Shown here piece after piece: positions 1 to 64,000 of a stretch of 64,000 nucleotides of DNA. The notes under the pieces are model-generated. The model did no database searches and was not told the DNA's origin. It was given only the letters and a program-made list of their open reading frames with translations. Each line of letters starts with the position of its first letter. Within the stretch, counting starts at the first letter, position 1. The position numbers were made by a program, and so were the translations under genes. This DNA is from Leptolyngbyaceae cyanobacterium JSC-12 (GTDB lineage Bacteria > Cyanobacteriota > Cyanobacteriia > Leptolyngbyales > Leptolyngbyaceae): the NCBI GenBank assembly GCA_000309945.1, contig CM001633.1, forward strand, positions 4,041,912-4,105,911. Direction: 5' to 3'.

Positions 1-646
1 CAGGGTAGGAGACTGGATAGAGTTTGCCCTGAGCATCTTGATAATCAAAGAAAAGCCCTCCTACACCCCGTGTTTCTTGCCGATGTTTGAGATAGAAATA
101 TTCATCACACCAGAGCTTAAACGCCTGATAGTAATGGGGATGGTGAACATCACAGGTTTGCTTTAGGGTGCGGTGAAAGTGAATCACGTCTTCTATAAAG
201 GGGTAGTAGGGGGTGAGGTCAATTCCGCCACCAAACCACCATACTGGACCTGCCTCAAAATAACGGTAGTTGAGATGGACAGTGGGAACATAGGGATTAC
301 GAGGATGCAGCACCATTGAGGTGCCTGTGGCATAAAATCCATGTCCTGCGGCTTCCGGTCGCTGAACCAGGATCGAAGGCGGTAAATCTTTGCCCCACAC
401 TTCTGAGAAATTAACTCCCCCTTGTTCAAACACACCACCATCACGGAGAACACGAGAGCGACCACCGCCACCTTCTTCACGCTCCCAAGCATCTTCCCGA
501 AACTTTCCAACTCCATCCAACTGTTCCAGCCCTTGGCAAATGTGGTCTTGCAGGCTACGCATAAATTGGCTGACTCGCTGACGAGAATCGCTAGGTGGAT
601 AGGCTTGATCAGATGCAGTTGCTTTAGAGGTGGAAAACGCAGTCAT
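1..646 (-). CDS. hemF: Coproporphyrinogen III oxidase, oxygen-dependent (3' end beyond window)
   Basis: Catalyses the O2-dependent oxidative decarboxylation of coproporphyrinogen III to protoporphyrinogen IX in heme and chlorophyll synthesis; a soluble homodimer in this family. About 215 N-terminal residues are present and the frame stays open to the window edge, so the gene is cut by the window, not broken. The core reads as HemF: a glycine-rich [19 protein letters not shown] stretch, the [18 protein letters not shown] block, [14 protein letters not shown], and [14 protein letters not shown] with conserved histidines, then [10 protein letters not shown]. The start is the ATG at 644-646 giving [13 protein letters not shown]; no clear Shine-Dalgarno is seen. 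It is divergent from the SRPBCC gene at 969. Confidence 0.97.
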
Positions 647-968
647 AGTTTTTCAAAGATCCAGGAGTAAATCAGTAAGTATTTTGCAGAGATTGAGAAT
701 GGGTAGCTATGGCTGATTGTTGATGTTAGAGGATCAACAGTTGCTCCCAACTTTCCATCTGAGCACAGTTAGCGCCCGTAATGATTGAAGAAATGTTGAG
801 GAACTGATCAAGGGCGATCGCTACGCCGACCTCTCCTACCTATTCCAGACAGAATGAAATTAGGCATGTAATACCGTTAAGAGTTTCTACAACTATATAA
901 AGAAGGAACGATATTGAAGCCAGGGCGCGTAAGATGAAAGTTTAGGGTTTGACTTGTAGGGTAAACAC
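647..968. other. Divergent intergenic region
   Basis: A 322-base spacer between hemF (leftward) and the SRPBCC gene (rightward). It holds one HIP1 site (GGGCGATCGCTACG near 810) and a TATATA box near 894-899 that could be a -10 element for the rightward gene. I see no convincing ORF or RNA gene. Confidence 0.4.
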
Positions 969-1490
969 ATGAGGCGATTTGGGTTCCTGCCTGGTTTCAA
1001 CCGCTCCGAGAGGCATTATCCCAACAACAACCAGTTTATTAAAACCTATCAGGCAGATAGTTCTGCTTCAGTTGATGAGTTGTGGAAAAAAATTACCGAC
1101 CTGACTGATGTTTCCTGGCATCCTATCCTTGCTAGCACCAACGTCCCCAGAGGATTAGTGGTAAAACCAGGATTAATCTACCAGGGATTTACCCGCATGA
1201 TCCCAATTCCAATTCAGATTTTCGTGGAACGAGTAAGTCCCAGGGAATTATTTAGCGTTCGGATATTAGTTATGCCAGGATTGGAAGAACAAGTGACGTA
1301 TCAAGTGCGATCAACAGTATGTGGCACTTGTGTCTCCTACTCTGTCACCCTGCGAGGGTGGTTGTCTCCATTCTTTTGGTCTTTCATGCGTCCGTGCGCG
1401 GCAAAAGTTGCTCTCAAACTGGTTCAATCAGTAGAACAGGCCGTATCCGGTAACCTCAAACCAGCTAAACGAAGCTGCTTAGACTTGTGA
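969..1490 (+). CDS. SRPBCC-family (START/polyketide-cyclase-like) protein
   Basis: A 173-residue protein with the layout of SRPBCC ligand-binding proteins: an N-terminal strand followed by ADSSASVDELWKKITDLTDVSWHPILAS (residues ~30-58), a typical helix-grip opening in which the protein domain senses or binds a hydrophobic ligand. Strands rich in V, I and T follow to about residue 140, then a long C-terminal helix (FMRPCAAKVALKLVQSVEQAV). No signal peptide or membrane span is visible, so it is probably cytoplasmic. The substrate cannot be deduced. It stands alone between divergent hemF and mrp. The ATG at 969 is the first reasonable start. Confidence 0.7.
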   Translation: MRRFGFLPGFNRSERHYPNNNQFIKTYQADSSASVDELWKKITDLTDVSWHPILASTNVPRGLVVKPGLIYQGFTRMIPIPIQIFVERVSPRELFSVRILVMPGLEEQVTYQVRSTVCGTCVSYSVTLRGWLSPFFWSFMRPCAAKVALKLVQSVEQAVSGNLKPAKRSCLDL

Positions 1491-1611
1491 TAGAGCGTCT
1501 AGATAGGTACTATAAGCATCTGTTTTAAGGCTGGGTTCTCAACTGGCTCTAAGATTGAGGTGGAAGGACAACATCAGCCGAGAGACCAATCCATTTCCTT
1601 CAGAGTGAAAC

Positions 1612-2682
1612 ATGCTCGATACCCTCAGTCCAAGTTCTGTGCTTGAAGTGCTCAAGCCTGTCGAAGATCCCGAACTGCGTAAGAGTCTAGTGGATCTAAA
1701 CATGATTCGAAATGTTGAAGTGGATGGTAGTACTGTTCGCTTTACATTGGTATTGACCACGCCTGCTTGCCCTCTGCGCCAGTTCATTGTGGAGGATTGT
1801 GAACGTGCTGTTAAAACCTTACCTGGGGTGGAGACAGTCGCTGTGGAAGTAACTGCTGAAACCCCCCAACAAAAATCTCTGCCGGATCGGCAGGGAATTG
1901 ACGGTGTGAAAAATATTCTGGCGATTTCCAGCGGCAAGGGTGGCGTGGGCAAAAGCACGATCGCGGTAAATGTGGCAGTTGCCCTAGCACAGGCAGGAGC
2001 CAAAGTGGGATTGATCGATGCGGACATCTATGGTCCGAATGCACCTACGATGCTGGGGTTAGAAGGGGCAACTGTTATCGTGCAGCAAGGTGCTACGGGA
2101 GATATGCTGGAACCTGCATTCAACCACGGGGTAAAGCTCGTGTCGATGGGCTTTTTGATCGATAAAGATCAGCCCGTCATCTGGCGAGGTCCGATGTTAA
2201 ATGGAGTGATCCGGCAATTTCTCTATCAAGTGCGGTGGGGAGATCTCGATTATTTGATCGTGGATATGCCACCCGGAACCGGAGATGCTCAGTTAACAAT
2301 GGCTCAAGCGGTGCCTATGGCAGGAGCAGTGATTGTTACTACACCTCAGACAGTGGCATTGCTGGATGCTCGGCGTGGGTTAAAAATGTTTCAGCAGTTG
2401 GGTGTTCCAGTGCTGGGAATTGTGGAGAATATGAGTTATTTCATCCCGCCTGATTTACCTGATAGGCAGTATGACATTTTTGGTTCCGCGGGAGGAGAAA
2501 AAACGGCTCAAGAGTTGCAAGTGCCGCTGTTGGGGTGTGTACCGTTGGAAATTCCGTTGCGGGAAGGAGGCGATCGCGGCTTGCCGATTGTGCTGGCAGA
2601 ACCAGAATCAGCTTCTGCTAGAGCGCTAACTGCGATCGCTCAGCAAATTGCAGCCAAAGTTTCTCTAGCGGCGTTTGCATAG
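1612..2682 (+). CDS. mrp: Mrp/NBP35-family P-loop ATPase, iron-sulfur carrier
   Basis: A 356-residue member of the ParA/MinD-like Mrp (ApbC/NBP35) family, which binds and transfers Fe-S clusters to apoproteins. An N-terminal MIP18/DUF59 domain (~5-85) includes TTPACPLRQFI. The deviant Walker A is ISSGKGGVGKSTIAVN (~104-119), followed by LIDADIYGPNAPTMLGL, Walker B-like VDMPPGTGDAQLT and the switch-like VTTPQTVALLDARRG. The C-terminal CxxC that binds the bridging cluster in many homologues is absent: the equivalent place reads ENMSYFIPPDLPDRQYDIFG. This is the form I expect in cyanobacterial members. The ATG at 1612 is favoured; rodA follows 89 bases downstream on the same strand. Confidence 0.92.
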   Translation: MLDTLSPSSVLEVLKPVEDPELRKSLVDLNMIRNVEVDGSTVRFTLVLTTPACPLRQFIVEDCERAVKTLPGVETVAVEVTAETPQQKSLPDRQGIDGVKNILAISSGKGGVGKSTIAVNVAVALAQAGAKVGLIDADIYGPNAPTMLGLEGATVIVQQGATGDMLEPAFNHGVKLVSMGFLIDKDQPVIWRGPMLNGVIRQFLYQVRWGDLDYLIVDMPPGTGDAQLTMAQAVPMAGAVIVTTPQTVALLDARRGLKMFQQLGVPVLGIVENMSYFIPPDLPDRQYDIFGSAGGEKTAQELQVPLLGCVPLEIPLREGGDRGLPIVLAEPESASARALTAIAQQIAAKVSLAAFA

Positions 2683-2771
2683 AGTGCGATTGTGAAGGTA
2701 ACAGGTTAGGAACGATAGAATAACCCCTAGTGATTTGTACCTAAGCCTGACTCTTTCACCTTAACTGTCAA

Positions 2772-4028
2772 ATGCTTCAACGCTCTTTCCCAAAAATTTA
2801 TTGGAAGTCCCTGCTGCAACCCTGGCAGAACATTGATTGGCTGCTGCTGGCATTGCCGATTGGCTTGACGGTTCTGGGATCCGTCATGATTCACAGTGTA
2901 GAGATGAGCCAGGGCGGGGCAAATTGGGCCTCTCAGCATCTCATTACCGCTGCGATAGGCTTGGTGTTTGCGTTGGCGATCTCCCGCTGGCGGTATGAGT
3001 GGTTGCTGCACTGGCATTGGGTCACCTATGGCTTGACCATTCTGTTGCTGATTGCAGTCAAATTCATCGGTACAGAGGGGCTAGGCGCACAACGCTGGAT
3101 TACGATTTTGGGTTTCAACCTCCAGCCATCCGAGTTTGCCAAATTGGGAATAATTATCACAATTGCCGCTATGCTCAGCGATCGCCCTGCCTCTACCATT
3201 CCAGCCGCACTCAGGGCACTTGCTGTTGCCGCTGTCCCCTGGATTTTTGTATTTCTAGAGCCAAATCTGGGTACCTCGCTCGTGTTTGGTGCTATCACCA
3301 TGGGAATGCTTTATTGGGGAAACGCCAATCCTGGCTGGTTGCTGCTGCTGCTTTCTCCCTTTATCTCCGCTATTTTGTTTAACGTTTTTTTGCCTGTCTG
3401 GTTTGTCTGGATTGCGATTGTTGCAGTAGTGGCATGGCGAAGTTTGCCCTGGTATCGCTTAGGAACCCTGGGGGCAGTTGTGATTAATTTGCTGTCCGGT
3501 GGTTTGGGACATTTTCTCTGGGGATTACTTAAAGAATATCAGAAGAAGCGGCTTGTCATCTTCTTGAATCCGGATCAGGATCCATTAGGGGGTGGCTATC
3601 ACCTGATTCAGTCGCGAATTGGGATTGGGGCAGGGGGGCTATGGGGACGGGGCTTGCATCAAGGGACTCAAACCCAACTGAGTTTCATTCCGGAGCAACA
3701 TACAGACTTCATCTTCGCTGCTATTGGCGAAGAGCTGGGGTTTGTGGGTTGCATGATGGTGTTATTTGCTTTTTGGCTCATTTGCCTGCGGCTGGTGATT
3801 ATTGCTCAGAATGCTAAGGATAATTTCGGCTCTATGATCGCAATCGGTGTGTTTTCGATGATCGTATTTCAGGTTACGGTTAATGTGGGCATGACCATTG
3901 GGTTATCCCCAGTCACCGGGATCCCTCTACCCTTCTTAAGTTATGGGAAATCGTCATTGCTGATGAATTTTTTGGCGCTGGGAGTGGTGGAGTCGGTTGC
4001 GAATTTCCGCCAGCGCTTAAAGTTTTAG
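2772..4028 (+). CDS. rodA: Rod-shape SEDS peptidoglycan glycosyltransferase RodA
   Basis: A 418-residue polytopic membrane protein of the SEDS (shape, elongation, division, sporulation) family, the peptidoglycan polymerase of the lateral-wall elongasome that works with a class B penicillin-binding protein. It shows about ten hydrophobic spans, RWITILGFNLQPSEFAKLGIII (~112-133), LEPNLGTSLVFGAI with the conserved E and D/N region, DQDPLGGGYHLIQSRIGIGAGGLWGRGLHQGTQ (~273-304), EQHTDFIFAAIGEELGF and the C-terminal GIPLPFLSYGKSSLL. RodA is preferred to FtsW from the RWI and GGYH blocks and the absence of a division cluster. The start ATG at 2772 lies just after mrp, so co-transcription is likely. 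Confidence 0.93.
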   Translation: MLQRSFPKIYWKSLLQPWQNIDWLLLALPIGLTVLGSVMIHSVEMSQGGANWASQHLITAAIGLVFALAISRWRYEWLLHWHWVTYGLTILLLIAVKFIGTEGLGAQRWITILGFNLQPSEFAKLGIIITIAAMLSDRPASTIPAALRALAVAAVPWIFVFLEPNLGTSLVFGAITMGMLYWGNANPGWLLLLLSPFISAILFNVFLPVWFVWIAIVAVVAWRSLPWYRLGTLGAVVINLLSGGLGHFLWGLLKEYQKKRLVIFLNPDQDPLGGGYHLIQSRIGIGAGGLWGRGLHQGTQTQLSFIPEQHTDFIFAAIGEELGFVGCMMVLFAFWLICLRLVIIAQNAKDNFGSMIAIGVFSMIVFQVTVNVGMTIGLSPVTGIPLPFLSYGKSSLLMNFLALGVVESVANFRQRLKF

Positions 4029-4155
4029 CAGGATGAGGATTTTAGAAATCATAAAGTCTACGAAATGAGACTTGAAAGCAGCTTTTATTCTGTAACTCCT
4101 TCATTCTGAAGCGTTCAGCCTGTAAGCTGGATGAGAGATTTCAAACAGTAAAACC

Positions 4156-4353
4156 ATGATTTTGCCAGGTTCAGCCGTTCGTGTAATTAATCCCAGCGAT
4201 ACCTATTACCAGTTTCAAGGATTGGTGCAGCGTGTGAGTGATGGCAAAGTTGCTGTCTTATTTGAGGGTGGAAATTGGGATAAGCTAGTGACTTTTCGCT
4301 TATCCGAATTGGAAGAAGTTGATACTATGGCGGGTAAGAAAAAAGGTAAGTAG
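4156..4353 (+). CDS. ndhS: NAD(P)H-quinone oxidoreductase subunit S
   Basis: A 65-residue protein resembling NdhS, the SH3-like subunit that helps dock ferredoxin on the cyanobacterial and chloroplast NDH-1 complex for cyclic electron flow. The diagnostic stretches are [19 protein letters not shown] (residues ~8-26) and [21 protein letters not shown] (split ~33-53). A short lysine-rich tail (AGKKKGK) follows. The ATG at 4156 opens directly with [10 protein letters not shown], the usual N-terminus. It lies 127 bases after rodA and ahead of a HAS-barrel-like protein on the same strand. Confidence 0.93.
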
Positions 4354-4509
4354 GATGATAGTTACGAGTTTTGAGTTTTGAGTTGATAATTGGAACATAT
4401 GAATTAAAGTGTGGCTTCGGGTAGACTGACTCGAAGCTGCGGTGTTCTATTTGATTACACTTCGCATGGCAACAGCGATCGCTCAAGGCTCTTTCTCAAA
4501 ACTGCGTGT

Positions 4510-5190
4510 ATGCGTCTTCCTCTTCCCCAATTTGCTGCTGGAAATCGTCATCCTCATCACATTGCAGAAGTCATTCAAACTTCAACCACTGAGTTTTTGG
4601 CGCAATGCTTTGATGCGGAGACTTTAAGTTTTTCGGTGATGCCACCCTTTGGCAGTTGGGTAAAGTCGATGGAGGAAGAGTCGGGGAATCTGGTTTACGG
4701 GGTAGTTTATTATGCCTCGACTAGTCCTCTTGACTCTGTACACCGAGCACGTGCTTTAGGGTTATCGCTTCAAGAGTTACGCGATCAGCAGCCTCAAATT
4801 TTTGCCATGTTGAAAACAGAATTTCGGGCAGCGATTGTAGGCTTTCAGACCTATGGAAATTCAGCTAAGGCATTTGATGGTTCAACTTCAGCGGAAACGA
4901 ATGTAATTTATCAACATTTGCCCCCTCGTCCACCGCAACTCCATCAGGCGGTGTTTGTTTGTGAGCCAGAGGAAGTGGTGCAATTTACTGAAAAGCTAGA
5001 TTTTTTGCGATCGCTGCTACAAATGGGTTCAGTGCCCGTGGATGCTCTGATTGCTGCTACGCTTCGAGAGATTTATCAATTGCGAAAAGCTGATCGAGAA
5101 TGGTTGGTTCAGGCAGGAAGAACATTAGGTGTTTTACTGAAGGATGACTACGACCGTCTACGTGCCATCCTCAGCCAAGTTCATTTCTAG
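4510..5190 (+). CDS. HAS-barrel-like cyanobacterial protein
   Basis: A 226-residue soluble protein, probably a conserved cyanobacterial HAS-barrel domain family. The HAS barrel is the N-terminal beta-barrel also seen in HerA ATPases and archaeal ATP synthase components. Residues ~8-75 hold the barrel-like segment (HIAEVIQTSTTEFLAQCFD, PPFGSWVKS, NLVYGVVYYASTSP). A middle helix-strand region (FRAAIVGFQTYG) and a proline-rich QHLPPRPPQLHQAVF follow, then a helical C-terminus (LLQMGSVPVDALIAATLREIY). The frame is open back to a GTG at 4411, but the ATG at 4510 starts with MRLPLPQFAAGNRHP, which fits the family start better. Function is unknown; no ATPase motifs are present. Confidence 0.65.
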   Translation: MRLPLPQFAAGNRHPHHIAEVIQTSTTEFLAQCFDAETLSFSVMPPFGSWVKSMEEESGNLVYGVVYYASTSPLDSVHRARALGLSLQELRDQQPQIFAMLKTEFRAAIVGFQTYGNSAKAFDGSTSAETNVIYQHLPPRPPQLHQAVFVCEPEEVVQFTEKLDFLRSLLQMGSVPVDALIAATLREIYQLRKADREWLVQAGRTLGVLLKDDYDRLRAILSQVHF

Positions 5191-5212
5191 AGATGGATTC
5201 TCTTTACCATAG

Positions 5213-5707
5213 GTTGCAGCAACGCTGGCGGCAACATTGGCTAGTTTCCGGGCAGGTATTTTGACAGAAGATGTGCTGAATAGTGTCATTGTGTTGATGC
5301 TGGTAACCTCCACTCTGGGTCTGGTCTTAACTGCCTAGTTTGCACCGAATCTCTCCATTCCTACTCCAGTGGAAGAGTCTTTGCCAAACAGGTTTGAGGC
5401 GATCGCTCCCAGCACAGAGCCGCAATTTACGGTAATTATTTCGGTCTCTAACCTCACTACTGAAAAATATTTGTTAGAACTGGCGGCGCTGTTGGCAGGG
5501 CAGTTTAATGGGCGCATGATGCTGTGCTAACCGAGAACACCATGCCAACCTGATTGTCATGGGATGGGGGCGAAGAATGGGTTTTCAGGCACGTTGAAAA
5601 TCGTGTGTTGCAGTTGGCTGAGGTTTTGGCAGTTGCCAATCAAACTGACCTGTTCTGTGATTATGCTCAGCTCTCGTCCAAATCGTTCTTCCAGTGTAGA
5701 AAATAAT
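5213..5707 (+). pseudogene. Remnant of a Na+/H+ antiporter (CPA2 type, C-terminal part)
   Basis: Reading from 5213, the frame gives the last membrane helix and cytoplasmic tail of a cation/proton antiporter: ATLASFRAGILTEDVLNSV, then VLMLVTSTLGLVLTA and a TAG stop. The same frame continues as FAPNLSIPTPVEES and FTVIISVSNLTTEKYLLELA up to a TAA near 5528. A further segment reads HHANLIVMGWGRRMGF and then, after a frame change, VLQLAEVLAVANQTDLFCDY, resembling the universal-stress-like tail of cyanobacterial antiporters. The large N-terminal transport domain (about 380 residues) is missing. The in-frame stop, the frameshift and the missing 5' end argue for decay. Confidence 0.7.
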
Positions 5708-6137
5708 GCTCTGGGTAACCGTTCAATTAACAGAGTTACAAATTATCAAAACTGATGTATGCTATCCATCAACTGAAGACTATTAAGTTTTTTAGATAAA
5801 CAATTGGATTGTTATTTTTTCTTGGCTAATTCGCTTCGTGGAATGAGTGCAAAATACAGGAAAACCAAAAGAAAACTAAATCCACAGGGTTTGATTTCTT
5901 GCTCATTCCTTATCTTTTAGCTGTTAGAGTCTAAGCTTGTTTTATTTTAATTCTTCCTATTTAGTTTTTAATCGTTTTTATGACTTCAATGCCTTATCCG
6001 AGCTGTTTGTTTAAGCTCTCATTCAAGTATTTAAAGAGCTTGATGATACTGGGCAAGTGTTTCGCTGCTGTTGGTATGAATTTTGTTGTTCAAATGGTTT
6101 AGTTGGCTGTGGTTAACTCCCTGTTAAGGACTTCAGC
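5708..6137. other. AT-rich intergenic spacer
   Basis: About 430 bases, markedly richer in A and T than the surroundings, upstream of the receiver-domain gene. It has several TATTTA/TTTTAT stretches but no ORF of note, no hairpin followed by a T-run that I can support, and no RNA gene that I recognise. Confidence 0.4.
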
Positions 6138-6536
6138 ATGGTTTCTGCACAAACTTCTAACGTAACCAGAAATGTAAAGATTCTTCTTGTGGAAGATAAT
6201 GATATTAGTCGTCAATTAATGACTGACTTCTTAATTGATTTTGGTTATGACGTTTTGAGTTTGGATAAAGCAACTTCGTTCGCGTCGGTTATGGAGCATT
6301 TCCAGCCAAATATCATCTTGCTCGATCTCAAACTGCCAGAGATTGACGGGTTTACTTTATTGCAACAACTCCGTCAAAAGCCTGAGTGGCGACAGGTTCC
6401 CACAATTGTTGTGTCTGCCTTTGCTTTTCATGCTGATCGGCAGCGTGCCTTGGAGTTAGGTGCTCGGCGTTATTTGGTTAAACCTGTAAAGTTAATGGAG
6501 TTGATTGAGGCGCTACAGGCTGAAACGAAATTTTAG
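6138..6536 (+). CDS. Stand-alone response regulator receiver (CheY-like)
   Basis: A 132-residue single-domain receiver. Residues ~14-128 form the whole REC domain: ILLVEDNDISRQ with the acidic pair, the phosphoacceptor aspartate in IILLDLKLPEIDGF (near residue 62), VVSAF with the conserved Ser/Thr position as Ser, and the lysine in RYLVKPVK. No output domain follows, so it probably acts by protein contact, as in phosphorelays or CheY-like control. There is no kinase gene next door. The ATG at 6138 is used. Confidence 0.9.
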   Translation: MVSAQTSNVTRNVKILLVEDNDISRQLMTDFLIDFGYDVLSLDKATSFASVMEHFQPNIILLDLKLPEIDGFTLLQQLRQKPEWRQVPTIVVSAFAFHADRQRALELGARRYLVKPVKLMELIEALQAETKF

Positions 6537-6563
6537 CCTTTAACTACAACGAAATCTAAACTT

Positions 6564-6812
6564 TTAACTATTGAGAGGGGTTTCAGGAGAAGTTTCACCT
6601 TCAAGCGCAGTTGTCTGGGTAGATTGAGCTTCTGCTTCAGTTCTTTGCCCGTTGATGAATGTTTCGATGAGTTGGGTCAAGGTTTGGATTGTGCTGCCTG
6701 TTTCTGCAATCTGAGTTTCTAGTTCGTTAAGCAACAAGGTTGCAGCCTGGAGTTTATTTAAGGTCTCCTCCAGAACAGAGCGAGTTTGTGCCCGAAATTC
6801 TTCCATATCCAT
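6564..6812 (-). CDS. Small coiled-coil hypothetical protein
   Basis: An 82-residue acidic protein. Residues ~4-60 are heptad-rich and helix-forming (RSVLEETLNKLQAATLLLNE and following), which suggests a coiled coil; the last 25 residues are Thr/Glu/Ser-rich and probably disordered. It has no signal peptide, membrane span or cysteine. It converges on the receiver gene (27-base gap) and is divergent from uvrC. Not recognised as a named family; function unknown. Confidence 0.55.
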   Translation of the reverse strand: MDMEEFRAQTRSVLEETLNKLQAATLLLNELETQIAETGSTIQTLTQLIETFINGQRTEAEAQSTQTTALEGETSPETPLNS

Positions 6813-6980
6813 ACATGCTTTTCTCAGGTTGCTCGTGTTTCACAGAATACATGGATTGTTAGCTTATTTCCGTAAAATTCCGGTATTAAATAAACGGATT
6901 ACTGAATCCATTAAAATGCAGTCGGTCAGATTCAGAAATTCGCTCTAAGATTAAGGAGTCATTGCTGGGATGAAAGTGCT

Positions 6981-8936
6981 GTGGTGTTGGCAAAGCCTCT
7001 GCCGCTGGTTCAAGATCCGGAGCGTTTAGAAAATCGCTTGAGCGAGATCCCGACTGAACCTGGTGTCTACTACATGAAAGATGCCAGTGATCAGGTTCTT
7101 TATATTGGAAAATCAAAAAAGCTGCGATCGCGCATTCGGTCTTACTTCCGAGATGATCACTACCATAGCCCACGCATTGGCATGATGGTAAAGCAGGTCG
7201 TAGACATTGAATTCATCGTTACTGACACCGAAGCTGAAGCTCTAGCTCTGGAAGCCAACCTAATTAAGCAGCACCAACCTTATTACAACGTGTTGCTTAA
7301 GGATGACAAAAAATACCCGTGGCTTTGCATTACGTGGTCAGAAGATTATCCCCGAATTTTCATTACTCGAAAAAAACATTTAGGTAAAAAAGCTGACCGC
7401 TTTTATGGTCCTTATGTTGACGTAGGATTGCTGCGGCGCACACTGCATCTGGTAAAGCGCATCTTTCCGCTGAGGCAACGTCCTCAACCCCTATTTCGCG
7501 ATCGCCCTTGCCTCAACTACGACATTGGACGCTGTCCTGGAGTCTGTCAGCGGTTGATTGCGCCTGAAGAATACCACAAGATCGTGCGCAAAGTGGCGAT
7601 GGTATTCCAAGGGCGCACTGATGAATTAGTGGAGATCCTGACTGCCCAAATGGAAAAAGCCGCGGATGAGTTGAACTTTGAGGTGGCGGCACGGATTCGC
7701 GATCAAATTGCTGGCATCAAAACCCTGGCGGCTGACCAAAAAGTTGCATTGGCGGATGATACTGTTTCACGAGATGCGATCGCTCTGGCAGCCGATGAGC
7801 ACCACGCCTGTATTCAACTCTTTCAAATTCGGGCAGGGCGCTTAGTTGGACGGTTGGGATTTGTTGCTGAGGCGCAATCCGGCACCTGTGGTGAAATCTT
7901 ACAGCGTGTTTTAGAAGAGCATTATCAGAACGTAGACCCAATTGAAATCCCAGCCGAGATTCTGGTGCAGCATGAGCTACCAGACGGTGAAATCTTGGCA
8001 GAATTTTTGAGTGACACTAAAGGACGCAAAGTGTCCATTATTCAACCACAGCGTCAGACCAAAGCCGACCTGCTAGAAATGGTAGAGCGCAACGCCAGCT
8101 ATGAACTGGCTCGTACCCAACGCTTTGCTGATCGCAACACACAAGCAATGCAGGATTTAGCTGAAATTTTAGACCTCCCGGATTTGCCCCGTCGCATTGA
8201 AGGATATGACATTTCTCACATTCAAGGCTCCGATGCTGTCGCTTCTCAGGTTGTCTTCATTGATGCGTTGCCTGCCAAACAGCACTATCGCCATTACAAA
8301 ATCAAAACTCCCAGCGTTCGCTCAGGCCACTCTGATGATTTTGCCTCGATGGCAGAAGTTATCAGTCGCCGTTTTCGCAAATATGCTGCCATGAAAGAAC
8401 GAGGAGAGCCATTGCGCAGCGATCAGGCATCCGTACTGGAGCGGCATGTGTCAGCAACTTCTGACTTTCCTGATTTGATCATGATTGATGGCGGCAAAGG
8501 ACAACTTTCTGCCGTTGTGGCGGTACTGCGGGATATGAATTTACTGGAAGATGTGAAAGTGGTTAGTCTGGCAAAACAGCGAGAAGAAATTTTTTTGCCA
8601 GGAGAATCACTGCCCCTGAATACCGACGCTGAACAACCAGGGGTGCAACTGCTACGGCGCTTACGAGATGAAGCACACCGCTTTGCTGTAAGTTTTCATC
8701 GGCAAAAACGCACCGAACGCATGCGGCGATCGCGCCTGGATGAGATCCCAGGATTAGGCTTTCATCGTCAGAAACAGCTACTTGCCACCTTTCGCTCCAT
8801 TGATTATCTGCGCGAAGCGACAGTGGAGCAAATTGCAACTGTCCCAGGGATTGGACCCCGATTAGCCCAACAAATTTATGATTACTTTAATCCCAAATTA
8901 GAGGACACTGAGTCCGAACCCGCGAAGACACCATAA
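6981..8936 (+). CDS. uvrC: Excinuclease ABC subunit C
   Basis: A 651-residue UvrC, the nuclease of bacterial nucleotide excision repair that makes both incisions after UvrAB loads at a lesion. The N-terminal GIY-YIG domain (~22-105) shows [21 protein letters not shown] cysteine-rich linker ([14 protein letters not shown], ~178-190) follows, then the UVR motif for UvrB contact ([18 protein letters not shown], ~230-247) and the RNase H-like endonuclease with [15 protein letters not shown] and [12 protein letters not shown] tandem helix-hairpin-helix comes last ([26 protein letters not shown]). The start is a GTG (6981). uvrA is on the opposite strand about 3.6 kb on. Confidence 0.98.
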
Positions 8937-8992
8937 ACTTTTATAGTCAGTACAAAAATAATCCTGCTAGGTCTGTTTCCGATTCATGGCTT

Positions 8993-10318
8993 ATGGTGTC
9001 AGACGAACAATACTCTCTAGTATCCGAAAATCAACAGCTCCATGCAGAAATTCGCAGGTTAAAGCAAGAACTTGCAAACCTACGACAAACTAATCTGGAA
9101 CTGCAACAGGCATTGGCAGCGAATGATCAGCTTCATAGCGCTGTTGAAATGGCGTTGCGAGAATCTGAAGCTGAACTGCGTGCATTATTCGCCGCGATGA
9201 CAGATATTGTGATCGTGAAAGACTTTAACGGCCGCTACCTCAAAATTGCCCCTACCCACCTGGACAATCTCTATAAACTCCCGGAAGAACTGCTTGGCAG
9301 AACTGAATACGAAGTCTTTCCGAAAGAAATTGCTGATCGCTTTGTGGGATACGTTCAAACCGTGCTCACCACTCAGCAGGCGATGACTGTTGAGTTTTGC
9401 CTGCCCATACGAGGGGAAGACCGATGGTTTTCAACTAACATCGCTCCCCTATCAGCGAATTCTGTAGTTTGGGTAGCACGAGACATTACTGAGCGCAAAC
9501 ACACAGAAGAAGCCCTGATTCAAGCAAATCAGCAAATCACTCTGCTCAACGAACGCCTCAAGCAAGAAAATCTCCGCATGAGCGCCGAACTAGAAGTTAC
9601 CCGTCGACTCCAGCAAATGATCTTGCCACGAGAAGAAGAATTAGAACAAATTGCCGGGTTGGATATTGCTGGGTTTATGCAGCCAGCCGCTGAGGTCGGA
9701 GGGGATTACTATGACGTGCTGCAATACAATGGCAAAGTCAAAATTGGCATTGGAGATGTGACTGGGCATGGGCTAGAAAGCGGCATGGTGATGTTGATGG
9801 TGCAAACGGCTGTGAGAACCCTAATCGCCAATGGTGAAACCAATCCCATTCGATTGCTCAATACAGTGAACCGCTTAATCTATGACAATACCCGTCGAAT
9901 GCAATCGCACAAAAACATGACCCTGGCATTGTTGGAATACGAAGCAGGCATTCTGCGACTCAGCGGGCAACACGAAGAACTGATTGTGGTTCGAGCAAAT
10001 GGCGACATTGAACAGATTGACACGTTTGAGCTTGGGTTTCCACTGGGTTTGGAATCTGACATTTCTCAATTTGTCACTGAAACGAAGATTCATCTGAATC
10101 AGGGAGATATTGCAGTGCTTTATACGGATGGAATTGTGGAAGCGATGAATGTTGAGAATATTCAATATGGTTTGGAGCGAATGTACCAGGTTCTCAGCCA
10201 TCACCGCGATCGCCCCAGTGCTGACATTCGCCAGGTATTAATTGAAGACCTGATGCAACACATTGGCACCCAAAAAGTGTTTGATGATATTACATTGTTG
10301 GTTCTGAAACAAAAGTAA
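8993..10318 (+). CDS. PAS domain - SpoIIE-type PP2C serine phosphatase
   Basis: A 441-residue signalling protein. Residues ~10-60 form a coiled coil, ~62-175 a PAS domain (ALFAAMTDIVIVKDFNGRYL ending in ARDITERK), ~180-205 a linking coiled coil and ~210-440 a PPM/SpoIIE phosphatase. The phosphatase metal-binding acidic residues are visible in EVGGDYYDVL, GIGDVTGHGLESGM, LYTDGIVEAM and FDDITLLVL. Such enzymes dephosphorylate a serine on a STAS partner protein. It is followed, 200 bases on, by a diguanylate cyclase, a DUF6272 kinase-like protein and a STAS protein, so it is the likely phosphatase of that switch. There is no transmembrane span, so the signal is probably cytosolic via the PAS domain. 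Confidence 0.88.
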   Translation: MVSDEQYSLVSENQQLHAEIRRLKQELANLRQTNLELQQALAANDQLHSAVEMALRESEAELRALFAAMTDIVIVKDFNGRYLKIAPTHLDNLYKLPEELLGRTEYEVFPKEIADRFVGYVQTVLTTQQAMTVEFCLPIRGEDRWFSTNIAPLSANSVVWVARDITERKHTEEALIQANQQITLLNERLKQENLRMSAELEVTRRLQQMILPREEELEQIAGLDIAGFMQPAAEVGGDYYDVLQYNGKVKIGIGDVTGHGLESGMVMLMVQTAVRTLIANGETNPIRLLNTVNRLIYDNTRRMQSHKNMTLALLEYEAGILRLSGQHEELIVVRANGDIEQIDTFELGFPLGLESDISQFVTETKIHLNQGDIAVLYTDGIVEAMNVENIQYGLERMYQVLSHHRDRPSADIRQVLIEDLMQHIGTQKVFDDITLLVLKQK

Positions 10319-10518
10319 GGACTCTTCCCCTCTTTCTCACTGTTCTTACCGATAGAGCGGGTATTATTTATTCGGATGATTTACACTAACTTTCAAAATC
10401 ACGCAACTTTCTTGTTGGAATCGTTATTGAAATGGATTGTTGCGAATGCTAGCAGCAAGCTGGGTACTATCAACACTAGCAGACACATATAGAACTATCG
10501 GCAAGGCGAGGTACTGAA

Positions 10519-11451
10519 GTGAGCAACATCTTTCTACCAGAAGAGAGTTCTTCTCTTCATAACCTGCATGAATCGATACGAGAAGACAGCCAACGGTTGA
10601 CCTGTGATCAGCAGTCCTTGAACGAAATTAATCAATTGCGTGAGGAAATTGAACATCTCAAAAAAACAAATCGGGATCTGTATATTGCCCTATCAACAAC
10701 TGCTGAGCATGGCGACATTATCGAAGCACAGCTACAGGAAGTAAACGAACAATTGAAGGTTGAGGTTGAGGAACGCAAACGCGCAGAAGCAACGCTCAAA
10801 GCTTTATTAGAAGCCATCTCGAAACGGAAAGACGACCTGGAAATTGTGGTTCAAACCATCATGGAACACGGCGACGTGATGGATACCCAGTGGTCCCAAA
10901 AACTAACCGAAGTAAATAAGATGGCGACCCTGGACGCGCTGACACAGATTGCTAATCGCCGCCGGTTTGATGAACATCTAGAATGCCAATGGAAACAAAT
11001 GGCACAGGAGCGATCGCCTCTGGCGTTACTCCTGTGTGATATTGACCATTTCAAACAATTCAACGATGCCTATGGTCATCTAACAGGCGACGACTGTCTG
11101 CAACAGGTTGCGGCAGTGCTCAATCGGTGTGTCAACCGCCCAAGCGATCTGGTTGCTCGATTCGGTGGAGAAGAATTTGCGGTTATTCTGCCTAAGACTG
11201 ACCTCAACGGGGCGATCCGGGTCGCTGAGCGAATGCAGTCTGAAGTTGCTAAACTCCAGATTCCTCACGTTGCCTCGTTAGTGAGTAGCTACGTCACACT
11301 CAGCATTGGGATTGCTTGCTTAGTCCCCTCTTTGTTCATCTCGTCCGATGAACTGATTCGGCTGAGCGATCGCCAATTGTATCTAGCAAAACAACTGGGA
11401 AGAGATCAAATTGTTTGTGTACCTGATCCTAGTCAACACTCTTCGTCATGA
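10519..11451 (+). CDS. Diguanylate cyclase with coiled-coil N-terminus
   Basis: A 310-residue GGDEF protein predicted to make cyclic di-GMP from two GTP. The catalytic domain (~135-305) has LDALTQIANRRRF, CDIDHFKQFNDAYGH, the active-site GGEEF at 216-220 and an allosteric I-site RPSD (207-210) exactly five residues before it, so both catalysis and product inhibition look intact. Residues ~30-130 are coiled coil and carry a repeated EHGD motif (63-66 and 116-119), probably a partner-binding or signalling helix. No membrane span or other sensor is present. The start is a GTG at 10519. The last four bases overlap the next gene (ATGA), implying translational coupling. Confidence 0.92.
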   Translation: MSNIFLPEESSSLHNLHESIREDSQRLTCDQQSLNEINQLREEIEHLKKTNRDLYIALSTTAEHGDIIEAQLQEVNEQLKVEVEERKRAEATLKALLEAISKRKDDLEIVVQTIMEHGDVMDTQWSQKLTEVNKMATLDALTQIANRRRFDEHLECQWKQMAQERSPLALLLCDIDHFKQFNDAYGHLTGDDCLQQVAAVLNRCVNRPSDLVARFGGEEFAVILPKTDLNGAIRVAERMQSEVAKLQIPHVASLVSSYVTLSIGIACLVPSLFISSDELIRLSDRQLYLAKQLGRDQIVCVPDPSQHSSS

Positions 11452-12038
11452 GTCAAGCCATGCTTGTTCAAACGTTTGGCATCGTCACTGATCCAATTCC
11501 AGCCAGCGATGAATATTTGACCCTGCACTTTTCTCCCTCCTCCCTTCCTCGTAAACAACGATGGAGAAATTATGGGTTATCTGCTGATTTTTTGGGAGAT
11601 TACTTTGCGGCTTTCTTTCCAGGAGATGCTGCTCCTCAGAGTAAGATTAACCAACGAGATACTGTAAAAGCTGCTGTATCTTATATTGCGAATGAGCTTT
11701 TAGAGAATGCAGTCAAATATAACGAAGATACTTTCCATCTTCCCATCAGTATTTCTCTTTATCTATATCAGCAACAAATCATATTCCATGTAATAAATTA
11801 CACCAGTCAAACCCGTGCCGAAAAATACCAGCGATTTATTCAAGAACTGTTGAGTTCAGATCTGGATAGCTACTACATGCAACAGTTAGAGAAAACTGCA
11901 ACGGGGACAGGAGATTCCAGTATGGGTATTTTGACGATGATGAATGACTATGCCGCCAGGTTTGGCTGGAAATTTCAACCGGTAGAGACACACATGGACA
12001 CCGCTCGTGTAGATGTGTTGGTATATCTAGATGTTTAA
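11448..12038 (+). CDS. DUF6272 / slr1658-like HATPase-fold regulator (SiaB-like kinase)
   Basis: A 196-residue protein resembling the cyanobacterial slr1658 family and the DUF6272 group that includes Pseudomonas SiaB, a serine kinase of a STAS-like partner. The N-box of a GHKL ATPase is visible in AVSYIANELLENAVKYN (~76-92) and a possible G-box in TGDSSMGILTMMNDYAARFGW. Its ATG overlaps the stop of the diguanylate cyclase, and a STAS protein follows 124 bases later, so the natural reading is a kinase/anti-sigma-like component of a partner switch. The kinase activity is inferred from family and context only. Confidence 0.72.
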   Translation: MSQAMLVQTFGIVTDPIPASDEYLTLHFSPSSLPRKQRWRNYGLSADFLGDYFAAFFPGDAAPQSKINQRDTVKAAVSYIANELLENAVKYNEDTFHLPISISLYLYQQQIIFHVINYTSQTRAEKYQRFIQELLSSDLDSYYMQQLEKTATGTGDSSMGILTMMNDYAARFGWKFQPVETHMDTARVDVLVYLDV

Positions 12039-12041
12039 GCT

Positions 12042-12115
12042 ACGTCCAACTCGAAAACTGGAGGGTTCTCTAAAGAAAAACGACGAGTTTGGACGTGGAC
12101 AAGATTGAATTGGGG
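12042..12115 (+). repeat. MITE-like dispersed repeat, copy A
   Basis: About 70 bases with near-perfect ends in inverted order: ACGTCCAACTCG at the left and CGAGTTTGGACGT at the right, around a core with CTCTAAAGAAAAA. The right end continues as GGACAAGATTGAATT. Closely similar sequence occurs at 44343-44378 plus 44517-44555 and at 45384-45450. This copy fills the spacer between the DUF6272 and STAS genes. Confidence 0.75.
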
Positions 12116-12162
12116 CATTTCCCGCCACAGACGTGAATACATATGTGAATACATAATTTTGA

Positions 12163-12519
12163 ATGGGAACTCTTACTGTGGAAATTAAAACTGACGATTA
12201 TAGAATTTGGTATGAGCCAGGCTCCGCAACAGTCCACTTTCAGGGGTTACTGCGGTTAGATGGAATGGAAAAATATCAGTCCATCATGGATATTTTGCTG
12301 AATGTTATTGATCAACTTTCAGCACTCACAATTGACTTGCGTGAATTGGAATTTTTGAACAGTTCAGGAATTAGCATGTTATCAATGTTTGTTGTGAAAG
12401 TGCGAGACAGAGGCGACGTACAGCTTACATTCAAAGGTTCAGACCAGGTACTTTGGCAAACAAAATCGCTAAAAAACTTGCAACGGTTGATGCCCGGTCT
12501 GGTATTGGAATTTGAGTAG
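12163..12519 (+). CDS. STAS-domain / slr1659-like regulator (anti-sigma-factor antagonist type)
   Basis: A 118-residue single STAS-fold protein, of the kind encoded as slr1659 in Synechocystis. The signature TIDLRELEFLNSSGISMLSMF (~56-76) places a candidate phosphorylated serine at residue 67 or 68, in the position of the SpoIIAA serine (DSSG). Expected role: it is phosphorylated by the neighbouring HATPase-like protein and dephosphorylated by the SpoIIE-type phosphatase, and its state controls a partner, here perhaps the diguanylate cyclase two genes upstream. It ends three bases before the convergent uvrA stop. Confidence 0.82.
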   Translation: MGTLTVEIKTDDYRIWYEPGSATVHFQGLLRLDGMEKYQSIMDILLNVIDQLSALTIDLRELEFLNSSGISMLSMFVVKVRDRGDVQLTFKGSDQVLWQTKSLKNLQRLMPGLVLEFE

Positions 12520-12522
12520 GGG

Positions 12523-15500
12523 TTAAGCTGTGCAGAGAATGGGCGGATACTGTTGGAGTACCTGTTTCAGGTATTGACCAGTGTAAGAGTGTGGATTTTC
12601 TGCAACGTCTTCAGGTGTCCCAATCGCAATGATTTCCCCACCCCGATCGCCCCCTTCTGGTCCCAGATCAATCAACCAATCAGAGCAACGAATAACATCT
12701 AAATTGTGCTCAATCACCAAAATGGAATTGCCCTTATCGACTAGGCGTTGCATTACATCAAGCAGCTTGTGAACATCGTAGAACGATAGTCCTGTAGTAG
12801 GTTCATCAATCAGATACAGGGTTTTGCCTGTTGCCCGTCGAGACAGTTCAGTTGCTAATTTTACTCGTTGAGCCTCTCCACCGGATAGAGTTGGTGCCGT
12901 TTGTCCCAGCCGAACATAGCCCAAACCCACATCTACCAACGTTTGTAATCGGGCAGCAGCTTGAGGAATGTTTTTGCAAAACTCCAGGGCTTCTTCAACT
13001 GTCATCCCCAATACATCTGCGATCGACTTGCCCTTAAACTTGACTTGCAGTGTTTCTCGGTTGTAGCGTGCCCCTTTACACACCTCGCACTGCACATATA
13101 CATCCGGCAAGAAGTTCATTTCAATGACGTTGACCCCTTGCCCAGCACACGCTTCGCAGCGTCCTCCTTTTACATTGAATGAAAACTGCCCTGGTTTGTA
13201 GCCTCTGGCTTTTGCCTCAACAGTCTCAGCGAACACATCCCGAATGACATCAAAAACACCTGTATAAGTGGCAGGGTTGGAGCGGGGTGTGCGCCCAATG
13301 GGGGATTGGTCAATCACAATGACTTTGTCGAGTGCGTTTAAGCCATCAATTTTGTCGATTTCTTTAGGAAATGGGACTTTGCTGCCGAAGTGGTGCTGCA
13401 AGGCAGGATAGAGGAGTTCGTTGATCAGGGTTGACTTGCCAGAACCGGATACTCCTGTGACACATACTAGTTTTCCTAAGGGAATTTCAACATCGATGTT
13501 TTTCAGGTTGTTACGGTGGGCGTTCCGAAGGTGGAGCGATCGCCCATTGCCAGGTCGGCGTTGCCCCGGGGTTTGAATCACTTGTCGTCCTGACAAGTAT
13601 GCCCCTGTCAAAGACTCTTGCGTGTTTAAAATATCGTCCAATCCGCCCTGAGCAACGATCTGCCCACCATGAATTCCAGCACCAGGACCAATATCTACTA
13701 AATGGTCGGCGGCTCGAATGGTTTCTTCATCATGCTCAACTACAATCAGTGTATTCCCCAAATCTCGCAGTTTTGTCAGGGTTCGGAGCAAGCGAGAATT
13801 ATCGCGCTGGTGCAACCCAATGCTAGGTTCATCTAGGACGTAAAGTACTCCTGTCAGTCCAGAGCCAATTTGAGTCGCCAGTCGAATCCGTTGCGCTTCC
13901 CCACCAGAAAGGGTCATGGCCGGGCGATCGAGGGTAAGATAATCTAAACCGACATCCAGTAAAAACTGCAACCGAGCTTTAATTTCCCGCAATACTAAAT
14001 CCCCAATTTGTACTTGTCGGGGGCTGAGTTGCATTGCATTGACCCGGTTGAGACATTCTTGAATCGAGACGCTGGTGAGATCAGTAAGACGAAACTGCCC
14101 CAGGCGGACGGCAAGGGCTTCGGGTTTTAGTCGTTTACCCTGGCACACGTCGCAGGGTTGATCGACCAGGTATTGTTCTAGCTTTTGCTTATATACATCG
14201 GAACTGGCTTCCTGATATTGGCGTTCTAACAAAGGCAAGGCACCTTCGTAGCGGCGATTGTAGCCTTTACTCTCTCGATAGCGAGAGTCTACTTCAATCC
14301 AAATCGGTTCTTTGGAGCCATACAGTAGAACGTGCTGTTGTTCCTCTGTCAGGTCTTTCCAGGGTGTCTGGATATCGAACCCGTAGGCATTGGCGACGCT
14401 GCACAGCAGGGAAAGGTAGTAGGTGTTGTCTTTATCAGACCAGGGTGCGATCGCCGCATACACTGGTAGCTCTGGCTTAGGCACAACCAATTCAGGTGCA
14501 AATCTGCGATGACTGCCTAACCCGTGACAAGCGGGGCAAGCACCGTAGGGTGAGTTGAAGGAGAATAACCGGGGAGAAAGTTCCTCCATCACGGCACCGT
14601 GTTCAGGACAGGCAAAGTTTTCGGAGAAAATGAGGGGTGCAGAAAGGGAGGCATCGGTAGTCGCGGCGTCGCCGTAGTTGCCGCCTTTTTCCGCGACTCT
14701 CAGAGTTTTCCCAATGGGCAATTCCACAACCTTGCCAGAATCCTGACTGCTGGCTCCTTCTTCTGGCACAATATCAATTACAGCAATCCCGCCGGAATGC
14801 TTGAGGCAGGTGGAAAGGGAGTCGATTAAGCGTTCTTCAATTCCTGGTTTTTTGACCAGGCGGTCTACCACAATTTCAATAGTGTGAGCCTGATTTTTGT
14901 CGAGTTCGATCGAGTCGCTCAGTTCTCGCACTTCCCCATCAATTCGTACCCGCACAAAGCCTTCAGCACTGAGGCTAGAAAGCAATTTTTTATGAGTGCC
15001 TTTCTTGCCGCGAATCACGGGAGCCAGAATTTGGAATCGGGTGCGATCTGGCAATTCCATGATGCGATCGCTCATTTGATCGATTGTTTGAGGTGCGATC
15101 GAGCGATCACAATGGGGACAATGGGGTTCACCTGCTCGCCCAAACAGCAGCCGCAAGTAGTCGTAAATTTCAGTAACCGTCCCCACTGTAGAGCGAGGAT
15201 TGTGAGAAGTGGATTTTTGATCAATCGAAATGGCAGGACTTAGCCCTTCAATGGCATCGACATCCGGCTTATCTACCTGCCCCAAAAACTGGCGAGCGTA
15301 GGCACTGAGCGACTCCACATAGCGGCGTTGTCCTTCTGCAAAGATTGTGTCAAACGCTAGGGATGACTTACCGGATCCCGAAACTCCGGTAAATACAATC
15401 AGGCGATTGCGGGGTAATTCCAGGTCAATATTTTTCAGATTGTGCTGTCGTGCGCCGCGAATCCGGATATTGTCTTGCAAGAGGGGATTGTAAGTAGCAT

Positions 15501-15573
15501 GACCGTTCTGCGAAGTCGGTGTTGAACGATCCGATCCGTTGCGGCGTTTAGACATAGGAATCGATAGAAACAT
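12523..15573 (-). CDS. uvrA: Excinuclease ABC subunit A
   Basis: A 1016-residue UvrA, the damage-sensing ATPase dimer that loads UvrB in nucleotide excision repair. Two ABC ATPase modules are complete: Walker A GVSGSGKSSLAFDT with zinc-binding CPHCDRSI in the first half, ABC signature LSGGEAQRIRLATQIG, then Walker A GVSGSGKSTLINELL, the second zinc finger (CEACAGQG...CEVCKGARYN) and LSGGEAQRVKLATEL with LYLIDEPTTGL. The first ATG (15573) gives MFLSIPMSKRRNG; the second Met, 18 bases later (15555), is also possible, since neither has a strong ribosome site. Most UvrA are 940-970 residues; the excess is an N-terminal extension plus an acidic/serine insert near residue 275. Confidence 0.98.
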   Translation of the reverse strand: MFLSIPMSKRRNGSDRSTPTSQNGHATYNPLLQDNIRIRGARQHNLKNIDLELPRNRLIVFTGVSGSGKSSLAFDTIFAEGQRRYVESLSAYARQFLGQVDKPDVDAIEGLSPAISIDQKSTSHNPRSTVGTVTEIYDYLRLLFGRAGEPHCPHCDRSIAPQTIDQMSDRIMELPDRTRFQILAPVIRGKKGTHKKLLSSLSAEGFVRVRIDGEVRELSDSIELDKNQAHTIEIVVDRLVKKPGIEERLIDSLSTCLKHSGGIAVIDIVPEEGASSQDSGKVVELPIGKTLRVAEKGGNYGDAATTDASLSAPLIFSENFACPEHGAVMEELSPRLFSFNSPYGACPACHGLGSHRRFAPELVVPKPELPVYAAIAPWSDKDNTYYLSLLCSVANAYGFDIQTPWKDLTEEQQHVLLYGSKEPIWIEVDSRYRESKGYNRRYEGALPLLERQYQEASSDVYKQKLEQYLVDQPCDVCQGKRLKPEALAVRLGQFRLTDLTSVSIQECLNRVNAMQLSPRQVQIGDLVLREIKARLQFLLDVGLDYLTLDRPAMTLSGGEAQRIRLATQIGSGLTGVLYVLDEPSIGLHQRDNSRLLRTLTKLRDLGNTLIVVEHDEETIRAADHLVDIGPGAGIHGGQIVAQGGLDDILNTQESLTGAYLSGRQVIQTPGQRRPGNGRSLHLRNAHRNNLKNIDVEIPLGKLVCVTGVSGSGKSTLINELLYPALQHHFGSKVPFPKEIDKIDGLNALDKVIVIDQSPIGRTPRSNPATYTGVFDVIRDVFAETVEAKARGYKPGQFSFNVKGGRCEACAGQGVNVIEMNFLPDVYVQCEVCKGARYNRETLQVKFKGKSIADVLGMTVEEALEFCKNIPQAAARLQTLVDVGLGYVRLGQTAPTLSGGEAQRVKLATELSRRATGKTLYLIDEPTTGLSFYDVHKLLDVMQRLVDKGNSILVIEHNLDVIRCSDWLIDLGPEGGDRGGEIIAIGTPEDVAENPHSYTGQYLKQVLQQYPPILCTA

Positions 15574-15665
15574 TCCTTTACGATCCTATCGATTCTATCG
15601 TTTCCTCTGGCTCCTGACTCCTATTTCCTCAATTTTAGACAGGTATAAAACTTGCCCAATGACTT

Positions 15666-16535
15666 TTATTTTTTTGATCCTCGATAAATTCGCTCAGCTT
15701 GCTCTGGTGATAGCCAGGAAATGCCACCTGGTGGATTTTGGAAACTGCGACTGCCATTAGAGGTTGGAGATGTATGGGTGGAAATGACCTGGGATACTGG
15801 TGCCACTTGAGGTGTGGTTGAAGATAATTCCTCCGGATCATAAGGCGGAACATCACAGGCAACGGGGGGCGCATGGGTTACACGATATTGACCTGGTTGT
15901 CCAGGTTCTTCAAGCTGAGTTTGGGGGGGAACATAGCTATGAGTGACTGGATCGAATGCCAAAACTTCTCCAGTTTCAATAAGATAGACCCAACCGTAAA
16001 TATGCAGCTTGCCCTGGTACAGTCGAGAGTGTACAACGGGGTACGTTTTGAGGTTTTCAATTTGGGTCAGAACGTTCTCTGCGATCGCAATTTCCAACAG
16101 TTCATCTTCTGAGTAGTTGGGATAGTTTTCTTGCACCAGACGGCGAGTCGCATCAGCATGGCGCAACCATTCATAAACAAGTGGCATTTCCTCTTCTAAC
16201 TTGCCAATTTGCAGCAACCCTTTCATTGCGCCACAGTGAGAATGTCCACACACAATGATTTGCTCAATCCCCAACGCATGAATCGCATATTCAACAGCAG
16301 CCCCTTCTCCTCCATTAGCAGCACCAAATGGCGGGATGATGTTTCCAGCATTGCGAATTACGAAAATTTCACCTGGTTCAGTTTGGGTGATTAAACTAGG
16401 GACAATCCGTGAGTCTGAGCAGGTGATGAAGAGAACTCTGGGTTTTTGACCATGAGCTAACTGCTCAAGAAATTCTCGATGACTTGAAACATAAGAATCT
16501 TTGAATTCACGCAGACCCCGAATCAGTTTTTTCAT
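15666..16535 (-). CDS. ccaA: Beta-carbonic anhydrase, carboxysomal CcaA type
   Basis: A 289-residue beta-class carbonic anhydrase, interconverting CO2 and bicarbonate. The zinc ligands are Cys39 (in CSDSR), His98 and Cys101 (in VCGHSHCGAMKG), with the Asp41/Arg43 dyad. The CcaA type is indicated by the long C-terminal extension after residue ~200, which ends in a Pro/Ser/Thr-rich linker and the terminal PGGISWLSPEQAERIYRG, resembling the conserved tail of carboxysomal CcaA. Its product would supply CO2 to Rubisco inside beta-carboxysomes. It lies upstream of uvrA on the same strand (93-base gap). The sbtA-sbtB bicarbonate uptake genes at 49215 fit the same pathway. Confidence 0.93.
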   Translation of the reverse strand: MKKLIRGLREFKDSYVSSHREFLEQLAHGQKPRVLFITCSDSRIVPSLITQTEPGEIFVIRNAGNIIPPFGAANGGEGAAVEYAIHALGIEQIIVCGHSHCGAMKGLLQIGKLEEEMPLVYEWLRHADATRRLVQENYPNYSEDELLEIAIAENVLTQIENLKTYPVVHSRLYQGKLHIYGWVYLIETGEVLAFDPVTHSYVPPQTQLEEPGQPGQYRVTHAPPVACDVPPYDPEELSSTTPQVAPVSQVISTHTSPTSNGSRSFQNPPGGISWLSPEQAERIYRGSKK

Positions 16536-16748
16536 GGCGAAGGAGACTTACTGTTAGAGGAGGAATTAACTTGATTGTCTAGGCAAAGTGATGTTTAAGG
16601 TCAGGTAGTTACTAAGCTTGAAGGATTTTAATTTTTTTCAAATATCGTTCAACCCTTATTCAAATCATAGAGTTGGATGGGGAGTAAACTCCGAATCATT
16701 GAATTGAAGCTAATTATGGGACTGATTGTGAAGGGTAATGAATAGGGT

Positions 16749-17579
16749 ATGAGTCTTTTAGCATTCCAGTTGCTTTCCGCTCGATGGTTAATCACGAGAG
16801 ACTATACCTATTTACCAGAGGGTGTATTTTCGGCTGCGTCGCCTGTTGACAATGCAAAGTTTTCTGAAGATGCGGTTCACCTATGGGCAGCAAATCTGAG
16901 TGTGTCTGACAACAGACTTGAGTCATTTTTTCAGGGGCTATCTGCGGATGAACAGCAACGTGCCATCCGGTTTCGCTTTGAGAAAGATCGAAACAGGTTT
17001 GTTGCGGCACGCGGCATCTTGCGATCGCTCTTAGGCATTTATCTGGGGTGTGACCCAACTCTAGTGCAGTTTGCTTACAGCGATCGCGGCAAACCAAAAC
17101 TGGCAAATAATCCATTGGGCATTCAGTTCAATCTTTCCCACTCTAATGGCATGGCATTGTACGCAGTGGGATGCGATCGCGTAGTTGGAGTGGACTTAGA
17201 GTTCTATCGTCCGCTCTCAGATTTGGGACAATTGGCAAAACGGTTTTTCTCACAAACAGAATACAAAGTGCTGACCTCGCTGGTTGCAACAGCACAACAT
17301 GATGCCTTTTTCCATCTCTGGACGTGTAAGGAAGCTTATCTAAAGGCAACAGGTGAAGGTCTCACTGGGCTGGGAACCGCAGAACTACGCTTTGACTCGT
17401 CCTGCCCGTTTCAGATAGCAGGACTTATGACTCAGTCGCAGCAATCATTTCAGCCCTGGAAACTGGTTCAGTTGCAGCCGTTTCCAGACTTTGTTGCAGC
17501 GTTGGCTGTGCAAGGAAGCAATTTTCAACTGCAGTGTGGGCACGTTGGCGAGATGGGGGCGATCGCTAGTTTGAACTAG
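16749..17579 (+). CDS. 4'-phosphopantetheinyl transferase (Sfp/HetI-type)
   Basis: A 276-residue transferase that moves 4'-phosphopantetheine from coenzyme A to acyl or peptidyl carrier proteins (fatty acid synthase, polyketide or peptide synthetases, glycolipid synthesis in heterocyst formers). The Sfp-type hallmarks are FAYSDRGKPKL, NLSHSNGMALYAVG, the magnesium site VVGVDLEFYRP and FFHLWTCKEAYLKATGEGL. Cyanobacterial homologues are often called HetI; no heterocyst genes are in view, so no symbol is assigned. The ATG at 16749 is used. Its last 14 bases overlap the convergent parvulin-like gene. Confidence 0.9.
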   Translation: MSLLAFQLLSARWLITRDYTYLPEGVFSAASPVDNAKFSEDAVHLWAANLSVSDNRLESFFQGLSADEQQRAIRFRFEKDRNRFVAARGILRSLLGIYLGCDPTLVQFAYSDRGKPKLANNPLGIQFNLSHSNGMALYAVGCDRVVGVDLEFYRPLSDLGQLAKRFFSQTEYKVLTSLVATAQHDAFFHLWTCKEAYLKATGEGLTGLGTAELRFDSSCPFQIAGLMTQSQQSFQPWKLVQLQPFPDFVAALAVQGSNFQLQCGHVGEMGAIASLN

Positions 17580-18342
17580 CTGCTAAACTAGCCGAATTGG
17601 CTGATGCCAAGGCTTTTGCCGTTTCCTCTTTTAACCAATTCTCGAATAGTTCGTTCAACAAGCGCTGCTGCATCGCCGCATCTAACTGGGCGGGAAAAAA
17701 CTTTTCTAGCCTTAAGATAATGAACCATTCGTTCAATCGGGCTGGGGGGATAAGTTGTCCGGGCTTGCTGGTGAGCAAGAGCTTGGCAATAACTGGATGG
17801 GGCACACCCAATTCAACGGGTCCCAACAGTCCTCCTGTTTCCGCCTCTACCCCCAATGAATGTTCGCGTGCCAACTTTTCAAAAGATTCTTCACCTTCCT
17901 GAATGCGAAAATATAATTCTTGCGCGGTTCCAAGATCTTTCACACGAATCAGCGAGTAAATGACGCGATCAAGCTGAGTCTTGCGCTCCAGGAAGTAAGG
18001 TTCGAGCTTATTCCCCCACGTTTCCTGTTTATACCGTTCCAATCGCACAGTTCGAGTAATCACAGGTTCTAACTGCTCACGTGAAAGATTTTTTTCAGCC
18101 AACCAGGCTTGTACGTCGGCTTCTGATTTCAACTGTTGCTGTTGATAAAACTGCTGACAGGCTTGCAGAGTTTCTTCAGAGGTTAACTGAATCCCAGCGA
18201 TTTCTTGATCAATCAATACCTCCCGCAGCAATTGGGGCAATAGCCCGTAGTGCCTGAGCAGCAGAATCATCTCATCAATAGTGCCTGCGCGATCGCGCAG
18301 CGCATTCAGTAACGGCGAAGACGACTGTAAAGTTTGAACCAT
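17566..18342 (-). CDS. Parvulin-type (PpiC/SurA) peptidyl-prolyl isomerase
   Basis: A 258-residue protein with an N-terminal helical SurA-like part (~1-115) and a parvulin domain near 120-225 (VIYSLIRVKDLGTAQELYFRIQEG, FEKLAREHSLGVEAETGGLLGPV, PGQLIPPARLNEWFIILRLEKFF). The architecture resembles cyanobacterial foldases next to secretion or peptide-export genes, which are not present here. I see no signal peptide. The frame is open to a TTG at 18378, but the ATG at 18342 (MVQTLQSSSPLLNAL) is more likely. It converges with the phosphopantetheinyl transferase. Confidence 0.82.
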   Translation of the reverse strand: MVQTLQSSSPLLNALRDRAGTIDEMILLLRHYGLLPQLLREVLIDQEIAGIQLTSEETLQACQQFYQQQQLKSEADVQAWLAEKNLSREQLEPVITRTVRLERYKQETWGNKLEPYFLERKTQLDRVIYSLIRVKDLGTAQELYFRIQEGEESFEKLAREHSLGVEAETGGLLGPVELGVPHPVIAKLLLTSKPGQLIPPARLNEWFIILRLEKFFPAQLDAAMQQRLLNELFENWLKEETAKALASANSASLAASSN

Positions 18343-18603
18343 GCCTAATTCAGTACTCGGTATCTTTAGAGTTCCCAATAAACCATTCTCGCAACTGGTT
18401 TGTGAAAGCAGGTTGTGAACGGGTTAAGGTTTAGTGTAAGAGCAAGATGAAGCAAAAGAATTGAAATATTTAGTTTCAGTTAGAGCCGTATTCAAGAGAT
18501 CTTCGTAATCTCCCAGAGAATTTAAGATGTGACTATATACTTTTCAAGGTCGGATCGTAGGGAGCATCCTGCATCCTAACCCGTTTATTTGAAGGGAGGT
18601 ATT

Positions 18604-19629
18604 ATGCGTTTTGTGTTCTTAATTCCTGATTTGTACCCAAAACTATTTGTTCATTGCTTGGAGACTACTCTAAACCTTGCTCGCTTACAAAGCTTGCGAG
18701 ATTTTGTCCGGCTAAAAATGATGCCAGTAGATATTGTCTACGGTGGCACTCTCAACATTATGCGGCATTGTGCGGTTGCCCAGAGTTGTGGAGTAGAAGC
18801 TGTTTTAGCCACTCCTAGAGGTGTAGATACCTATAGGCGGGAGCATAGACTATATAACCTTCCATTTATTCGTTGGGCAGATCGGAGACCTGACGACATT
18901 TGCCTAGTGCCAGATTTTGTTAGCGAATTAGTTGATGAAGTGCAAGGTTCCGCGATCGTCTACTTACAAGTTCCTACTCACACTCGCAACAACTTCAACT
19001 ACAAAGATAACCGAGTAACACTCTGGACAGACTCCCCTTACATGCAAAAGATTTGCCAGGAAACTTTTCCTGGAAAGAAAGTTGCTATTGTTCCTAATAT
19101 TATTGATAATTGCCAATTCCCTTTTATTCCTCAATCTGAACGTGAAGAAGGGTTAATTTTTGCTTTTCCTAGGAAAGGACCTGAATTTATTGCCCAAGTC
19201 CAGAAGTTTTATAAGGAAATGGGGGGAACTTACTGGCGATTTGAATTAATTGATGGATTGTCAATTCACGAACTGGCAAAACAATTTAGCCGACCTCAAG
19301 CATTTTTAGCATCTGCTGAAATTGAAGGATGTGCATTACCTCCTCAAGAATCGATGGCGTCAGGCATTGTAGTGATTGGTAAAACTGCCAAAGGTGCAAA
19401 TTTCTGCATGGAGCATCGACAAACCGCAATGACAGCAGAAAATCCTAAAGAAGCAGCTCAATGTTTAATTGAGCTTGAAGATTTAGAACTGCGAGATACT
19501 TTGTCACGCAATGCTTATCAGTATATTAGTCAGTATTTCCCCAATGCTGTTCCACAGCAGTTCTGGCTGCAAACAATTGCACACTATCAAGCTCGAACGC
19601 AGAAGGAGCAAATTCTCCAAGCTGCTTAG
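18604..19629 (+). CDS. GT4-like glycosyltransferase
   Basis: A 341-residue GT-B fold glycosyltransferase. The C-terminal donor-binding half carries FLASAEIEGCALPPQESMASGIVVIGKTAKGANF (~235-270, split), with the E...PPxExMAxG pattern of GT4 enzymes; the N-terminal half has a Rossmann-like start (MRFVFLIPDLYPKLF). The start is the ATG at 18604, with GGGAGGT four bases upstream, which decides against the in-frame TTG at 18589. Acceptor and sugar are unknown. A broken glycosyltransferase follows, so this was perhaps a small cell-surface polysaccharide cluster. Confidence 0.8.
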   Translation: MRFVFLIPDLYPKLFVHCLETTLNLARLQSLRDFVRLKMMPVDIVYGGTLNIMRHCAVAQSCGVEAVLATPRGVDTYRREHRLYNLPFIRWADRRPDDICLVPDFVSELVDEVQGSAIVYLQVPTHTRNNFNYKDNRVTLWTDSPYMQKICQETFPGKKVAIVPNIIDNCQFPFIPQSEREEGLIFAFPRKGPEFIAQVQKFYKEMGGTYWRFELIDGLSIHELAKQFSRPQAFLASAEIEGCALPPQESMASGIVVIGKTAKGANFCMEHRQTAMTAENPKEAAQCLIELEDLELRDTLSRNAYQYISQYFPNAVPQQFWLQTIAHYQARTQKEQILQAA

Positions 19630-19831
19630 GAATGGGAATTAAATAAGTTCGATATTTGGTCAGGCGGATTCTGCTGTCAAAATCCATTGCAGGGTATAGA
19701 TTGGGACTGTTAAACCCGATGAACTGCTGAGTGACCTGATTCCAGATGCCAAACCGGGGAGCGTCCCCCGCACAGGAGACCTGTGGGCAGTCCCTCAGTG
19801 CGATTTTCTGTGTCCTGGTGGAAGGGGGACA

Positions 19832-21000
19832 ATGGGGAGCCTTACCAGGAGACTCTATATTTGCGGTTGGCATGATTCAGAAGAGTATGAAAGAACGAAA
19901 TCATCTTTAGGAGTTATTGACGAAAAGCAAGAGCAGATTTTGATGATGACTCTCTACAATGAAGATATTAGTAATTCTAAGTTTTGGCTATCAAGATTTC
20001 TGCCACTTTTGAAGGAAATCTATCAGCTAGTTAAACGATCAGATTTAATTCATTCTCATTACTGTCATAATCTAACGCGTCCAATTGAGTTCTTTTCTCT
20101 GGCTTTTGGCGCATTCATGGGCAAAAAAACAATCAGTGTTACTGATATTGATTTGCGTCGAGATGCTGAAATGAACTTTCAGCTCAAAAAATGGTCACTT
20201 AAGAGTTATATGATTTGTAAGTGTATTTATGATCCCATTCGAAGTTTACAGCATTGGTTTATGGTTTAATTTTGCTCTCTTATGCTGTTTAAGGAGCAGA
20301 AGCTTTGCGATGATTATGGTCGTGGTAGAGCAAACGTTAAACTGATGCTTGATCCTAATTTCTCGCAGCATCATATTGTTTCTCAACAGGCAACTGAGAA
20401 GAAGATTGCGGCTTTGAGTGACTCTACTCAGCCTCTTGAACTGGTTTATTTTGGTCGATTAACTTACTACAAAGGGGTAGATCGTTGCATTCAAGCCTTA
20501 GCTCAAGCCAGGAGTATGGGTGCTGATAATGTGCACCTCAGTATTATGGGAAGTGGTGAGGAAGCGATAATCTTCGCAATCTTGTGAAAACATTGAATTT
20601 AGAAAAGCATGTCACGTTTCTGCCACCTGTTCCTTATGGGGAAGCTTTTTTTGAAAAATTGCGGGGTTTTCGTTTAATGCTTGCAACTCCTCTCAGTGGA
20701 GATACTCCACGCGGTATATGGGATGCGATCGCTAGTGGAATTCCAGTTCTAGCGTTTGATACACCGTTTTATCAGAGTATGATTGCTTATACTGGTGCGG
20801 TGGATTTAGTTCCTTGGCCGTCTGTTGAGCATCTCGCAAAACGAATTGAGTACTATAGCCGTAACAAGGCTGAATTAGTGCCTATGGTTCGAAAGGCGGT
20901 GGCAGTTGCCCATGAAAATACACAAGAAATTTGGCTCCAGCGACGAGTTGACTGGACGAATAAGTTATTTGAACCTGCGCAACAAGTTTCTCTCGCTTGA
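19832..21000 (+). pseudogene. Glycosyltransferase family 4-like, broken by a stop and a frameshift
   Basis: Three consecutive pieces read as one GT4 enzyme. The first (19832-20269) contains SDLIHSHYCHNLTRPIEFF and ends at a TAA at 20267. The same frame resumes (20270 onward) with EQKLCDDYGRGRANVKLM and ELVYFGRLTYYKGVDRCIQA. Near 20565-20575, after IMGSGEE, the frame shifts by what looks like a single-base loss, and the third piece reads NLEKHVTFLPPVPYGEAFFE to PRGIWDAIASGIPVLAFDT. All active-site regions appear, but no single frame spans the gene. The first ~15 residues look unlike a normal GT start, so the 5' end may also be lost. Sequencing error is the alternative. Confidence 0.75.
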
Positions 21001-21070
21001 ACGGCATCTGTCGAATTTCTAGATAGGCGATCGCCTCATTACTTATAGAAGCGATCGCAATTTATCTTGG

Positions 21071-22603
21071 TTATTGCCGAGAGGAGTACAGGTGCTTAAG
21101 TAGAATGTTGCTAGGGATGGGATGTCTACGATGAGTTGAAATATTCTGCCGTGCCATAGCTTCTGCTTCGGCATAGCGTTGCTTGTTTGCAACCACAATT
21201 TCAGCCGCTGCTAAAAAGTACTCAGTTGCTGATTTGAGTGAACGCTCTTGAGCCAAGTCATAGGCATATAGAGTTTTACCTTCCTCAATTAACCGCTTTA
21301 AGTCAGCACCTGTAAATCCTGCTGTTGCTGTCACAAGTTGGGGCATGTCTACGTCAGCAAGGGTGAGTGGAAGTTGCTTGAGACGAGCGTTTAAGATTGC
21401 AGTACGGGCATCCTCATCTGGCAGGCGCATTTCTAGCCATAGCTCAATTCGCCCAGAGCGCACTAGGGCTGGAGGAAGGTTGCTGATATCCATTGCAGTC
21501 ATCATGACGCAGACTCGTCCTGCTGTTTCGTTTTCCAAACCATCTAACAGTGTCAGCAAGTAGCGATAGAGTCCAGTTTCCCCACCTTCCTCAAAAATCA
21601 CATCTGTATCGTCAATAAACACGATCGCTGGTGCATTTTGCTTTGCGGCTTCAAACACATAATGAATCTTCTGGTAAAAGTCGCCTGTGCCAGAGATAAA
21701 GGTGCCATCAATCAAAAAGAACTTACTTTTAAGCCGATGGGCAAGTGCTCGCCCAATCGTTGTTTTACCAGTGCCAGGAGGTCCAGCTAACAATATACCG
21801 CGCTTTGGTTTGAGGTCAAGGGTTTTGACCAGTTCATCATGCTCCAAGGGCAGGATTAAATTGGTTTCCAGACTTTGCAAGATATCATCAATACCTTTGA
21901 GCGATGATAAATCTACAGGCTGAACTTCTTCCAAATCTACATTGCTGCTGAGCTGTTGAGATTTCAAGTATTCAATGAATCCATCAGTGGTTAAAGTTTT
22001 ATCCTGGTTCAATTCCAAGCAGGCACGCCGAAGTTGGTAGGCGTTGAGATTAGATGCAAAGCGGTAGATTTTGTCGTAGTCCAGGTTGACGGCGATCGCA
22101 TCCTCCAGATAGCGATAACACAAAAAACCGTAATCAACTGCCTGGAACTCATTTATGAAGACCGTCTCAGTTTGAGGGTAAATCTGGCTTAGGCAATAGC
22201 AATGGTGATCAGAGGAAACCACAAGCTTCTTTTCAGTCCTGGTTGCATAAGCGCATAGTTTACGGAGTGGTAGTTTTAATAACCCATCACGCAGTGTATT
22301 TCCACAACAAACTTGCAGCAGAATTTGTAAGTCATCGATCAACACAACTGAATGGTTGCGAAAAGCATTCATCACCATGCGCTCAAAGGCTTCTTCCAAT
22401 GCTAGAGGGTGATAATGACGAGTTTGATCAATGAAGTCGTACATTTGCAATAACTCGCCACCCAGATAATGATGCGCATGATGCAGCAAGGTTGATTTGC
22501 CAGAACCCTGGTTGCCCAAGATTTCCACAACTGGATAGGTGGGTAATTGTTGCAGTATCTGCTCAAAAGCTCGTTGTTGAGTGGGGAAGAGTGAAGTGGT
22601 CAT
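21071..22603 (-). CDS. Tandem P-loop AAA+ ATPase, function unknown
   Basis: A 510-residue protein with two ATPase modules. The N-terminal module (~1-240) has Walker A EILGNQGSGKSTLL and Walker B SVVLIDDLQIL, more like a bacterial AAA-16/STAND ATPase. The C-terminal module is a classical AAA+ with GILLAGPPGTGKTTIGRALA (~265), Walker B AIVFIDDTDVIFEEGG (~327), an arginine finger-like ALVRSGRIELWLEM and a lid helix. The frame extends to 22753, but the ATG at 22603 (MTTSLFPTQQ) follows CAGGAAACC. It is in line with, and downstream of, a 68-residue gene and divergent from the AAA-like gene at 23129. Confidence 0.75.
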   Translation of the reverse strand: MTTSLFPTQQRAFEQILQQLPTYPVVEILGNQGSGKSTLLHHAHHYLGGELLQMYDFIDQTRHYHPLALEEAFERMVMNAFRNHSVVLIDDLQILLQVCCGNTLRDGLLKLPLRKLCAYATRTEKKLVVSSDHHCYCLSQIYPQTETVFINEFQAVDYGFLCYRYLEDAIAVNLDYDKIYRFASNLNAYQLRRACLELNQDKTLTTDGFIEYLKSQQLSSNVDLEEVQPVDLSSLKGIDDILQSLETNLILPLEHDELVKTLDLKPKRGILLAGPPGTGKTTIGRALAHRLKSKFFLIDGTFISGTGDFYQKIHYVFEAAKQNAPAIVFIDDTDVIFEEGGETGLYRYLLTLLDGLENETAGRVCVMMTAMDISNLPPALVRSGRIELWLEMRLPDEDARTAILNARLKQLPLTLADVDMPQLVTATAGFTGADLKRLIEEGKTLYAYDLAQERSLKSATEYFLAAAEIVVANKQRYAEAEAMARQNISTHRRHPIPSNILLKHLYSSRQ

Positions 22604-22718
22604 AATCAGGTTTCCTGGTATGAGGTGGATATTGAAGCCCGAAATTTGGTCATTAACGGAGACGCACTGCCATACCTCCTGTGGAAGATGGCAACTAGTT
22701 GGGTTGCAGAGGCAAAGC

Positions 22719-22925
22719 TTACTGAGTATTGCGATCGCAGTGGGCAAGTTCACGCGACTCTTGCCGGACTTTCCCAGTTATTACAGCTTGTTGCAACTGC
22801 ATAAAAGCTGTACGGTCTTCAGGTCCATATTTGGATTGCAGCAGTTGGCGTAGTTGGTTTTCAGCCGCGATCGTGAGATACCCCGTCGTCAGGGCGTGTT
22901 GAACAACATCACGGATCAGAATCAT
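22719..22925 (-). CDS. Small conserved cyanobacterial hypothetical protein
   Basis: A 68-residue helical protein (VVQHALTTGYLTIAAENQLR, LLQSKYGPEDRTAFMQLQQA, then TGKVRQESREL). This LRxLLQxKY...LQxA...GxVxQES layout is one I recognise as a recurring small cyanobacterial family without an assigned function. It sits 115 bases upstream of the tandem AAA+ gene on the same strand and may be co-transcribed with it. The ATG at 22925 is used; no membrane span or cysteine cluster is present. Confidence 0.6.
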   Translation of the reverse strand: MILIRDVVQHALTTGYLTIAAENQLRQLLQSKYGPEDRTAFMQLQQAVITGKVRQESRELAHCDRNTQ

Positions 22926-23128
22926 GTGTTATACCTAATGGTGATTATTTTTCATTCACTGAATAGCAATCCTGCCAACGCACAACGATTGTGTTGCCTG
23001 GAGGTCAGGAAACGTTCGATGAATCAACTGCTGACTACCATAGTTCACAGTGCAATCAGGGTGAAACTAACGCAGATTAGGAAAAACGGTTGACCGCATT
23101 AGGATCTTGCAGAGTGAATGGGTTGCCT

Positions 23129-24550
23129 ATGTCAGTTTCGCCCGAATCATTTGCTGAAGCCTCAGATTCATGGGATTTGAGCCGTTTGTACAATGATTTA
23201 GCTCATGTTAAAGGCACCCCTCTAACACCTGCAGAAAAAACTCGTTTGCGGGGATTGCTTCTGGGATATAGCCCTCAACAAATTGCCCGCGAACTGAACA
23301 TCACGTCCGCCGGACTGCGAGTTGAGTTATCCAGAACAATTTACCAATATGCCACTGTTCTGGTGGGCTTACCCCGTGGACAGGTGAGTTGGCAATCTAT
23401 CAGTCGGGTTTTAGAACAGGCTGGCTATCGACGCATCAGTAAGCAGTTAGGTTCTCCATTCCGTGGACTTGACTTAGCGAGCGAGCCTTTAACTGTCAAT
23501 CAAAACGGGGAGTTTCCTGATTTCACCCTCAATCCAGATGTTCCGGGGGGAAATATGCCCCTCAGTTCCAAGTTCTATATTGAGCGTCCCCCTATTGAGG
23601 CAAATTGTTTTCGCGAAATTTTGACCCCAGGAGCTTTGATTCGCATCAAAGCCCCCCGGCAAACGGGCAAAACCTCGCTCATGTCTCGGATTCTTTGCCA
23701 TGCTGAACAGGAAGGCTGTAGAGCATTCAGTTGGAGTTTTCAACTCAGCGATCGCGCAGACTTCCAGAATCAAACAACTTTCCTGCAGCGGTTCTGCGCT
23801 AATGTCAGTAGTCAACTGAATCTTCCGATTCGCATCAGTGATTATTGGAATGATTATCTGGGCAGTAAGATGAATTGCCGAGTGTATTTTGAACAATACT
23901 TGCTACCGGATAGCGATCGCCCATTGGTGATTGGGCTAGATGAAGTTGATCGGCTATTTCAGTATCCAGACATCGCTATTGATTTTTTTGGTTTATTGCG
24001 TGCCTGGTTTGAAGAAGCTAGAGTGCGAGAAATCTGGCAACGATTGCGCTTGATTCTAGTGCATTCCACAGAAGTTGAAATTCCCATGGAAAACCATCAG
24101 TCTCCCTTTAACGTTGGTTTAACAGTGGTACTCAAAGACTTTAGACCCCATCAGGTTTGGGAACTGGCGCAACGCTATGGACTGAACTGGACTGCCGCAC
24201 AGATTGAGCAATTAATCCAGTTAGTCGGGGGACATCCCTTTCTGGCACAACAGGTGCTTTATCACATTACAGCCAAACACATGACGTTAGCAGCCCTGCT
24301 TGAATCGGCAGTTACCGATCCGGAAATCTTTGGAGATCACTTGAGGCGGTATCGGGATATGTTGCAGCAGGATTCTAGATTAAGCAAGGCAATGGCAATG
24401 GTGGTTGCCAGTCCAGAGCCTGTTTGTCTGGAGGCTGCGATCGCCTTCAAGCTCCATAGTATGGGCTTGGTTCACGTTGAGGCAGGGCATGTCACTGTTC
24501 GATGTGAGCTTTATCGCCTTTACTTTCGTGATCTCTTACTAGAGCATTGA
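23129..24550 (+). CDS. HTH plus AAA-like (AAA_35) ATPase, vMAP-type
   Basis: A 473-residue protein. Residues ~8-100 form a helix-turn-helix-like domain (LTPAEKTRLRGLLLGYSPQQ, then IARELNITSAGLRVELSRTI) as found at the start of vWA-MoxR-associated and related cyanobacterial proteins. Residues ~130-470 form an AAA_35-type STAND-like ATPase: YIERPPIEANCFREIL, Walker A KAPRQTGKTSLMSR (~174), Walker B LVIGLDEVDRLF (~269), sensor-like LILVHSTE and VGGHPFLAQQVLYHI. The frame is open upstream to 23090; the ATG at 23129 is preferred. Such architectures usually carry an effector or repeat domain, which is not present here. Role unknown. Confidence 0.78.
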   Translation: MSVSPESFAEASDSWDLSRLYNDLAHVKGTPLTPAEKTRLRGLLLGYSPQQIARELNITSAGLRVELSRTIYQYATVLVGLPRGQVSWQSISRVLEQAGYRRISKQLGSPFRGLDLASEPLTVNQNGEFPDFTLNPDVPGGNMPLSSKFYIERPPIEANCFREILTPGALIRIKAPRQTGKTSLMSRILCHAEQEGCRAFSWSFQLSDRADFQNQTTFLQRFCANVSSQLNLPIRISDYWNDYLGSKMNCRVYFEQYLLPDSDRPLVIGLDEVDRLFQYPDIAIDFFGLLRAWFEEARVREIWQRLRLILVHSTEVEIPMENHQSPFNVGLTVVLKDFRPHQVWELAQRYGLNWTAAQIEQLIQLVGGHPFLAQQVLYHITAKHMTLAALLESAVTDPEIFGDHLRRYRDMLQQDSRLSKAMAMVVASPEPVCLEAAIAFKLHSMGLVHVEAGHVTVRCELYRLYFRDLLLEH

Positions 24551-24664
24551 CCCAGAGGAATGCGGCATTAGGCAAAACGTTAGGCACTGCATGAGAGATT
24601 TTCCGACAAGCATAAGCAAAACGACTTCAAGCCAAACAGTTTAGAAAAGGAAAAGTTTTCAGGA

Positions 24665-26113
24665 ATGGAGGCATACCAGCAATCGCGACACGGCTATGAG
24701 TATCAGGTGGGGGGAAGCTTACCAGTTGGCTCACCTATATATGTGAAGCGCCAGGCAGATCAGGAACTGTACACTGCATTGAAGGCGGGAAAGCTTTGCT
24801 ATGTATTGAATTCTCGGCAGATGGGCAAATCCAGCCTGCGCGTGCAAACCATGCATCGGTTACAACATGAAGGCGTTCTTTGTGCGTCGGTAGATATATC
24901 AGAAATTGGTAGCCGCCACATTAGCGTGGAGCGGTGGTATACCGGATTTGCTTATGCCTTAAACACTCAACTGCAAGTATCCAATCTTTCTTGCTTTAAA
25001 GCATGGTGGTGCGATCGCTCATTTTTAACGCCAGCGCAACGGTTGGGAGGTTGGCTAGAGGAATGGGTATTGGCTAAGGTGACACAACCTGTAGTGATTT
25101 TTATTGATGAGGTCGATAGTTTACTAAGTTTGGAATTCCCAGCCGATGATTTTTTTGCACTGATTCGAGCCTGTTACAACAAGCGAGTTGATTATCCAGC
25201 CTATCAACGCCTGACCTTTGCGTTACTGGGGGTTGCCACTCCATCGGATCTCATTCTTGACAAGAGTCGGACTCCGTTTAATGTTGGACAAGCGATAACC
25301 CTGACAGGCTTTCAATATCCAGAAGCAATTCCTCTGCTGCCAGGTTTGAAGCAATGTTCTCAAGATCCTGAATTACTTCTGCAAGTGGTTTTGGCGTGGA
25401 CTGGAGGGCAGCCCTTTCTAACGCTCAAGCTCTGTAAGCTACTGCAATCGTCTCCTTATGTGATTCCAGCGGGCAATGAGGCAAGCTGGGTAGAACAGTT
25501 AGTGCATGCTCGAATTATTGAAAACTGGGAAGCCCAGGATGAACCACCTCATTTGAAAACGATTCGCGATCGCTTGCTGCGGGATGAACAGCGTGCCAAT
25601 CGGGTATTGGGCTATTACGAAAAGCTTCTAGAAACGGGTGTTTTGCTAGCCGATGAAAGTCCTGAACAAATTGAATTACGGCTCTCTGGCTTAGTGGTAG
25701 AACAAAATGGACAGCTTAAGATTTACAACCGAATATATGCCTCCATTTTCAATCTTCTATGGGTCGAGCAAGTGCTCAAAAACCAGCGTCCCTATGCCCA
25801 AGCCTTCCGAGCCTGGGTGTCTTCCAATCGTCAGGATACAACTCAGCTTTTGCGCGGCGATGATTTGCTTAATGCTCAGGTATGGGCTGCTGATAAAAGC
25901 TTGAGCGATCAAGACCACCACTTTTTGAGAGACAGCCTTGCCCTCGACAAGTCCATTACACTCAACGCTGAAATGGAAGCCAATCGTTTGCTGGAAGCGG
26001 CACGTCAGCAAGCGAGGCGTATAATGCTTATCGGCTTTAGCGTTTTGGTTATCTGCTTATCGTTGACGATCGCTATCACACTCGGAGCTGTATTCTATAA
26101 TTCCCGTCTTTGA
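24665..26113 (+). CDS. AAA-like (AAA_35) ATPase with C-terminal membrane anchor
   Basis: A 482-residue protein of the same AAA_35 family as the preceding gene: [20 protein letters not shown] (~12-31), Walker [15 protein letters not shown], Walker [30 protein letters not shown]. Residues ~452-477 form a single strong membrane span ([20 protein letters not shown]) preceded by a basic ARQQARR. In many cyanobacteria this module is fused to WD40 or other repeats; here it ends right after the span, so it may be a natural short form or a truncated gene. The 3' end overlaps the convergent DUF948 gene by 19 bases. ATG at 24665, with AGGAAAAG upstream. Confidence 0.78.
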
Positions 26114-26739
26114 CTCTCCCACTCCTCCACTGGGTCGGGGGCGGTTTCCGCCTCCAAATATTGCATATCTTCCATCACCTCACCCGATTTTGAAATAAAC
26201 CGAGTTCCATTGGCATCTGACTGATAGGAAGAGGGGGGAATAGAGTTATCGGGAGACTGAGAAGAGGCTTCTTCCGACATCACACGGCGAGGTTCAGTGC
26301 GATCGCGTTCCATATCCAATGATTCAGTGCCATGTCTTGAGGCCGGCAAGCGATCAACTCGGCGTTGCGGTGGCTGAGGGCGGGTAAAGGTTCTCCATGC
26401 CGTTTTCACTCCAGTGACTACACTGCGAGCACCCAGTTGCACTTTGCGAACCTGTTTGCGTGCTCCACTAATCGTCTGGTCTACTTGCTTGGCAACCTGT
26501 CCGGCGCTTTGTACCCCCTCGCTAATATCATCAGTTAGATCGCTAATTTCCATACCAGTTAAACGAATGGCTTCTAAGGTTGGCGGAAATTCTCGGCGTA
26601 AGGTTTCAAACAGCTTTTCGGCACTTCGAGCAGCCCGCGCTAACTCTCGCAGGGTTGGAATCATCACCAGCAGCATCACCGCCAGACTAATGGTGACGAA
26701 CAAAAGCGATAGAACTAACCAGAAAAGAGGATTGGTCAC
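26095..26739 (-). CDS. DUF948-like membrane-anchored protein
   Basis: A 214-residue protein with one N-terminal membrane helix ([20 protein letters not shown], ~6-25), then a helical stretch (~30-125) typical of DUF948 ([40 protein letters not shown]). The C-terminal ~85 residues are charged and disordered-looking. The start is a GTG (26739). A YtxH-domain gene is immediately upstream, in the same order as the DUF948/YtxH stress-associated pairs seen in other bacteria. Function unknown; probably a membrane-peripheral structural or stress protein. Confidence 0.72.
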
Positions 26740-26750
26740 GGAAACAAGCC

Positions 26751-27104
26751 TTACAGCCGAGGTGCACGATTGGTTGAGTTTGCTTTGGGTGCCAGATTAG
26801 GGTCGGCACTTTCCAAAATTTGGTGTTCTCGCTGCGTTGCCTCTAACCCAGCGGAGACAGCTTCTTTTAAGCGCGTTAAGGTACTATCCCAATTCCGCAC
26901 AGCATTTTCCGAAAGACGATCTGCCTGAATTTGGACACTGGTAGACAAGTCTTCTGCTAGTTCTGGCAAAGCATCGGCAGATTTTTTCAGGATTTGGCGG
27001 GTTTCTCGACCAGCACGAGGGGCAAGCAAAATTCCTGCGAGCGCCCCAAAGGCAGCCCCTAACACTAACCCTCCTACAAAAGCCCCTCCACGATTGTTTG
27101 ACAT
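26751..27104 (-). CDS. YtxH-domain small membrane protein
   Basis: A 117-residue protein with the YtxH pattern: a glycine/alanine-rich membrane helix (GAFVGGLVLGAAFGALAGIL, ~6-25), then LAPRAGRETRQILKKSADAL and an amphipathic helix. YtxH proteins are linked to general stress responses in Gram-positive bacteria; the molecular role is unknown. The ATG at 27104 has a strong GGAGGAATC just upstream, which decides the start over the longer frame at 27131. It is followed 11 bases on by the DUF948-like gene, forming an operon. Confidence 0.82.
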   Translation of the reverse strand: MSNNRGGAFVGGLVLGAAFGALAGILLAPRAGRETRQILKKSADALPELAEDLSTSVQIQADRLSENAVRNWDSTLTRLKEAVSAGLEATQREHQILESADPNLAPKANSTNRAPRL

Positions 27105-27191
27105 GATTCCTCCAAGCCAACTGGCAGTCACCTACTAATTTATCGTGCATTGGAACTAGAGAACGGTTTCTCCAGCCACTCTATTTCAGGT

Positions 27192-27533
27192 TTACTTCTT
27201 TCGAGTTGGGGGATAGATCGGGGGAGATTTGGGGATCACTAACCAACGGTAACGCCAGACCAATTGACCAATACTCAAAATTGAAACGATTTGTTGAATC
27301 CGCGCATACTGGGCACCTAGTTGCTGGCAGCGATCGCGCAATTGGCTAGTGCTTGCCTGCGCTTTGCGAATGGCATTGGGGGCAGGATAAAGCACATGAT
27401 CAACTGCTCGTTCAACGTCCAGAATACGCTCAGCGATAATAGCTAGTTGGCACCGAAACCGCCAAATTCGCCGAGCAACCATCAGGCAGGCTAGTCCAAC
27501 CAAAAAATTGTGAATTACAACAAATGTCACCAT
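27192..27533 (-). CDS. Conserved cyanobacterial membrane-associated hypothetical protein
   Basis: A 113-residue protein with an N-terminal hydrophobic segment (VTFVVIHNFLVGLACLMVAR, ~2-21), a helical middle and a second moderately hydrophobic stretch near 82-100. The C-terminus is basic and proline-rich (PKSPPIYPPTRKK). It belongs to the leftward run with the YtxH and DUF948 genes (88-base gap). I do not recognise a named domain; a structural role at the membrane is only a guess. Confidence 0.55.
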   Translation of the reverse strand: MVTFVVIHNFLVGLACLMVARRIWRFRCQLAIIAERILDVERAVDHVLYPAPNAIRKAQASTSQLRDRCQQLGAQYARIQQIVSILSIGQLVWRYRWLVIPKSPPIYPPTRKK

Positions 27534-27595
27534 CGCATATCTACGGATAGATTTAACTAATCTAGTGCACTCAAAAAATAAGACGAAAGACTGGT

Positions 27596-27967
27596 TTAAG
27601 GATGTAAACCTGTTAAGAAATCAGGTATTTTCAGAACATTAAAATAGACCAAAGCCACAATGATAACGGTATAAAGCGTTGTGCCACCTAGTCCAAATAA
27701 TAAATCTCGTTTGATATTCTGTTTGTCTTGATCAAAAAATATTTCTACCGCACCAAACTGCATCATGACGATGCCTAAAACATTTGAAAGCCAATAGCCA
27801 ACAATCGTTCCAGGTAAAAACCCATCTGGATGAAACCAGGCAACCCCGTAGCCAAATGCTAACGCGATGGGCAGGTTAAAAAATAAGTCATTCCACCAAG
27901 AAAGAGGAGACAACATATAACCGAGGCTCATTAGTGCGCCGCCGCGTAATTTCTTGAACAAATTCAT
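27596..27967 (-). CDS. Conserved cyanobacterial integral membrane protein
   Basis: A 123-residue protein with about three membrane spans (~25-45, ~52-72, ~92-112) and a short cytoplasmic loop DQDKQNIKRDLL. The N-terminus is a basic, amphipathic MNLFKKLRGGALMSLGYM. Function not recognised. It begins the leftward series that includes the DUF948/YtxH genes and faces away from the SLH protein gene. The ATG at 27967 is used. Confidence 0.55.
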   Translation of the reverse strand: MNLFKKLRGGALMSLGYMLSPLSWWNDLFFNLPIALAFGYGVAWFHPDGFLPGTIVGYWLSNVLGIVMMQFGAVEIFFDQDKQNIKRDLLFGLGGTTLYTVIIVALVYFNVLKIPDFLTGLHP

Positions 27968-28232
27968 TGCTACTAATTACCAACTGAGAGAACTTTAAGA
28001 TTTGCTTGCGTATTATTCTGCTTAAACGTCAGGGTGTCCTTCACAATACACTCTAGCTGTAAACTTAATCACCCATACCAGAGCGCACTTCCCATCTGGC
28101 AACGCGCTCGCAATCAAGCATCCAAATATCTAACAAAAGATTACGAATATCCCTCACCACCCATCCTGTTTTTCGTAAAGAAGACTAGAACATTAGCAGC
28201 ACGGTTTCTAAATTTCGGCATTGAAGACAATC

Positions 28233-30341
28233 ATGGTTCAATCCACCTCTCCCGCCACTTTATTTGTTAACCCTGCAACTGGCAACGACAATGCTGCCGG
28301 TTCCCAGGCTGCCCCATTCAAAACCATTAGTCGGGCGTTACGACAAGCGAAATCAGGCGATCGCATCCAGCTAGCCCCCGGCACCTACAACGCCACAACC
28401 GGGGAAACCTTTCCACTCGCCGTATCAGGAGGGGTCACAGTCATTGGTAATGAAGCGAACAAAGGAAATGGAATTTTAATTTCTGGCAGTGGTCGCTTCA
28501 TCAGTCGCACCTTTGCTGGACAAAACGTCACCTTGGTACTAGAAACCAACGCTCAACTTAGAGGAGTAACTGTTACCAATCCCGACACTCGCGGCACTGG
28601 AGTTTGGTTAGAATCTACGAATCCTGTCATTGTCAACTGCACCTTTACAAACTGCAAGCGCGAGGGCATCTTTGCTACGGGTAGCGCTAGTCCTGCCGTT
28701 TACGACAATGTCTCTACGAGAAATGATGCCAATGGCTTCAGTATTGCTCGCACTGCTAAAGGCGAATGGCGGCGCAACCTTTGCCAGAACACTGGGTTTG
28801 GGATTGTGATCAGTGATCAGGCTGCGCCATTTTTGGCAGAAAACCGCCTGATTGAAAACCGGAGTGGCTTGGTATTGGGGCAAGAATCTCGTCCAGTAAT
28901 GCGGGCCAATATTGTAGAACGGAATACAGGTGACGGCTTGACTCTGGTCGATCGCGCCTCTGCCGATTTAGGTAGCGGGCAAGATCCAGGACGCAATATT
29001 TTCCGCGACAACAAAGAATATGACATCAATAATTCCACTGCGAACAAACTGTTATCGGCAGGCAATCAGGTCAATCCAGCTCGGGTAAAAGGATTGATTG
29101 AATATCTTGCTAACGAAATCCCTGATCCGTCTCCCATCCCCGATCCATCTCCCATTCCTAACCCTAACCCTGGAGAACTAACAGATATTCGAGGACACTG
29201 GGCAGAAGGATTCATTCAAGGATTGGTTGCAAAAGGCTATATTAGCGGTTTTCCCGATGGCACTTTCAAGCCGGAAGATCCGATTACCCGCGCCCAATAT
29301 GCAGCCGTGATTTCGCGTGCATTTGAACTGCCCCGGAGACAACCTGCCGCTAATTTTGTGGATGTTCCGCAGACTTTTTGGGCGTTTCCCTTTATCCAGG
29401 AAGCAAACCAGATGGGGTTTATTTCAGGCTTTCCAGATAATACCTTCCGCCCTAATCAAAATCTGACACGGGTACAGGCGATCGTGTCGTTGATTGGCGG
29501 ATTGGGCTTAACAGGCGGAACGTTGGATGTTTTGACCTATTATTTTGATCGTGCTCAAATTCCCAGCTATGCCACTGAAAAAGTAGCTACTGCAACCCAA
29601 CGCCGGATTGTAGTGAATTATCCCAACGTACGCCAGCTAAAACCGATGCAGGATATCAGCCGTGCAGAGTTGGTGGCATTGGTGTATCAGGCGCTCGTAG
29701 CGCTGAATCAGGCTCCAGCGATCGCGTCCCCATTTATCATCAATGCCGATACCTCCGCGCCCATCTTTACGGATATTCAAGGACATTGGGCAGCTGATTT
29801 CATCACGGGGCTTGCTCGCCAAAACTTCATTGGCGGGTTTGAGGATGGCAGTTTCAAGCCTGATATTCCGATTAATCGTGCCCAATACGCATCGCTATTA
29901 GTGAATGCATTTAACCCACCTGCAAAACGACCAGCCATAGCCTTTTCAGATGTGGCTGCCAATTTTTGGGCAAAATCATTTATCGATCGCGCCTATCAAG
30001 CAGGATTCATTTCAGGCTTCCCAGATGGCAGCTTTAAACCAGGGCAAAATATCTTGAAACTTCAGGTCTTGACTTCCTTGGTGAGCGGGTTGAACTTAAC
30101 TGGAGCTGATCTCAACGCCTTAAATGCTTATGACGATCGCACTGCTATCCCTCAATACGCACAAGAACAGGTATCAATTGCTACTAAGCAAAAATTGGTG
30201 ATCAATTTTCCGAATCTGCGTCAGTTAACCCCGAACCGAGATGCGACCCGTGCTGAGGTGGCTGCAATTGTGTATCAGGCGTTGGTGAGGGCAGGGCGAT
30301 CGCCGGTCATCAACTCCCCTTATATCGTCTCAGTGCCTTAG
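28233..30341 (+). CDS. DUF1565 beta-helix protein with six SLH modules
   Basis: A 702-residue surface-type protein. Residues ~1-295 form a right-handed beta-helix of the DUF1565/pectin-lyase kind (LFVNPATGNDNAAGSQAAPF, TISRALRQAKSGDRIQLAPG, later VIVNCTFTNCKREGIFATGS). A PDPSPIP-type linker (~297-316) follows, then S-layer homology modules in two triplets (first ~318-495, second ~511-690): DIRGHWAEGFIQGL, FVDVPQTFWAFPFI, a degenerate one, then DIQGHWAADFITGL, FSDVAANFWAKSFI and another degenerate one. No N-terminal signal peptide is evident even from the ATG at 28233. SLH modules normally bind cell-wall polysaccharide. Isolated gene; long spacers on both sides. Confidence 0.85.
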   Translation: MVQSTSPATLFVNPATGNDNAAGSQAAPFKTISRALRQAKSGDRIQLAPGTYNATTGETFPLAVSGGVTVIGNEANKGNGILISGSGRFISRTFAGQNVTLVLETNAQLRGVTVTNPDTRGTGVWLESTNPVIVNCTFTNCKREGIFATGSASPAVYDNVSTRNDANGFSIARTAKGEWRRNLCQNTGFGIVISDQAAPFLAENRLIENRSGLVLGQESRPVMRANIVERNTGDGLTLVDRASADLGSGQDPGRNIFRDNKEYDINNSTANKLLSAGNQVNPARVKGLIEYLANEIPDPSPIPDPSPIPNPNPGELTDIRGHWAEGFIQGLVAKGYISGFPDGTFKPEDPITRAQYAAVISRAFELPRRQPAANFVDVPQTFWAFPFIQEANQMGFISGFPDNTFRPNQNLTRVQAIVSLIGGLGLTGGTLDVLTYYFDRAQIPSYATEKVATATQRRIVVNYPNVRQLKPMQDISRAELVALVYQALVALNQAPAIASPFIINADTSAPIFTDIQGHWAADFITGLARQNFIGGFEDGSFKPDIPINRAQYASLLVNAFNPPAKRPAIAFSDVAANFWAKSFIDRAYQAGFISGFPDGSFKPGQNILKLQVLTSLVSGLNLTGADLNALNAYDDRTAIPQYAQEQVSIATKQKLVINFPNLRQLTPNRDATRAEVAAIVYQALVRAGRSPVINSPYIVSVP

Positions 30342-30709
30342 AGGATGATCTTTTGAAGTCCCGGTTTCTAGTGATCGGGACGACTAAAGTCGTGACTACG
30401 AACATAAGAACACGGATGAATGCGGCTGTTTTTTGGGGTTTGGAGTGATGGTTTTAACTATCCCCGCCCTTTTCAAACATCCTCTCAACGGAACTGGCAT
30501 AAAAGGCTGATATAAAAAGGTGGAAGCACGCTAACTGTGCCTCCACCCTCTCAATAAAGCGTTTCTAGTAAAGCGTTAAACCCCGATGATAGAGAAAGTG
30601 GGTTGACGGACTCTTAGACTTGATTCAGTTAACTGAATCAATACCGAAAGAACACGGATTGCATGAATCATTTTATACCACAGTATCGTCTTGGGGTACA
30701 AGCGGATTC
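30342..30709. other. Intergenic region with repeat-like palindromes
   Basis: A 368-base convergent spacer. It has GTCCCG...CGGGAC around 30358-30381 overlapping the palindrome ACGACTAAAGTCGT (30380-30393), a motif family commonly dispersed in cyanobacterial genomes, and the leftward terminator at 30512-30549. No gene is supported. Confidence 0.45.
30512..30549 (-). terminator. Rho-independent terminator downstream of ispH
   Basis: Read leftward: GGGTGGAGGCAC, loop AGTTAGC, GTGCTTCCACC, then TTTTTATA. An eleven-pair stem (one mismatch) followed by a T-run, about 160 bases after the ispH stop. Confidence 0.7.
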
Positions 30710-31918
30710 TTAAACGGCATAAGCCGCGACTTTCAATTCAAAAATTTTTTCCAATACATCCTCTACAACTTTGTCAGGAGTGGAAGCACCAGATGTTACT
30801 CCAATGGTGATTGGACCTTCGGGGAGCCAATTGTTAGTCACTTCCAGATCGCGATGCAGGGGCTTGTGTTCCACTTGGTTGCCTGGCTTGATTCGGGCGG
30901 CACTATCAATGTGGTATGAGGGAATGCCTCGATCAATCGCGATCTCTTGCAAATGGGTCGTGTTGGATGAATTGTAACCACCGATCACAACCATCAGGTC
31001 TAGTTTTTCTTGCACCAGGTCAAACATGGCATCCTGGCGTTCCTGGGTGGCGTCGCAGATGGTATTGAAGCTGAGAAAGTGTTGATTGAGCTGATCGGGA
31101 CCATATTTTTTCATCATGGTGTGTTCCAGCAATTTTCCAATTTGCTCGGTTTCCCCTTTCAGCATCGTTGTTTGATTCGCGATCCCAATGCGCTCCAAAT
31201 CGCGATCGGGGTCAAACCCTTGAGAACAAGCGCGGTTAAATTTTGCCATGAATGCATTGCGATCGCCGCCACTCAGAATATAGTTAGCAACATACTCTGC
31301 TTCCTGCATATTCAGCACAATCAAGTAGGTTCCAGCGAAGGAACTGGTTGCAATGGTTTCTTCGTGATTATATTTCCCGTGGATAATGGAGGTGTACTGT
31401 GTCTTTTTGTGCTTTTCTACTGTATTCCAGACCTTCGATACCCAAGGGCACGTAGTATCTACAATGGTGCAACCGTTTTCGTTGAGATACTGCATCTCTT
31501 GCACACTGGCTCCAAACGCGGGCAGAATCACCACATCTCCCTTATCCACCACTGAAAAGTTTTTAATGCCTTGTTCAACTGGAATGAACTGCACATTCAT
31601 TTCCCGCAGGCGTTGGTTGACTGATGGGTTATGAATAATTTCATTGGTGATCCAGATGCGCTCGTTGGGAAAGTGAGTGCGTGTTTCATACGCCATTGCA
31701 ACTGCACGTTCAACTCCCCAACAAAACCCAAACGCTTCAGCAAGCCGAATGGTGACATCGCCACGAGTGAGTGTGTAGTGGTTCTCTCGAATTTGCTGAA
31801 TTAGGCTACTCTGATACTCTGCCTGCATCAAGCCAGAAACTTTGTCCTCATGCCCAAACCCTTTACGGTGGTAATTTTCGGAACTATTAAGTGATCGCTT
31901 AAATGCTTTCGTATCCAT
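30710..31918 (-). CDS. ispH: 4-hydroxy-3-methylbut-2-enyl diphosphate reductase
   Basis: A 402-residue IspH (LytB), the last enzyme of the MEP pathway, reducing HMBPP to IPP and DMAPP with a [4Fe-4S] cluster; electrons come from ferredoxin in cyanobacteria. The cluster cysteines lie in [19 protein letters not shown] (~68), [18 protein letters not shown] (~152) and [14 protein letters not shown] (~285); the catalytic Glu and His are in [12 protein letters not shown] and [11 protein letters not shown]. The length and N-terminal extension match the cyanobacterial/plant-type enzyme (about 400 residues), longer than E. coli IspH (316). It is divergent from the RNA-binding protein gene. Confidence 0.97.
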
Positions 31919-32083
31919 TCAATATTTGCCCTCTTCGTTGTGCGTTCTATACCTGCCTGAATGCCTCTCCATCATACGGTGTCTTGGTAAACGGCTGAAA
32001 CCCTGAGATTTACAGCACAAACTTTCACCTTTTGTGCCTAGACAAGGTGACGAAATTATGCTGTTTTTATTAATGGATTCGGT

Positions 32084-32089
32084 TATAAT
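32084..32089 (+). promoter_or_regulatory. -10 element of the RNA-binding protein gene
   Basis: A perfect TATAAT ahead of an approximately 100-base untranslated leader that ends at the GTG of the RRM gene (32197). Cyanobacterial rbp genes of this type often have long leaders and are cold-induced; a regulatory leader is inferred. Confidence 0.5.
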
Positions 32090-32196
32090 AACGCTCAAAC
32101 TGCTTACTGGGTTAATTGAAATCAGCAGAGAATAAAGTCTCCATTGCTAATCGTTGGCTCGGAAAGTGTTCTTGCAAGAATGGTTTGGAGAAAAGT

Positions 32197-32469
32197 GTGA
32201 CTATCTACGTGGGAAATCTGTCATTCCAGGCAGAAGAAGAAGATATCCGCGAGGTATTTTCCGAGTATGGAAAGGTCAGTCGCGTTAGCCTGCCAACTGA
32301 TCGCGAGACAGGTCGAAAGCGAGGCTTCGCGTTTGTGGATATGGAGAGCGATGCAGAAGAGGATGCTGCGATCGCAGAACTCGATGGGGCAGAATGGCTC
32401 GGACGTGAGCTGAAGGTCAATAAAGCCAAGCCACGGGAAAGCGGTGGTAATCGGGGAAATGGCAGGTAA
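32197..32469 (+). CDS. RRM-type RNA-binding protein
   Basis: A 90-residue protein made of a single RNA-recognition motif with a short Gly/Arg tail. RNP2 is IYVGNLSF (~3-10) and RNP1 is KRGFAFVDM (~41-49). Proteins of this family in cyanobacteria are cold- or stress-inducible RNA-binding proteins, and some take part in mRNA localisation. The start is the GTG at 32197, with GGAG seven bases upstream; the frame is open further, to 32116, but without homology. It is preceded by a TATAAT promoter near 32084 and divergent from ispH. Confidence 0.9.
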   Translation: MTIYVGNLSFQAEEEDIREVFSEYGKVSRVSLPTDRETGRKRGFAFVDMESDAEEDAAIAELDGAEWLGRELKVNKAKPRESGGNRGNGR

Positions 32470-32527
32470 ATACCATTGGCTTATCCTTGCCTGCTCCTGA
32501 AAGCCAACCAATTCGTACTCTTTTGCT

Positions 32528-32965
32528 ATGCAGGGTGAACCCTTGGTATCGCTTGGTCAACCCGTTATTTTAGGATTTGATCCGGGTCGTCGTAAATGCG
32601 GGATGGCAGTAATGGGAGTTGATCGAGTGTTGTACTATCATCAGGTGATTGATTCCGTTTCTGCGATCGCAACCCTTGAGCAACTTCGTTCTCGGTTCCC
32701 TGTTTCCCTGATGGTAATGGGGAACCAGACATCATCCAAAGAATGGAAGCGCAAACTAGATGAGACACTTGAGAATCCGCTACGAATCGTTATGGTTGAT
32801 GAACGCAATAGTACCTTAGAAGCCCGCGATCGCTATTGGCAAATGCATCCACCAAGCGGATTTAAGAAGTTGCTTCCTCAAGCCCTCCGCAGCATTCCAC
32901 AACCGATTGATGATATTGTTGCAATCTTACTGATCGAGCGCTACCTAGAGCAACTGATACACTGA
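32528..32965 (+). CDS. YqgF/RuvX-type RNase H-fold nuclease
   Basis: A 145-residue protein of the YqgF superfamily, associated with pre-16S rRNA 5'-end maturation and Holliday-junction resolvase-like folds. The motifs are LGFDPGRRKCGMAVMGVD (~13-30) with the catalytic aspartate and MVDERNSTLEARDRYW (~87-102). This shape matches the second cyanobacterial YqgF-like group rather than canonical RuvX. The ATG at 32528 is used. It lies 59 bases after the RNA-binding protein gene, and RNA processing is a reasonable shared theme. Confidence 0.78.
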   Translation: MQGEPLVSLGQPVILGFDPGRRKCGMAVMGVDRVLYYHQVIDSVSAIATLEQLRSRFPVSLMVMGNQTSSKEWKRKLDETLENPLRIVMVDERNSTLEARDRYWQMHPPSGFKKLLPQALRSIPQPIDDIVAILLIERYLEQLIH

Positions 32966-32992
32966 CTCAGTTTGATGCACCAGGTTTGTGTC

Positions 32993-33256
32993 TCAAACAT
33001 CACCGCGAATCGTAAACGAGTAATCGCCTCCGGGTTCTAGTTGATAATCCCGTTGCTCTAGAAACCGACCTAGTGGTTCCTTAATCAAAGCCCGTCCTAA
33101 TGAAGGCTGAACGACAAGTTCTCCTCGTCGGAAACACCATTCAAACTGCCATTCATATTGATTTGCACGAACTTCTCCTGCTAGCGTACCTTGCTGCCAA
33201 CATTGACGGGTAATTCGCACATAAGCGGTAGTTTGAGGTAAGCGATTAGAAGCCAC
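32993..33256 (-). CDS. DUF3146 family protein
   Basis: An 87-residue protein that matches the cyanobacterial DUF3146 pattern: TTAYVRITRQCWQQGTLAGE (~9-28), VVQPSLGRALIKEPLGRFLE (~48-67) and the terminal QLEPGGDYSFTIRGD. Beta-rich, with no membrane span; unknown function. It starts with a GTG (33256). It is in a leftward run with the next hypothetical and pth. Confidence 0.7.
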   Translation of the reverse strand: MASNRLPQTTAYVRITRQCWQQGTLAGEVRANQYEWQFEWCFRRGELVVQPSLGRALIKEPLGRFLEQRDYQLEPGGDYSFTIRGDV

Positions 33257-33287
33257 AAGTAAAAAGTGATTTGAGAGTAACTAACTA

Positions 33288-33596
33288 CTAGCGCCTCGAT
33301 GTTCTTGCTAATTGAGCATCCGGTTCAAATACCCACAATACCAGCCCCCTCCGGACTTGCGTCAAGATAACCGCATTGCCTCGTGCCATCAAGCGTTCAG
33401 CGGCTCGATGGGCAGCGCCTAAATCAGCATAGGCTCGGACAAAACCATAGAAACGATTACCATACCAGACGGCGCTTGTGGGCTTTGGGTCGTTAGGTAA
33501 GATAATATGGCAATTTTTAACGGATTTTCCATTCAATACAGGAAATGGAACGGATGGGGAATCTGGTTGGGACATTGTGGAGGCTTGACTGACCAT
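33288..33596 (-). CDS. Conserved cyanobacterial hypothetical protein
   Basis: A 102-residue protein. The C-terminal half has a compact pattern I recognise from cyanobacteria (VWYGNRFYGFVRAYADLGAA, AAERLMARGNAVILTQVRRG, LVLWVFEPDAQLA) but no assigned function. The first ~20 residues are Ser/Pro-rich; an inner start at 33575 is possible. It is between DUF3146 and pth on the same strand. Confidence 0.6.
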   Translation of the reverse strand: MVSQASTMSQPDSPSVPFPVLNGKSVKNCHIILPNDPKPTSAVWYGNRFYGFVRAYADLGAAHRAAERLMARGNAVILTQVRRGLVLWVFEPDAQLARTSRR

Positions 33597-33679
33597 AAGG
33601 ATATTTTCCAGGGTATGAATCTACTGAAGTATTTACCAACAGTCGAAATACAGAATCGAGCTATCCAATTCAGCGGATT

Positions 33680-34330
33680 TTATGTCTGAGTTTCCGAAAT
33701 ACTGCGACTATTGTAAAGGCTCATTGCTTTGGCTATTCCTTGTGTAAGGCTGCATTCAATGGCATCAGCAGCGAGTTGCACAACCTCAGTCATCATAGCG
33801 GCTTCCATGGGTGCAAACTTACCCAGTACATGAGAAATAGTGTCTTTGTCGCCTTTTTCGGCTTTGGCACTACCAATACCAATCCGCAGGCGTGGGAAGT
33901 GTTGAGTGCCTAGATGGGCGATCGCGGATTTCATCCCGTTGTGCCCACCTGCCGACCCAGAAAGTCGCATCCGGAGCTTACCAATGGGCAAATCCATATC
34001 GTCATAGATGACCAATACGGACTCTGGTGGCAATTTGTACCAGTCAACCACTGCTCGCATTGCCTGTCCGGAGTTGTTCATGAAGGTTTGGGGTTTCAGT
34101 AACCGGATCTTTTGAGCACCGGGTGCGATGCCTTCACCAAAAATTCCATGAAACTTCTTTTGCTCGGATAGGCTGATGTGCCAATACTGCGCCAATAAAT
34201 CTACCACATCAAAGCCGATGTTATGGCGAGTGCGATCGTACTTCGCACCGGGGTTTCCCAGGCCCACAATTAACTGAGGCTTCACCGCTTCGAGGATATT
34301 TTTGTTCTGGGTAGGTTGAGTCTCTGTCAT
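33680..34330 (-). CDS. pth: Peptidyl-tRNA hydrolase
   Basis: A 216-residue Pth that releases peptidyl moieties from tRNA dropped by ribosomes. The family signatures are LIVGLGNPGAKYDRTRHNIGF (split; ~20-40) with the catalytic His, KPQTFMNNSG, the DDMDLPIGKLRMRLSG block with the catalytic Asp, and GGHNGMKSAIAHLGT. About 15 residues longer at the N-terminus than E. coli Pth. ATG at 34330. It is 12 bases downstream of the GNAT gene and forms a leftward operon with tatA and GNAT. Confidence 0.96.
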   Translation of the reverse strand: MTETQPTQNKNILEAVKPQLIVGLGNPGAKYDRTRHNIGFDVVDLLAQYWHISLSEQKKFHGIFGEGIAPGAQKIRLLKPQTFMNNSGQAMRAVVDWYKLPPESVLVIYDDMDLPIGKLRMRLSGSAGGHNGMKSAIAHLGTQHFPRLRIGIGSAKAEKGDKDTISHVLGKFAPMEAAMMTEVVQLAADAIECSLTQGIAKAMSLYNSRSISETQT

Positions 34331-34342
34331 TCCCTGCCTTGA

Positions 34343-34783
34343 TTACAAAAGTGATTTACGAAAGCAAATAATTCGTTCAACTTCCTCAAAGCCATTCGCC
34401 AGATGCGTCATGTAACTAATTGAGTTGTCTATCAAGCAATCACTGGCCATTTCTACAATGCCCTGAGAACGCGCCCACTGTTCTGCTGCACGCAGCAGTT
34501 GACTGGCAATACCTTGTCGTCGCAAGTCTTCATCGATGTATAAACCTTCAACATAGGCAACTCGATTGCCATCGCAGCCTTCAGCATAGTCTCGAATACG
34601 GGTTTCCAGAAAGCCACCAAGTTTGCCGTTGCCGCGATCGTGCACAAAGGTTTCCAGGTCAGGGGTTTGCTTCTGATAAAACGCCTTAATCTCCTGCGAA
34701 TGTTCGTTGCTGCTATCTGCCCAAAGCAAACATCGCATCCGTCGCCACTCTGCCTCATCTGCTAGTGTGACTGGACGAATCAT
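34343..34783 (-). CDS. GNAT acetyltransferase, AAC(6')-like
   Basis: A 146-residue GNAT-fold acetyltransferase. The start MIRPVTLADEAEWRRMRCLLW and the acetyl-CoA loop VEGLYIDEDLRRQGIASQLL (~85-104) resemble aminoglycoside 6'-N-acetyltransferases of the chromosomal type, but similarity of the GNAT scaffold does not fix a substrate. The start ATG at 34783 is five bases past the tatA stop, which decides against the longer frame that would overlap tatA. The gene is co-directional with tatA and pth. Confidence 0.75.
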   Translation of the reverse strand: MIRPVTLADEAEWRRMRCLLWADSSNEHSQEIKAFYQKQTPDLETFVHDRGNGKLGGFLETRIRDYAEGCDGNRVAYVEGLYIDEDLRRQGIASQLLRAAEQWARSQGIVEMASDCLIDNSISYMTHLANGFEEVERIICFRKSLL

Positions 34784-34787
34784 CGAG

Positions 34788-35123
34788 TTAGCTAGATTGT
34801 TCGCTAGATGTGGCTTCTGCAACCGAAGCCACAGGTTCAGCTTCAACAACCGTCGTTTCGCCAACCGCTGATTCAGGTGCGGGTGATAAAGCTGGCTGTT
34901 CAGGTTCTTCTAGCTTGGCTTCCATTGGTTGTTTAACTGCTTTCTCAATCTGCTCGGCTTCTCGCTTGAACTCGTTCTGAAATTCATTCGAAGCCTCTTG
35001 AAAACCACGAATGGCCTTCCCTAAACTACGACCAATTTCTGGCAACTTTTTGGGACCGAATACTAACAGCGCAATGACAAAAATTAGCGCCATTTCTGGT
35101 AATCCAATACCAAAAATATTCAT
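34788..35123 (-). CDS. tatA: Sec-independent protein translocase TatA
   Basis: A 111-residue TatA/E-family subunit of the twin-arginine translocase. It has a short N-terminal span (GLPEMALIFVIALLVFGPKK, ~7-26), the hinge FGPKKLPEIGRSLGKAI and an amphipathic helix, followed by an acidic Glu/Ala/Pro-rich tail. The ATG at 35123 has AGGAGG nine bases upstream. It heads the leftward run tatA-GNAT-pth; TatC is not in this window. Confidence 0.93.
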   Translation of the reverse strand: MNIFGIGLPEMALIFVIALLVFGPKKLPEIGRSLGKAIRGFQEASNEFQNEFKREAEQIEKAVKQPMEAKLEEPEQPALSPAPESAVGETTVVEAEPVASVAEATSSEQSS

Positions 35124-35252
35124 AGTGCAGCCTCCTACTAATAAATGACGTTTAATGTTCTTAACGGTTTTCCTACTGGGAAACTTTTGCTGAATCAGTG
35201 CGTCTCGATATTCAACAGTAACTCACTTACACTCTCACAGGATTTAAACACT

Positions 35253-36038
35253 ATGAATACGCTGTTGAACTTGCGTATTGCTGCGCTGGCGACGCTTGCG
35301 CTGTCTTCGGTTGGATATTCGCAATCGGCGATCGCAAATTCGCTATTCAGTCAACTAGAAGTTGATCAAAGCAAGTATGTGATGGTTGCTTCTCCCTATG
35401 GTGGTGGTCTCCATCAACTTCTAATTCTAAAACAGATTAGCAATGCTCGTCCTTGCTGGAGCGAGAGCGGTGCTAGTCCAACGACCATTAACCCCTTGCT
35501 GCTGGAGTTTGACTTTACCGATATTTGCGGACGCAGTACTGACAGTAATGGTTACTCGGTTCGCGTAGGTGGGGAAGATTTGAATTGGCGTTATAGCTTT
35601 CGGGTCGTCAGACGCAACAATGATTTGCACCTGATTGCCGTATCCAATGTGGATCGCACGGCACCTGAATTGTTAATTGCCAGAACCCGTGGTTTAACTC
35701 AAGGGTTTGCCAAATTTTACCCAGAGCCCGGTTGGCGCTTAGCAGAGCGAGCTTATCAAGGTTCTTCCGTGGGGCACATTTACCTGACGAATGATCAAAG
35801 TCTTGCGAGTTTGAATGCGACCGCGATCGCTGCTCGTCCTGTTTCCTCCTCTATCCCGTGGACTTCATCTGTTACGCCTTCTGTTTCTGCCCCGATCTCG
35901 AACACTTCCGTGGTTAGCACACCTGTGGTGACGGTCAAGCCTGCTCCTGTGGTTTCAACTCCTCAGCCTGCGACGCAACCAACTAAGTCCAAACCTGCGC
36001 CCAAACGTAGCTGGTGGCAGCGTATTTTGGGGCGATAA
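35253..36038 (+). CDS. DUF3747 secreted protein
   Basis: A 261-residue protein with a cleavable-looking signal peptide (LRIAALATLALSSVGYSQSA, ~6-25, Ala-x-Ala-like AIAN) and a DUF3747 domain (~30-170: DQSKYVMVASPYGGGLHQLL, TDICGRSTDSNGYSVRVGG, GLTQGFAKFYPEPGWRLAER). A Ser/Thr/Pro/Val-rich low-complexity region (~195-250) follows, and a basic WWQRILGR terminus. It is probably exported to the cell envelope or matrix. The ATG at 35253 gives the signal peptide; the frame upstream (to 35145) is not needed. Confidence 0.78.
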   Translation: MNTLLNLRIAALATLALSSVGYSQSAIANSLFSQLEVDQSKYVMVASPYGGGLHQLLILKQISNARPCWSESGASPTTINPLLLEFDFTDICGRSTDSNGYSVRVGGEDLNWRYSFRVVRRNNDLHLIAVSNVDRTAPELLIARTRGLTQGFAKFYPEPGWRLAERAYQGSSVGHIYLTNDQSLASLNATAIAARPVSSSIPWTSSVTPSVSAPISNTSVVSTPVVTVKPAPVVSTPQPATQPTKSKPAPKRSWWQRILGR

Positions 36039-36226
36039 ATTCCTTAGTCCAAATTTGAGTGTTGAGATATGAGGTAATCCAGGTTATGAACTCAGCACTA
36101 AATCAATAGCTGAAGAGATAATCAGGGTCTTCTACCATTTTTTCGTTACTGTCCCTTATAATTCATCGTAATAATTCGGAATAGCACTATTAAGCGTCAG
36201 TTGATTTTTTTCTAAACAGCACGCCA

Positions 36227-37804
36227 ATGGATATTGGCATCACGATCGCGGCGATTGGTATGCTGACCTTTGTTTTTTGGGTAATCAACTGGTTAGTTAA
36301 TGCAAGTTTCAAAGCGATCGCTACTATTCAGTTCAGACAATTCTCCACGAATTTGGCACAGTTGCGACGAACGATTTCCTCAATACTGTCGGGGTTTTGT
36401 ATTGGGTTATGTCTGCTTGTCCTGGGTGTGAATGGCGTGTTGATTTATCAAAACAAACCCGTTCTGGAGTTTTACCACGAATGGTTGCTACGGATTCCGC
36501 TGGAATTTTGGATCAATTTAGCGATCGCTCTACTTAAGTGCATCAGCCTGTTGCTACTAGTTAAATTCAGTCTTCCCTACCTGCGGCGATCGTTAGATTG
36601 GGCGTGTCGATATGCTCAAAACTCCGATCAATTGGTGGCGAATGACGAAAGCATCCAGAAAGCGTTTGCCACACTGCAACGAATTCTGTCTACCAGCATT
36701 TGGCTACTAGCATTGATTTTGTGTGCTAACTTTTTGCAAGTACCGGCGATTATCCCTCAGTACTTAGCGATCGCTCTCAAGGCTTATTTGGCAATTTCGA
36801 TCGGGCAACTCGTGGTCAAAGCCACATCCGTGTTGATTGATACCCTCGATGCGTTGAGCCTGCGGCTTGCCAGTGGCGATAACGGGTTGCGGTACTACGA
36901 GCGCTTTCGCCATCTAGTGCCCGCCCTCAAAAAGACCCTGGAATATGCGCTTTACGTGCTCATTGCCCAAATCATCGTGCGCGAAATTGCCCCGATTTCC
37001 TGGCTTGCAGAATATGCGGATGAAATCGTGCAAACGATCGGGATCTACTTCCTCTGCGGCGTGATTATTGAATTTGTCAATATTCTGCTGGAAGATTTAG
37101 TCCTCAAAACGGATCAACTCACTGATTTACAACGACAACGCCGCCTTACCATCATTCCGCTGTTCAAAAGTATTGTTAAATACTCAATCTATTTCGCTGC
37201 TGCTGTTTATATCTTAAAGTTGATTGGAATTGATCCGGGTCCCATTTTGGCTGGGGCGGGAATTGTAGGGATTGCGATTGGCTTTGGTGCCCAAAATTTG
37301 ATTAATGATGTTGTCTGCGGCTTCTTTATTTTGTTTGAAAACTACTATCTAGTTGGTGATTACATTGAGGCAGGCAAGGTAGAAGAACGCCATGCGGAAG
37401 GAACGGTAGAGGCGATCGAATTACGCACTACCCACATCCGCCATCCCGATGGGCAATTGCAAATTATTCGGAATGGCGAAATTGGTGCGATTGTGAATTA
37501 TTCCAAACAGTACACCTATGCCAAAGTAGAAGTTCCCATTCCAGCCCATGCCAGATTAGAAGAAGTCTATGCATTGATTGACCAAATTGGTGTGCAGTTT
37601 CAGGAAGAATGCGCTGACGTGATTGAACCCACTCAGATTGATGGACTGGAAACGTTGGGAGATGACAATTTGGTGCTGCGAACCCTGACGCGAGTTAAAC
37701 CTGGAAAACATCTCAACACCCAACGACTACTTCGAGCAAAGTTGAAACAAGCCTTTGACTATCACTTGAACGATCGCGCAGAATCTCAGAAAACATTAAT
37801 CTAA
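36227..37804 (+). CDS. MscS-family mechanosensitive ion channel
   Basis: A 525-residue membrane channel. There are about six predicted spans from residue 1 to ~360, then the MscS core: the pore helix GIDPGPILAGAGIVGIAIGF with FGAQNLINDVVCGFFILFEN (~335-378), and the beta-domain (YYLVGDYIEAG, EAIELRTTHIRHPDGQLQII, NGEIGAIVNYSK). Such channels open under membrane tension in osmotic downshock. The extra N-terminal spans are common in cyanobacterial MscS-like proteins. The ATG at 36227 is used. Isolated gene with the Uma2 remnant downstream. Confidence 0.9.
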   Translation: MDIGITIAAIGMLTFVFWVINWLVNASFKAIATIQFRQFSTNLAQLRRTISSILSGFCIGLCLLVLGVNGVLIYQNKPVLEFYHEWLLRIPLEFWINLAIALLKCISLLLLVKFSLPYLRRSLDWACRYAQNSDQLVANDESIQKAFATLQRILSTSIWLLALILCANFLQVPAIIPQYLAIALKAYLAISIGQLVVKATSVLIDTLDALSLRLASGDNGLRYYERFRHLVPALKKTLEYALYVLIAQIIVREIAPISWLAEYADEIVQTIGIYFLCGVIIEFVNILLEDLVLKTDQLTDLQRQRRLTIIPLFKSIVKYSIYFAAAVYILKLIGIDPGPILAGAGIVGIAIGFGAQNLINDVVCGFFILFENYYLVGDYIEAGKVEERHAEGTVEAIELRTTHIRHPDGQLQIIRNGEIGAIVNYSKQYTYAKVEVPIPAHARLEEVYALIDQIGVQFQEECADVIEPTQIDGLETLGDDNLVLRTLTRVKPGKHLNTQRLLRAKLKQAFDYHLNDRAESQKTLI

Positions 37805-37960
37805 GCAAACAATTCTGCGACTGAAATGGTGAATTCTGGCAATACTTTTTGAGTAGCGATCGTGTCTTGTTCTGTAAAAATCTGCCAGCTTTCGGCGGTT
37901 GCAATGATCACAAGCTGATTTTCGGGAAACAAGAGCCACACTTCCTGACAGCCCGATCAT
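37804..37960 (-). pseudogene. Uma2-family nuclease, C-terminal remnant
   Basis: Read leftward, the frame gives SGCQEVWLLFPENQLVIIAT, then AESWQIFTEQDTIATQKVLP and FTISVAELFA, stop at 37802-37804. This is the last third of a Uma2 restriction-endonuclease-fold protein. Just upstream an ARE-YL-like stretch is split by a stop or frame change near 37960-37975, and the catalytic N-terminal part is absent. Uma2 genes are very common in cyanobacteria and often decayed. Confidence 0.65.
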
Positions 37961-37974
37961 AAATATTCTCGTGC

Positions 37975-38255
37975 TTTTGGGTGCTTCTGGGTAAATTTCT
38001 CCTCCTAGTTGATTCGTTAGAAGGTGATTTGTCCACTAGTAAATAACTTTGCCTTGAGTGGCAGCATGGGCAATTGTTATACCTGTTTTCTCGATTAGCA
38101 CTTCATTAACTTCTTCCATGCCCTCTGGTATACGTCATAGTGATCGCAGGGGATAGGAGAAGCATCGTAGTCATAATCACCTTTGCTGCCGGGTTGCGCG
38201 ATTGGGGGATTGGGGTGTCACCATCGGTTTATGCAGAAATCGCTGTCCGTCTATT
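37975..38255. other. Intergenic region with a second short coding-like remnant
   Basis: Beyond the Uma2 fragment, the minus strand (about 38040-38120) reads MEEVNEVLIEKTGITIAHAA with TQGKVIY before a stop, resembling the tail of an unidentified protein. It is too short to call. Nothing else is seen before the mannosidase start. Confidence 0.3.
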
Positions 38256-41200
38256 ATGGAGGGTGCATTACGTGAAGCGGCCCCTGTGAATAATCCAGTT
38301 TCATCCCCAACCCATCCTTTATCGGCAACGACTACTCAAGCGATCAACCGATTGCGATCGCTGAGTCAGGTGAGTATTCAAGACGGATGGCGTTATTTTG
38401 ATGGAGACTTACCTATTGATGAAGCATTGCAGCCAGGAAACTGGCAGCATTGGAGTCTTGGAACTGTTAATACCAAAGACCACCATCCCTGGGTCAAAGG
38501 ACGTAAGGTGCGCTGGTTTTCTCGTTTGATTCAGGTGCCAGCTGATTTGCATGGCTATCCATTGGAAGGAATGTGTTTGCGGTTGGGATTGCTCTGGTGG
38601 TCCGAAGAGACACAGGTGTATGTAAATGGGCAACTGATGCAGGAAGGCGATTTGTTTGACTGTGCGCCCCGGTTATTGCTGAGTGAACGAGTCAAGGCTG
38701 GAGATGAATTTGCGATCGCCCTCCGCATGATCAGCCCCATCCATGACGACGGTGCACTAATGAAATCCGTTTGTCATTACGAAGCCTCTTCCCCCGATGC
38801 CCCCCTGGAACCTACTTTCATCGCCAACGAACTCGCTGTCCTCCATTCCTACCTGGAGCAGTTTGAACCAGCAAAGCTAGAAATTTTAGCGAGTGCCCTT
38901 TCTTCACTCAATTGGGACTCCTTAAAGGCAAGTAGCCATTTGCCCCTCCCCCCCTCCCCTCTTCATCCATTCACCTCCTCACTCACTCATCTCCGCCAAA
39001 CCCTTCTCCCCCTTGCTGAACCTATCAAACAACGTCAGATCAAACTCCTGGGACACGCCCACCTGGACATGGCATGGCTATGGACCGTATCAGAAACCTG
39101 GAAAGCCGCAGAACGCACCTTTCAGTCTGTTCTCAACCTGCAAAAAGACTTTCCCGAATTGACCTTTGCCCACACCACACCTGCTCTGTACGAGTGGATG
39201 GAGCAGAATCGTCCCAGTTTGTTTGCCCAAATTCAAGAACAAGTGAAAGCCGGAAAGTGGGAAATTGTTGCCGGATTCTGGATTGAGCCAGAGTTGAACT
39301 TGATCAGTGGCGAATCCATTGTGCGTCAGGTCTTGTATGGGCAACGCTACCTGCAGGAAAAGTTTGGCAATCTTTGTCCTATTGCTTGGGTGCCCGATAC
39401 ATTTGGCTTTACCTGGCAGCTACCCCAAATCCTCAAGCAGGGCGGCATAGAGTATTTTGTCACGCAAAAGTTGCGTTGGAACGACACAACAAACTTTCCC
39501 TATGAAATCTTCTACTGGCAAGCTCCCGATGGAACACAGATTTTGAGTGTGATGTCTGCTCCGATCGGCGAATTCATTGATCCCGTAAAAATGGCAAACT
39601 TTGTCTGGAAACTGGAACAAAAAACTGGATTGCAAACTTCCCTCTGGCTTCCTGGTGTAGGCGATCATGGTGGCGGTCCTACCCGTGATATGCTCGAAGT
39701 AGCTCGTCGCTGGCAACAGTCTCCTTTCTTCCCCCAAATGGAGTTTGGGACAGCATTGGAGTATTTGGAGGGGATCAGGAATCAGAAGTCAGGAATCAGA
39801 AGTCAGGAATCAGAAGTCAGAAGTAATGAAAGAGATAGGGGAGATGCAGGTGATTTAATTTCCTACGCTTCCCCATCTCGCTCATCTTCCCCACCTCCCC
39901 ACATCCCCATCTCCTCTTCTCTTCCTGTCTGGAATTCCGAACTTTACCTGGAGTACCATCGCGGCTGTTACACGACTCATGCGGATCAGAAGCAGCATAA
40001 TCGGTCAGCGGAAAAGGCATTGTATGAAGCCGAACTATGGGCTGCTTTAGCGACGATCGCGACTGCAACCCCTTACCCAAAAGCTGAGTTGGAAGACCTT
40101 TGGAAACAGGTTTTGTTTAACCAGTTTCACGACATTCTGCCAGGTTCTTCTATTACCCCGGTGTTTGATGAGGCAAACGAAGTCTGGAAGAAAGTCATGG
40201 TTGCTTGTTGGCAGATCATTGTTCAGGCAGAGCGTTCGCTAGCACAAAACATCGCTGTGCCCGCACCTCCTGATCCCGATGCTCAACTTTTAGTGGTTTT
40301 CAATCCTTTGAACTGGATAAGAACTGAAATTGTCAGCACAGATATTTGGGTTCAGTCCAATGATAGAAGGGACTGGCAAGTTTGTGACTTGAATGGAACT
40401 GCGATCGCTCACCAGAGTCAGTATCGCCCACCTGGAAATAGCCTTTATTGCATTTCGTTTGTGGCAGAAAACATTCCCGCGATCGGGTATCGGGCTTACT
40501 GGTTATGCCCTGGCAATACACCTGCAAAATTGCTTAACTTACCAACACATGAGTTTGTTTTAGAAAATGAATTCTTGCGAGTGGCGATTAACTCATTAAC
40601 AGGAGACATTGCCAGCATCTTCGACAAAGCTCATCAGCGCGAAGTTCTCTCTGCACCCGGTAATCAGCTTCAAGCCTTTGAAGATAAAGGTCAATATTGG
40701 GATGCCTGGAACATTGACCCCAACTACGTTGAGCACCCATTACCCACCGCCAAATTAATCCGCATTGAAACTAGAGACTCAACTTTTCAGGATGTTGTCT
40801 ATCAACCACTCGGTGCATTTCAGCATCGTGTTTATGTTGAGCGACAAATTGGGCAGTCTATCTTCCAGCAAACTTACATCCTGGAACAAGATTCGCCTTT
40901 ACTCAAGATTGAAACTCATGTTGATTGGCAAGAACGCCATACGCTCGTCAAAGCAGCATTTCCTCTTAATTTAGAAGCCGACTTTGCAACTTACGAAATT
41001 CCTTGTGGAGCAATTCAACGCACTACTAAACCCCAAACCGATGCCGAAAAAGCGCAATGGGAAGTTCCTGCCATGCGTTGGGCGGATTTGAGCGATGGAA
41101 ATTACGGAGTTAGTCTGTTGAACGATTGCAAGTATGGTTACGATGCCCAACCCAATCAACTGCGGCTTACCTTGCTGCGAGGTTCGGAGTGGCCCGATCC

Positions 41201-41627
41201 TGAAGCAGATAAAGGACCACACACCTTTACCTACGCTCTTTATCCTCATGCGGGAGACTGGAAGCAAGGACAAACTGTGCGACGGGGTTATGAACTGAAT
41301 GTGCCGCTCCATCTCGTTCAGTTGGATGTTGATAAAATCAGCCGATCTGCAGCGCTGCCACCTGTGGGGTCGTTGTTGAGTTTGGGAGCAGAAAATCTGA
41401 TGTTGATGACATTGAAGCAGGCAGAAGATTCAGAGAGTGAATGGATTCTGCGCTGTTACGAGTGTTTTGGCGAAGTAGCCCAGCTTAATTTTCAGAGCTG
41501 CTTAAATCTGAAGCTGGAACATCCAGTCGATTTATTAGAGCGTCCATCGCATTGCCAAACCAATCAAGGACAAACTGTAACAATTCGTCCCTGGCAAATT
41601 GCGAGTTTTAAGATGTCAGTCACTTAA
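38256..41627 (+). CDS. Alpha-mannosidase, glycoside hydrolase family 38
   Basis: An 1123-residue GH38 enzyme that cleaves alpha-mannosidic bonds. An N-terminal beta-sandwich (~40-200) precedes the catalytic domain with KLLGHAHLDMAWLWTVSETW (~262-281), the nucleophile region PDTFGFTWQLPQIL, GVGDHGGGPTRDML and VWNSELYLEYHRGCYTTHAD; the C-terminal half is beta-rich (PHTFTYALYPHAGDWKQG). A second, shorter frame upstream adds ~18 residues; the ATG at 38256 was chosen. Near residues 505-558 an in-frame insert of low-complexity sequence breaks the usual alignment, and a Pro/Leu-rich stretch near residue 230 is similar in character. Cytosolic; probably glycan turnover. Confidence 0.88.
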   Translation: MEGALREAAPVNNPVSSPTHPLSATTTQAINRLRSLSQVSIQDGWRYFDGDLPIDEALQPGNWQHWSLGTVNTKDHHPWVKGRKVRWFSRLIQVPADLHGYPLEGMCLRLGLLWWSEETQVYVNGQLMQEGDLFDCAPRLLLSERVKAGDEFAIALRMISPIHDDGALMKSVCHYEASSPDAPLEPTFIANELAVLHSYLEQFEPAKLEILASALSSLNWDSLKASSHLPLPPSPLHPFTSSLTHLRQTLLPLAEPIKQRQIKLLGHAHLDMAWLWTVSETWKAAERTFQSVLNLQKDFPELTFAHTTPALYEWMEQNRPSLFAQIQEQVKAGKWEIVAGFWIEPELNLISGESIVRQVLYGQRYLQEKFGNLCPIAWVPDTFGFTWQLPQILKQGGIEYFVTQKLRWNDTTNFPYEIFYWQAPDGTQILSVMSAPIGEFIDPVKMANFVWKLEQKTGLQTSLWLPGVGDHGGGPTRDMLEVARRWQQSPFFPQMEFGTALEYLEGIRNQKSGIRSQESEVRSNERDRGDAGDLISYASPSRSSSPPPHIPISSSLPVWNSELYLEYHRGCYTTHADQKQHNRSAEKALYEAELWAALATIATATPYPKAELEDLWKQVLFNQFHDILPGSSITPVFDEANEVWKKVMVACWQIIVQAERSLAQNIAVPAPPDPDAQLLVVFNPLNWIRTEIVSTDIWVQSNDRRDWQVCDLNGTAIAHQSQYRPPGNSLYCISFVAENIPAIGYRAYWLCPGNTPAKLLNLPTHEFVLENEFLRVAINSLTGDIASIFDKAHQREVLSAPGNQLQAFEDKGQYWDAWNIDPNYVEHPLPTAKLIRIETRDSTFQDVVYQPLGAFQHRVYVERQIGQSIFQQTYILEQDSPLLKIETHVDWQERHTLVKAAFPLNLEADFATYEIPCGAIQRTTKPQTDAEKAQWEVPAMRWADLSDGNYGVSLLNDCKYGYDAQPNQLRLTLLRGSEWPDPEADKGPHTFTYALYPHAGDWKQGQTVRRGYELNVPLHLVQLDVDKISRSAALPPVGSLLSLGAENLMLMTLKQAEDSESEWILRCYECFGEVAQLNFQSCLNLKLEHPVDLLERPSHCQTNQGQTVTIRPWQIASFKMSVT
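39770..39925 (+). repeat. Repeat-derived insert inside the GH38 gene
   Basis: Three tandem copies of the 14-mer AGGAATCAGAAGTC (39777-39818), then GAGATAGGGGAGATG and, after a spacer, a pyrimidine-rich CTTCCCCATCTCG... stretch of the opposite sense, ending near 39925. The unit resembles the dispersed GGAATCAGAAG / GGGGAGATGGGG elements common in cyanobacterial spacers (compare 63210-63255). It keeps the reading frame. Confidence 0.7.
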
Positions 41628-41630
41628 AAA

Positions 41631-41762
41631 TTAATCTTCGTGATCCTCAAAGGGATCGTCCAGGTTTTTGCCTGGTGGTCCAAAAGCAGTGTAAACAGCG
41701 TATCCAGTTAAGCCCACCAAAACGGCAGCAATCGAAATGTTAAGAGCTATTGCAGGTTCCAT
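41631..41762 (-). CDS. psbN: Photosystem II protein N
   Basis: A 43-residue protein: [20 protein letters not shown] then [20 protein letters not shown] and HED. It has one membrane helix (~7-24) and the conserved YxxYxxFGxPxxxLxDPFExHxD tail of PsbN, a thylakoid protein needed for assembly of the photosystem II reaction centre. It is too short for most ORF calling. It lies on the opposite strand to psbH with an 85-base divergent spacer, and ends three bases from the convergent mannosidase stop. The ATG is at 41760-41762. Confidence 0.95.
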
Positions 41763-41792
41763 AGTCGTGATAAATAGGAGTACCTTCATGCT

Positions 41793-41798
41793 TATAAT
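41793..41798 (+). promoter_or_regulatory. -10 element upstream of psbH
   Basis: A perfect TATAAT in the psbN/psbH divergent spacer, 49 bases before the psbH ATG. A -35 element is not obvious. Confidence 0.45.
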
Positions 41799-41847
41799 AC
41801 TTCACAAAGCATAACAATGTCTGTCGAGATTCTCATAAAGGAGACCC

Positions 41848-42051
41848 ATGGCACAGCGGACTCGGTTGGGTGATATATTGAAACCCTTAAATTCTGAATA
41901 CGGTAAGGTTGTTCCTGGTTGGGGAACTACTCCTCTGATGGCGGTTTTTATGGGATTGTTTTTTGTGTTTTTGCTGATTATTCTGCAAATTTACAACTCC
42001 TCGTTGATTCTGAATGATTTCACTGTTGACCCAAGAAGCGTTGGTCTGTGA
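41848..42051 (+). CDS. psbH: Photosystem II reaction centre protein H
   Basis: A 67-residue PSII subunit with one membrane helix ([20 protein letters not shown], ~30-49) after the N-terminal [20 protein letters not shown] and followed by [13 protein letters not shown]. PsbH stabilises the PSII core and the QB site. The ATG at 41848 has AAAGGAG a few bases upstream. psbN is divergent; in many cyanobacteria psbB and psbT lie nearby, but they are not in this window. A strong terminator follows. Confidence 0.97.
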
Positions 42052-42080
42052 TCTAAGACATTCAGAAACCAATCTTTGCG

Positions 42081-42104
42081 AACCCCGAAACTTCGGGGTT
42101 TTTA
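42081..42104 (+). terminator. psbH terminator
   Basis: AACCCCGAAACTTCGGGGTT followed by TTT: a GC-rich 8-pair stem with a T-run, 29 bases after the psbH stop. Confidence 0.85.
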
Positions 42105-42251
42105 TGTTAATAAGCGATCGCACCCTACTTGTTCTACGCTTCAACGTCAAATCATGCGGCTTTCCCATTCCTAGTCTGAATCCTCAAAGTTCTGCTACAC
42201 CTACTCTTCCTGTGCTACCATCTTTGGAAATATTGTTTCAACTAAATCCGA

Positions 42252-42749
42252 ATGAGCAAGGTTCTGGTGCTCAATGCTTCCTACGAACCGCTTAACATTA
42301 CGAGTTGGCGTAGAGCGGTCGTTTTGTTACTCAAGGGCAAAGCTGAGCAGGTTGAACACAACGGTAAGTATGTGTATTCCGGTTTCCCGTTACCCACGGT
42401 AATTCGGTTGCGCCATTACGTTCGTGTTCCCTACAAAGAAATTCCTCTTACGAGAAAAAATCTTTTGCACCGGGATGGACATGCCTGTCAGTATTGTGGT
42501 TACACTGGAGAAGACCTGACGCTAGATCACGTGGTGCCGCGATCGCGAGGGGGCGGCGATAGCTGGGAAAACATTGTGACCGCTTGTGTTCGTTGCAATG
42601 TCAAAAAAGGAAATCGCACTCCTAAAGAAGCTAGTATGTTGCTGCTCAACCCACCCCGCAAACCCTACAGCGGACTCTACTTTGAAGTGACAAAGCATGT
42701 CAAAAATGGCTTAAACCAGGAATGGCGCAAATATGTCATCGGAATGTAG
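42252..42749 (+). CDS. HNH endonuclease
   Basis: A 165-residue HNH protein. Residues ~75-130 hold the HNH motif with its zinc-binding cysteine pairs: GHACQYCGYTGEDLTLDHVV, PRSRGGGDSWENIVTACVRC, then NVKKGNRTPKEA. The N-terminal domain (VLVLNASYEPLNITSWRRAV) is characteristic of the widely conserved cyanobacterial HNH family near psbH or photosynthesis genes; the cellular role is unknown. ATG at 42252. A terminator follows. Confidence 0.88.
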   Translation: MSKVLVLNASYEPLNITSWRRAVVLLLKGKAEQVEHNGKYVYSGFPLPTVIRLRHYVRVPYKEIPLTRKNLLHRDGHACQYCGYTGEDLTLDHVVPRSRGGGDSWENIVTACVRCNVKKGNRTPKEASMLLLNPPRKPYSGLYFEVTKHVKNGLNQEWRKYVIGM

Positions 42750-42750
42750 T

Positions 42751-42783
42751 AACCCTCTGCAACTAAGGTAGAGGGTTGTTTTT
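42751..42783 (+). terminator. HNH gene terminator
   Basis: AACCCTCTGCAACT, then AAGGTAGAGGGTT and TTTTT. A 7-pair stem followed by a T-run immediately after the stop. Confidence 0.75.
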
Positions 42784-43013
42784 ACTGAAAACATTGGTTG
42801 CGTTGACATCGCGCTCTATCTTTGGACAAATAAATCTCATAGCCTATGGCGTTTCATTGTTTTTTTGCGAAGATCTAGGATAGAAGTTTGTATAGAGGTC
42901 TGAGCGGGTGAACTGAGGTTTGCTGTTGGGTGTGCTGTTTCTTGTTAAAAACCACCTGGGTGTTTGGCTAGAGGTTCGTCGTCATTCACCTATTTTCAAA
43001 GAATTCTTAAACT

Positions 43014-44321
43014 ATGCAATCTGACTCATCGACTGCTCGAAACGTGGTAACAAAAAGTCGCTTGACCGTTGTGGACGAGGCTCAAACAGATATTCGGTCA
43101 TCGTCAGCTACGGATTCTGAAATTATTGATCCATTCGTTAGAACTACTCAAGATTCTCAAAACTACTCGACTCAACCTTTTGCCTTCGATACGTCGCGTT
43201 CGCGCGAGCAAAATCAAAAAGTTGAGATATTAAGGCAGTTGCTCGAACGCCATCGTGGAGAGCGGCAGCTTATTGTTCTACAGGATTTTCCCGATCCCGA
43301 TGCGATGTCTTCCGCTTGGACATACAAGCTCATTGCTCAGAAGTTTGATATTCAATGTGACATAGTGTACGCTGGGACACTCAGTCATCAAGAAAATGTT
43401 GCATTAGTCAAATTAACGAGCTTACCTGTGCAGCGCTGGGCATTGCCAACTCTGAAAAATCGAGATCTATCGGTCTATCAAGGTTGTGTGTTAATTGACA
43501 ATCAGGGCACAACTAGCCAACTGATGCCTTCACTCCAAGAGGCTGGAATCCCAACGGCGGTTGTGATTGACCATCACAGTTCTCAGGGCGAGATCAAAGC
43601 GGAGTTTGTTGATATTCGTCCTTACACACGGGCGACCGCAACAATTCTGACGCAATATCTGCAAGCGGGATTGTTGAAACTAGACATTAACTCCAGTGAA
43701 CATGTCAAATGTGCCACTGCCCTGATGCATGGGCTGCGCTCTGATACAAATGCTTTACGGCAAGCTCAAGAGGAAGACTTTTTAGCGGCAGCTTATCTAA
43801 GCCGCTTCTACGATGGGCAACTACTGAATGCAGTGTTGCAATCCTCTCGGTCTAAACAGGTCATGGATGTGATTGAGCGATCGCTGAAAAATCGCATTGT
43901 GCAAAACAACTTCTCGATTGCAGGGGTAGGTTTTTTGCGGTACGACGATCGCGATGCCATTCCTCAAGCGGCAGACTTTTTAGTGACTGAGGAAAACGTT
44001 CATACTGCTGTCGTCTACGGGATTGTGCATGACGAAGATGAAGATATTGAACTGGTCATTGGTTCTTTACGTACCAACAAGATCACTCTCGATCCTGATG
44101 AGTTCCTCAAAGAAGCTTTTGGGCAGGATACTCACGGGCGCTTCTTCGGCGGCGGGCGTTCGCAAGCAGGCGGCTTTGAGATTCCCTTAGGGTTTTTGTC
44201 TGGATTCACCGAAAGTGCTGAGTACGCCAAGATGAAATGGAACGTATTCGATGCTCAGGTGAAGCAAAAACTTCTGCGTCTAATTAATCCAGATCAGCAC
44301 TATCACAATGGGATGAGTTGA
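43014..44321 (+). CDS. DHH-family phosphoesterase (DHH-DHHA1)
   Basis: A 435-residue DHH phosphoesterase of the NrnA/RecJ superfamily, which cleave short nucleotides such as nanoRNA, pAp or cyclic-di-AMP products. Residues ~1-75 are low-complexity, then the DHH domain shows VLQDFPDPDAMSSAWTYKLI, VLIDNQGTTSQLMP, VVIDHHSSQGEIKAEFVDIR and ALMHGLRSDTNALRQAQEED; the DHHA1 domain ends with GRFFGGGRSQAGGFEIPLGF. The exact substrate is unclear. The long N-terminal tail is not part of the core. ATG at 43014. Confidence 0.85.
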   Translation: MQSDSSTARNVVTKSRLTVVDEAQTDIRSSSATDSEIIDPFVRTTQDSQNYSTQPFAFDTSRSREQNQKVEILRQLLERHRGERQLIVLQDFPDPDAMSSAWTYKLIAQKFDIQCDIVYAGTLSHQENVALVKLTSLPVQRWALPTLKNRDLSVYQGCVLIDNQGTTSQLMPSLQEAGIPTAVVIDHHSSQGEIKAEFVDIRPYTRATATILTQYLQAGLLKLDINSSEHVKCATALMHGLRSDTNALRQAQEEDFLAAAYLSRFYDGQLLNAVLQSSRSKQVMDVIERSLKNRIVQNNFSIAGVGFLRYDDRDAIPQAADFLVTEENVHTAVVYGIVHDEDEDIELVIGSLRTNKITLDPDEFLKEAFGQDTHGRFFGGGRSQAGGFEIPLGFLSGFTESAEYAKMKWNVFDAQVKQKLLRLINPDQHYHNGMS

Positions 44322-44342
44322 CAAGAGATATTGAGCTAACCC

Positions 44343-44555
44343 GCGTCCAACTTGGAAACTGGAGGTTTTTCTAAGGATCATGGATTTAATCACTTCGGTA
44401 ATTGGATGTTCTTCCAAGCCCTCATCCCCAACCTTCGACTTTGCTCTCCCAAGCTTGGGAGAGGAGTCAGGGAAGTGAGGGCAGTACAGATTCGCCAGGT
44501 TATTTAATTCCTCTTCCTAAGAAAAACTACACATTTGGACGTGGACAAAGTTTAG
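44343..44555 (+). repeat. MITE-like dispersed repeat, copy B, split by a nested palindromic element
   Basis: The left half (44343-44378, CGTCCAACTTGGAAACTGGAGG) and the right half (44517-44555, AAAACTACACATTTGGACGTGG) match copies A and C but are separated by about 135 bases. Within that insert, 44418-44482 is a nested element: GCCCTCATCCCC...TGAGGGC ends around the perfect 20-base palindrome at 44444-44463 (CTCTCCCAAG and its complement). The right end abuts the sixA ribosome site region. Confidence 0.7.
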
Positions 44556-44579
44556 GTGACCAGAATCAGTGAGGTGGCT

Positions 44580-45086
44580 ATGGCAGGCGGGATTGAACTA
44601 TATCTGATCCGACATGGGCTTGCGGGCGAGTTTGGCAGCTACCCCAACGATCATGAGCGTCCCCTGACTGAAGAGGGTAAAAAGAAAACTCGACAAGTCG
44701 CTAAACGGTTACTTGATTTAGGACTGCAGTTTGATCTGATTCTGACGAGTCCGCTTGTTCGAGCACGCCAAACAGCCGAAATTCTCATGGATGTTGGGTT
44801 AACTGATCAACTAGAAAATGCCGATTTCTTAGCAGATGGAGATATTGATTCCTGGCTGACCTGGCTCCAATCCTGGAAACCTGGTAAACATGGGCACTTG
44901 GCATTAGTCGGACACGAACCAAGCCTGAGCCAGTGGGCAGAACAACTAATTTGGGGAGACTCTAAAGGCGCAATCCAATTCAAGAAAGCGGGTGTACTTG
45001 GTTTGGAATTACCCGCCTATGGCTCGCCAATTGGAGCAAGTACCCTATTTTGGCTAACACCGCCCAGATTGTTACTCAACGACTGA
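44580..45086 (+). CDS. sixA: Phosphohistidine phosphatase SixA
   Basis: A 168-residue histidine-phosphatase (branch 1) protein resembling SixA, which dephosphorylates phosphohistidine in phosphorelay proteins. The RHG motif is LYLIRHGLAGEFG (~6-18); the second conserved segment is LILTSPLVRARQTAEILMDV (~54-73) and the GHEPSLSQWAEQL (~117-129) carries the other histidine. The start ATG at 44580 has GAGGT five bases upstream; the frame opens earlier (44556) within the repeat. A stable terminator follows. Downstream is a flippase, unrelated. Confidence 0.82.
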   Translation: MAGGIELYLIRHGLAGEFGSYPNDHERPLTEEGKKKTRQVAKRLLDLGLQFDLILTSPLVRARQTAEILMDVGLTDQLENADFLADGDIDSWLTWLQSWKPGKHGHLALVGHEPSLSQWAEQLIWGDSKGAIQFKKAGVLGLELPAYGSPIGASTLFWLTPPRLLLND

Positions 45087-45105
45087 ATCAAGCGTTGCCA
45101 TTATT

Positions 45106-45160
45106 CCATGTGTTCATCGCGAAACTCATCATTTCATCGTGATGAATACATGGCATTTTT
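45106..45160 (+). terminator. sixA terminator, extended hairpin
   Basis: CCATGTGTTCATCGCGA pairs with TCGTGATGAATACATGG (15 of 17 positions) across a 14-base loop, followed by CATTTTT. Lies about 20 bases after the sixA stop. Confidence 0.7.
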
Positions 45161-45383
45161 ACTTCACGGCTTTTTTACAATTGCTCTTCAAGAGCCATTC
45201 CTGCATTCAAACATTAACTCGCAGAAGCCTGCTCTAGAGTCACTCCAGTTGGGTTAAGAGTCAGCAATTCTTGCAAGACCAGATTAGAAGGCTCTGTGAA
45301 AGTTTTGGGAAAATGGGCAAACTAAGTGGAGATTGACCAGGAGTTGCATGATACTGAATGGCGGAGTTGTAGTCGCTAAACCA

Positions 45384-45450
45384 ACATCCAGACCGAAAAC
45401 TAGAGGTTTCTCTAAGAAAACTACAGATTGGGACGTGGACAAAGTTTAAT
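45384..45450 (+). repeat. MITE-like dispersed repeat, copy C
   Basis: ACATCCAGACCGAAAACTAG at the left, CTCTAAGAAAACTACAG in the middle and TTGGGACGTGGACAAAG at the right: the same family as copies A (12042) and B (44343), with a more diverged left end. Confidence 0.7.
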
Positions 45451-45557
45451 TAGCTCTATGGTTGATTAACCTGATGCGACTTAAGGGACAACAACCCTTG
45501 CCAAGTTTTATGAAATAACGTCTATGAAACGCCTGTTACCAGAATTGGGAGCCGTTG

Positions 45558-46937
45558 ATGACAGAGAGTTCGATGAATAAACCAGCCGCTGAATCGGCTA
45601 ACCCTCAGATCCTATCCTTGAGAAAGCGGGTTATTCGTGGTTCAGTTTGGACTCTAGGAGGGCATGTATTAAGTCAAGTCATCCGTTTAGGCAGCAATCT
45701 TATTGTGAGCCGATTGCTGTTTCCAGAAGCCTTTGGATTGATGGCACTGGTTTATACGTTCCTATCTTGCTTAGAGATGCTATCAGACCTTGGAATCGGT
45801 CCTAGCGTTATTCAAAGCAAGCGAGGGGATGATCCAAAGTTCTTAAACACAGCTTGGGTGCTCTCAATTGGTCGAGGTTTTGTTCTTTGGGTTGTGTCTT
45901 GTTTAATTGCATTCCCAGTCTCACAGTTTTACAAAGAACCAATTCTGCTTTACATGCTTCCCGTAGCAGGACTTGGCACCTTAATGCTGAGCTTCCAATC
46001 TACGAAATTAATGACAACCAATCGTGCATTAGAACTTAGCCGTATGACCATTATGGATCTGGTGGGTCAGGTAGCGGGGGTAAGTGCGATGGTGGTTGCC
46101 GCATGGTTTGCTTATGTGACTAAAGCCCCTCAAAACATTGCCGTATGGGCATTACTTGTAGGAACGCTGATTGGGGCGGCTGTCCGTGTGTTTATGAGCC
46201 ACTATTTTCTGAGAGGAATCAATAACCGCTTTGAATGGGACCCCTCTGCATTCCAGGAAGTGCAGCGATTTGGGCGCTGGATTTTTGTGAGCACTTTGTT
46301 AACGTTTTTCGCGCTGCAAGGAAATAACTTGATTCTTCCACAACTGCTGGGGTTTGGGTTTCTTGGAATTTTCTCATTTGCGAATAATCTGGCGAACACG
46401 GCTACAGGTGTTTTAGGGATGGTGGGTACGCGGGTGCTGTATCCAACTTATGCCGAACTGGCACGGGATCGTCCAGAACGTCTGTATCCAGTCCTGAAAC
46501 GAACTCGTCTTGTCTTAAATGGCATGAACTGGGGAATCTGCCTGCTATTTATTTTCTTTGGTCAAGCGTTGATTCGGCTCATGTATGATGCTCGCTATGC
46601 CGATGCCGGATGGATGCTACAGCTTCTAGCGCTTGGTTCATTAGTCACCATGTTGGGTTCCACTTATACAAACGTTCTTCTGGCACAGGGTCAAACGTTT
46701 ATGATGAGTGCTTTGATGGCAGTGCAGGTATTTGTACAATTTGCGTGTATGTTTGTTGGCTACCAGTTAGGTGGTGAACAGGGTGTGGTAATTGGTATTG
46801 CAGCAATGGGCTGGGCACTTTACCCGTTTCAGGCAATTTGTTTTGCCAGACTTAAAATTTGGCAGCCGGAAGTTGATTTACCGGCGATCGCGCTTGCTTC
46901 TGGACTTTCCGTGCTCGTCCTTTTCCGGCTGGTTTGA
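45558..46937 (+). CDS. Oligosaccharide flippase (Wzx/PST-type)
   Basis: A 459-residue polytopic protein with about 12-14 hydrophobic spans, of the MATE/PST exporter superfamily that flips lipid-linked oligosaccharides for exopolysaccharide or O-antigen. Typical: VIRGSVWTLGGHVLSQVIRL near the N-terminus (~23-42), SRLLFPEAFGLMALVYTFLS and GVLGMVGTRVLYPTYAELAR. The ATG at 45558 directly follows an alternative TTG. No glycosyltransferase is adjacent; the nearest are at 18604-21000. Confidence 0.88.
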   Translation: MTESSMNKPAAESANPQILSLRKRVIRGSVWTLGGHVLSQVIRLGSNLIVSRLLFPEAFGLMALVYTFLSCLEMLSDLGIGPSVIQSKRGDDPKFLNTAWVLSIGRGFVLWVVSCLIAFPVSQFYKEPILLYMLPVAGLGTLMLSFQSTKLMTTNRALELSRMTIMDLVGQVAGVSAMVVAAWFAYVTKAPQNIAVWALLVGTLIGAAVRVFMSHYFLRGINNRFEWDPSAFQEVQRFGRWIFVSTLLTFFALQGNNLILPQLLGFGFLGIFSFANNLANTATGVLGMVGTRVLYPTYAELARDRPERLYPVLKRTRLVLNGMNWGICLLFIFFGQALIRLMYDARYADAGWMLQLLALGSLVTMLGSTYTNVLLAQGQTFMMSALMAVQVFVQFACMFVGYQLGGEQGVVIGIAAMGWALYPFQAICFARLKIWQPEVDLPAIALASGLSVLVLFRLV

Positions 46938-46947
46938 GCAAGAATCG

Positions 46948-46993
46948 AGGGCAATCCCTAATGATTGCCCTGAAAAATGATTGCCCTGACTAG
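46948..46993 (+). terminator. Hairpin after the flippase gene, with a partial repeat
   Basis: AGGGCAATC CCTAAT GATTGCCCT forms a perfect 9-pair stem, followed by GAAAAATGATTGCCCTGA, in which ATGATTGCCCTGA is repeated exactly. No T-run, so termination is probable but not certain. Confidence 0.5.
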
Positions 46994-47012
46994 ATTGCAC
47001 TTTAGTTCTTCG

Positions 47013-48479
47013 CTAGGATGCTGTGTTTGCCCACTCTCTTGCCCAATCGAGTGTTTCGTGAACCTGTTCCAGGGTTTTGGCTTCGCAATACAGACGCAAA
47101 ACAGGTTCAGTTCCACTAAAGCGAATTAGAAGCCAGCGCCCATCTCCAAGGCGAAACTTATATCCATCAATGGAGAGGCAATCGACAACGGGTTGACCTG
47201 CTATCTCGCTAGGGGGCTGAGTTTGCAGCCGTTTAACTAGTTTGGTGCGGGCATCCATACTGGCAAGGTGTAGATCAATGCGATCGTAGCTAGAACTAAA
47301 GTTGGCTCGTTTTTGCAGGTCTCGGTAGATATCGCTGAGATCAGCATTGGATTTAACGATCGCCTCTAGCACATATAATGCCGATAATAGAGCATCGCGC
47401 TCCGGAATATGGTTGCCATAGCCAATCCCACCCGACTCTTCCCCACCTAAGAGCACTTTCGTTTCTAACATGCGATCAGCAATGTATTTATAGCCGATGG
47501 GAGTTTCGTAAACGGGTAACCCGTGAAGTTCAGCCACTTTGGGCATCAGGTCGGAGCCGCTAATAGTTTTGATGAATTCACCGCTGAAACCACGATTGAC
47601 TACCAAGTGCTCTGTCAGAATCGGGATCAGAATTTGAGAACTGAGGAAATTACCTTGTCCGTCGATCGCCGCAATGCGATCGCTATCTCCATCAAATACC
47701 AAACCCACTGCCAGGGCATTGGGATGGGATTGACGAAAGCTATGAATTTGATGGAACACTTCAGATAAATATTTGGGCAATGGTTCCGGTGCGCCACCTC
47801 CAAACAACGGATCGCGATCACTATTAATTTCTCGAATTGGAATTCCCAGTAATTTTTCTAAGCCACCTGCCGCCGCACCATGCATTACGTCTGCAAATAC
47901 GGTCAGTTTTCCCTGCTGAATGGCATCTCGAATTACAAAGATGTCCACCATTTTTCGCAGCCCGTCGCAATAGCTTTCCCAGGGGTTGAAAGTTTGAATT
48001 TTTCCAGGTGTGGCAGCGGTTTGCAGTCCTGCAGATAGGCGGGTTTCAATTTGTTGGGTGACGGCTGGGGCAACAGAACCGCCAAATGCTCCTTTCACTT
48101 TCAAGCCAGAATATTTACCAGGGTTGTGACTGGCGGTAATCACCAGGGCCCCCAGGGCATTTTGCTGTTTGGCGGCCCAACTAAAGGCAGGTGTAGGAGC
48201 ATATCCTTCCGATAACAACACGTTGAATCCAGCCTGCTGAATCGATTCGGCTACGGTTTGAGCAAACTCTTCTGATAAGAAGCGGCGATCATAGCCCACG
48301 ATGATTAAGCGACTGTAGTTGGTTATGCTGCCATAAACATCAGCTAACACCTGTGCTGCGATCGCTGCCACATATCGAACCCGATCAAACGTAAATTCTG
48401 CTGCAATCACACCCCGCCAACCATCTGTACCAAATTTAATGCCATCAATCAGATCTGAAGTAGGAGTGGTCTGGGTCAT
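47013..48479 (-). CDS. Phosphoglucomutase/phosphomannomutase family protein
   Basis: A 488-residue alpha-D-phosphohexomutase, interconverting hexose 1- and 6-phosphates for glycogen, polysaccharide and nucleotide-sugar synthesis. The N-terminal KFGTDGWRGVIAAEFTFDRV, the active serine in LVITASHNPGKYSGLKVKG (near residue 101), the metal-binding loop VGLVFDGDSDRIAAID and the sugar-binding GGEESGGIGY with the phosphate site RFSGTEPVLRLYCEA are all intact. The frame is open to 48605, but the ATG at 48479 (MTQTTPTSDLIDG) fits the family. It converges with the flippase. Confidence 0.92.
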   Translation of the reverse strand: MTQTTPTSDLIDGIKFGTDGWRGVIAAEFTFDRVRYVAAIAAQVLADVYGSITNYSRLIIVGYDRRFLSEEFAQTVAESIQQAGFNVLLSEGYAPTPAFSWAAKQQNALGALVITASHNPGKYSGLKVKGAFGGSVAPAVTQQIETRLSAGLQTAATPGKIQTFNPWESYCDGLRKMVDIFVIRDAIQQGKLTVFADVMHGAAAGGLEKLLGIPIREINSDRDPLFGGGAPEPLPKYLSEVFHQIHSFRQSHPNALAVGLVFDGDSDRIAAIDGQGNFLSSQILIPILTEHLVVNRGFSGEFIKTISGSDLMPKVAELHGLPVYETPIGYKYIADRMLETKVLLGGEESGGIGYGNHIPERDALLSALYVLEAIVKSNADLSDIYRDLQKRANFSSSYDRIDLHLASMDARTKLVKRLQTQPPSEIAGQPVVDCLSIDGYKFRLGDGRWLLIRFSGTEPVLRLYCEAKTLEQVHETLDWAREWANTAS

Positions 48480-49214
48480 GTGCAGGTTGCCTTTAGCAAA
48501 ATACAGTAGGTTTCCCTTAACGAGTGTATTCGCATTGAGGGTGTAGCATCCACTTTTTGCGGTGATTGCACCGTTAGTGACATCGTCCCGATTACCTAAA
48601 CCCATTATTCTCTTTGCTGACGGTTTGGAACAGTGGTGATTGGTGACTGATGATTTCAGCCAATAACCCTATATTTCGCCGCTGCAATGACTTGTTGATC
48701 CGCCGCTCCCAACCGCCAACTTCACGGTGCCAGTCCTTAAAAACATAGAAATTCTTCTATGCAGACGCAATCTTTTTCCTTGGATACTCAATAAGTAATC
48801 CTACTCAGAGTGGCGTACATTTAAAAACATCTAAATTGACCTAATCGTTATGACCTGTTTTTTCGGCGCTTGAAGTCGCTCGGCATCTATTCTTAGCAGT
48901 TTGTTGTTGAGACTCGTTGATGCCGTTGTCTCATTCTCCCTAGTTTTGCCCCTCGGCGTTATCTCCAAGAGTGAGTCCTCTCAGTGGACTCTATGCAGCA
49001 GTTTGCGGCAACTGGTTGCCGCCTTGTTTGGCAAGCCCCCAACGTTGATCTCTGAACTGACTGGTCAATAACCATAAGTTCTGTCTACAGATTCTCGGGC
49101 AACACCTGGGCTGTAGGGGTGAAGCGCCTCACTCTTACTCTCTTTAACTCTTTGAGGTTCATTTAGTTCATTTATTTCAATACTCCTCATCAGAGGAAGC
49201 GCAAGGAGGTATTC
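48480..49214. other. Long leader and spacer upstream of sbtA
   Basis: 735 bases without a supported ORF. Two small inverted repeats stand close together ~200 bases upstream of sbtA: GAGTCC-TCTCAGT-GGACTC (48973-48991) and GCGGCAAC-TG-GTTGCCGC (49005-49022). They may be part of a structured leader or operator; this is not established. No GCGATCGC is present. Confidence 0.5.
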
Positions 49215-50773
<1,559 letters not shown>

Positions 50774-50783
50774 ATCGAGACGA

Positions 50784-50845
50784 CGCAGACACAAAAAGCC
50801 GGGGGGATGCCCCTGGCTTTTTAGTGGTCGTGTTTTGTGTCTGCG
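50784..50845 (+). terminator. sbtAB terminator nested in a 13-bp inverted repeat
   Basis: The inner hairpin is AAAAAGCCGGGGGGATGCCC then CTGGCTTTTT (50793-50822), a rho-independent terminator symmetrical enough to act both ways. It is flanked by CGCAGACACAAAA (50784-50796) and its perfect complement TTTTGTGTCTGCG (50833-50845). Confidence 0.8.
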
Positions 50846-50916
50846 GTTTGGCGTTGCACTTGGTGATCCTTCCCAAAGACAATCTCTTAACTCCGGGTTC
50901 ATAGTCGGTCTAGCGG

Positions 50917-52368
50917 CTACTTCACTTGGGGCGATCGCGTATGCCAATCGGTTGCCTGCTCGTAAGCATACGCAATTTGAAACACCTGGTCTTCTCGCAG
51001 CACATTACCAATAATTTGCAGCCCGATGGGTAATCCTTCCTTACTAAAGCCGCAGGGAACACTCATGCCAGGCAGCCCTGCTAGATTCACCGGAATCGTC
51101 ATTAAATCAACTAGATACATGCTGAGGGGATCAGCACTTTTGTCACCTGCTTTGAATGCGGGCGTGGGAGCAGTGGGACACACCAGCACATCCACTTTGC
51201 CAAATGCCGCTTCAAAGTCTTGCTTAATCAACGTGCGGACTTTTTGTGCTTTCAGGTAATAGGCATCGTAATACCCGGCAGATAGGGCATAGGTGCCAAT
51301 CATGATGCGCCGTTTAACTTCTGCTCCAAATCCTTCGGCACGGGTGCGTGTGTACATTTCCATCAAGTTTTCAGCATCATCAATGCGTTTGCCATACTTG
51401 ACGCCATCATACCGAGCCAGATTAGCAGAGGCTTCTGACGGGGCAATAATGTAGTAAGCAGCGATGCCGTAGCGGAAGCGGGGACAGGAAATTTCTTGAA
51501 TTTCAGCACCCAAGTCTTTCAGTTGCTGAATTGCCTGATACACAGCCTTTTCGACCTCTGGATCGAGTCCTTCGCCAAAGGTTTCGACGATAACGCCCAC
51601 TTTTTTCCCTTTCAAGTCTGGTATCAGGTATTGGGTGTAGTCTGGGATTTCGACTTTAAGGCTGGTGGAGTCCATCGGGTCGTGTCCGGCGATCGCGCTC
51701 AACAAAATCGCCGCATCTTCTACTGAGCGGGCAAAGGGACCGATTTGATCCAGCGAGGACGCAAACGCTACCAGCCCATAGCGTGACACTAATCCATAGG
51801 TGGGTTTCATGCCCACAATGCCACAAAAAGACGCGGGTTGACGAATCGACCCTCCCGTATCCGATCCCAGGGACACAACGCACTCTTCTGCTGCAACAGC
51901 AGCGGCTGAACCACCCGATGAACCGCCTGGTACTCGCGCCAGATCCCAGGGATTTGCAGTGAGTTGAAAGGCAGAAGTTTCAGTGGAGCCGCCCATGGCA
52001 AATTCATCCAGGTTGGTTTTGCCCACCATTACTGCGCCAGCATCCATGAGTTTTTGCATAACGGTGGCTTCGTAAGGAGGCACAAAGTTCTCCAAAATAC
52101 GAGAGGCGCAGGTGGTTCGCACCCCTTTAGTACAGATATTGTCTTTAATCCCAATCGGAATTCCGGCTAGCAGTTTAAGTTCTTCTCCGGCTGCGATTTT
52201 GGCATCAACTTGTTGCGCCTGTTGCAAAGCGACCTCTACAGTCACTTGCAGAAAGCTATGTAGTTTAGGTTCCAATGCTTGAATACGAGCGATCGCGGCT
52301 TCTGCGATTTCAACGGCTGATCGCTCTTTGTTCATGAGTTGGTGGTGCAACTCCCGGATGGATGCCAT
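50917..52368 (-). CDS. gatA: Glutamyl-tRNA(Gln)/aspartyl-tRNA(Asn) amidotransferase subunit A
   Basis: A 483-residue amidase subunit of GatCAB, which amidates misacylated Glu-tRNA(Gln) in organisms lacking GlnRS. The catalytic Lys-Ser-Ser triad is visible in [14 protein letters not shown], the [18 protein letters not shown] loop and [18 protein letters not shown]. The ATG at 52368 ([11 protein letters not shown]) was chosen over the upstream Met at 52380. It is codirectional with, and 26 bases downstream of, the large histidine kinase gene. Confidence 0.97.
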
Positions 52369-52394
52369 GCAGTACCTCAAACGCTAACGCTTCA

Positions 52395-55300
52395 TTAGTG
52401 TAGCGCCAACTGCTCAGGCAATCTCACTGTAAAAGTGGTTTGGTTATCTTGACTGCTAACGTGAATGGAACCACCTAGATATTGGGTAAACTTTTTCGCG
52501 AGTGCCAGTCCTAAGCCAGTGCCACCGTGTTTCCAGGGGTCGTTATTGGGAATGCGGTAAAACTTGTCGAAAACGCGATCGCGCTCCCGTTCTGGAATTT
52601 CTATACCAGTGTTGCTGACATGAATTAGGAACGTAGTTCCAGCGTCTGCTAACTCAACGTCTACAAAAATGCTGCCTCCGGCGGGGGTGTATTTGCAGGC
52701 ATTTTTTAGCAGTTCAGTCACGATCCGCTCCAGATAGTAGAGATCGGTCGTGATAGGAGGTAAGTTGTCCGGGAGGCGAAGCAGAAGTTGCTGCTGTTGG
52801 TGGTTGATATATTCAGTGAATGATTCTGTCAGGTGAGAGAGCCACGGGGCAAGGTCAATACTAACAGGGGAGAGAGGTTCTGAACCAGCATCCAGGCGAG
52901 TTAAGTCAAGCAAGTCATTAATTAACGCAATTTCCCGTTTGCACTCGTGGTTCAAGATTCGGAAATATTGGGCAACACTGCTATCTTCAACTGCTAAGAT
53001 GCCGCTTTCTCGCAGAATGACTTCTAACATTTGGGTTGCCAACTTAATGCTAGACAGGGGGGTGCGTAATTCGTGAGAAACGGTGCTAAGAAAATCGTCT
53101 TTCAGTTTGTTGAGGCGGTCGAGTTCTTCGACTTGGGTAAGGGATGCCTGGTAAAGGCGGGCTTGCCGCAGGGCGATCGCACATTGATTGGACACCTGTT
53201 GTACCAGTCGAACTTCTAAATCATCAAAGTATTCATCGTTTGGCTTAAACAACCAGATATCGCCCCAAATATCCTGGTCATCTAAAATTGGGCACGAGAA
53301 AATGGCAAAACGGTGCTTAACCTGCTGTCGGACTGTGGATGCTGAAACTTTTAAAAAACAGAACTGGAAGTGCTGCCCTGCCAGTAATGGCTGATAAAGC
53401 TCGAACATCTCATCTAGAGAGATCGTTTGCCCGAGCGCGGGAGCCATGTCTGTTCGCAAATATTCATACAAAATCGTGGACGTGCGCTGTTTCAGGTCAT
53501 ACAGGGCAGCATCACAGCAAACAGCTTCCAACCCTTTGGCTAACTCTGCTACAGCAGTTTGCAAAATCTGGTCTTCATCTAAACTATCGCGCACCTTGTC
53601 TGTAATCCGCTTCAACAAAGATTCATATTCGAGAGCTTGTTGTAATTCACTGGTACGGATTTGAACCTGCTGTTCCAGGTCAATGTTGAGTAGCCGGACT
53701 TGTTGATAGAGTGCCGCTTGTTTCAGGGCGATTGCCATCTGCACTCCTAGTTGGCGCAAAAATTCGATTTCCCACTCCTGCCACTGGCGCGGAGCCAGAC
53801 AACTATGGGCAATGAGCAATCCCCATAGAGTCGGAGATTGAGTCAGGTGATTGCCTGGTTCGTGCTCATCCTCTTCCCAGGGATTGATAAGAATCGGGAC
53901 TACTAGATTGGCTTGTACGTGTAAGCTTCTCAACAACTCAATGTGACAATTTGGCAATGAGGTTGATTCGAGGTCATCCAGGTGCGTCACCTGCCCTTGC
54001 AAGTATGGCAGGTAGAGTTGCTTTTCGGTGAAACAGGGATCATGAATAATCTGACCTAAGATGGATAAATGACTGGAACTAACCGACTCCGCCACAACTG
54101 TACCGCTCCAATCTGGTTCAAAGCGGTAAATTAGGACGCGATCCGTTTGCAAGAACTGGCGCACTTCAGCAACCGTAGTATCCAAGATTGTTTCCAGATT
54201 GAGCGATCGCCGAATGCGTTGTAAAATGGCAAATCGTAGCCGATCTTCTTCGGCTTGTCGCCTCAGCATCGCTTCCACCTGCCGACGCTGCTGATTCTCA
54301 AGTTGGGCTTGCTGATACAGGTCAGATTCGTAGATGGCGATCGCAAATTGGTTGGCAAGTGCCTGCCCCAATTGCAAATCATCTGTGCTCCATTCAACAG
54401 ATTGCCCGCGACGTTGTTCTTTCCAGGCAGCAAACGAATTGCGAGGTTGTTCTTGTCGTTGGTCAGGATTGTGCTGCCCTGCCCAAATGATTTCGGTATT
54501 AATCTCGTCTCGAAAAATACTGAGATACCCTAAAAATTGCTGCCGATATGCTAACGGAATCACGAGCAACCCGCGGATGGACGTTGCCCGGAACGACGAG
54601 GCTAATACCCGTAGCCTTGGTTCTGCATAGAGGTCTTTGAGGTGATAGACAATTGGGCTGGTGTAATCCTCGGAATAGGGGCGGAAATATTCTTGCCATA
54701 GGATATTCTCCTCTAACACTGATTCTTGAAGCAAAGCGGGCAATGTGGGTTGTAAGCCGCAGGTATACAAGCTAGCGCTTGTAACAGAATGCTTGCCAGT
54801 TCGATAAAGCCGACCACCAGAGCCGTTCAGAATGGCAACGGTATCTTCCAGGGCGGTTTGCAAGTTAAGTGTGGTCAGACGATGTAGCGAAACAGCTATT
54901 TCATTAATCGCAATCTCACGCTGGGCTTTGCTACGAGCTTGAGTCAGTAATATTGACTGGGCGATCGCGATCGATATCTGATCTGCCACTAATTGAACAA
55001 CCTGCAACGCTTCTTCAGAGAACTCGTAGGGTTGGCTATGATGCGAAATGAGCAATCCCCAAAGAGTTTCATTAGCCAACAGGGGAATCACCAAGGACGA
55101 TTGCACCCCCATCGCTTTCAAGTATTCTATGTGGCATGGATCGACTAAACGATAGCGGCTGTCTTCCCGCTCCAAAAGTTCACCCGTTTGAGAATCGCTA
55201 AGCGCACCGAGGCGAATTTGTTGGGTAGCAACGTCTACAATCACGCGCTGGCGAGCAAGCACAAATGCCTCACGGGCTTCTGTCGGAATATCATCGGCAG

Positions 55301-55547
55301 GAAAGTGCAATCCTAATAAGGAGGGCAATTGCTCACACCAGATTGATTCTGCAATCACTTCTCCATGCCCATCCGAGTGAAACCGATAAATTTTCACTCG
55401 GTCAGTTCCCAGAAATGAGCGCACTTCAACCACTGCTGCATCCAGGATTTCCTGCAACTCTGAGGATTGCCGAATTCGATTGATGATTCGGTGCAATAAT
55501 CCTTCTTGTTCACATTGACACTGGTGTTTAGGATCGACAGGGGGCAT
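52395..55547 (-). CDS. Multi-GAF hybrid sensor histidine kinase with phytochrome-like GAF domains
   Basis: A 1050-residue sensor kinase: four GAF domains (~18-175, ~220-420, ~455-640, ~670-810), then HisKA with the phospho-acceptor His825 in [12 protein letters not shown] and an HATPase (ELLKNACKYTPAGG, GGTGLGLALAKKF). GAF1 has HFPADDIPTEAREAF and Cys138 in DPCHIEYLKAMGVQSSLVIP; GAF3 has Cys534 in LPNCHIELL. Both carry the Cys-His signature by which phytochromes and cyanobacteriochromes hold a bilin. No membrane span is present. A longer frame begins with a GTG at 55646; the ATG at 55547 is used. Divergent from the kinase at 55712. Confidence 0.88.
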   Translation of the reverse strand: MPPVDPKHQCQCEQEGLLHRIINRIRQSSELQEILDAAVVEVRSFLGTDRVKIYRFHSDGHGEVIAESIWCEQLPSLLGLHFPADDIPTEAREAFVLARQRVIVDVATQQIRLGALSDSQTGELLEREDSRYRLVDPCHIEYLKAMGVQSSLVIPLLANETLWGLLISHHSQPYEFSEEALQVVQLVADQISIAIAQSILLTQARSKAQREIAINEIAVSLHRLTTLNLQTALEDTVAILNGSGGRLYRTGKHSVTSASLYTCGLQPTLPALLQESVLEENILWQEYFRPYSEDYTSPIVYHLKDLYAEPRLRVLASSFRATSIRGLLVIPLAYRQQFLGYLSIFRDEINTEIIWAGQHNPDQRQEQPRNSFAAWKEQRRGQSVEWSTDDLQLGQALANQFAIAIYESDLYQQAQLENQQRRQVEAMLRRQAEEDRLRFAILQRIRRSLNLETILDTTVAEVRQFLQTDRVLIYRFEPDWSGTVVAESVSSSHLSILGQIIHDPCFTEKQLYLPYLQGQVTHLDDLESTSLPNCHIELLRSLHVQANLVVPILINPWEEDEHEPGNHLTQSPTLWGLLIAHSCLAPRQWQEWEIEFLRQLGVQMAIALKQAALYQQVRLLNIDLEQQVQIRTSELQQALEYESLLKRITDKVRDSLDEDQILQTAVAELAKGLEAVCCDAALYDLKQRTSTILYEYLRTDMAPALGQTISLDEMFELYQPLLAGQHFQFCFLKVSASTVRQQVKHRFAIFSCPILDDQDIWGDIWLFKPNDEYFDDLEVRLVQQVSNQCAIALRQARLYQASLTQVEELDRLNKLKDDFLSTVSHELRTPLSSIKLATQMLEVILRESGILAVEDSSVAQYFRILNHECKREIALINDLLDLTRLDAGSEPLSPVSIDLAPWLSHLTESFTEYINHQQQQLLLRLPDNLPPITTDLYYLERIVTELLKNACKYTPAGGSIFVDVELADAGTTFLIHVSNTGIEIPERERDRVFDKFYRIPNNDPWKHGGTGLGLALAKKFTQYLGGSIHVSSQDNQTTFTVRLPEQLALH

Positions 55548-55711
55548 CTGGAGTTTCTGTTGGCTAAGATGAAGCTTTTGCAATTTCAAGACTATGGTGC
55601 AAGTTAAGGAGCAAATGCGTAAGTGTGCACTTTGCAAACCAAGCACTCATGAATTGAAAGGTATAAGTTAAGCAATAACGTATTAACCCTTTGTTACTCA
55701 CTGAAAGAATC

Positions 55712-58700
55712 ATGAAACTGCCGCGATCGCTTAATGGCTGTTCTTCTAAAAGAATACCCATGCAGTGGGTACTTCTTGCTGCTTTTGTCTTGCCAATTGC
55801 AGGGGCAGTAGGAGCCGTGGGCTATTTCTCGTTCAAAAACGGGCAAAAAGCAGTTGAAGAACTAACCAGCCAGTTAGTGAGTCGTGCCAGCGATCGCATC
55901 GAGTATCAATTAGGACACTACCTGGACAATGCTCGTGTAATTAACCGGATGAATGCAGATGCGATTCAAATGCGGCAGTTAAATCTAGAGGCAGAAGAAC
56001 AACTGATCGCACACTTTTGGCAACAGCGATCGCTGTTTGATCGGGTATGTGGAGCCGCTATCTATTCCGGTACGCCCGATGGTGAATTCGTTGGCTTAGG
56101 GTTGCAACAAGGGCGCGAATGGCGCATTGGCAAATCTGGCAAAGCCACTGGTGGACGTTATTTCAGCTATGACATTCACAACGGAAAGTTAGGACGTTTG
56201 CGAGACCAGTCAGAAGCCTTTGATCCTCGTCGTCGTCCCTGGTATTTAGCTGCACAGCAAGCGGGAAAACCAGTTTGGAGTCCTGTGTATCCAGATTTTC
56301 GGCAAAAATCGGCAAAAATCGCGCTGACTCAGCCCATATACGACAAGAATGGCACATTGCAAGGAGTTCTGGGAGTCGATTGTTTACTCTCATCAATTAG
56401 TAGTTTTTTGCAAAGGCTACGAGTTGGTTCCGGCGAAATCTTTATCACTGAGCGCTCCGGTGCACTGATTGCAACCTCATCAGGCAAACTCCCATTCAGC
56501 CCTCAGCAAACCCGGATTTCGGTGGTTGATAGTGACGATGTGTTGGTGCGAGATAGCACCCGTGAATTAAAAGCCCGGTTTGGTGGGTTAGCGTCTATCC
56601 AGGAGCCGCAACAATTTAGCTTTAACAACCAGGGGCAGCTTTATTGGGTGAAGGTTACTCCCTACAGCGGGCAGTTTGGGCTGGATTGGTTGATTGTTGT
56701 TGTTACCCCCGTTTCCGATTTCATGGGGCAGGTTCATGCCAACACCCGAACCAGTGTGTTGTTGAGTGTAAGTGCTTTAGCGGCGGCGATCGCGCTCAGT
56801 ATTTGGCTCACCCAGCGCATTACCAAGCCCCTCCGTCGCCTGAGTCTTGCGAGCCAAGGCATTGCCAGCGGCAGATTAGATCAGCAGGTGCCGCCCTCCC
56901 GATTACGTGAATTGAGTCTGTTATCGGATGCATTCAACCGTATGGTGTTTCAACTGCGAGAATCATTCACGGCGCTAGAACGCAATAAGGAGGAACTTGA
57001 ACAACGGGTAGAAGAACGGACTATGGCACTTCGCCAATCAGAAGAGCAGTTTTCTAAAGCATTTCAGCTTTCCCCCAACCCCTTGGCGATTGTTAATCTG
57101 GCAACACAGCGTTTTCTTGCTGTGAATGATAGTTTCTTGGAACTGACAGGATACACACTGGATGAAGTAGTGGGTCACAGTGCGCTTGACCTCGATTTGT
57201 GGATGAATGCCGAAGATACTGTGAATCTGGCGCTATTACTTCAAGAACAAGGGAGCATCCGCAACCTAGAGCTAACCCATCGCAACAAATTTGGCGATAT
57301 CATCACGATGCTGGTTTCTGCTGAGACAATCGATCTCGATGGGCAGCCCTGCGCAATTTTCGTAAATACCAACATCAGCGATCGCAAACGCATTGAAACT
57401 GCCCTGCAAGACAGCAAACGGCAACTCAATCGGCAAAATGCTGCCCTGATTAATCTCACCCACAATAAAACGCTGACCCAGGGCAACTGGCAACTGGCGG
57501 TTGAAGAAATTACCCAGGTTGCTGCCCAAACCCTGGAAGTTGAACGTGCCAGCGTGTGGTTGTATAAACAGGCGAAAACTAAAATTGTCTGTGCTGATTT
57601 GTTTGAACTCGTGTCTAGACAGCATTCAAGTGGCATGGAATTATTAGCAGCCGATTACCCAGCCTATTTTGAAGCGCTAGAAACTGATCAGATTGTGGCG
57701 GCTCAACATGCTCAAACCGATCCCAGAACTTGCGAGTTTGCAGATTCCTATCTGCGTCCGCTGGGCATTACTTCCATGCTGGATGCTCCCATTCGTGTGG
57801 GAGGAGAAACGATTGGTGTGCTTTGTATGGAGCGAGTGGGGACTGACCATCAATGGACTCTGGAAGAACAAGGCTTTGTGCGATCGCTGGCAGACTTAGT
57901 GGCATTAGCGTTTGAAGTCCACCAGCGTCAGCAAGCCGAAAGTGCATTGCGACAAAGTAAAGAAGCCCTACGCTTGATCGTCGAAGGTACTGCGTCTGAA
58001 ACAGGGAGGAAATTCTTTCGTGCCTGCGTGCGCTATCTGGCTCAGGTATTGCAAGTGAAATACGCGATTGTCAGCGAGCTGGTCAGCAACACCTCCCCAG
58101 CGCGGGTTCGTGCTCTGGCTATCTGGACTGGGGATGACTGGGGAGGCTCATTAGAGTATGAGGTGGCTAACACTCCCTGCGAGCAAGTGATTCAGGGTGT
58201 AATGTGCCATTATTCCAAGTCTTTACAAACTGCATTTCCACAGGATTCACCACTGCTTAAGTCAGGGATTGTAAGCTATCTGGGAATCCCTTTAATGAGT
58301 AAAACAGGTGACGTGCTTGGGCATCTGGCAGTTATGGATGTAAAGCCGTTGGAACTGAATCGCGATCGCGAACTCATTTTGAAAATCTTTGCCGCTCGCG
58401 CCGGAGCGGAATTAGAGCGTCAACAAGCCGAAGCTGCCCTGATGGCTCGTGAAGCGCAGTATCGAGATTTAGTAGAAACGGCAAACAGCATCATTGTGCG
58501 ATGGGACTCTATGGGGCACATTCGCTTTATCAACGACTATGGCAAACGCTTTTTTGGCTATCGAGATGAAGAACTCTTAGGGCAACATGTTGTTAGCACC
58601 ATTGTTCCAGAGACTGAAACATCTGGGCGTAACTTACAAAAAGTCATTCAGGATATTTGTCAACATCCAGAGCAGTATCTAGTAAATGAGAATGAAAATA

Positions 58701-60697
58701 TTCGCAGTAATGGTGAACGAGTCTGGTTATCGTGGGCAAATAAACCTATTTTAGATGAGGATGGGCGCTTATCAGAGATTCTATCTGTTGCAACAGATAT
58801 CACGAAGCGAAAACAAGCGGAAGAAGCATTGCGGGTGAGTGAACTGAAATTTCGTAGCATTGTTGAAAATGCGAACGATATTATTTACATGCTCACACCG
58901 AAAGGAACATTTTCCTATGTCTCGCCGAATTGGACTGTAATGCTGGGACACCAGCCCGAAGAAATTGTAGGGACTCATTTCTCGCCATTGGTGCACCCTG
59001 ATGATCTCCCCCGCTGTTTAGATACTTTTCGGCAATTGGTTGAACACAATCAAACAGTTTCCGGGTTGGAATACCGCGTCCAGCATCAGAATGGTAGCTG
59101 GCGATGGCATGTTTCTAATGTAGCGACTGTTTGTGATGAGTTGGGAACTGTGCTTTATTGCGTTGGGATTGGGCGGGATATTAGCGATCGCAAAGCAGCA
59201 GAAGTAGAACTCAAGGCTGCCAAAGAAACAGCAGAAGTAGCGAATCGTGCCAAGAGTGAGTTTTTGGCAAACATGAGCCATGAGCTACGCACTCCTTTGA
59301 ATGGCATTTTGGGCTATGCTCAAATCCTCAAACGCAATCGCAACTTGCCCGAAGATACTCTGCAAGAACTGGATACGATTTATCAATGTGGGGAACACTT
59401 GCTGGTGCTGATTAACGACGTGCTTGATCTGTCCAAAATTGAAGCCCGACGGTTAGAGCTTTGCTTGAATGATTTTCATTTGCCTAGTTTTCTTCGGGCG
59501 ATCGCCGATCTCTTCCGTCTACGTGCCCAGCAAAAAGGCATTTCGTTCCTGTACGAACCTCTCAACGACTTGCCAACAGCTATCCATGCTGATGAACAAC
59601 GCCTGCGCCAGGTACTAATCAATCTTCTCAGCAATGCTATCAAATTCACTGATCAAGGGGGAGTTGCGTTTAAGGTAGGAGTAATTGAGGGTGAAGAAGC
59701 TAGGAATCAGGAATTAGAAGATAGAAGCCAGGAGGCAGAAAACAGGATTCGCTTCCAGGTTGAAGATACAGGCATTGGCATTGCACCAGAGAACTTAGAG
59801 GAAATTTTCTTGCCGTTTCAGCAGGTGGGCGATCGCCAGCGAATGAATGAAGGTACAGGTTTAGGACTGGCAATCAGCCGCAAACTGGTAGACCTGATGG
59901 GAAGCGAGTTGAAAGTGCGAAGCACTCCAGGGCAGGGGAGCACGTTCTGGTTTGAGCTGCCTTTAAAGAAGATTGAATCGTGGCAGCAGCCATCTCCGTC
60001 TAAAACATTCGGCATTACAGGATACAAGGGGGCACGACGCAAAATATTAGTGGTGGATGAACGGCAGGAAAACCGCTGGGTGCTGGTTCGCTTGCTGAGT
60101 CCGTTGGGGTTTGAGATGGCAGAAGCGAGCAATGGACAGGAAGCCCTGAAAACAGCAACCGATTTCCAGCCAGATGTTATCTTTATGGACTTGGTGATGC
60201 CTGTGATGGATGGGTTTGAGGCAACTCGTCAGTTACGGCGATTGCCCAACTTCCAAAACACCATCATCATTGCTGCTTCTGCCAGTGCATTTGAACACGA
60301 TCAGCAAACTAGCTTGAATGTGGGCTGTAATGATTTCCTCTCGAAACCAATTCAGTATGAACATCTGCTCTCAATGCTGCAAAAACACTTGCAACTGGAG
60401 TGGGAATCCGAAGCGGAGGCTGAACTCTCTCTACAACCATCCCCTTCAAACTATGAACGCCATGATAATGCAGGCAAATTACCATTAGATGCGATCGCGC
60501 CCACAGAAGTGCTTGATGAACTCCTGCATTTGGCGAAAATGGGAGCGATTCTGGAGATTCAAGAGCGAATTACTCAGTTAGAGCGCTCCAATCCACAGAT
60601 GGCTCCCTTTGCTGCTCAAGTGCGTCAACTGGCTGGCAATTTTCAGATGCGCCAACTTCAGGACTACCTGGATCAACTCCAGTCTCATACAATCTGA
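55712..60697 (+). CDS. Cache-HAMP-PAS-GAF hybrid histidine kinase with receiver
   Basis: A 1661-residue transmembrane hybrid kinase. TM1 ~18-42, extracytoplasmic Cache ~45-335 ([20 protein letters not shown]), TM2 ~348-366, HAMP ~367-420, PAS ~446-560, two GAFs ~583-906, two PAS ~914-1160 (each ending in a TDITKRK or GRDISDRK type motif), HisKA with His1190 in [14 protein letters not shown], HATPase to ~1420 ([25 protein letters not shown]), REC with Asp1493 in [14 protein letters not shown] and a short C-terminal helical tail. Around residues 1326-1345, just inside the ATPase, [17 protein letters not shown] looks like a repeat-derived insert. ATG 55712. Divergent from the bilin-type kinase. 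Confidence 0.9.
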
Positions 60698-60752
60698 ACC
60701 CCCAAGCACCTGGGCGATCGCTTACAGATTGCTTACAACAGATCGCTTACAA

Positions 60753-61886
60753 TTACTGGCGTTTGCGGCGGCGAGAAACAGCAAAACCACCCAATGCTAT
60801 GGCAACTCCAGCGATCGTTGTTGGCTCTGGCACTGCCGCCACTGGCACCGCTGCCACACCGATTGGGCGCACCAGTTGAGAACTGGTAAACAAGGAACCC
60901 GTAAACTGAACATCGTCCCCTTCTGCTCCAGGAAACGTCAGGACAGAGCCAAGGTTATTATTAGTAAAATCAAACCCCACAGCAAATAGATTGCTAGTAT
61001 CTGCCCCAAAAGCAAGACTCCCAATAAAGTTGTTGCTGGGAATAGTGCCAGTGTAATTAGTAGATAGTACACTCAGTAATTGCCCTGCCAAATCATACTG
61101 CCGAATGCCGTTAGCAAAATCACTGACGTACAGGCTGTGCAAATCTGGTGCCAGTGCCAGTCCCAGCAGACTCACGAATCCGCTTCCAGGCAAAGGAGTC
61201 GGTTGATCAATAAAGACGGTGGGTGTTGTGGTTGATACAACTCCCAACACTTGCTCTGGCGTGTAACGCAACACCTGGCTAGCAAATGGGAAAACTAGAT
61301 TGCCATTAGCATCGTTAGCACTGCCTTGAGTCGTGACATACAAGCTACCATCGGGACCAAACAGCAGCCCGTTCGGTCCATTTAATCCGTTGGTGCTGCC
61401 AAAACCGCCGTTGTTGTCGGAGGCAAAAATATCAATAAAGGCTCCGGTTTTGCTATCAAAACGCAGGATTTGGTTAGTGCGGAAACTACTGACATAAAGG
61501 TTGCCATCGGGACCAAAAGCATTACCGTAGGGACGAGTTAGGCCGTTTCCTGATGCTGCTACCCCTAGAAATTCCCCTTGCAAATTGAACCGTAGCACAG
61601 CGGAGTCTTGAGGATAGGCAGGGTCAAACAGGTTAAGCCCGCTATTACCACCAACACTGACATAAACAGCACCATCAGGACCAATGGTGATGGCATCGGG
61701 ATCTCGTAACCCGTTTGCACCTGGAGTAGTGAAATCTCCTAGAATGGTGCCGCTGATCTCGTCAAAGATGACAATACTGTCGCTTCGAGTATTGCCAATG
61801 AGCAAAGCAGCCTCTGCTTCTGCTGCTGTGCTTCCAAGCAACGTGAAAACACTGAGGGCAAGCGACACCTTTAAATGAAGTTTCAT
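60753..61886 (-). CDS. NHL-type beta-propeller protein with PEP-CTERM anchor
   Basis: A 377-residue exported protein. Signal peptide at ~1-27 (LKVSLALSVFTLLGSTAAEA), then six or so NHL/SMP-30-like repeats (for example DPDAITIGPDGAVYVSVGGN, RPYGNAFGPDGNLYVSSF, GPNGLLFGPDGSLYVTTQG) forming a beta-propeller, and a PEP-CTERM tail: VPEPTTIAGVAIALGGFAVS followed by RRRKRQ. PEP-CTERM proteins are sorted to the surface or exopolysaccharide in Gram-negative bacteria with exosortase. The ATG at 61886 gives the signal peptide; the frame opens to 61919. Ligand unknown. Confidence 0.85.
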   Translation of the reverse strand: MKLHLKVSLALSVFTLLGSTAAEAEAALLIGNTRSDSIVIFDEISGTILGDFTTPGANGLRDPDAITIGPDGAVYVSVGGNSGLNLFDPAYPQDSAVLRFNLQGEFLGVAASGNGLTRPYGNAFGPDGNLYVSSFRTNQILRFDSKTGAFIDIFASDNNGGFGSTNGLNGPNGLLFGPDGSLYVTTQGSANDANGNLVFPFASQVLRYTPEQVLGVVSTTTPTVFIDQPTPLPGSGFVSLLGLALAPDLHSLYVSDFANGIRQYDLAGQLLSVLSTNYTGTIPSNNFIGSLAFGADTSNLFAVGFDFTNNNLGSVLTFPGAEGDDVQFTGSLFTSSQLVRPIGVAAVPVAAVPEPTTIAGVAIALGGFAVSRRRKRQ

Positions 61887-62204
61887 AGAGTGCACGTAAA
61901 TATGCGTAAACACTCTCATTGTTGAAAAATAACTGGATTAACAGTGTGCTTCACGATACAAAAGTAATGATTTATCCGTGAAGATACTGTGAACCCAGAA
62001 TTTTGAAGAATGCTTAGGCACACTCTCAAGAAAACCTTACAGCTTTGTAGGTAGGTTTCATTGAAGCTTTACCCAATTGCCTGAAGCAAAAGTTACGGTT
62101 GAATGGACTAGGTTGTGTGATGCTCAACCGATGTGAGGAACAGATCGAGACAGCAGCGAGGGGGCTTGTTGCTGTCTCTTTTGCTATTGATGATGTTGCA
62201 ATTT
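61887..62204. other. Intergenic region with a stable rightward hairpin
   Basis: 318 bases between two leftward genes. No ORF is supported. It contains an inverted repeat on the + strand (62147-62182, see next entry). Confidence 0.4.
62147..62182 (+). terminator. Hairpin with T-run, orphan rightward terminator-like element
   Basis: GAGACAGCA and TGCTGTCTC are perfectly complementary across a 14-base loop and are followed by TTTT on the + strand, where no gene ends. It may mark a small transcript, or serve gshB on the other strand without a T-run. Confidence 0.4.
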
Positions 62205-63197
62205 TTACGTGGAAGCGATCGCGCCTACTTTTGCCGTTCTCGTTTGCACTACCCACTCAATGACCTGGTGTCCAAGACGAACGTTGTTCAAGCGATCAAT
62301 TTCTCGAATTCCTGTTGGACTAGTAACATTGACTTCTGTTAGATAACCACCGATTACATCAATCCCGACAAAAATTAGCCCGTCTCGGCGCAGGACTGGC
62401 GCAAGTTGAGCACAAATACCTTGCTCCCGGTCTGTAATGTCAGCCTGAGCAACTCTACCACCCACTGCCATGTTGCCGCGAAATTCTTTGCCCGTTGGGA
62501 TGCGATTAACGGCACCAATCGGTTCACCATTCAGGAGAATAATCCGTTTATCGCCGAGTTTGGCTTCGGGCAGATACGTTTGCACCATGATGGGCACCTG
62601 TCCCTGAAGGGTGCTGATTTCGACCAGGGAGTTGAAGTTGCGATCGCCTGGATCAAGAAACAAAATTCCTTCTCCTGCCTTTCCTCCCAATGGCTTTAGC
62701 ACCGCCGCCCCTTTCCGTTCCAAAAACTCTCGAATTACTTGCTTGTTTTGACTGACGATTGTCTCAGGGATTGCTCCTGTGAACTGAAGTGAATACATCT
62801 TTTCATTCGCCGCTCGAATGCCCTGCGGTGAATTGACGACTAAGGTTTTTGCTGGATCGATGTAATCAAGGATGTAAGTAGCATAGAGGTAAGGAACTGT
62901 GACGGGTGGATCGGTTCGCATAAACACTGCATCCATCTCCTCCAGGAAGTGAGGCATTGCCTCACCCACCTCAAACCAAGGATTGGCCGCCAACCACCGC
63001 CCCTCTATCAACTGCACTGGCGTTAGCCGGACAGGTTGTAGTAAGGCAGTTGCTTTACCATCGATAATTCCCAACTGATTTGCCTGGGTTATCCAGACCT
63101 CATGGCCCAACTCCTGCGCCGCCTCCATAATTGCCACACTGGTGTCGTGTCCGGGATCAAGCTGCGCGATCGGATCAATGATGAATGCAAATTTCAC
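62205..63197 (-). CDS. gshB: Glutathione synthetase
   Basis: A 330-residue ATP-grasp enzyme that joins gamma-glutamylcysteine and glycine into glutathione. Motifs: KFAFIIDPIAQLDPGHDTSV at the start, FMRTDPPVTVPYLYATYILD, VLKPLGGKAGEGILFLDPGD and the ATP/Mg segment GVDVIGGYLTEVNVTSPTGI (as read around I-DVIGG). The start is a GTG (63197) with AAGG upstream. It is paired with grxC 75 bases upstream on the same strand: glutathione synthesis and use in one operon. Confidence 0.96.
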   Translation of the reverse strand: MKFAFIIDPIAQLDPGHDTSVAIMEAAQELGHEVWITQANQLGIIDGKATALLQPVRLTPVQLIEGRWLAANPWFEVGEAMPHFLEEMDAVFMRTDPPVTVPYLYATYILDYIDPAKTLVVNSPQGIRAANEKMYSLQFTGAIPETIVSQNKQVIREFLERKGAAVLKPLGGKAGEGILFLDPGDRNFNSLVEISTLQGQVPIMVQTYLPEAKLGDKRIILLNGEPIGAVNRIPTGKEFRGNMAVGGRVAQADITDREQGICAQLAPVLRRDGLIFVGIDVIGGYLTEVNVTSPTGIREIDRLNNVRLGHQVIEWVVQTRTAKVGAIAST

Positions 63198-63272
63198 AGT
63201 GGAAGCCTTGAGAGAGGGAGATAGGGAAGGGGAGATGGGGAAGGTGGGGTGGAGAAGTGATGGGGGAGCGGT
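63198..63272. repeat. Low-complexity purine-rich spacer
   Basis: GAGGGAGATAGGGAAGGGGA and similar GGGGA/GGTGG tracts between grxC and gshB. Same character as the GGGGAGATGGGG elements in the GH38 insert. Confidence 0.5.
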
Positions 63273-63530
63273 TTAAGTTAATAGCGGATCGAGTTTACCT
63301 TGTGCGTTCAGGGCATAGAGGTCATCGCTGCCACCAATATGCTGATTATTGATGAAGATTTGAGGCAGCGATCGCCGTCCATTTGCGCGTTCTGCCATTT
63401 CTGCCCGTGCGGCTTCGTCACCGTCAATGCAATATTCGGTAAACTCAACACCCTTCTTGGTTAATAGCGCTTTTGCCCGAATACAAAAAGGACACGTACT
63501 CCAGGTGTAAATTTCAACGTTGGCAGACAT
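63273..63530 (-). CDS. grxC: Glutaredoxin 3
   Basis: An 85-residue dithiol glutaredoxin that reduces disulfides using glutathione. The active site is STCPFCIRAKALL (CPFC at residues ~14-17), with the glutathione-contacting LPQIFINNQHIGG (~54-66) and GSDDLYALNAQGKLDPLL. The ATG at 63530 is used. It is followed by gshB in the same orientation, forming a natural glutathione operon. Confidence 0.97.
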   Translation of the reverse strand: MSANVEIYTWSTCPFCIRAKALLTKKGVEFTEYCIDGDEAARAEMAERANGRRSLPQIFINNQHIGGSDDLYALNAQGKLDPLLT

Positions 63531-63591
63531 AGTTCTTTACATTCCAGCAACAATTCCATTCTAAACTGCGGTGCCAGTTTCTCTTGCATTT

Positions 63592-64000
63592 CTAGACAGT
63601 AATAATCTTGTTTCCATCCAATGGGCTGGTGGTACCAACTTCCAGCGGGAGGTAAACCGTCATCACTTCCCCTTGCTGCGGACGCTGTTTCACAATGAGT
63701 TTGCCGCCGATCGCCTGGAACAGGTTTTTGGTAACCGCCAGATTCAGGCTCAGGCTGCCAGTTTCAGGTTGAAAGGTTAGCATTTGCCCAATTGATTTAG
63801 CAGAATTTTTCCAGGAACTAAAGGGATGTTCTTTCTCGCTACTTCCCTCTGCTTCGTCAGGCTGAGATTGAAGCTGTACCTTGAGTTGGCTGCCTGCCAG
63901 AGTCACTTCGAGTTGAATGTGGCTGCCAGCAGGGAGGTTACGGGTGAAGCGTTCAATCAGGCTGGTGAGGGCCTGATCTAAAACGGTAGGATCGCTGACA
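63592..64000 (-). CDS. Sensor histidine kinase, C-terminal part (5' end beyond window)
   Basis: About 135 C-terminal residues, open to the window edge. They read as an HATPase tail: ALTSLIERFTRNLPAGSHIQ, then SLNLAVTKNLFQAIGGKLIV and RPQQGEVMTVYLPLEVG. The DHp and sensor domains lie outside. The ATP-lid G-boxes are weak in this part, so a degenerate or non-canonical kinase is possible. The stop is three bases from grxC's far side (61 bases). Confidence 0.7.
   Translation of the reverse strand, partial: VSDPTVLDQALTSLIERFTRNLPAGSHIQLEVTLAGSQLKVQLQSQPDEAEGSSEKEHPFSSWKNSAKSIGQMLTFQPETGSLSLNLAVTKNLFQAIGGKLIVKQRPQQGEVMTVYLPLEVGTTSPLDGNKIITV

Follow-up and report, generated by a model that had tools for sequence, protein, structure and literature searches.

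A putative Sia-like partner switch with a conserved cyclase stalk motif at a Slr1658/Slr1659 locus of the cyanobacterium JSC-12

Results

Gene content and arrangement of the locus

The analyzed window is a 64,000-nt stretch of the genome of Leptolyngbyaceae cyanobacterium JSC-12 (GCA_000309945.1, CM001633.1 4,041,912-4,105,911), in which positions 8993-12519 hold a module of four consecutive genes on the plus strand. These genes and their relevant features (window coordinates, with the supporting source in brackets) are:

8993..10318, +, gene 1, PAS_4 and SpoIIE (PP2C-type) phosphatase, 441 aa (Pfam)
10519..11451, +, gene 2, coiled-coil diguanylate cyclase, 310 aa (Pfam GGDEF, 2.4e-53)
10654..10737, +, stalk motif copy 1 of gene 2, aa 46-73, containing DLYIALSTTAEHGDIIEAQL (motif profile search)
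10813..10896, +, stalk motif copy 2 of gene 2, aa 99-126, containing DLEIVVQTIMEHGDVMDTQW (motif profile search)
10924..11409, +, GGDEF catalytic domain of gene 2, aa 136-297 (Pfam)
11448..12038, +, gene 3, Slr1658-family protein with a GHKL serine-kinase fold, 196 aa (NCBIfam, AF2 and Foldseek)
12163..12519, +, gene 4, Slr1659-family STAS protein, 118 aa (NCBIfam, AF2 and Foldseek)
12358..12369, +, candidate phospho-site N66-S67-S68-G69 of gene 4 (conservation, AF2 helix start, hhalign)

A first-pass annotation had described the same four rightward genes as encoding a PAS/SpoIIE phosphatase, a coiled-coil cyclase, a DUF6272/HATPase-fold protein and a STAS protein, and Pfam and NCBIfam bear this out (with DUF6272 and STAS scores marginally below their cut-offs), as they do the kinase-fold and STAS character of genes 3 and 4, whose membership of the Slr1658 and Slr1659 families (above the NCBIfam cut-offs) had been missed. 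The ATGA reported between the cyclase and kinase genes is found at 11448-11451, where the cyclase stop overlaps the kinase start. Conserved synteny, which had been named beforehand as a test, is observed as well: identical genes in identical order are present in several other cyanobacteria (loci L132, L133, L157, L160, L162 and L163), and in 67/71 and 77/80 loci of two locus sets, no more than 600 bp separate Slr1659 from Slr1658. Given this recurrence, the four-gene arrangement is, as far as gene order tells, not a matter of chance.

A promoter and terminator scan of the locus scored no better than shuffled sequences, so that it is the ATGA overlap and the short intergenic gaps that argue for co-transcription. 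A regulatory hairpin had been suspected in the 124-base gap 5' of the STAS gene, which instead holds a dispersed repeat.

Phosphatase, kinase-fold and STAS proteins

The general set of partner-switching components is present together, including a GHKL kinase fold, a STAS protein with a phospho-site and a SpoIIE domain, with both the N-box and the NSSG motif intact. Gene 1 matches Pfam SpoIIE (2.2e-37) and PAS_4 (9.2e-16), its translation contains the metal-site motifs GGDYYDV, GDVTGHG, TDGIVE and DDIT, and a SpoIIE gene occurs within 2.5 kb of Slr1658 in 41/71 and 53/80 loci. By analogy with SiaA, we propose that gene 1 encodes the sensor as well as the phosphatase acting on the STAS protein.

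Gene 3 passes the NCBIfam slr1658_cyano family and superfamily models (NF052618 and NF047703; 257 vs. 200 and 221 vs. 100 bits), scores slightly below the cut-off of Pfam DUF6272 (24.8 vs. 26.6 bits), which 37/39 of its relatives match at E<=0.01, and contains an N-box (E83-L-L-E86-N87) with E83, E86 and N87 invariant among relatives. A profile search with gene 3 against PDB sequences returned no match, and a fold comparison was therefore needed: Foldseek ranked SiaB (6kko_A, E 4.8e-5) first in the PDB for the AF2 model, with a VIA Z of 13.0 (155 residues, 3.2 A), a score shared with Usfx. A profile alignment of Slr1658 with SiaB by hhalign gave P 9.8e-6. Gene 3 is thus a candidate kinase in a SiaB-like role, as suggested by analogy, with a SiaB-like fold in its predicted structure.

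Similarly, gene 4 passes NCBIfam slr1659_superfam (NF047705, 150 vs. 100 bits) and falls slightly below Pfam STAS (20.7 vs. 22.6 bits). The phospho-serine suggested at first pass lies in the N66-S67-S68-G69 motif, which is invariant in 68/68 Slr1659 sequences, and S67 opens the helix 67-83 of the AF2 model. In Foldseek, PDB ranks 1-6 for this model are all SiaC (E 4.6e-5 to 1.2e-4), SiaD-bound chains included; the VIA Z against SiaC is 13.2 (116 residues, 2.6 A) vs. at most 12.0 for other STAS proteins. By hhalign (P 2e-6), Slr1659 NSSG is placed on NTSS of SiaC, and S67 on SiaC T68. The predicted fold is SiaC-like, and by analogy gene 4 may take the SiaC role. The contrast drawn previously between a true STAS protein here and DUF1987 (SiaC) appears weak, considering that the nearest fold is SiaC and that 19/41 Slr1659 relatives weakly match the DUF1987 Pfam model at E<=0.01.

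A tandem stalk motif on the cyclase

Gene 2 combines an N-terminal coiled coil with a GGDEF domain carrying GGEEF and an RxxD I-site (RPSD), and is proposed, by analogy with SiaD, as the output enzyme. What is new in this analysis is a conserved tandem motif in the cyclase stalk, recognized from its sequence, with the consensus DLEIxLETTxEHGDxxE and an H-G-D core kept across relatives. The window cyclase has two copies, 53 residues apart, with the HxD residues H64/D66 and H117/D119; copy 1 is detected with an i-E of 1.5e-10 (profile vs. window ORFs) or 4.6e-15 (38-column model, whole genome), and only 1/9 GGDEF domains of this genome bears the motif. The geometry is fixed. The copy 2 Asp119 stands 20 residues before the DxLT Asp139 of the GGDEF domain, an offset found for the last copy in 40/43 proteins (the other three being offset by -7 or +14), and GGDEF neighbors of Slr1658 carry two to three copies spaced by 53 residues in 47/61 cases, the remaining spacings being mostly 46, 60 or 67, i.e., heptad steps.

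A search of the motif against the PDB returned nothing relevant, only unrelated coiled coils, and a profile comparison with the SiaC-binding motif of SiaD was not significant (hhalign, E 0.27). Hence, the correspondence between the two stalks rests on position, copy number and partners and not on sequence homology.

The first-pass analogy with SiaABCD is in part supported, by the top Foldseek matches to SiaB and SiaC, by hhalign and by the tandem stalk motifs; that interpretation was largely right and incomplete. A literal version of it, in which the locus is simply a SiaABCD operon and a member of the Sia family, would account for the four equal functions and for the remote homology of the kinase and STAS proteins, and we regard it as very improbable. 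None of the four proteins passes a Sia model: gene 1 reaches 58 vs. 700 bits on the SiaA equivalog (NF038263, phosphatase part only), the cyclase 138 vs. 290 bits on the SiaD equivalog (NF038266, GGDEF part only), gene 3 does not match the SiaB models (NF038264, NF038262) and gene 4 does not match the SiaC models (DUF1987, PF09345/NF038265). Moreover, the whole genome contains no SiaC-family gene, and both the putative docking motif and the gene order differ.

Distribution of the motif across cyanobacteria

The stalk motif was found in 42/386 cyanobacterial genomes, 41 of which also have Slr1658 (Fisher p 2e-41, with related genomes not being independent and with some ascertainment bias, as neighbors of Slr1658 had served to train the motif profile); in the 42nd, Slr1659 adjoins the motif genes. 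Its carriers include GGDEF, GGDEF-EAL and class III (cAMP-type) cyclases, histidine kinases and one short HAMP-type protein. Of the genes located up to 2.5 kb from Slr1658 in named loci, 40/45 for GGDEF proteins and 39/41 for class III cyclases carry the motif, and in 14/80 named loci a motif-bearing GGDEF gene and a motif-bearing class III cyclase gene accompany a single Slr1658-Slr1659 pair. Both kinds of motif cyclase are present, for instance, in genomes of the Scytolyngbya or Pantanalinema type (L134, L183). In Synechocystis salina (L166), the cluster consists of a GGDEF gene with two motifs followed by Slr1658 and Slr1659; in Synechocystis PCC 6803, a predicted GGDEF gene lies upstream of slr1658. 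Some motif proteins are unlinked to Slr1658, located near another Slr1659 copy (L115-L117, L123) or alone, and these occur only in Slr1658/Slr1659 genomes. Gene identities, synteny, invariant kinase and phospho-site residues, motif geometry and Slr1658/Slr1659 co-occurrence are all seen at the sequence level.

Conversely, in 10/51 genomes with Slr1658 above cut-off the motif is absent even at E<=1 (only partial, chance-level matches), which means that Slr1659 must have other targets there and that the family can occur without the motif. These ten genomes would fit an alternative in which the motif is a structural coiled-coil element (a dimerization or signaling helix) travelling with cyclase genes, the cyclase is a co-transcribed neighbor, and Slr1658/Slr1659 control something else, e.g., a sigma or anti-sigma factor. 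The classical STAS/kinase pairs SpoIIAA/SpoIIAB and RsbV/RsbW share these folds and act on sigma factors, and slr1658 deletion altered transcription in Synechocystis, with the strongest over-expression seen for pgr5 (Zer et al., 2018, as reported in PMC7555055). Nevertheless, we consider this alternative unlikely: the motif sits on unrelated outputs, some of them unlinked, yet only in Slr1658/Slr1659 genomes, and a generic coiled coil would be expected to keep neither the H-G-D core nor such a distribution. As to a sigma-factor-type target, SiaD, HsbD and BgrR provide precedents for cyclase targets (PMC8457831).

Discussion

Proposed mechanism

The reading that we consider probable, by analogy, is a Sia-type partner switch: Slr1659 would dock on a stalk motif that is portable between outputs, and would control any output equipped with it. 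The Slr1658-family kinase would phosphorylate the Slr1659-family STAS protein on S67, and the PAS-SpoIIE phosphatase, given the right state of its PAS domain, would strip this phosphate. Once dephosphorylated, the STAS protein would dock on both EHGD motifs in the parallel coiled-coil stalk of the cyclase, fixing its register or oligomeric state and thereby setting c-di-GMP synthesis. In relatives, the same motif on class III cyclases and histidine kinases could give c-di-GMP, cAMP-type or phosphorelay outputs from one STAS switch. The kinase and phosphatase activities, the docking on the motif and the activation by unphosphorylated STAS (as for SiaC) are all inferred.

The STAS protein may dock on the stalk and inhibit the cyclase, or may act when phosphorylated, since sequence does not reveal the sign of the regulation; other STAS-cyclase switches (HsbA/HsbD, BgrV/BgrR) exist beside SiaC/SiaD, and the STAS phosphorylation state matters (PMC8457831). 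We view such a variant as a possible but rather doubtful one, since the tandem motifs, the 20-residue GGDEF offset and the nearest folds (SiaC and SiaB) point to the SiaC/SiaD mode, in which phospho-T68 of SiaC clashes with the SiaD stalk (PMC8457831).

The c-di-GMP output assigned at first pass is consistent with the GGDEF cyclase, albeit not specific to the switch, considering that class III cyclases and histidine kinases bear the motif too. We lean slightly toward the broader possibility that one Slr1659 binds the EHGD motif of all three output types (diguanylate cyclase, class III cyclase and histidine kinase), one phospho-switch setting c-di-GMP and cAMP together.

Significance

Slr1658 is known genetically, as a putative two-component gene implicated in recovery from iron starvation and in pgr5 expression (Zer et al., 2018, cited in PMC7555055). 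In the literature searched, we found no mechanism for Slr1658, no link of it to c-di-GMP, Slr1659 or a docking motif, no link between Slr1659 and a cyclase, and no paper on DUF6272; DUF1987 gave a single paper. The proposed switch would place the Slr1658 phenotype within phospho-control of second-messenger enzymes, with predicted contact residues named, and would give this long-puzzling regulator a testable job. A more general suggestion is that STAS partner switches serve as interchangeable front ends whose output depends on which enzyme bears the docking stalk, with a single adaptor perhaps setting two major nucleotide messengers. In practical terms, the stalk motif offers a simple sequence test for candidate switch targets in any genome.

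Comparison with known systems

Among the closest known proteins are Slr1658 and Slr1659 of Synechocystis sp. PCC 6803, to whose families genes 3 and 4 belong above cut-offs. The sigma-factor switches SpoIIAA/SpoIIAB, RsbV/RsbW and Usfx/RsfB have the same kinase and STAS folds and a [DN]-S-S-G phospho-site, in which Asn replaces Asp in the window protein; their output is a sigma factor, whereas that of the present module would be a cyclase. Closer in output are HsbA/HsbD of P. aeruginosa and BgrV/BgrR of Sinorhizobium meliloti, partner switches in which, as proposed here, a STAS protein controls a diguanylate cyclase; a shared tandem stalk motif is not described for them in excerpts of PMC8457831 and PMC5085249, and the likeness is one of description.

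SiaABCD of Pseudomonas aeruginosa is represented by the SiaC-SiaD (7e6g) and SiaB-SiaC (6kko) complexes. Both systems include a SpoIIE phosphatase, a GHKL kinase fold, a STAS-fold protein and a GGDEF cyclase; N-[ST]-S marks the beginning of helix 2 in both SiaC and gene 4, and both cyclases have two stalk motifs on a coiled coil (in SiaD, two SiaC-binding motifs; PMC8457831), DxLT following 20 residues after the Asp of the last motif. The differences, beyond scores below every Sia equivalog cut-off, are in gene order, as noted at first pass (A-D-B-C vs. A-B-C-D; L220, L221), in the sensor (a soluble PAS protein vs. the longer SiaA), in the phospho-site (NSSG vs. NTSS) and in the stalk motif (EHGD with a spacing of 53 vs. 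RISD with a spacing of 32). Finally, in contrast to SiaABCD, class III cyclases and histidine kinases also carry the stalk motif in relatives of the present module.

Organization and conservation of the gene set

Gene calls and translations of the window placed the four-gene set between two genes that, from their translations, we take to be uvrC and uvrA:

6981-8936: uvrC, preceding the four-gene set
8993-12519, rightward: PAS-SpoIIE phosphatase, coiled-coil GGDEF cyclase, Slr1658-family kinase-fold protein and Slr1659-family STAS protein, in this order
12523-15573, convergent to the set: uvrA

The four genes described in the first-pass annotation were confirmed, with domains identified by Pfam (PAS_4 and SpoIIE in gene 1, GGDEF in gene 2) and firm NCBIfam assignments of genes 3 and 4 to the slr1658 family and the slr1659 superfamily; the Pfam matches of the latter two, to DUF6272 and STAS, respectively, lie slightly below the cut-off. 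The cyclase retains both GGEEF and the RxxD inhibitory site (motif check). The JSC-12 genome (5.53 Mb, one contig) encodes a single Slr1658 and a single Slr1659 above the cut-off, and a search of the whole 5.53 Mb found no SiaC-family gene. Between the Slr1658 and Slr1659 genes (12039-12110) lies a palindromic repeat of ~70 bases (ACGTCCAA...TTGGACGT) that is dispersed in the genome, with some 35 matches at 74-89% identity and two further window matches near 44.5 kb and 45.4 kb; upstream of uvrC, a stand-alone response-regulator receiver domain (Pfam) is encoded at 6138-6536.

A scan of the phylum detected Slr1658 above the cut-off in 51 of 386 genomes. At 67 of 71 loci in one set and 77 of 80 in a second, named set (the two sets share some loci), no more than 600 bp separates Slr1659 from Slr1658, and a SpoIIE gene lies within 2.5 kb at 41/71 and 53/80 loci. 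Synteny of the four genes is present in relatives, with the exact window order SpoIIE-GGDEF-1658-1659 in six named loci (L132, L133, L157, L160, L162, L163); a class III cyclase is added downstream of the STAS gene in L134, L135, L138 and L183, and the cluster of Synechocystis salina (L166) reads GGDEF-1658-1659. Slr1658 and Slr1659 also occur together, accompanied by a GGDEF gene, on a Thiotrichaceae MAG contig (L165, JAABRD010000010.1) binned as gammaproteobacterium, the Slr1658 there being 53% identical to the window kinase; this reflects either lateral transfer or a binning error.

Comparison with SiaB and SiaC

Across 68 sequences, N66-S67-S68-G69 of Slr1659 and E83, L84, E86 and N87 of the Slr1658 ATPase N-box are invariant. 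S67 is the first residue of the second helix of the STAS protein, where SpoIIAA and SiaC carry their phospho-residue. With confident AF2 models of the kinase and STAS proteins (pLDDT 88.5 and 91.1, respectively), Foldseek placed SiaB at the top for the kinase and SiaC at ranks 1-6 for the STAS protein, in both cases above sigma-factor switches. By VIA-align, the kinase matched SiaB at Z 13.0 (3.2 A, 155 aligned) and Usfx at an equal Z (2.7 A, 129 aligned), and the STAS protein matched SiaC at Z 13.2 (2.6 A, 116 aligned), other STAS proteins scoring at most 12.0. Profile comparisons agreed with this ranking (kinase-SiaB, P 9.8e-6; STAS-SiaC, P 2e-6). For these, the Sia profiles came from genuine gammaproteobacterial Sia loci: L220, which scores above the SiaA, SiaB, SiaC and SiaD models, L221, and two looser ones, L214 and L215, the second of which scores above the SiaB-family model. 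These fold ranks and profile comparisons, together with a DUF6272 match in 37 of 39 kinase relatives and with 19 of 41 STAS relatives that match Pfam's SiaC model (E<=0.01), make Slr1658 and Slr1659 look distantly related to SiaB and SiaC, but the window kinase and STAS protein fall below every curated cut-off for SiaB or SiaC. The earlier reading of the set as a switch like SiaABCD of Pseudomonas aeruginosa is partly supported, and is extended below.

Stalk motif of the output proteins

The N-terminal coiled coils of neighbouring output proteins have in common a 28-residue motif (consensus LxxExxDLEIxLETTxEHGDxxExxL), in which Asp and His are nearly invariant. GGDEF proteins contain two or three copies. 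In the named set, 47 of 61 spacings between copies are 53 residues, and most of the others are 46, 60 or 67, which are heptad steps. The last copy stands at a constant distance from the start of the GGDEF domain in 40 of 43 proteins, the three exceptions being off by -7 or +14. The copies in the window cyclase (profile match) are:

residues 46-73: stalk motif
residues 99-126: stalk motif, with Asp119 lying 20 residues ahead of the DxLT Asp

Two copies of the SiaC-binding motif (ISD), 32 apart, are likewise present in the P. aeruginosa SiaD (sequence from 7e6g) and in two further SiaD proteins, the last again exactly 20 residues ahead of DxLT; in the SiaC-SiaD crystal structure, SiaC T68, N67 and S69 contact the stalk at these copies (PMC8457831). 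Profile comparison of the two motifs gave no significant sequence match; the argument is their common geometry, which both could have by chance at about one in ten (a rough estimate made without calculation). Elsewhere, in a Thiotrichaceae MAG (L214 3204-8040; L215 1209-6195), two SiaB-SiaC pairs with SpoIIE genes alongside are followed by a class III cyclase that also has a response-regulator domain and whose stalk stretch (KMGDLQQGQL / KTGDIQQGQL) resembles EHGDLIEAQL; SiaC-type switches may also drive non-GGDEF cyclases.

Motif carriers beyond GGDEF proteins include class III (Guanylate_cyc) cyclases, some of them with PAS/GAF domains, GGDEF-EAL, CHASE2-histidine kinase, hybrid histidine kinase and PAS-only proteins, and a HAMP-type protein of 163 residues. 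Near Slr1658 in the named loci, the motif is present in 40/45 GGDEF genes and 39/41 class III cyclase genes, one of each occurring together at 14 of 80 loci. The JSC-12 genome has nine GGDEF domains, yet the search of this genome found the motif in the window's cyclase alone. At L044 (5978-8141), a motif GGDEF gene is flanked by two different Slr1659 genes, which suggests two adaptors serving one cyclase.

From sequence comparison, we propose that the stalk motif serves Slr1659 as a docking site and is more than a generic coiled coil, mainly because of its phylogenetic profile: it occurs in 42 of 386 genomes, 41 of which have Slr1658 (Fisher p 2e-41, counting genomes as independent despite their relatedness), and in the 42nd (G203) Slr1659 adjoins both motif genes. 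Several motif proteins are distant from the Slr1658 locus and were outside the motif model's training set; they either have a second Slr1659 copy next to them (L115-L117, L123) or stand alone (L107-L114, L118), and in the 386-genome scan every genome with such a protein has the pair or at least Slr1659. Ten Slr1658 genomes yielded no motif, and the switch must therefore have other targets there.

Proposed mechanism and relation to SiaABCD

A partner switch is the best-supported model, in which the activities of the kinase and the phosphatase, the binding and its sign are inferred. The kinase Slr1658 and the PAS-SpoIIE phosphatase would set the phosphorylation of Slr1659 S67, and one form of Slr1659 would dock on the stalk motifs and thereby set cyclase output; by analogy with SiaC, unphosphorylated Slr1659 should activate the cyclase, although the opposite sign is conceivable.

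Slr1658 was discovered via a Synechocystis mutant impaired in iron-starvation recovery, and pgr5 was the most over-expressed gene upon its loss (Zer et al. 2018, as summarized in PMC7555055). If slr1657, directly before slr1658, is the GGDEF gene seen in S. salina, as gene order would suggest, c-di-GMP becomes a candidate for the missing step. Overall, the cyanobacterial set resembles SiaABCD in working but scores below the curated cut-offs of that family, and represents a variant of this known type of switch with a wider output range.
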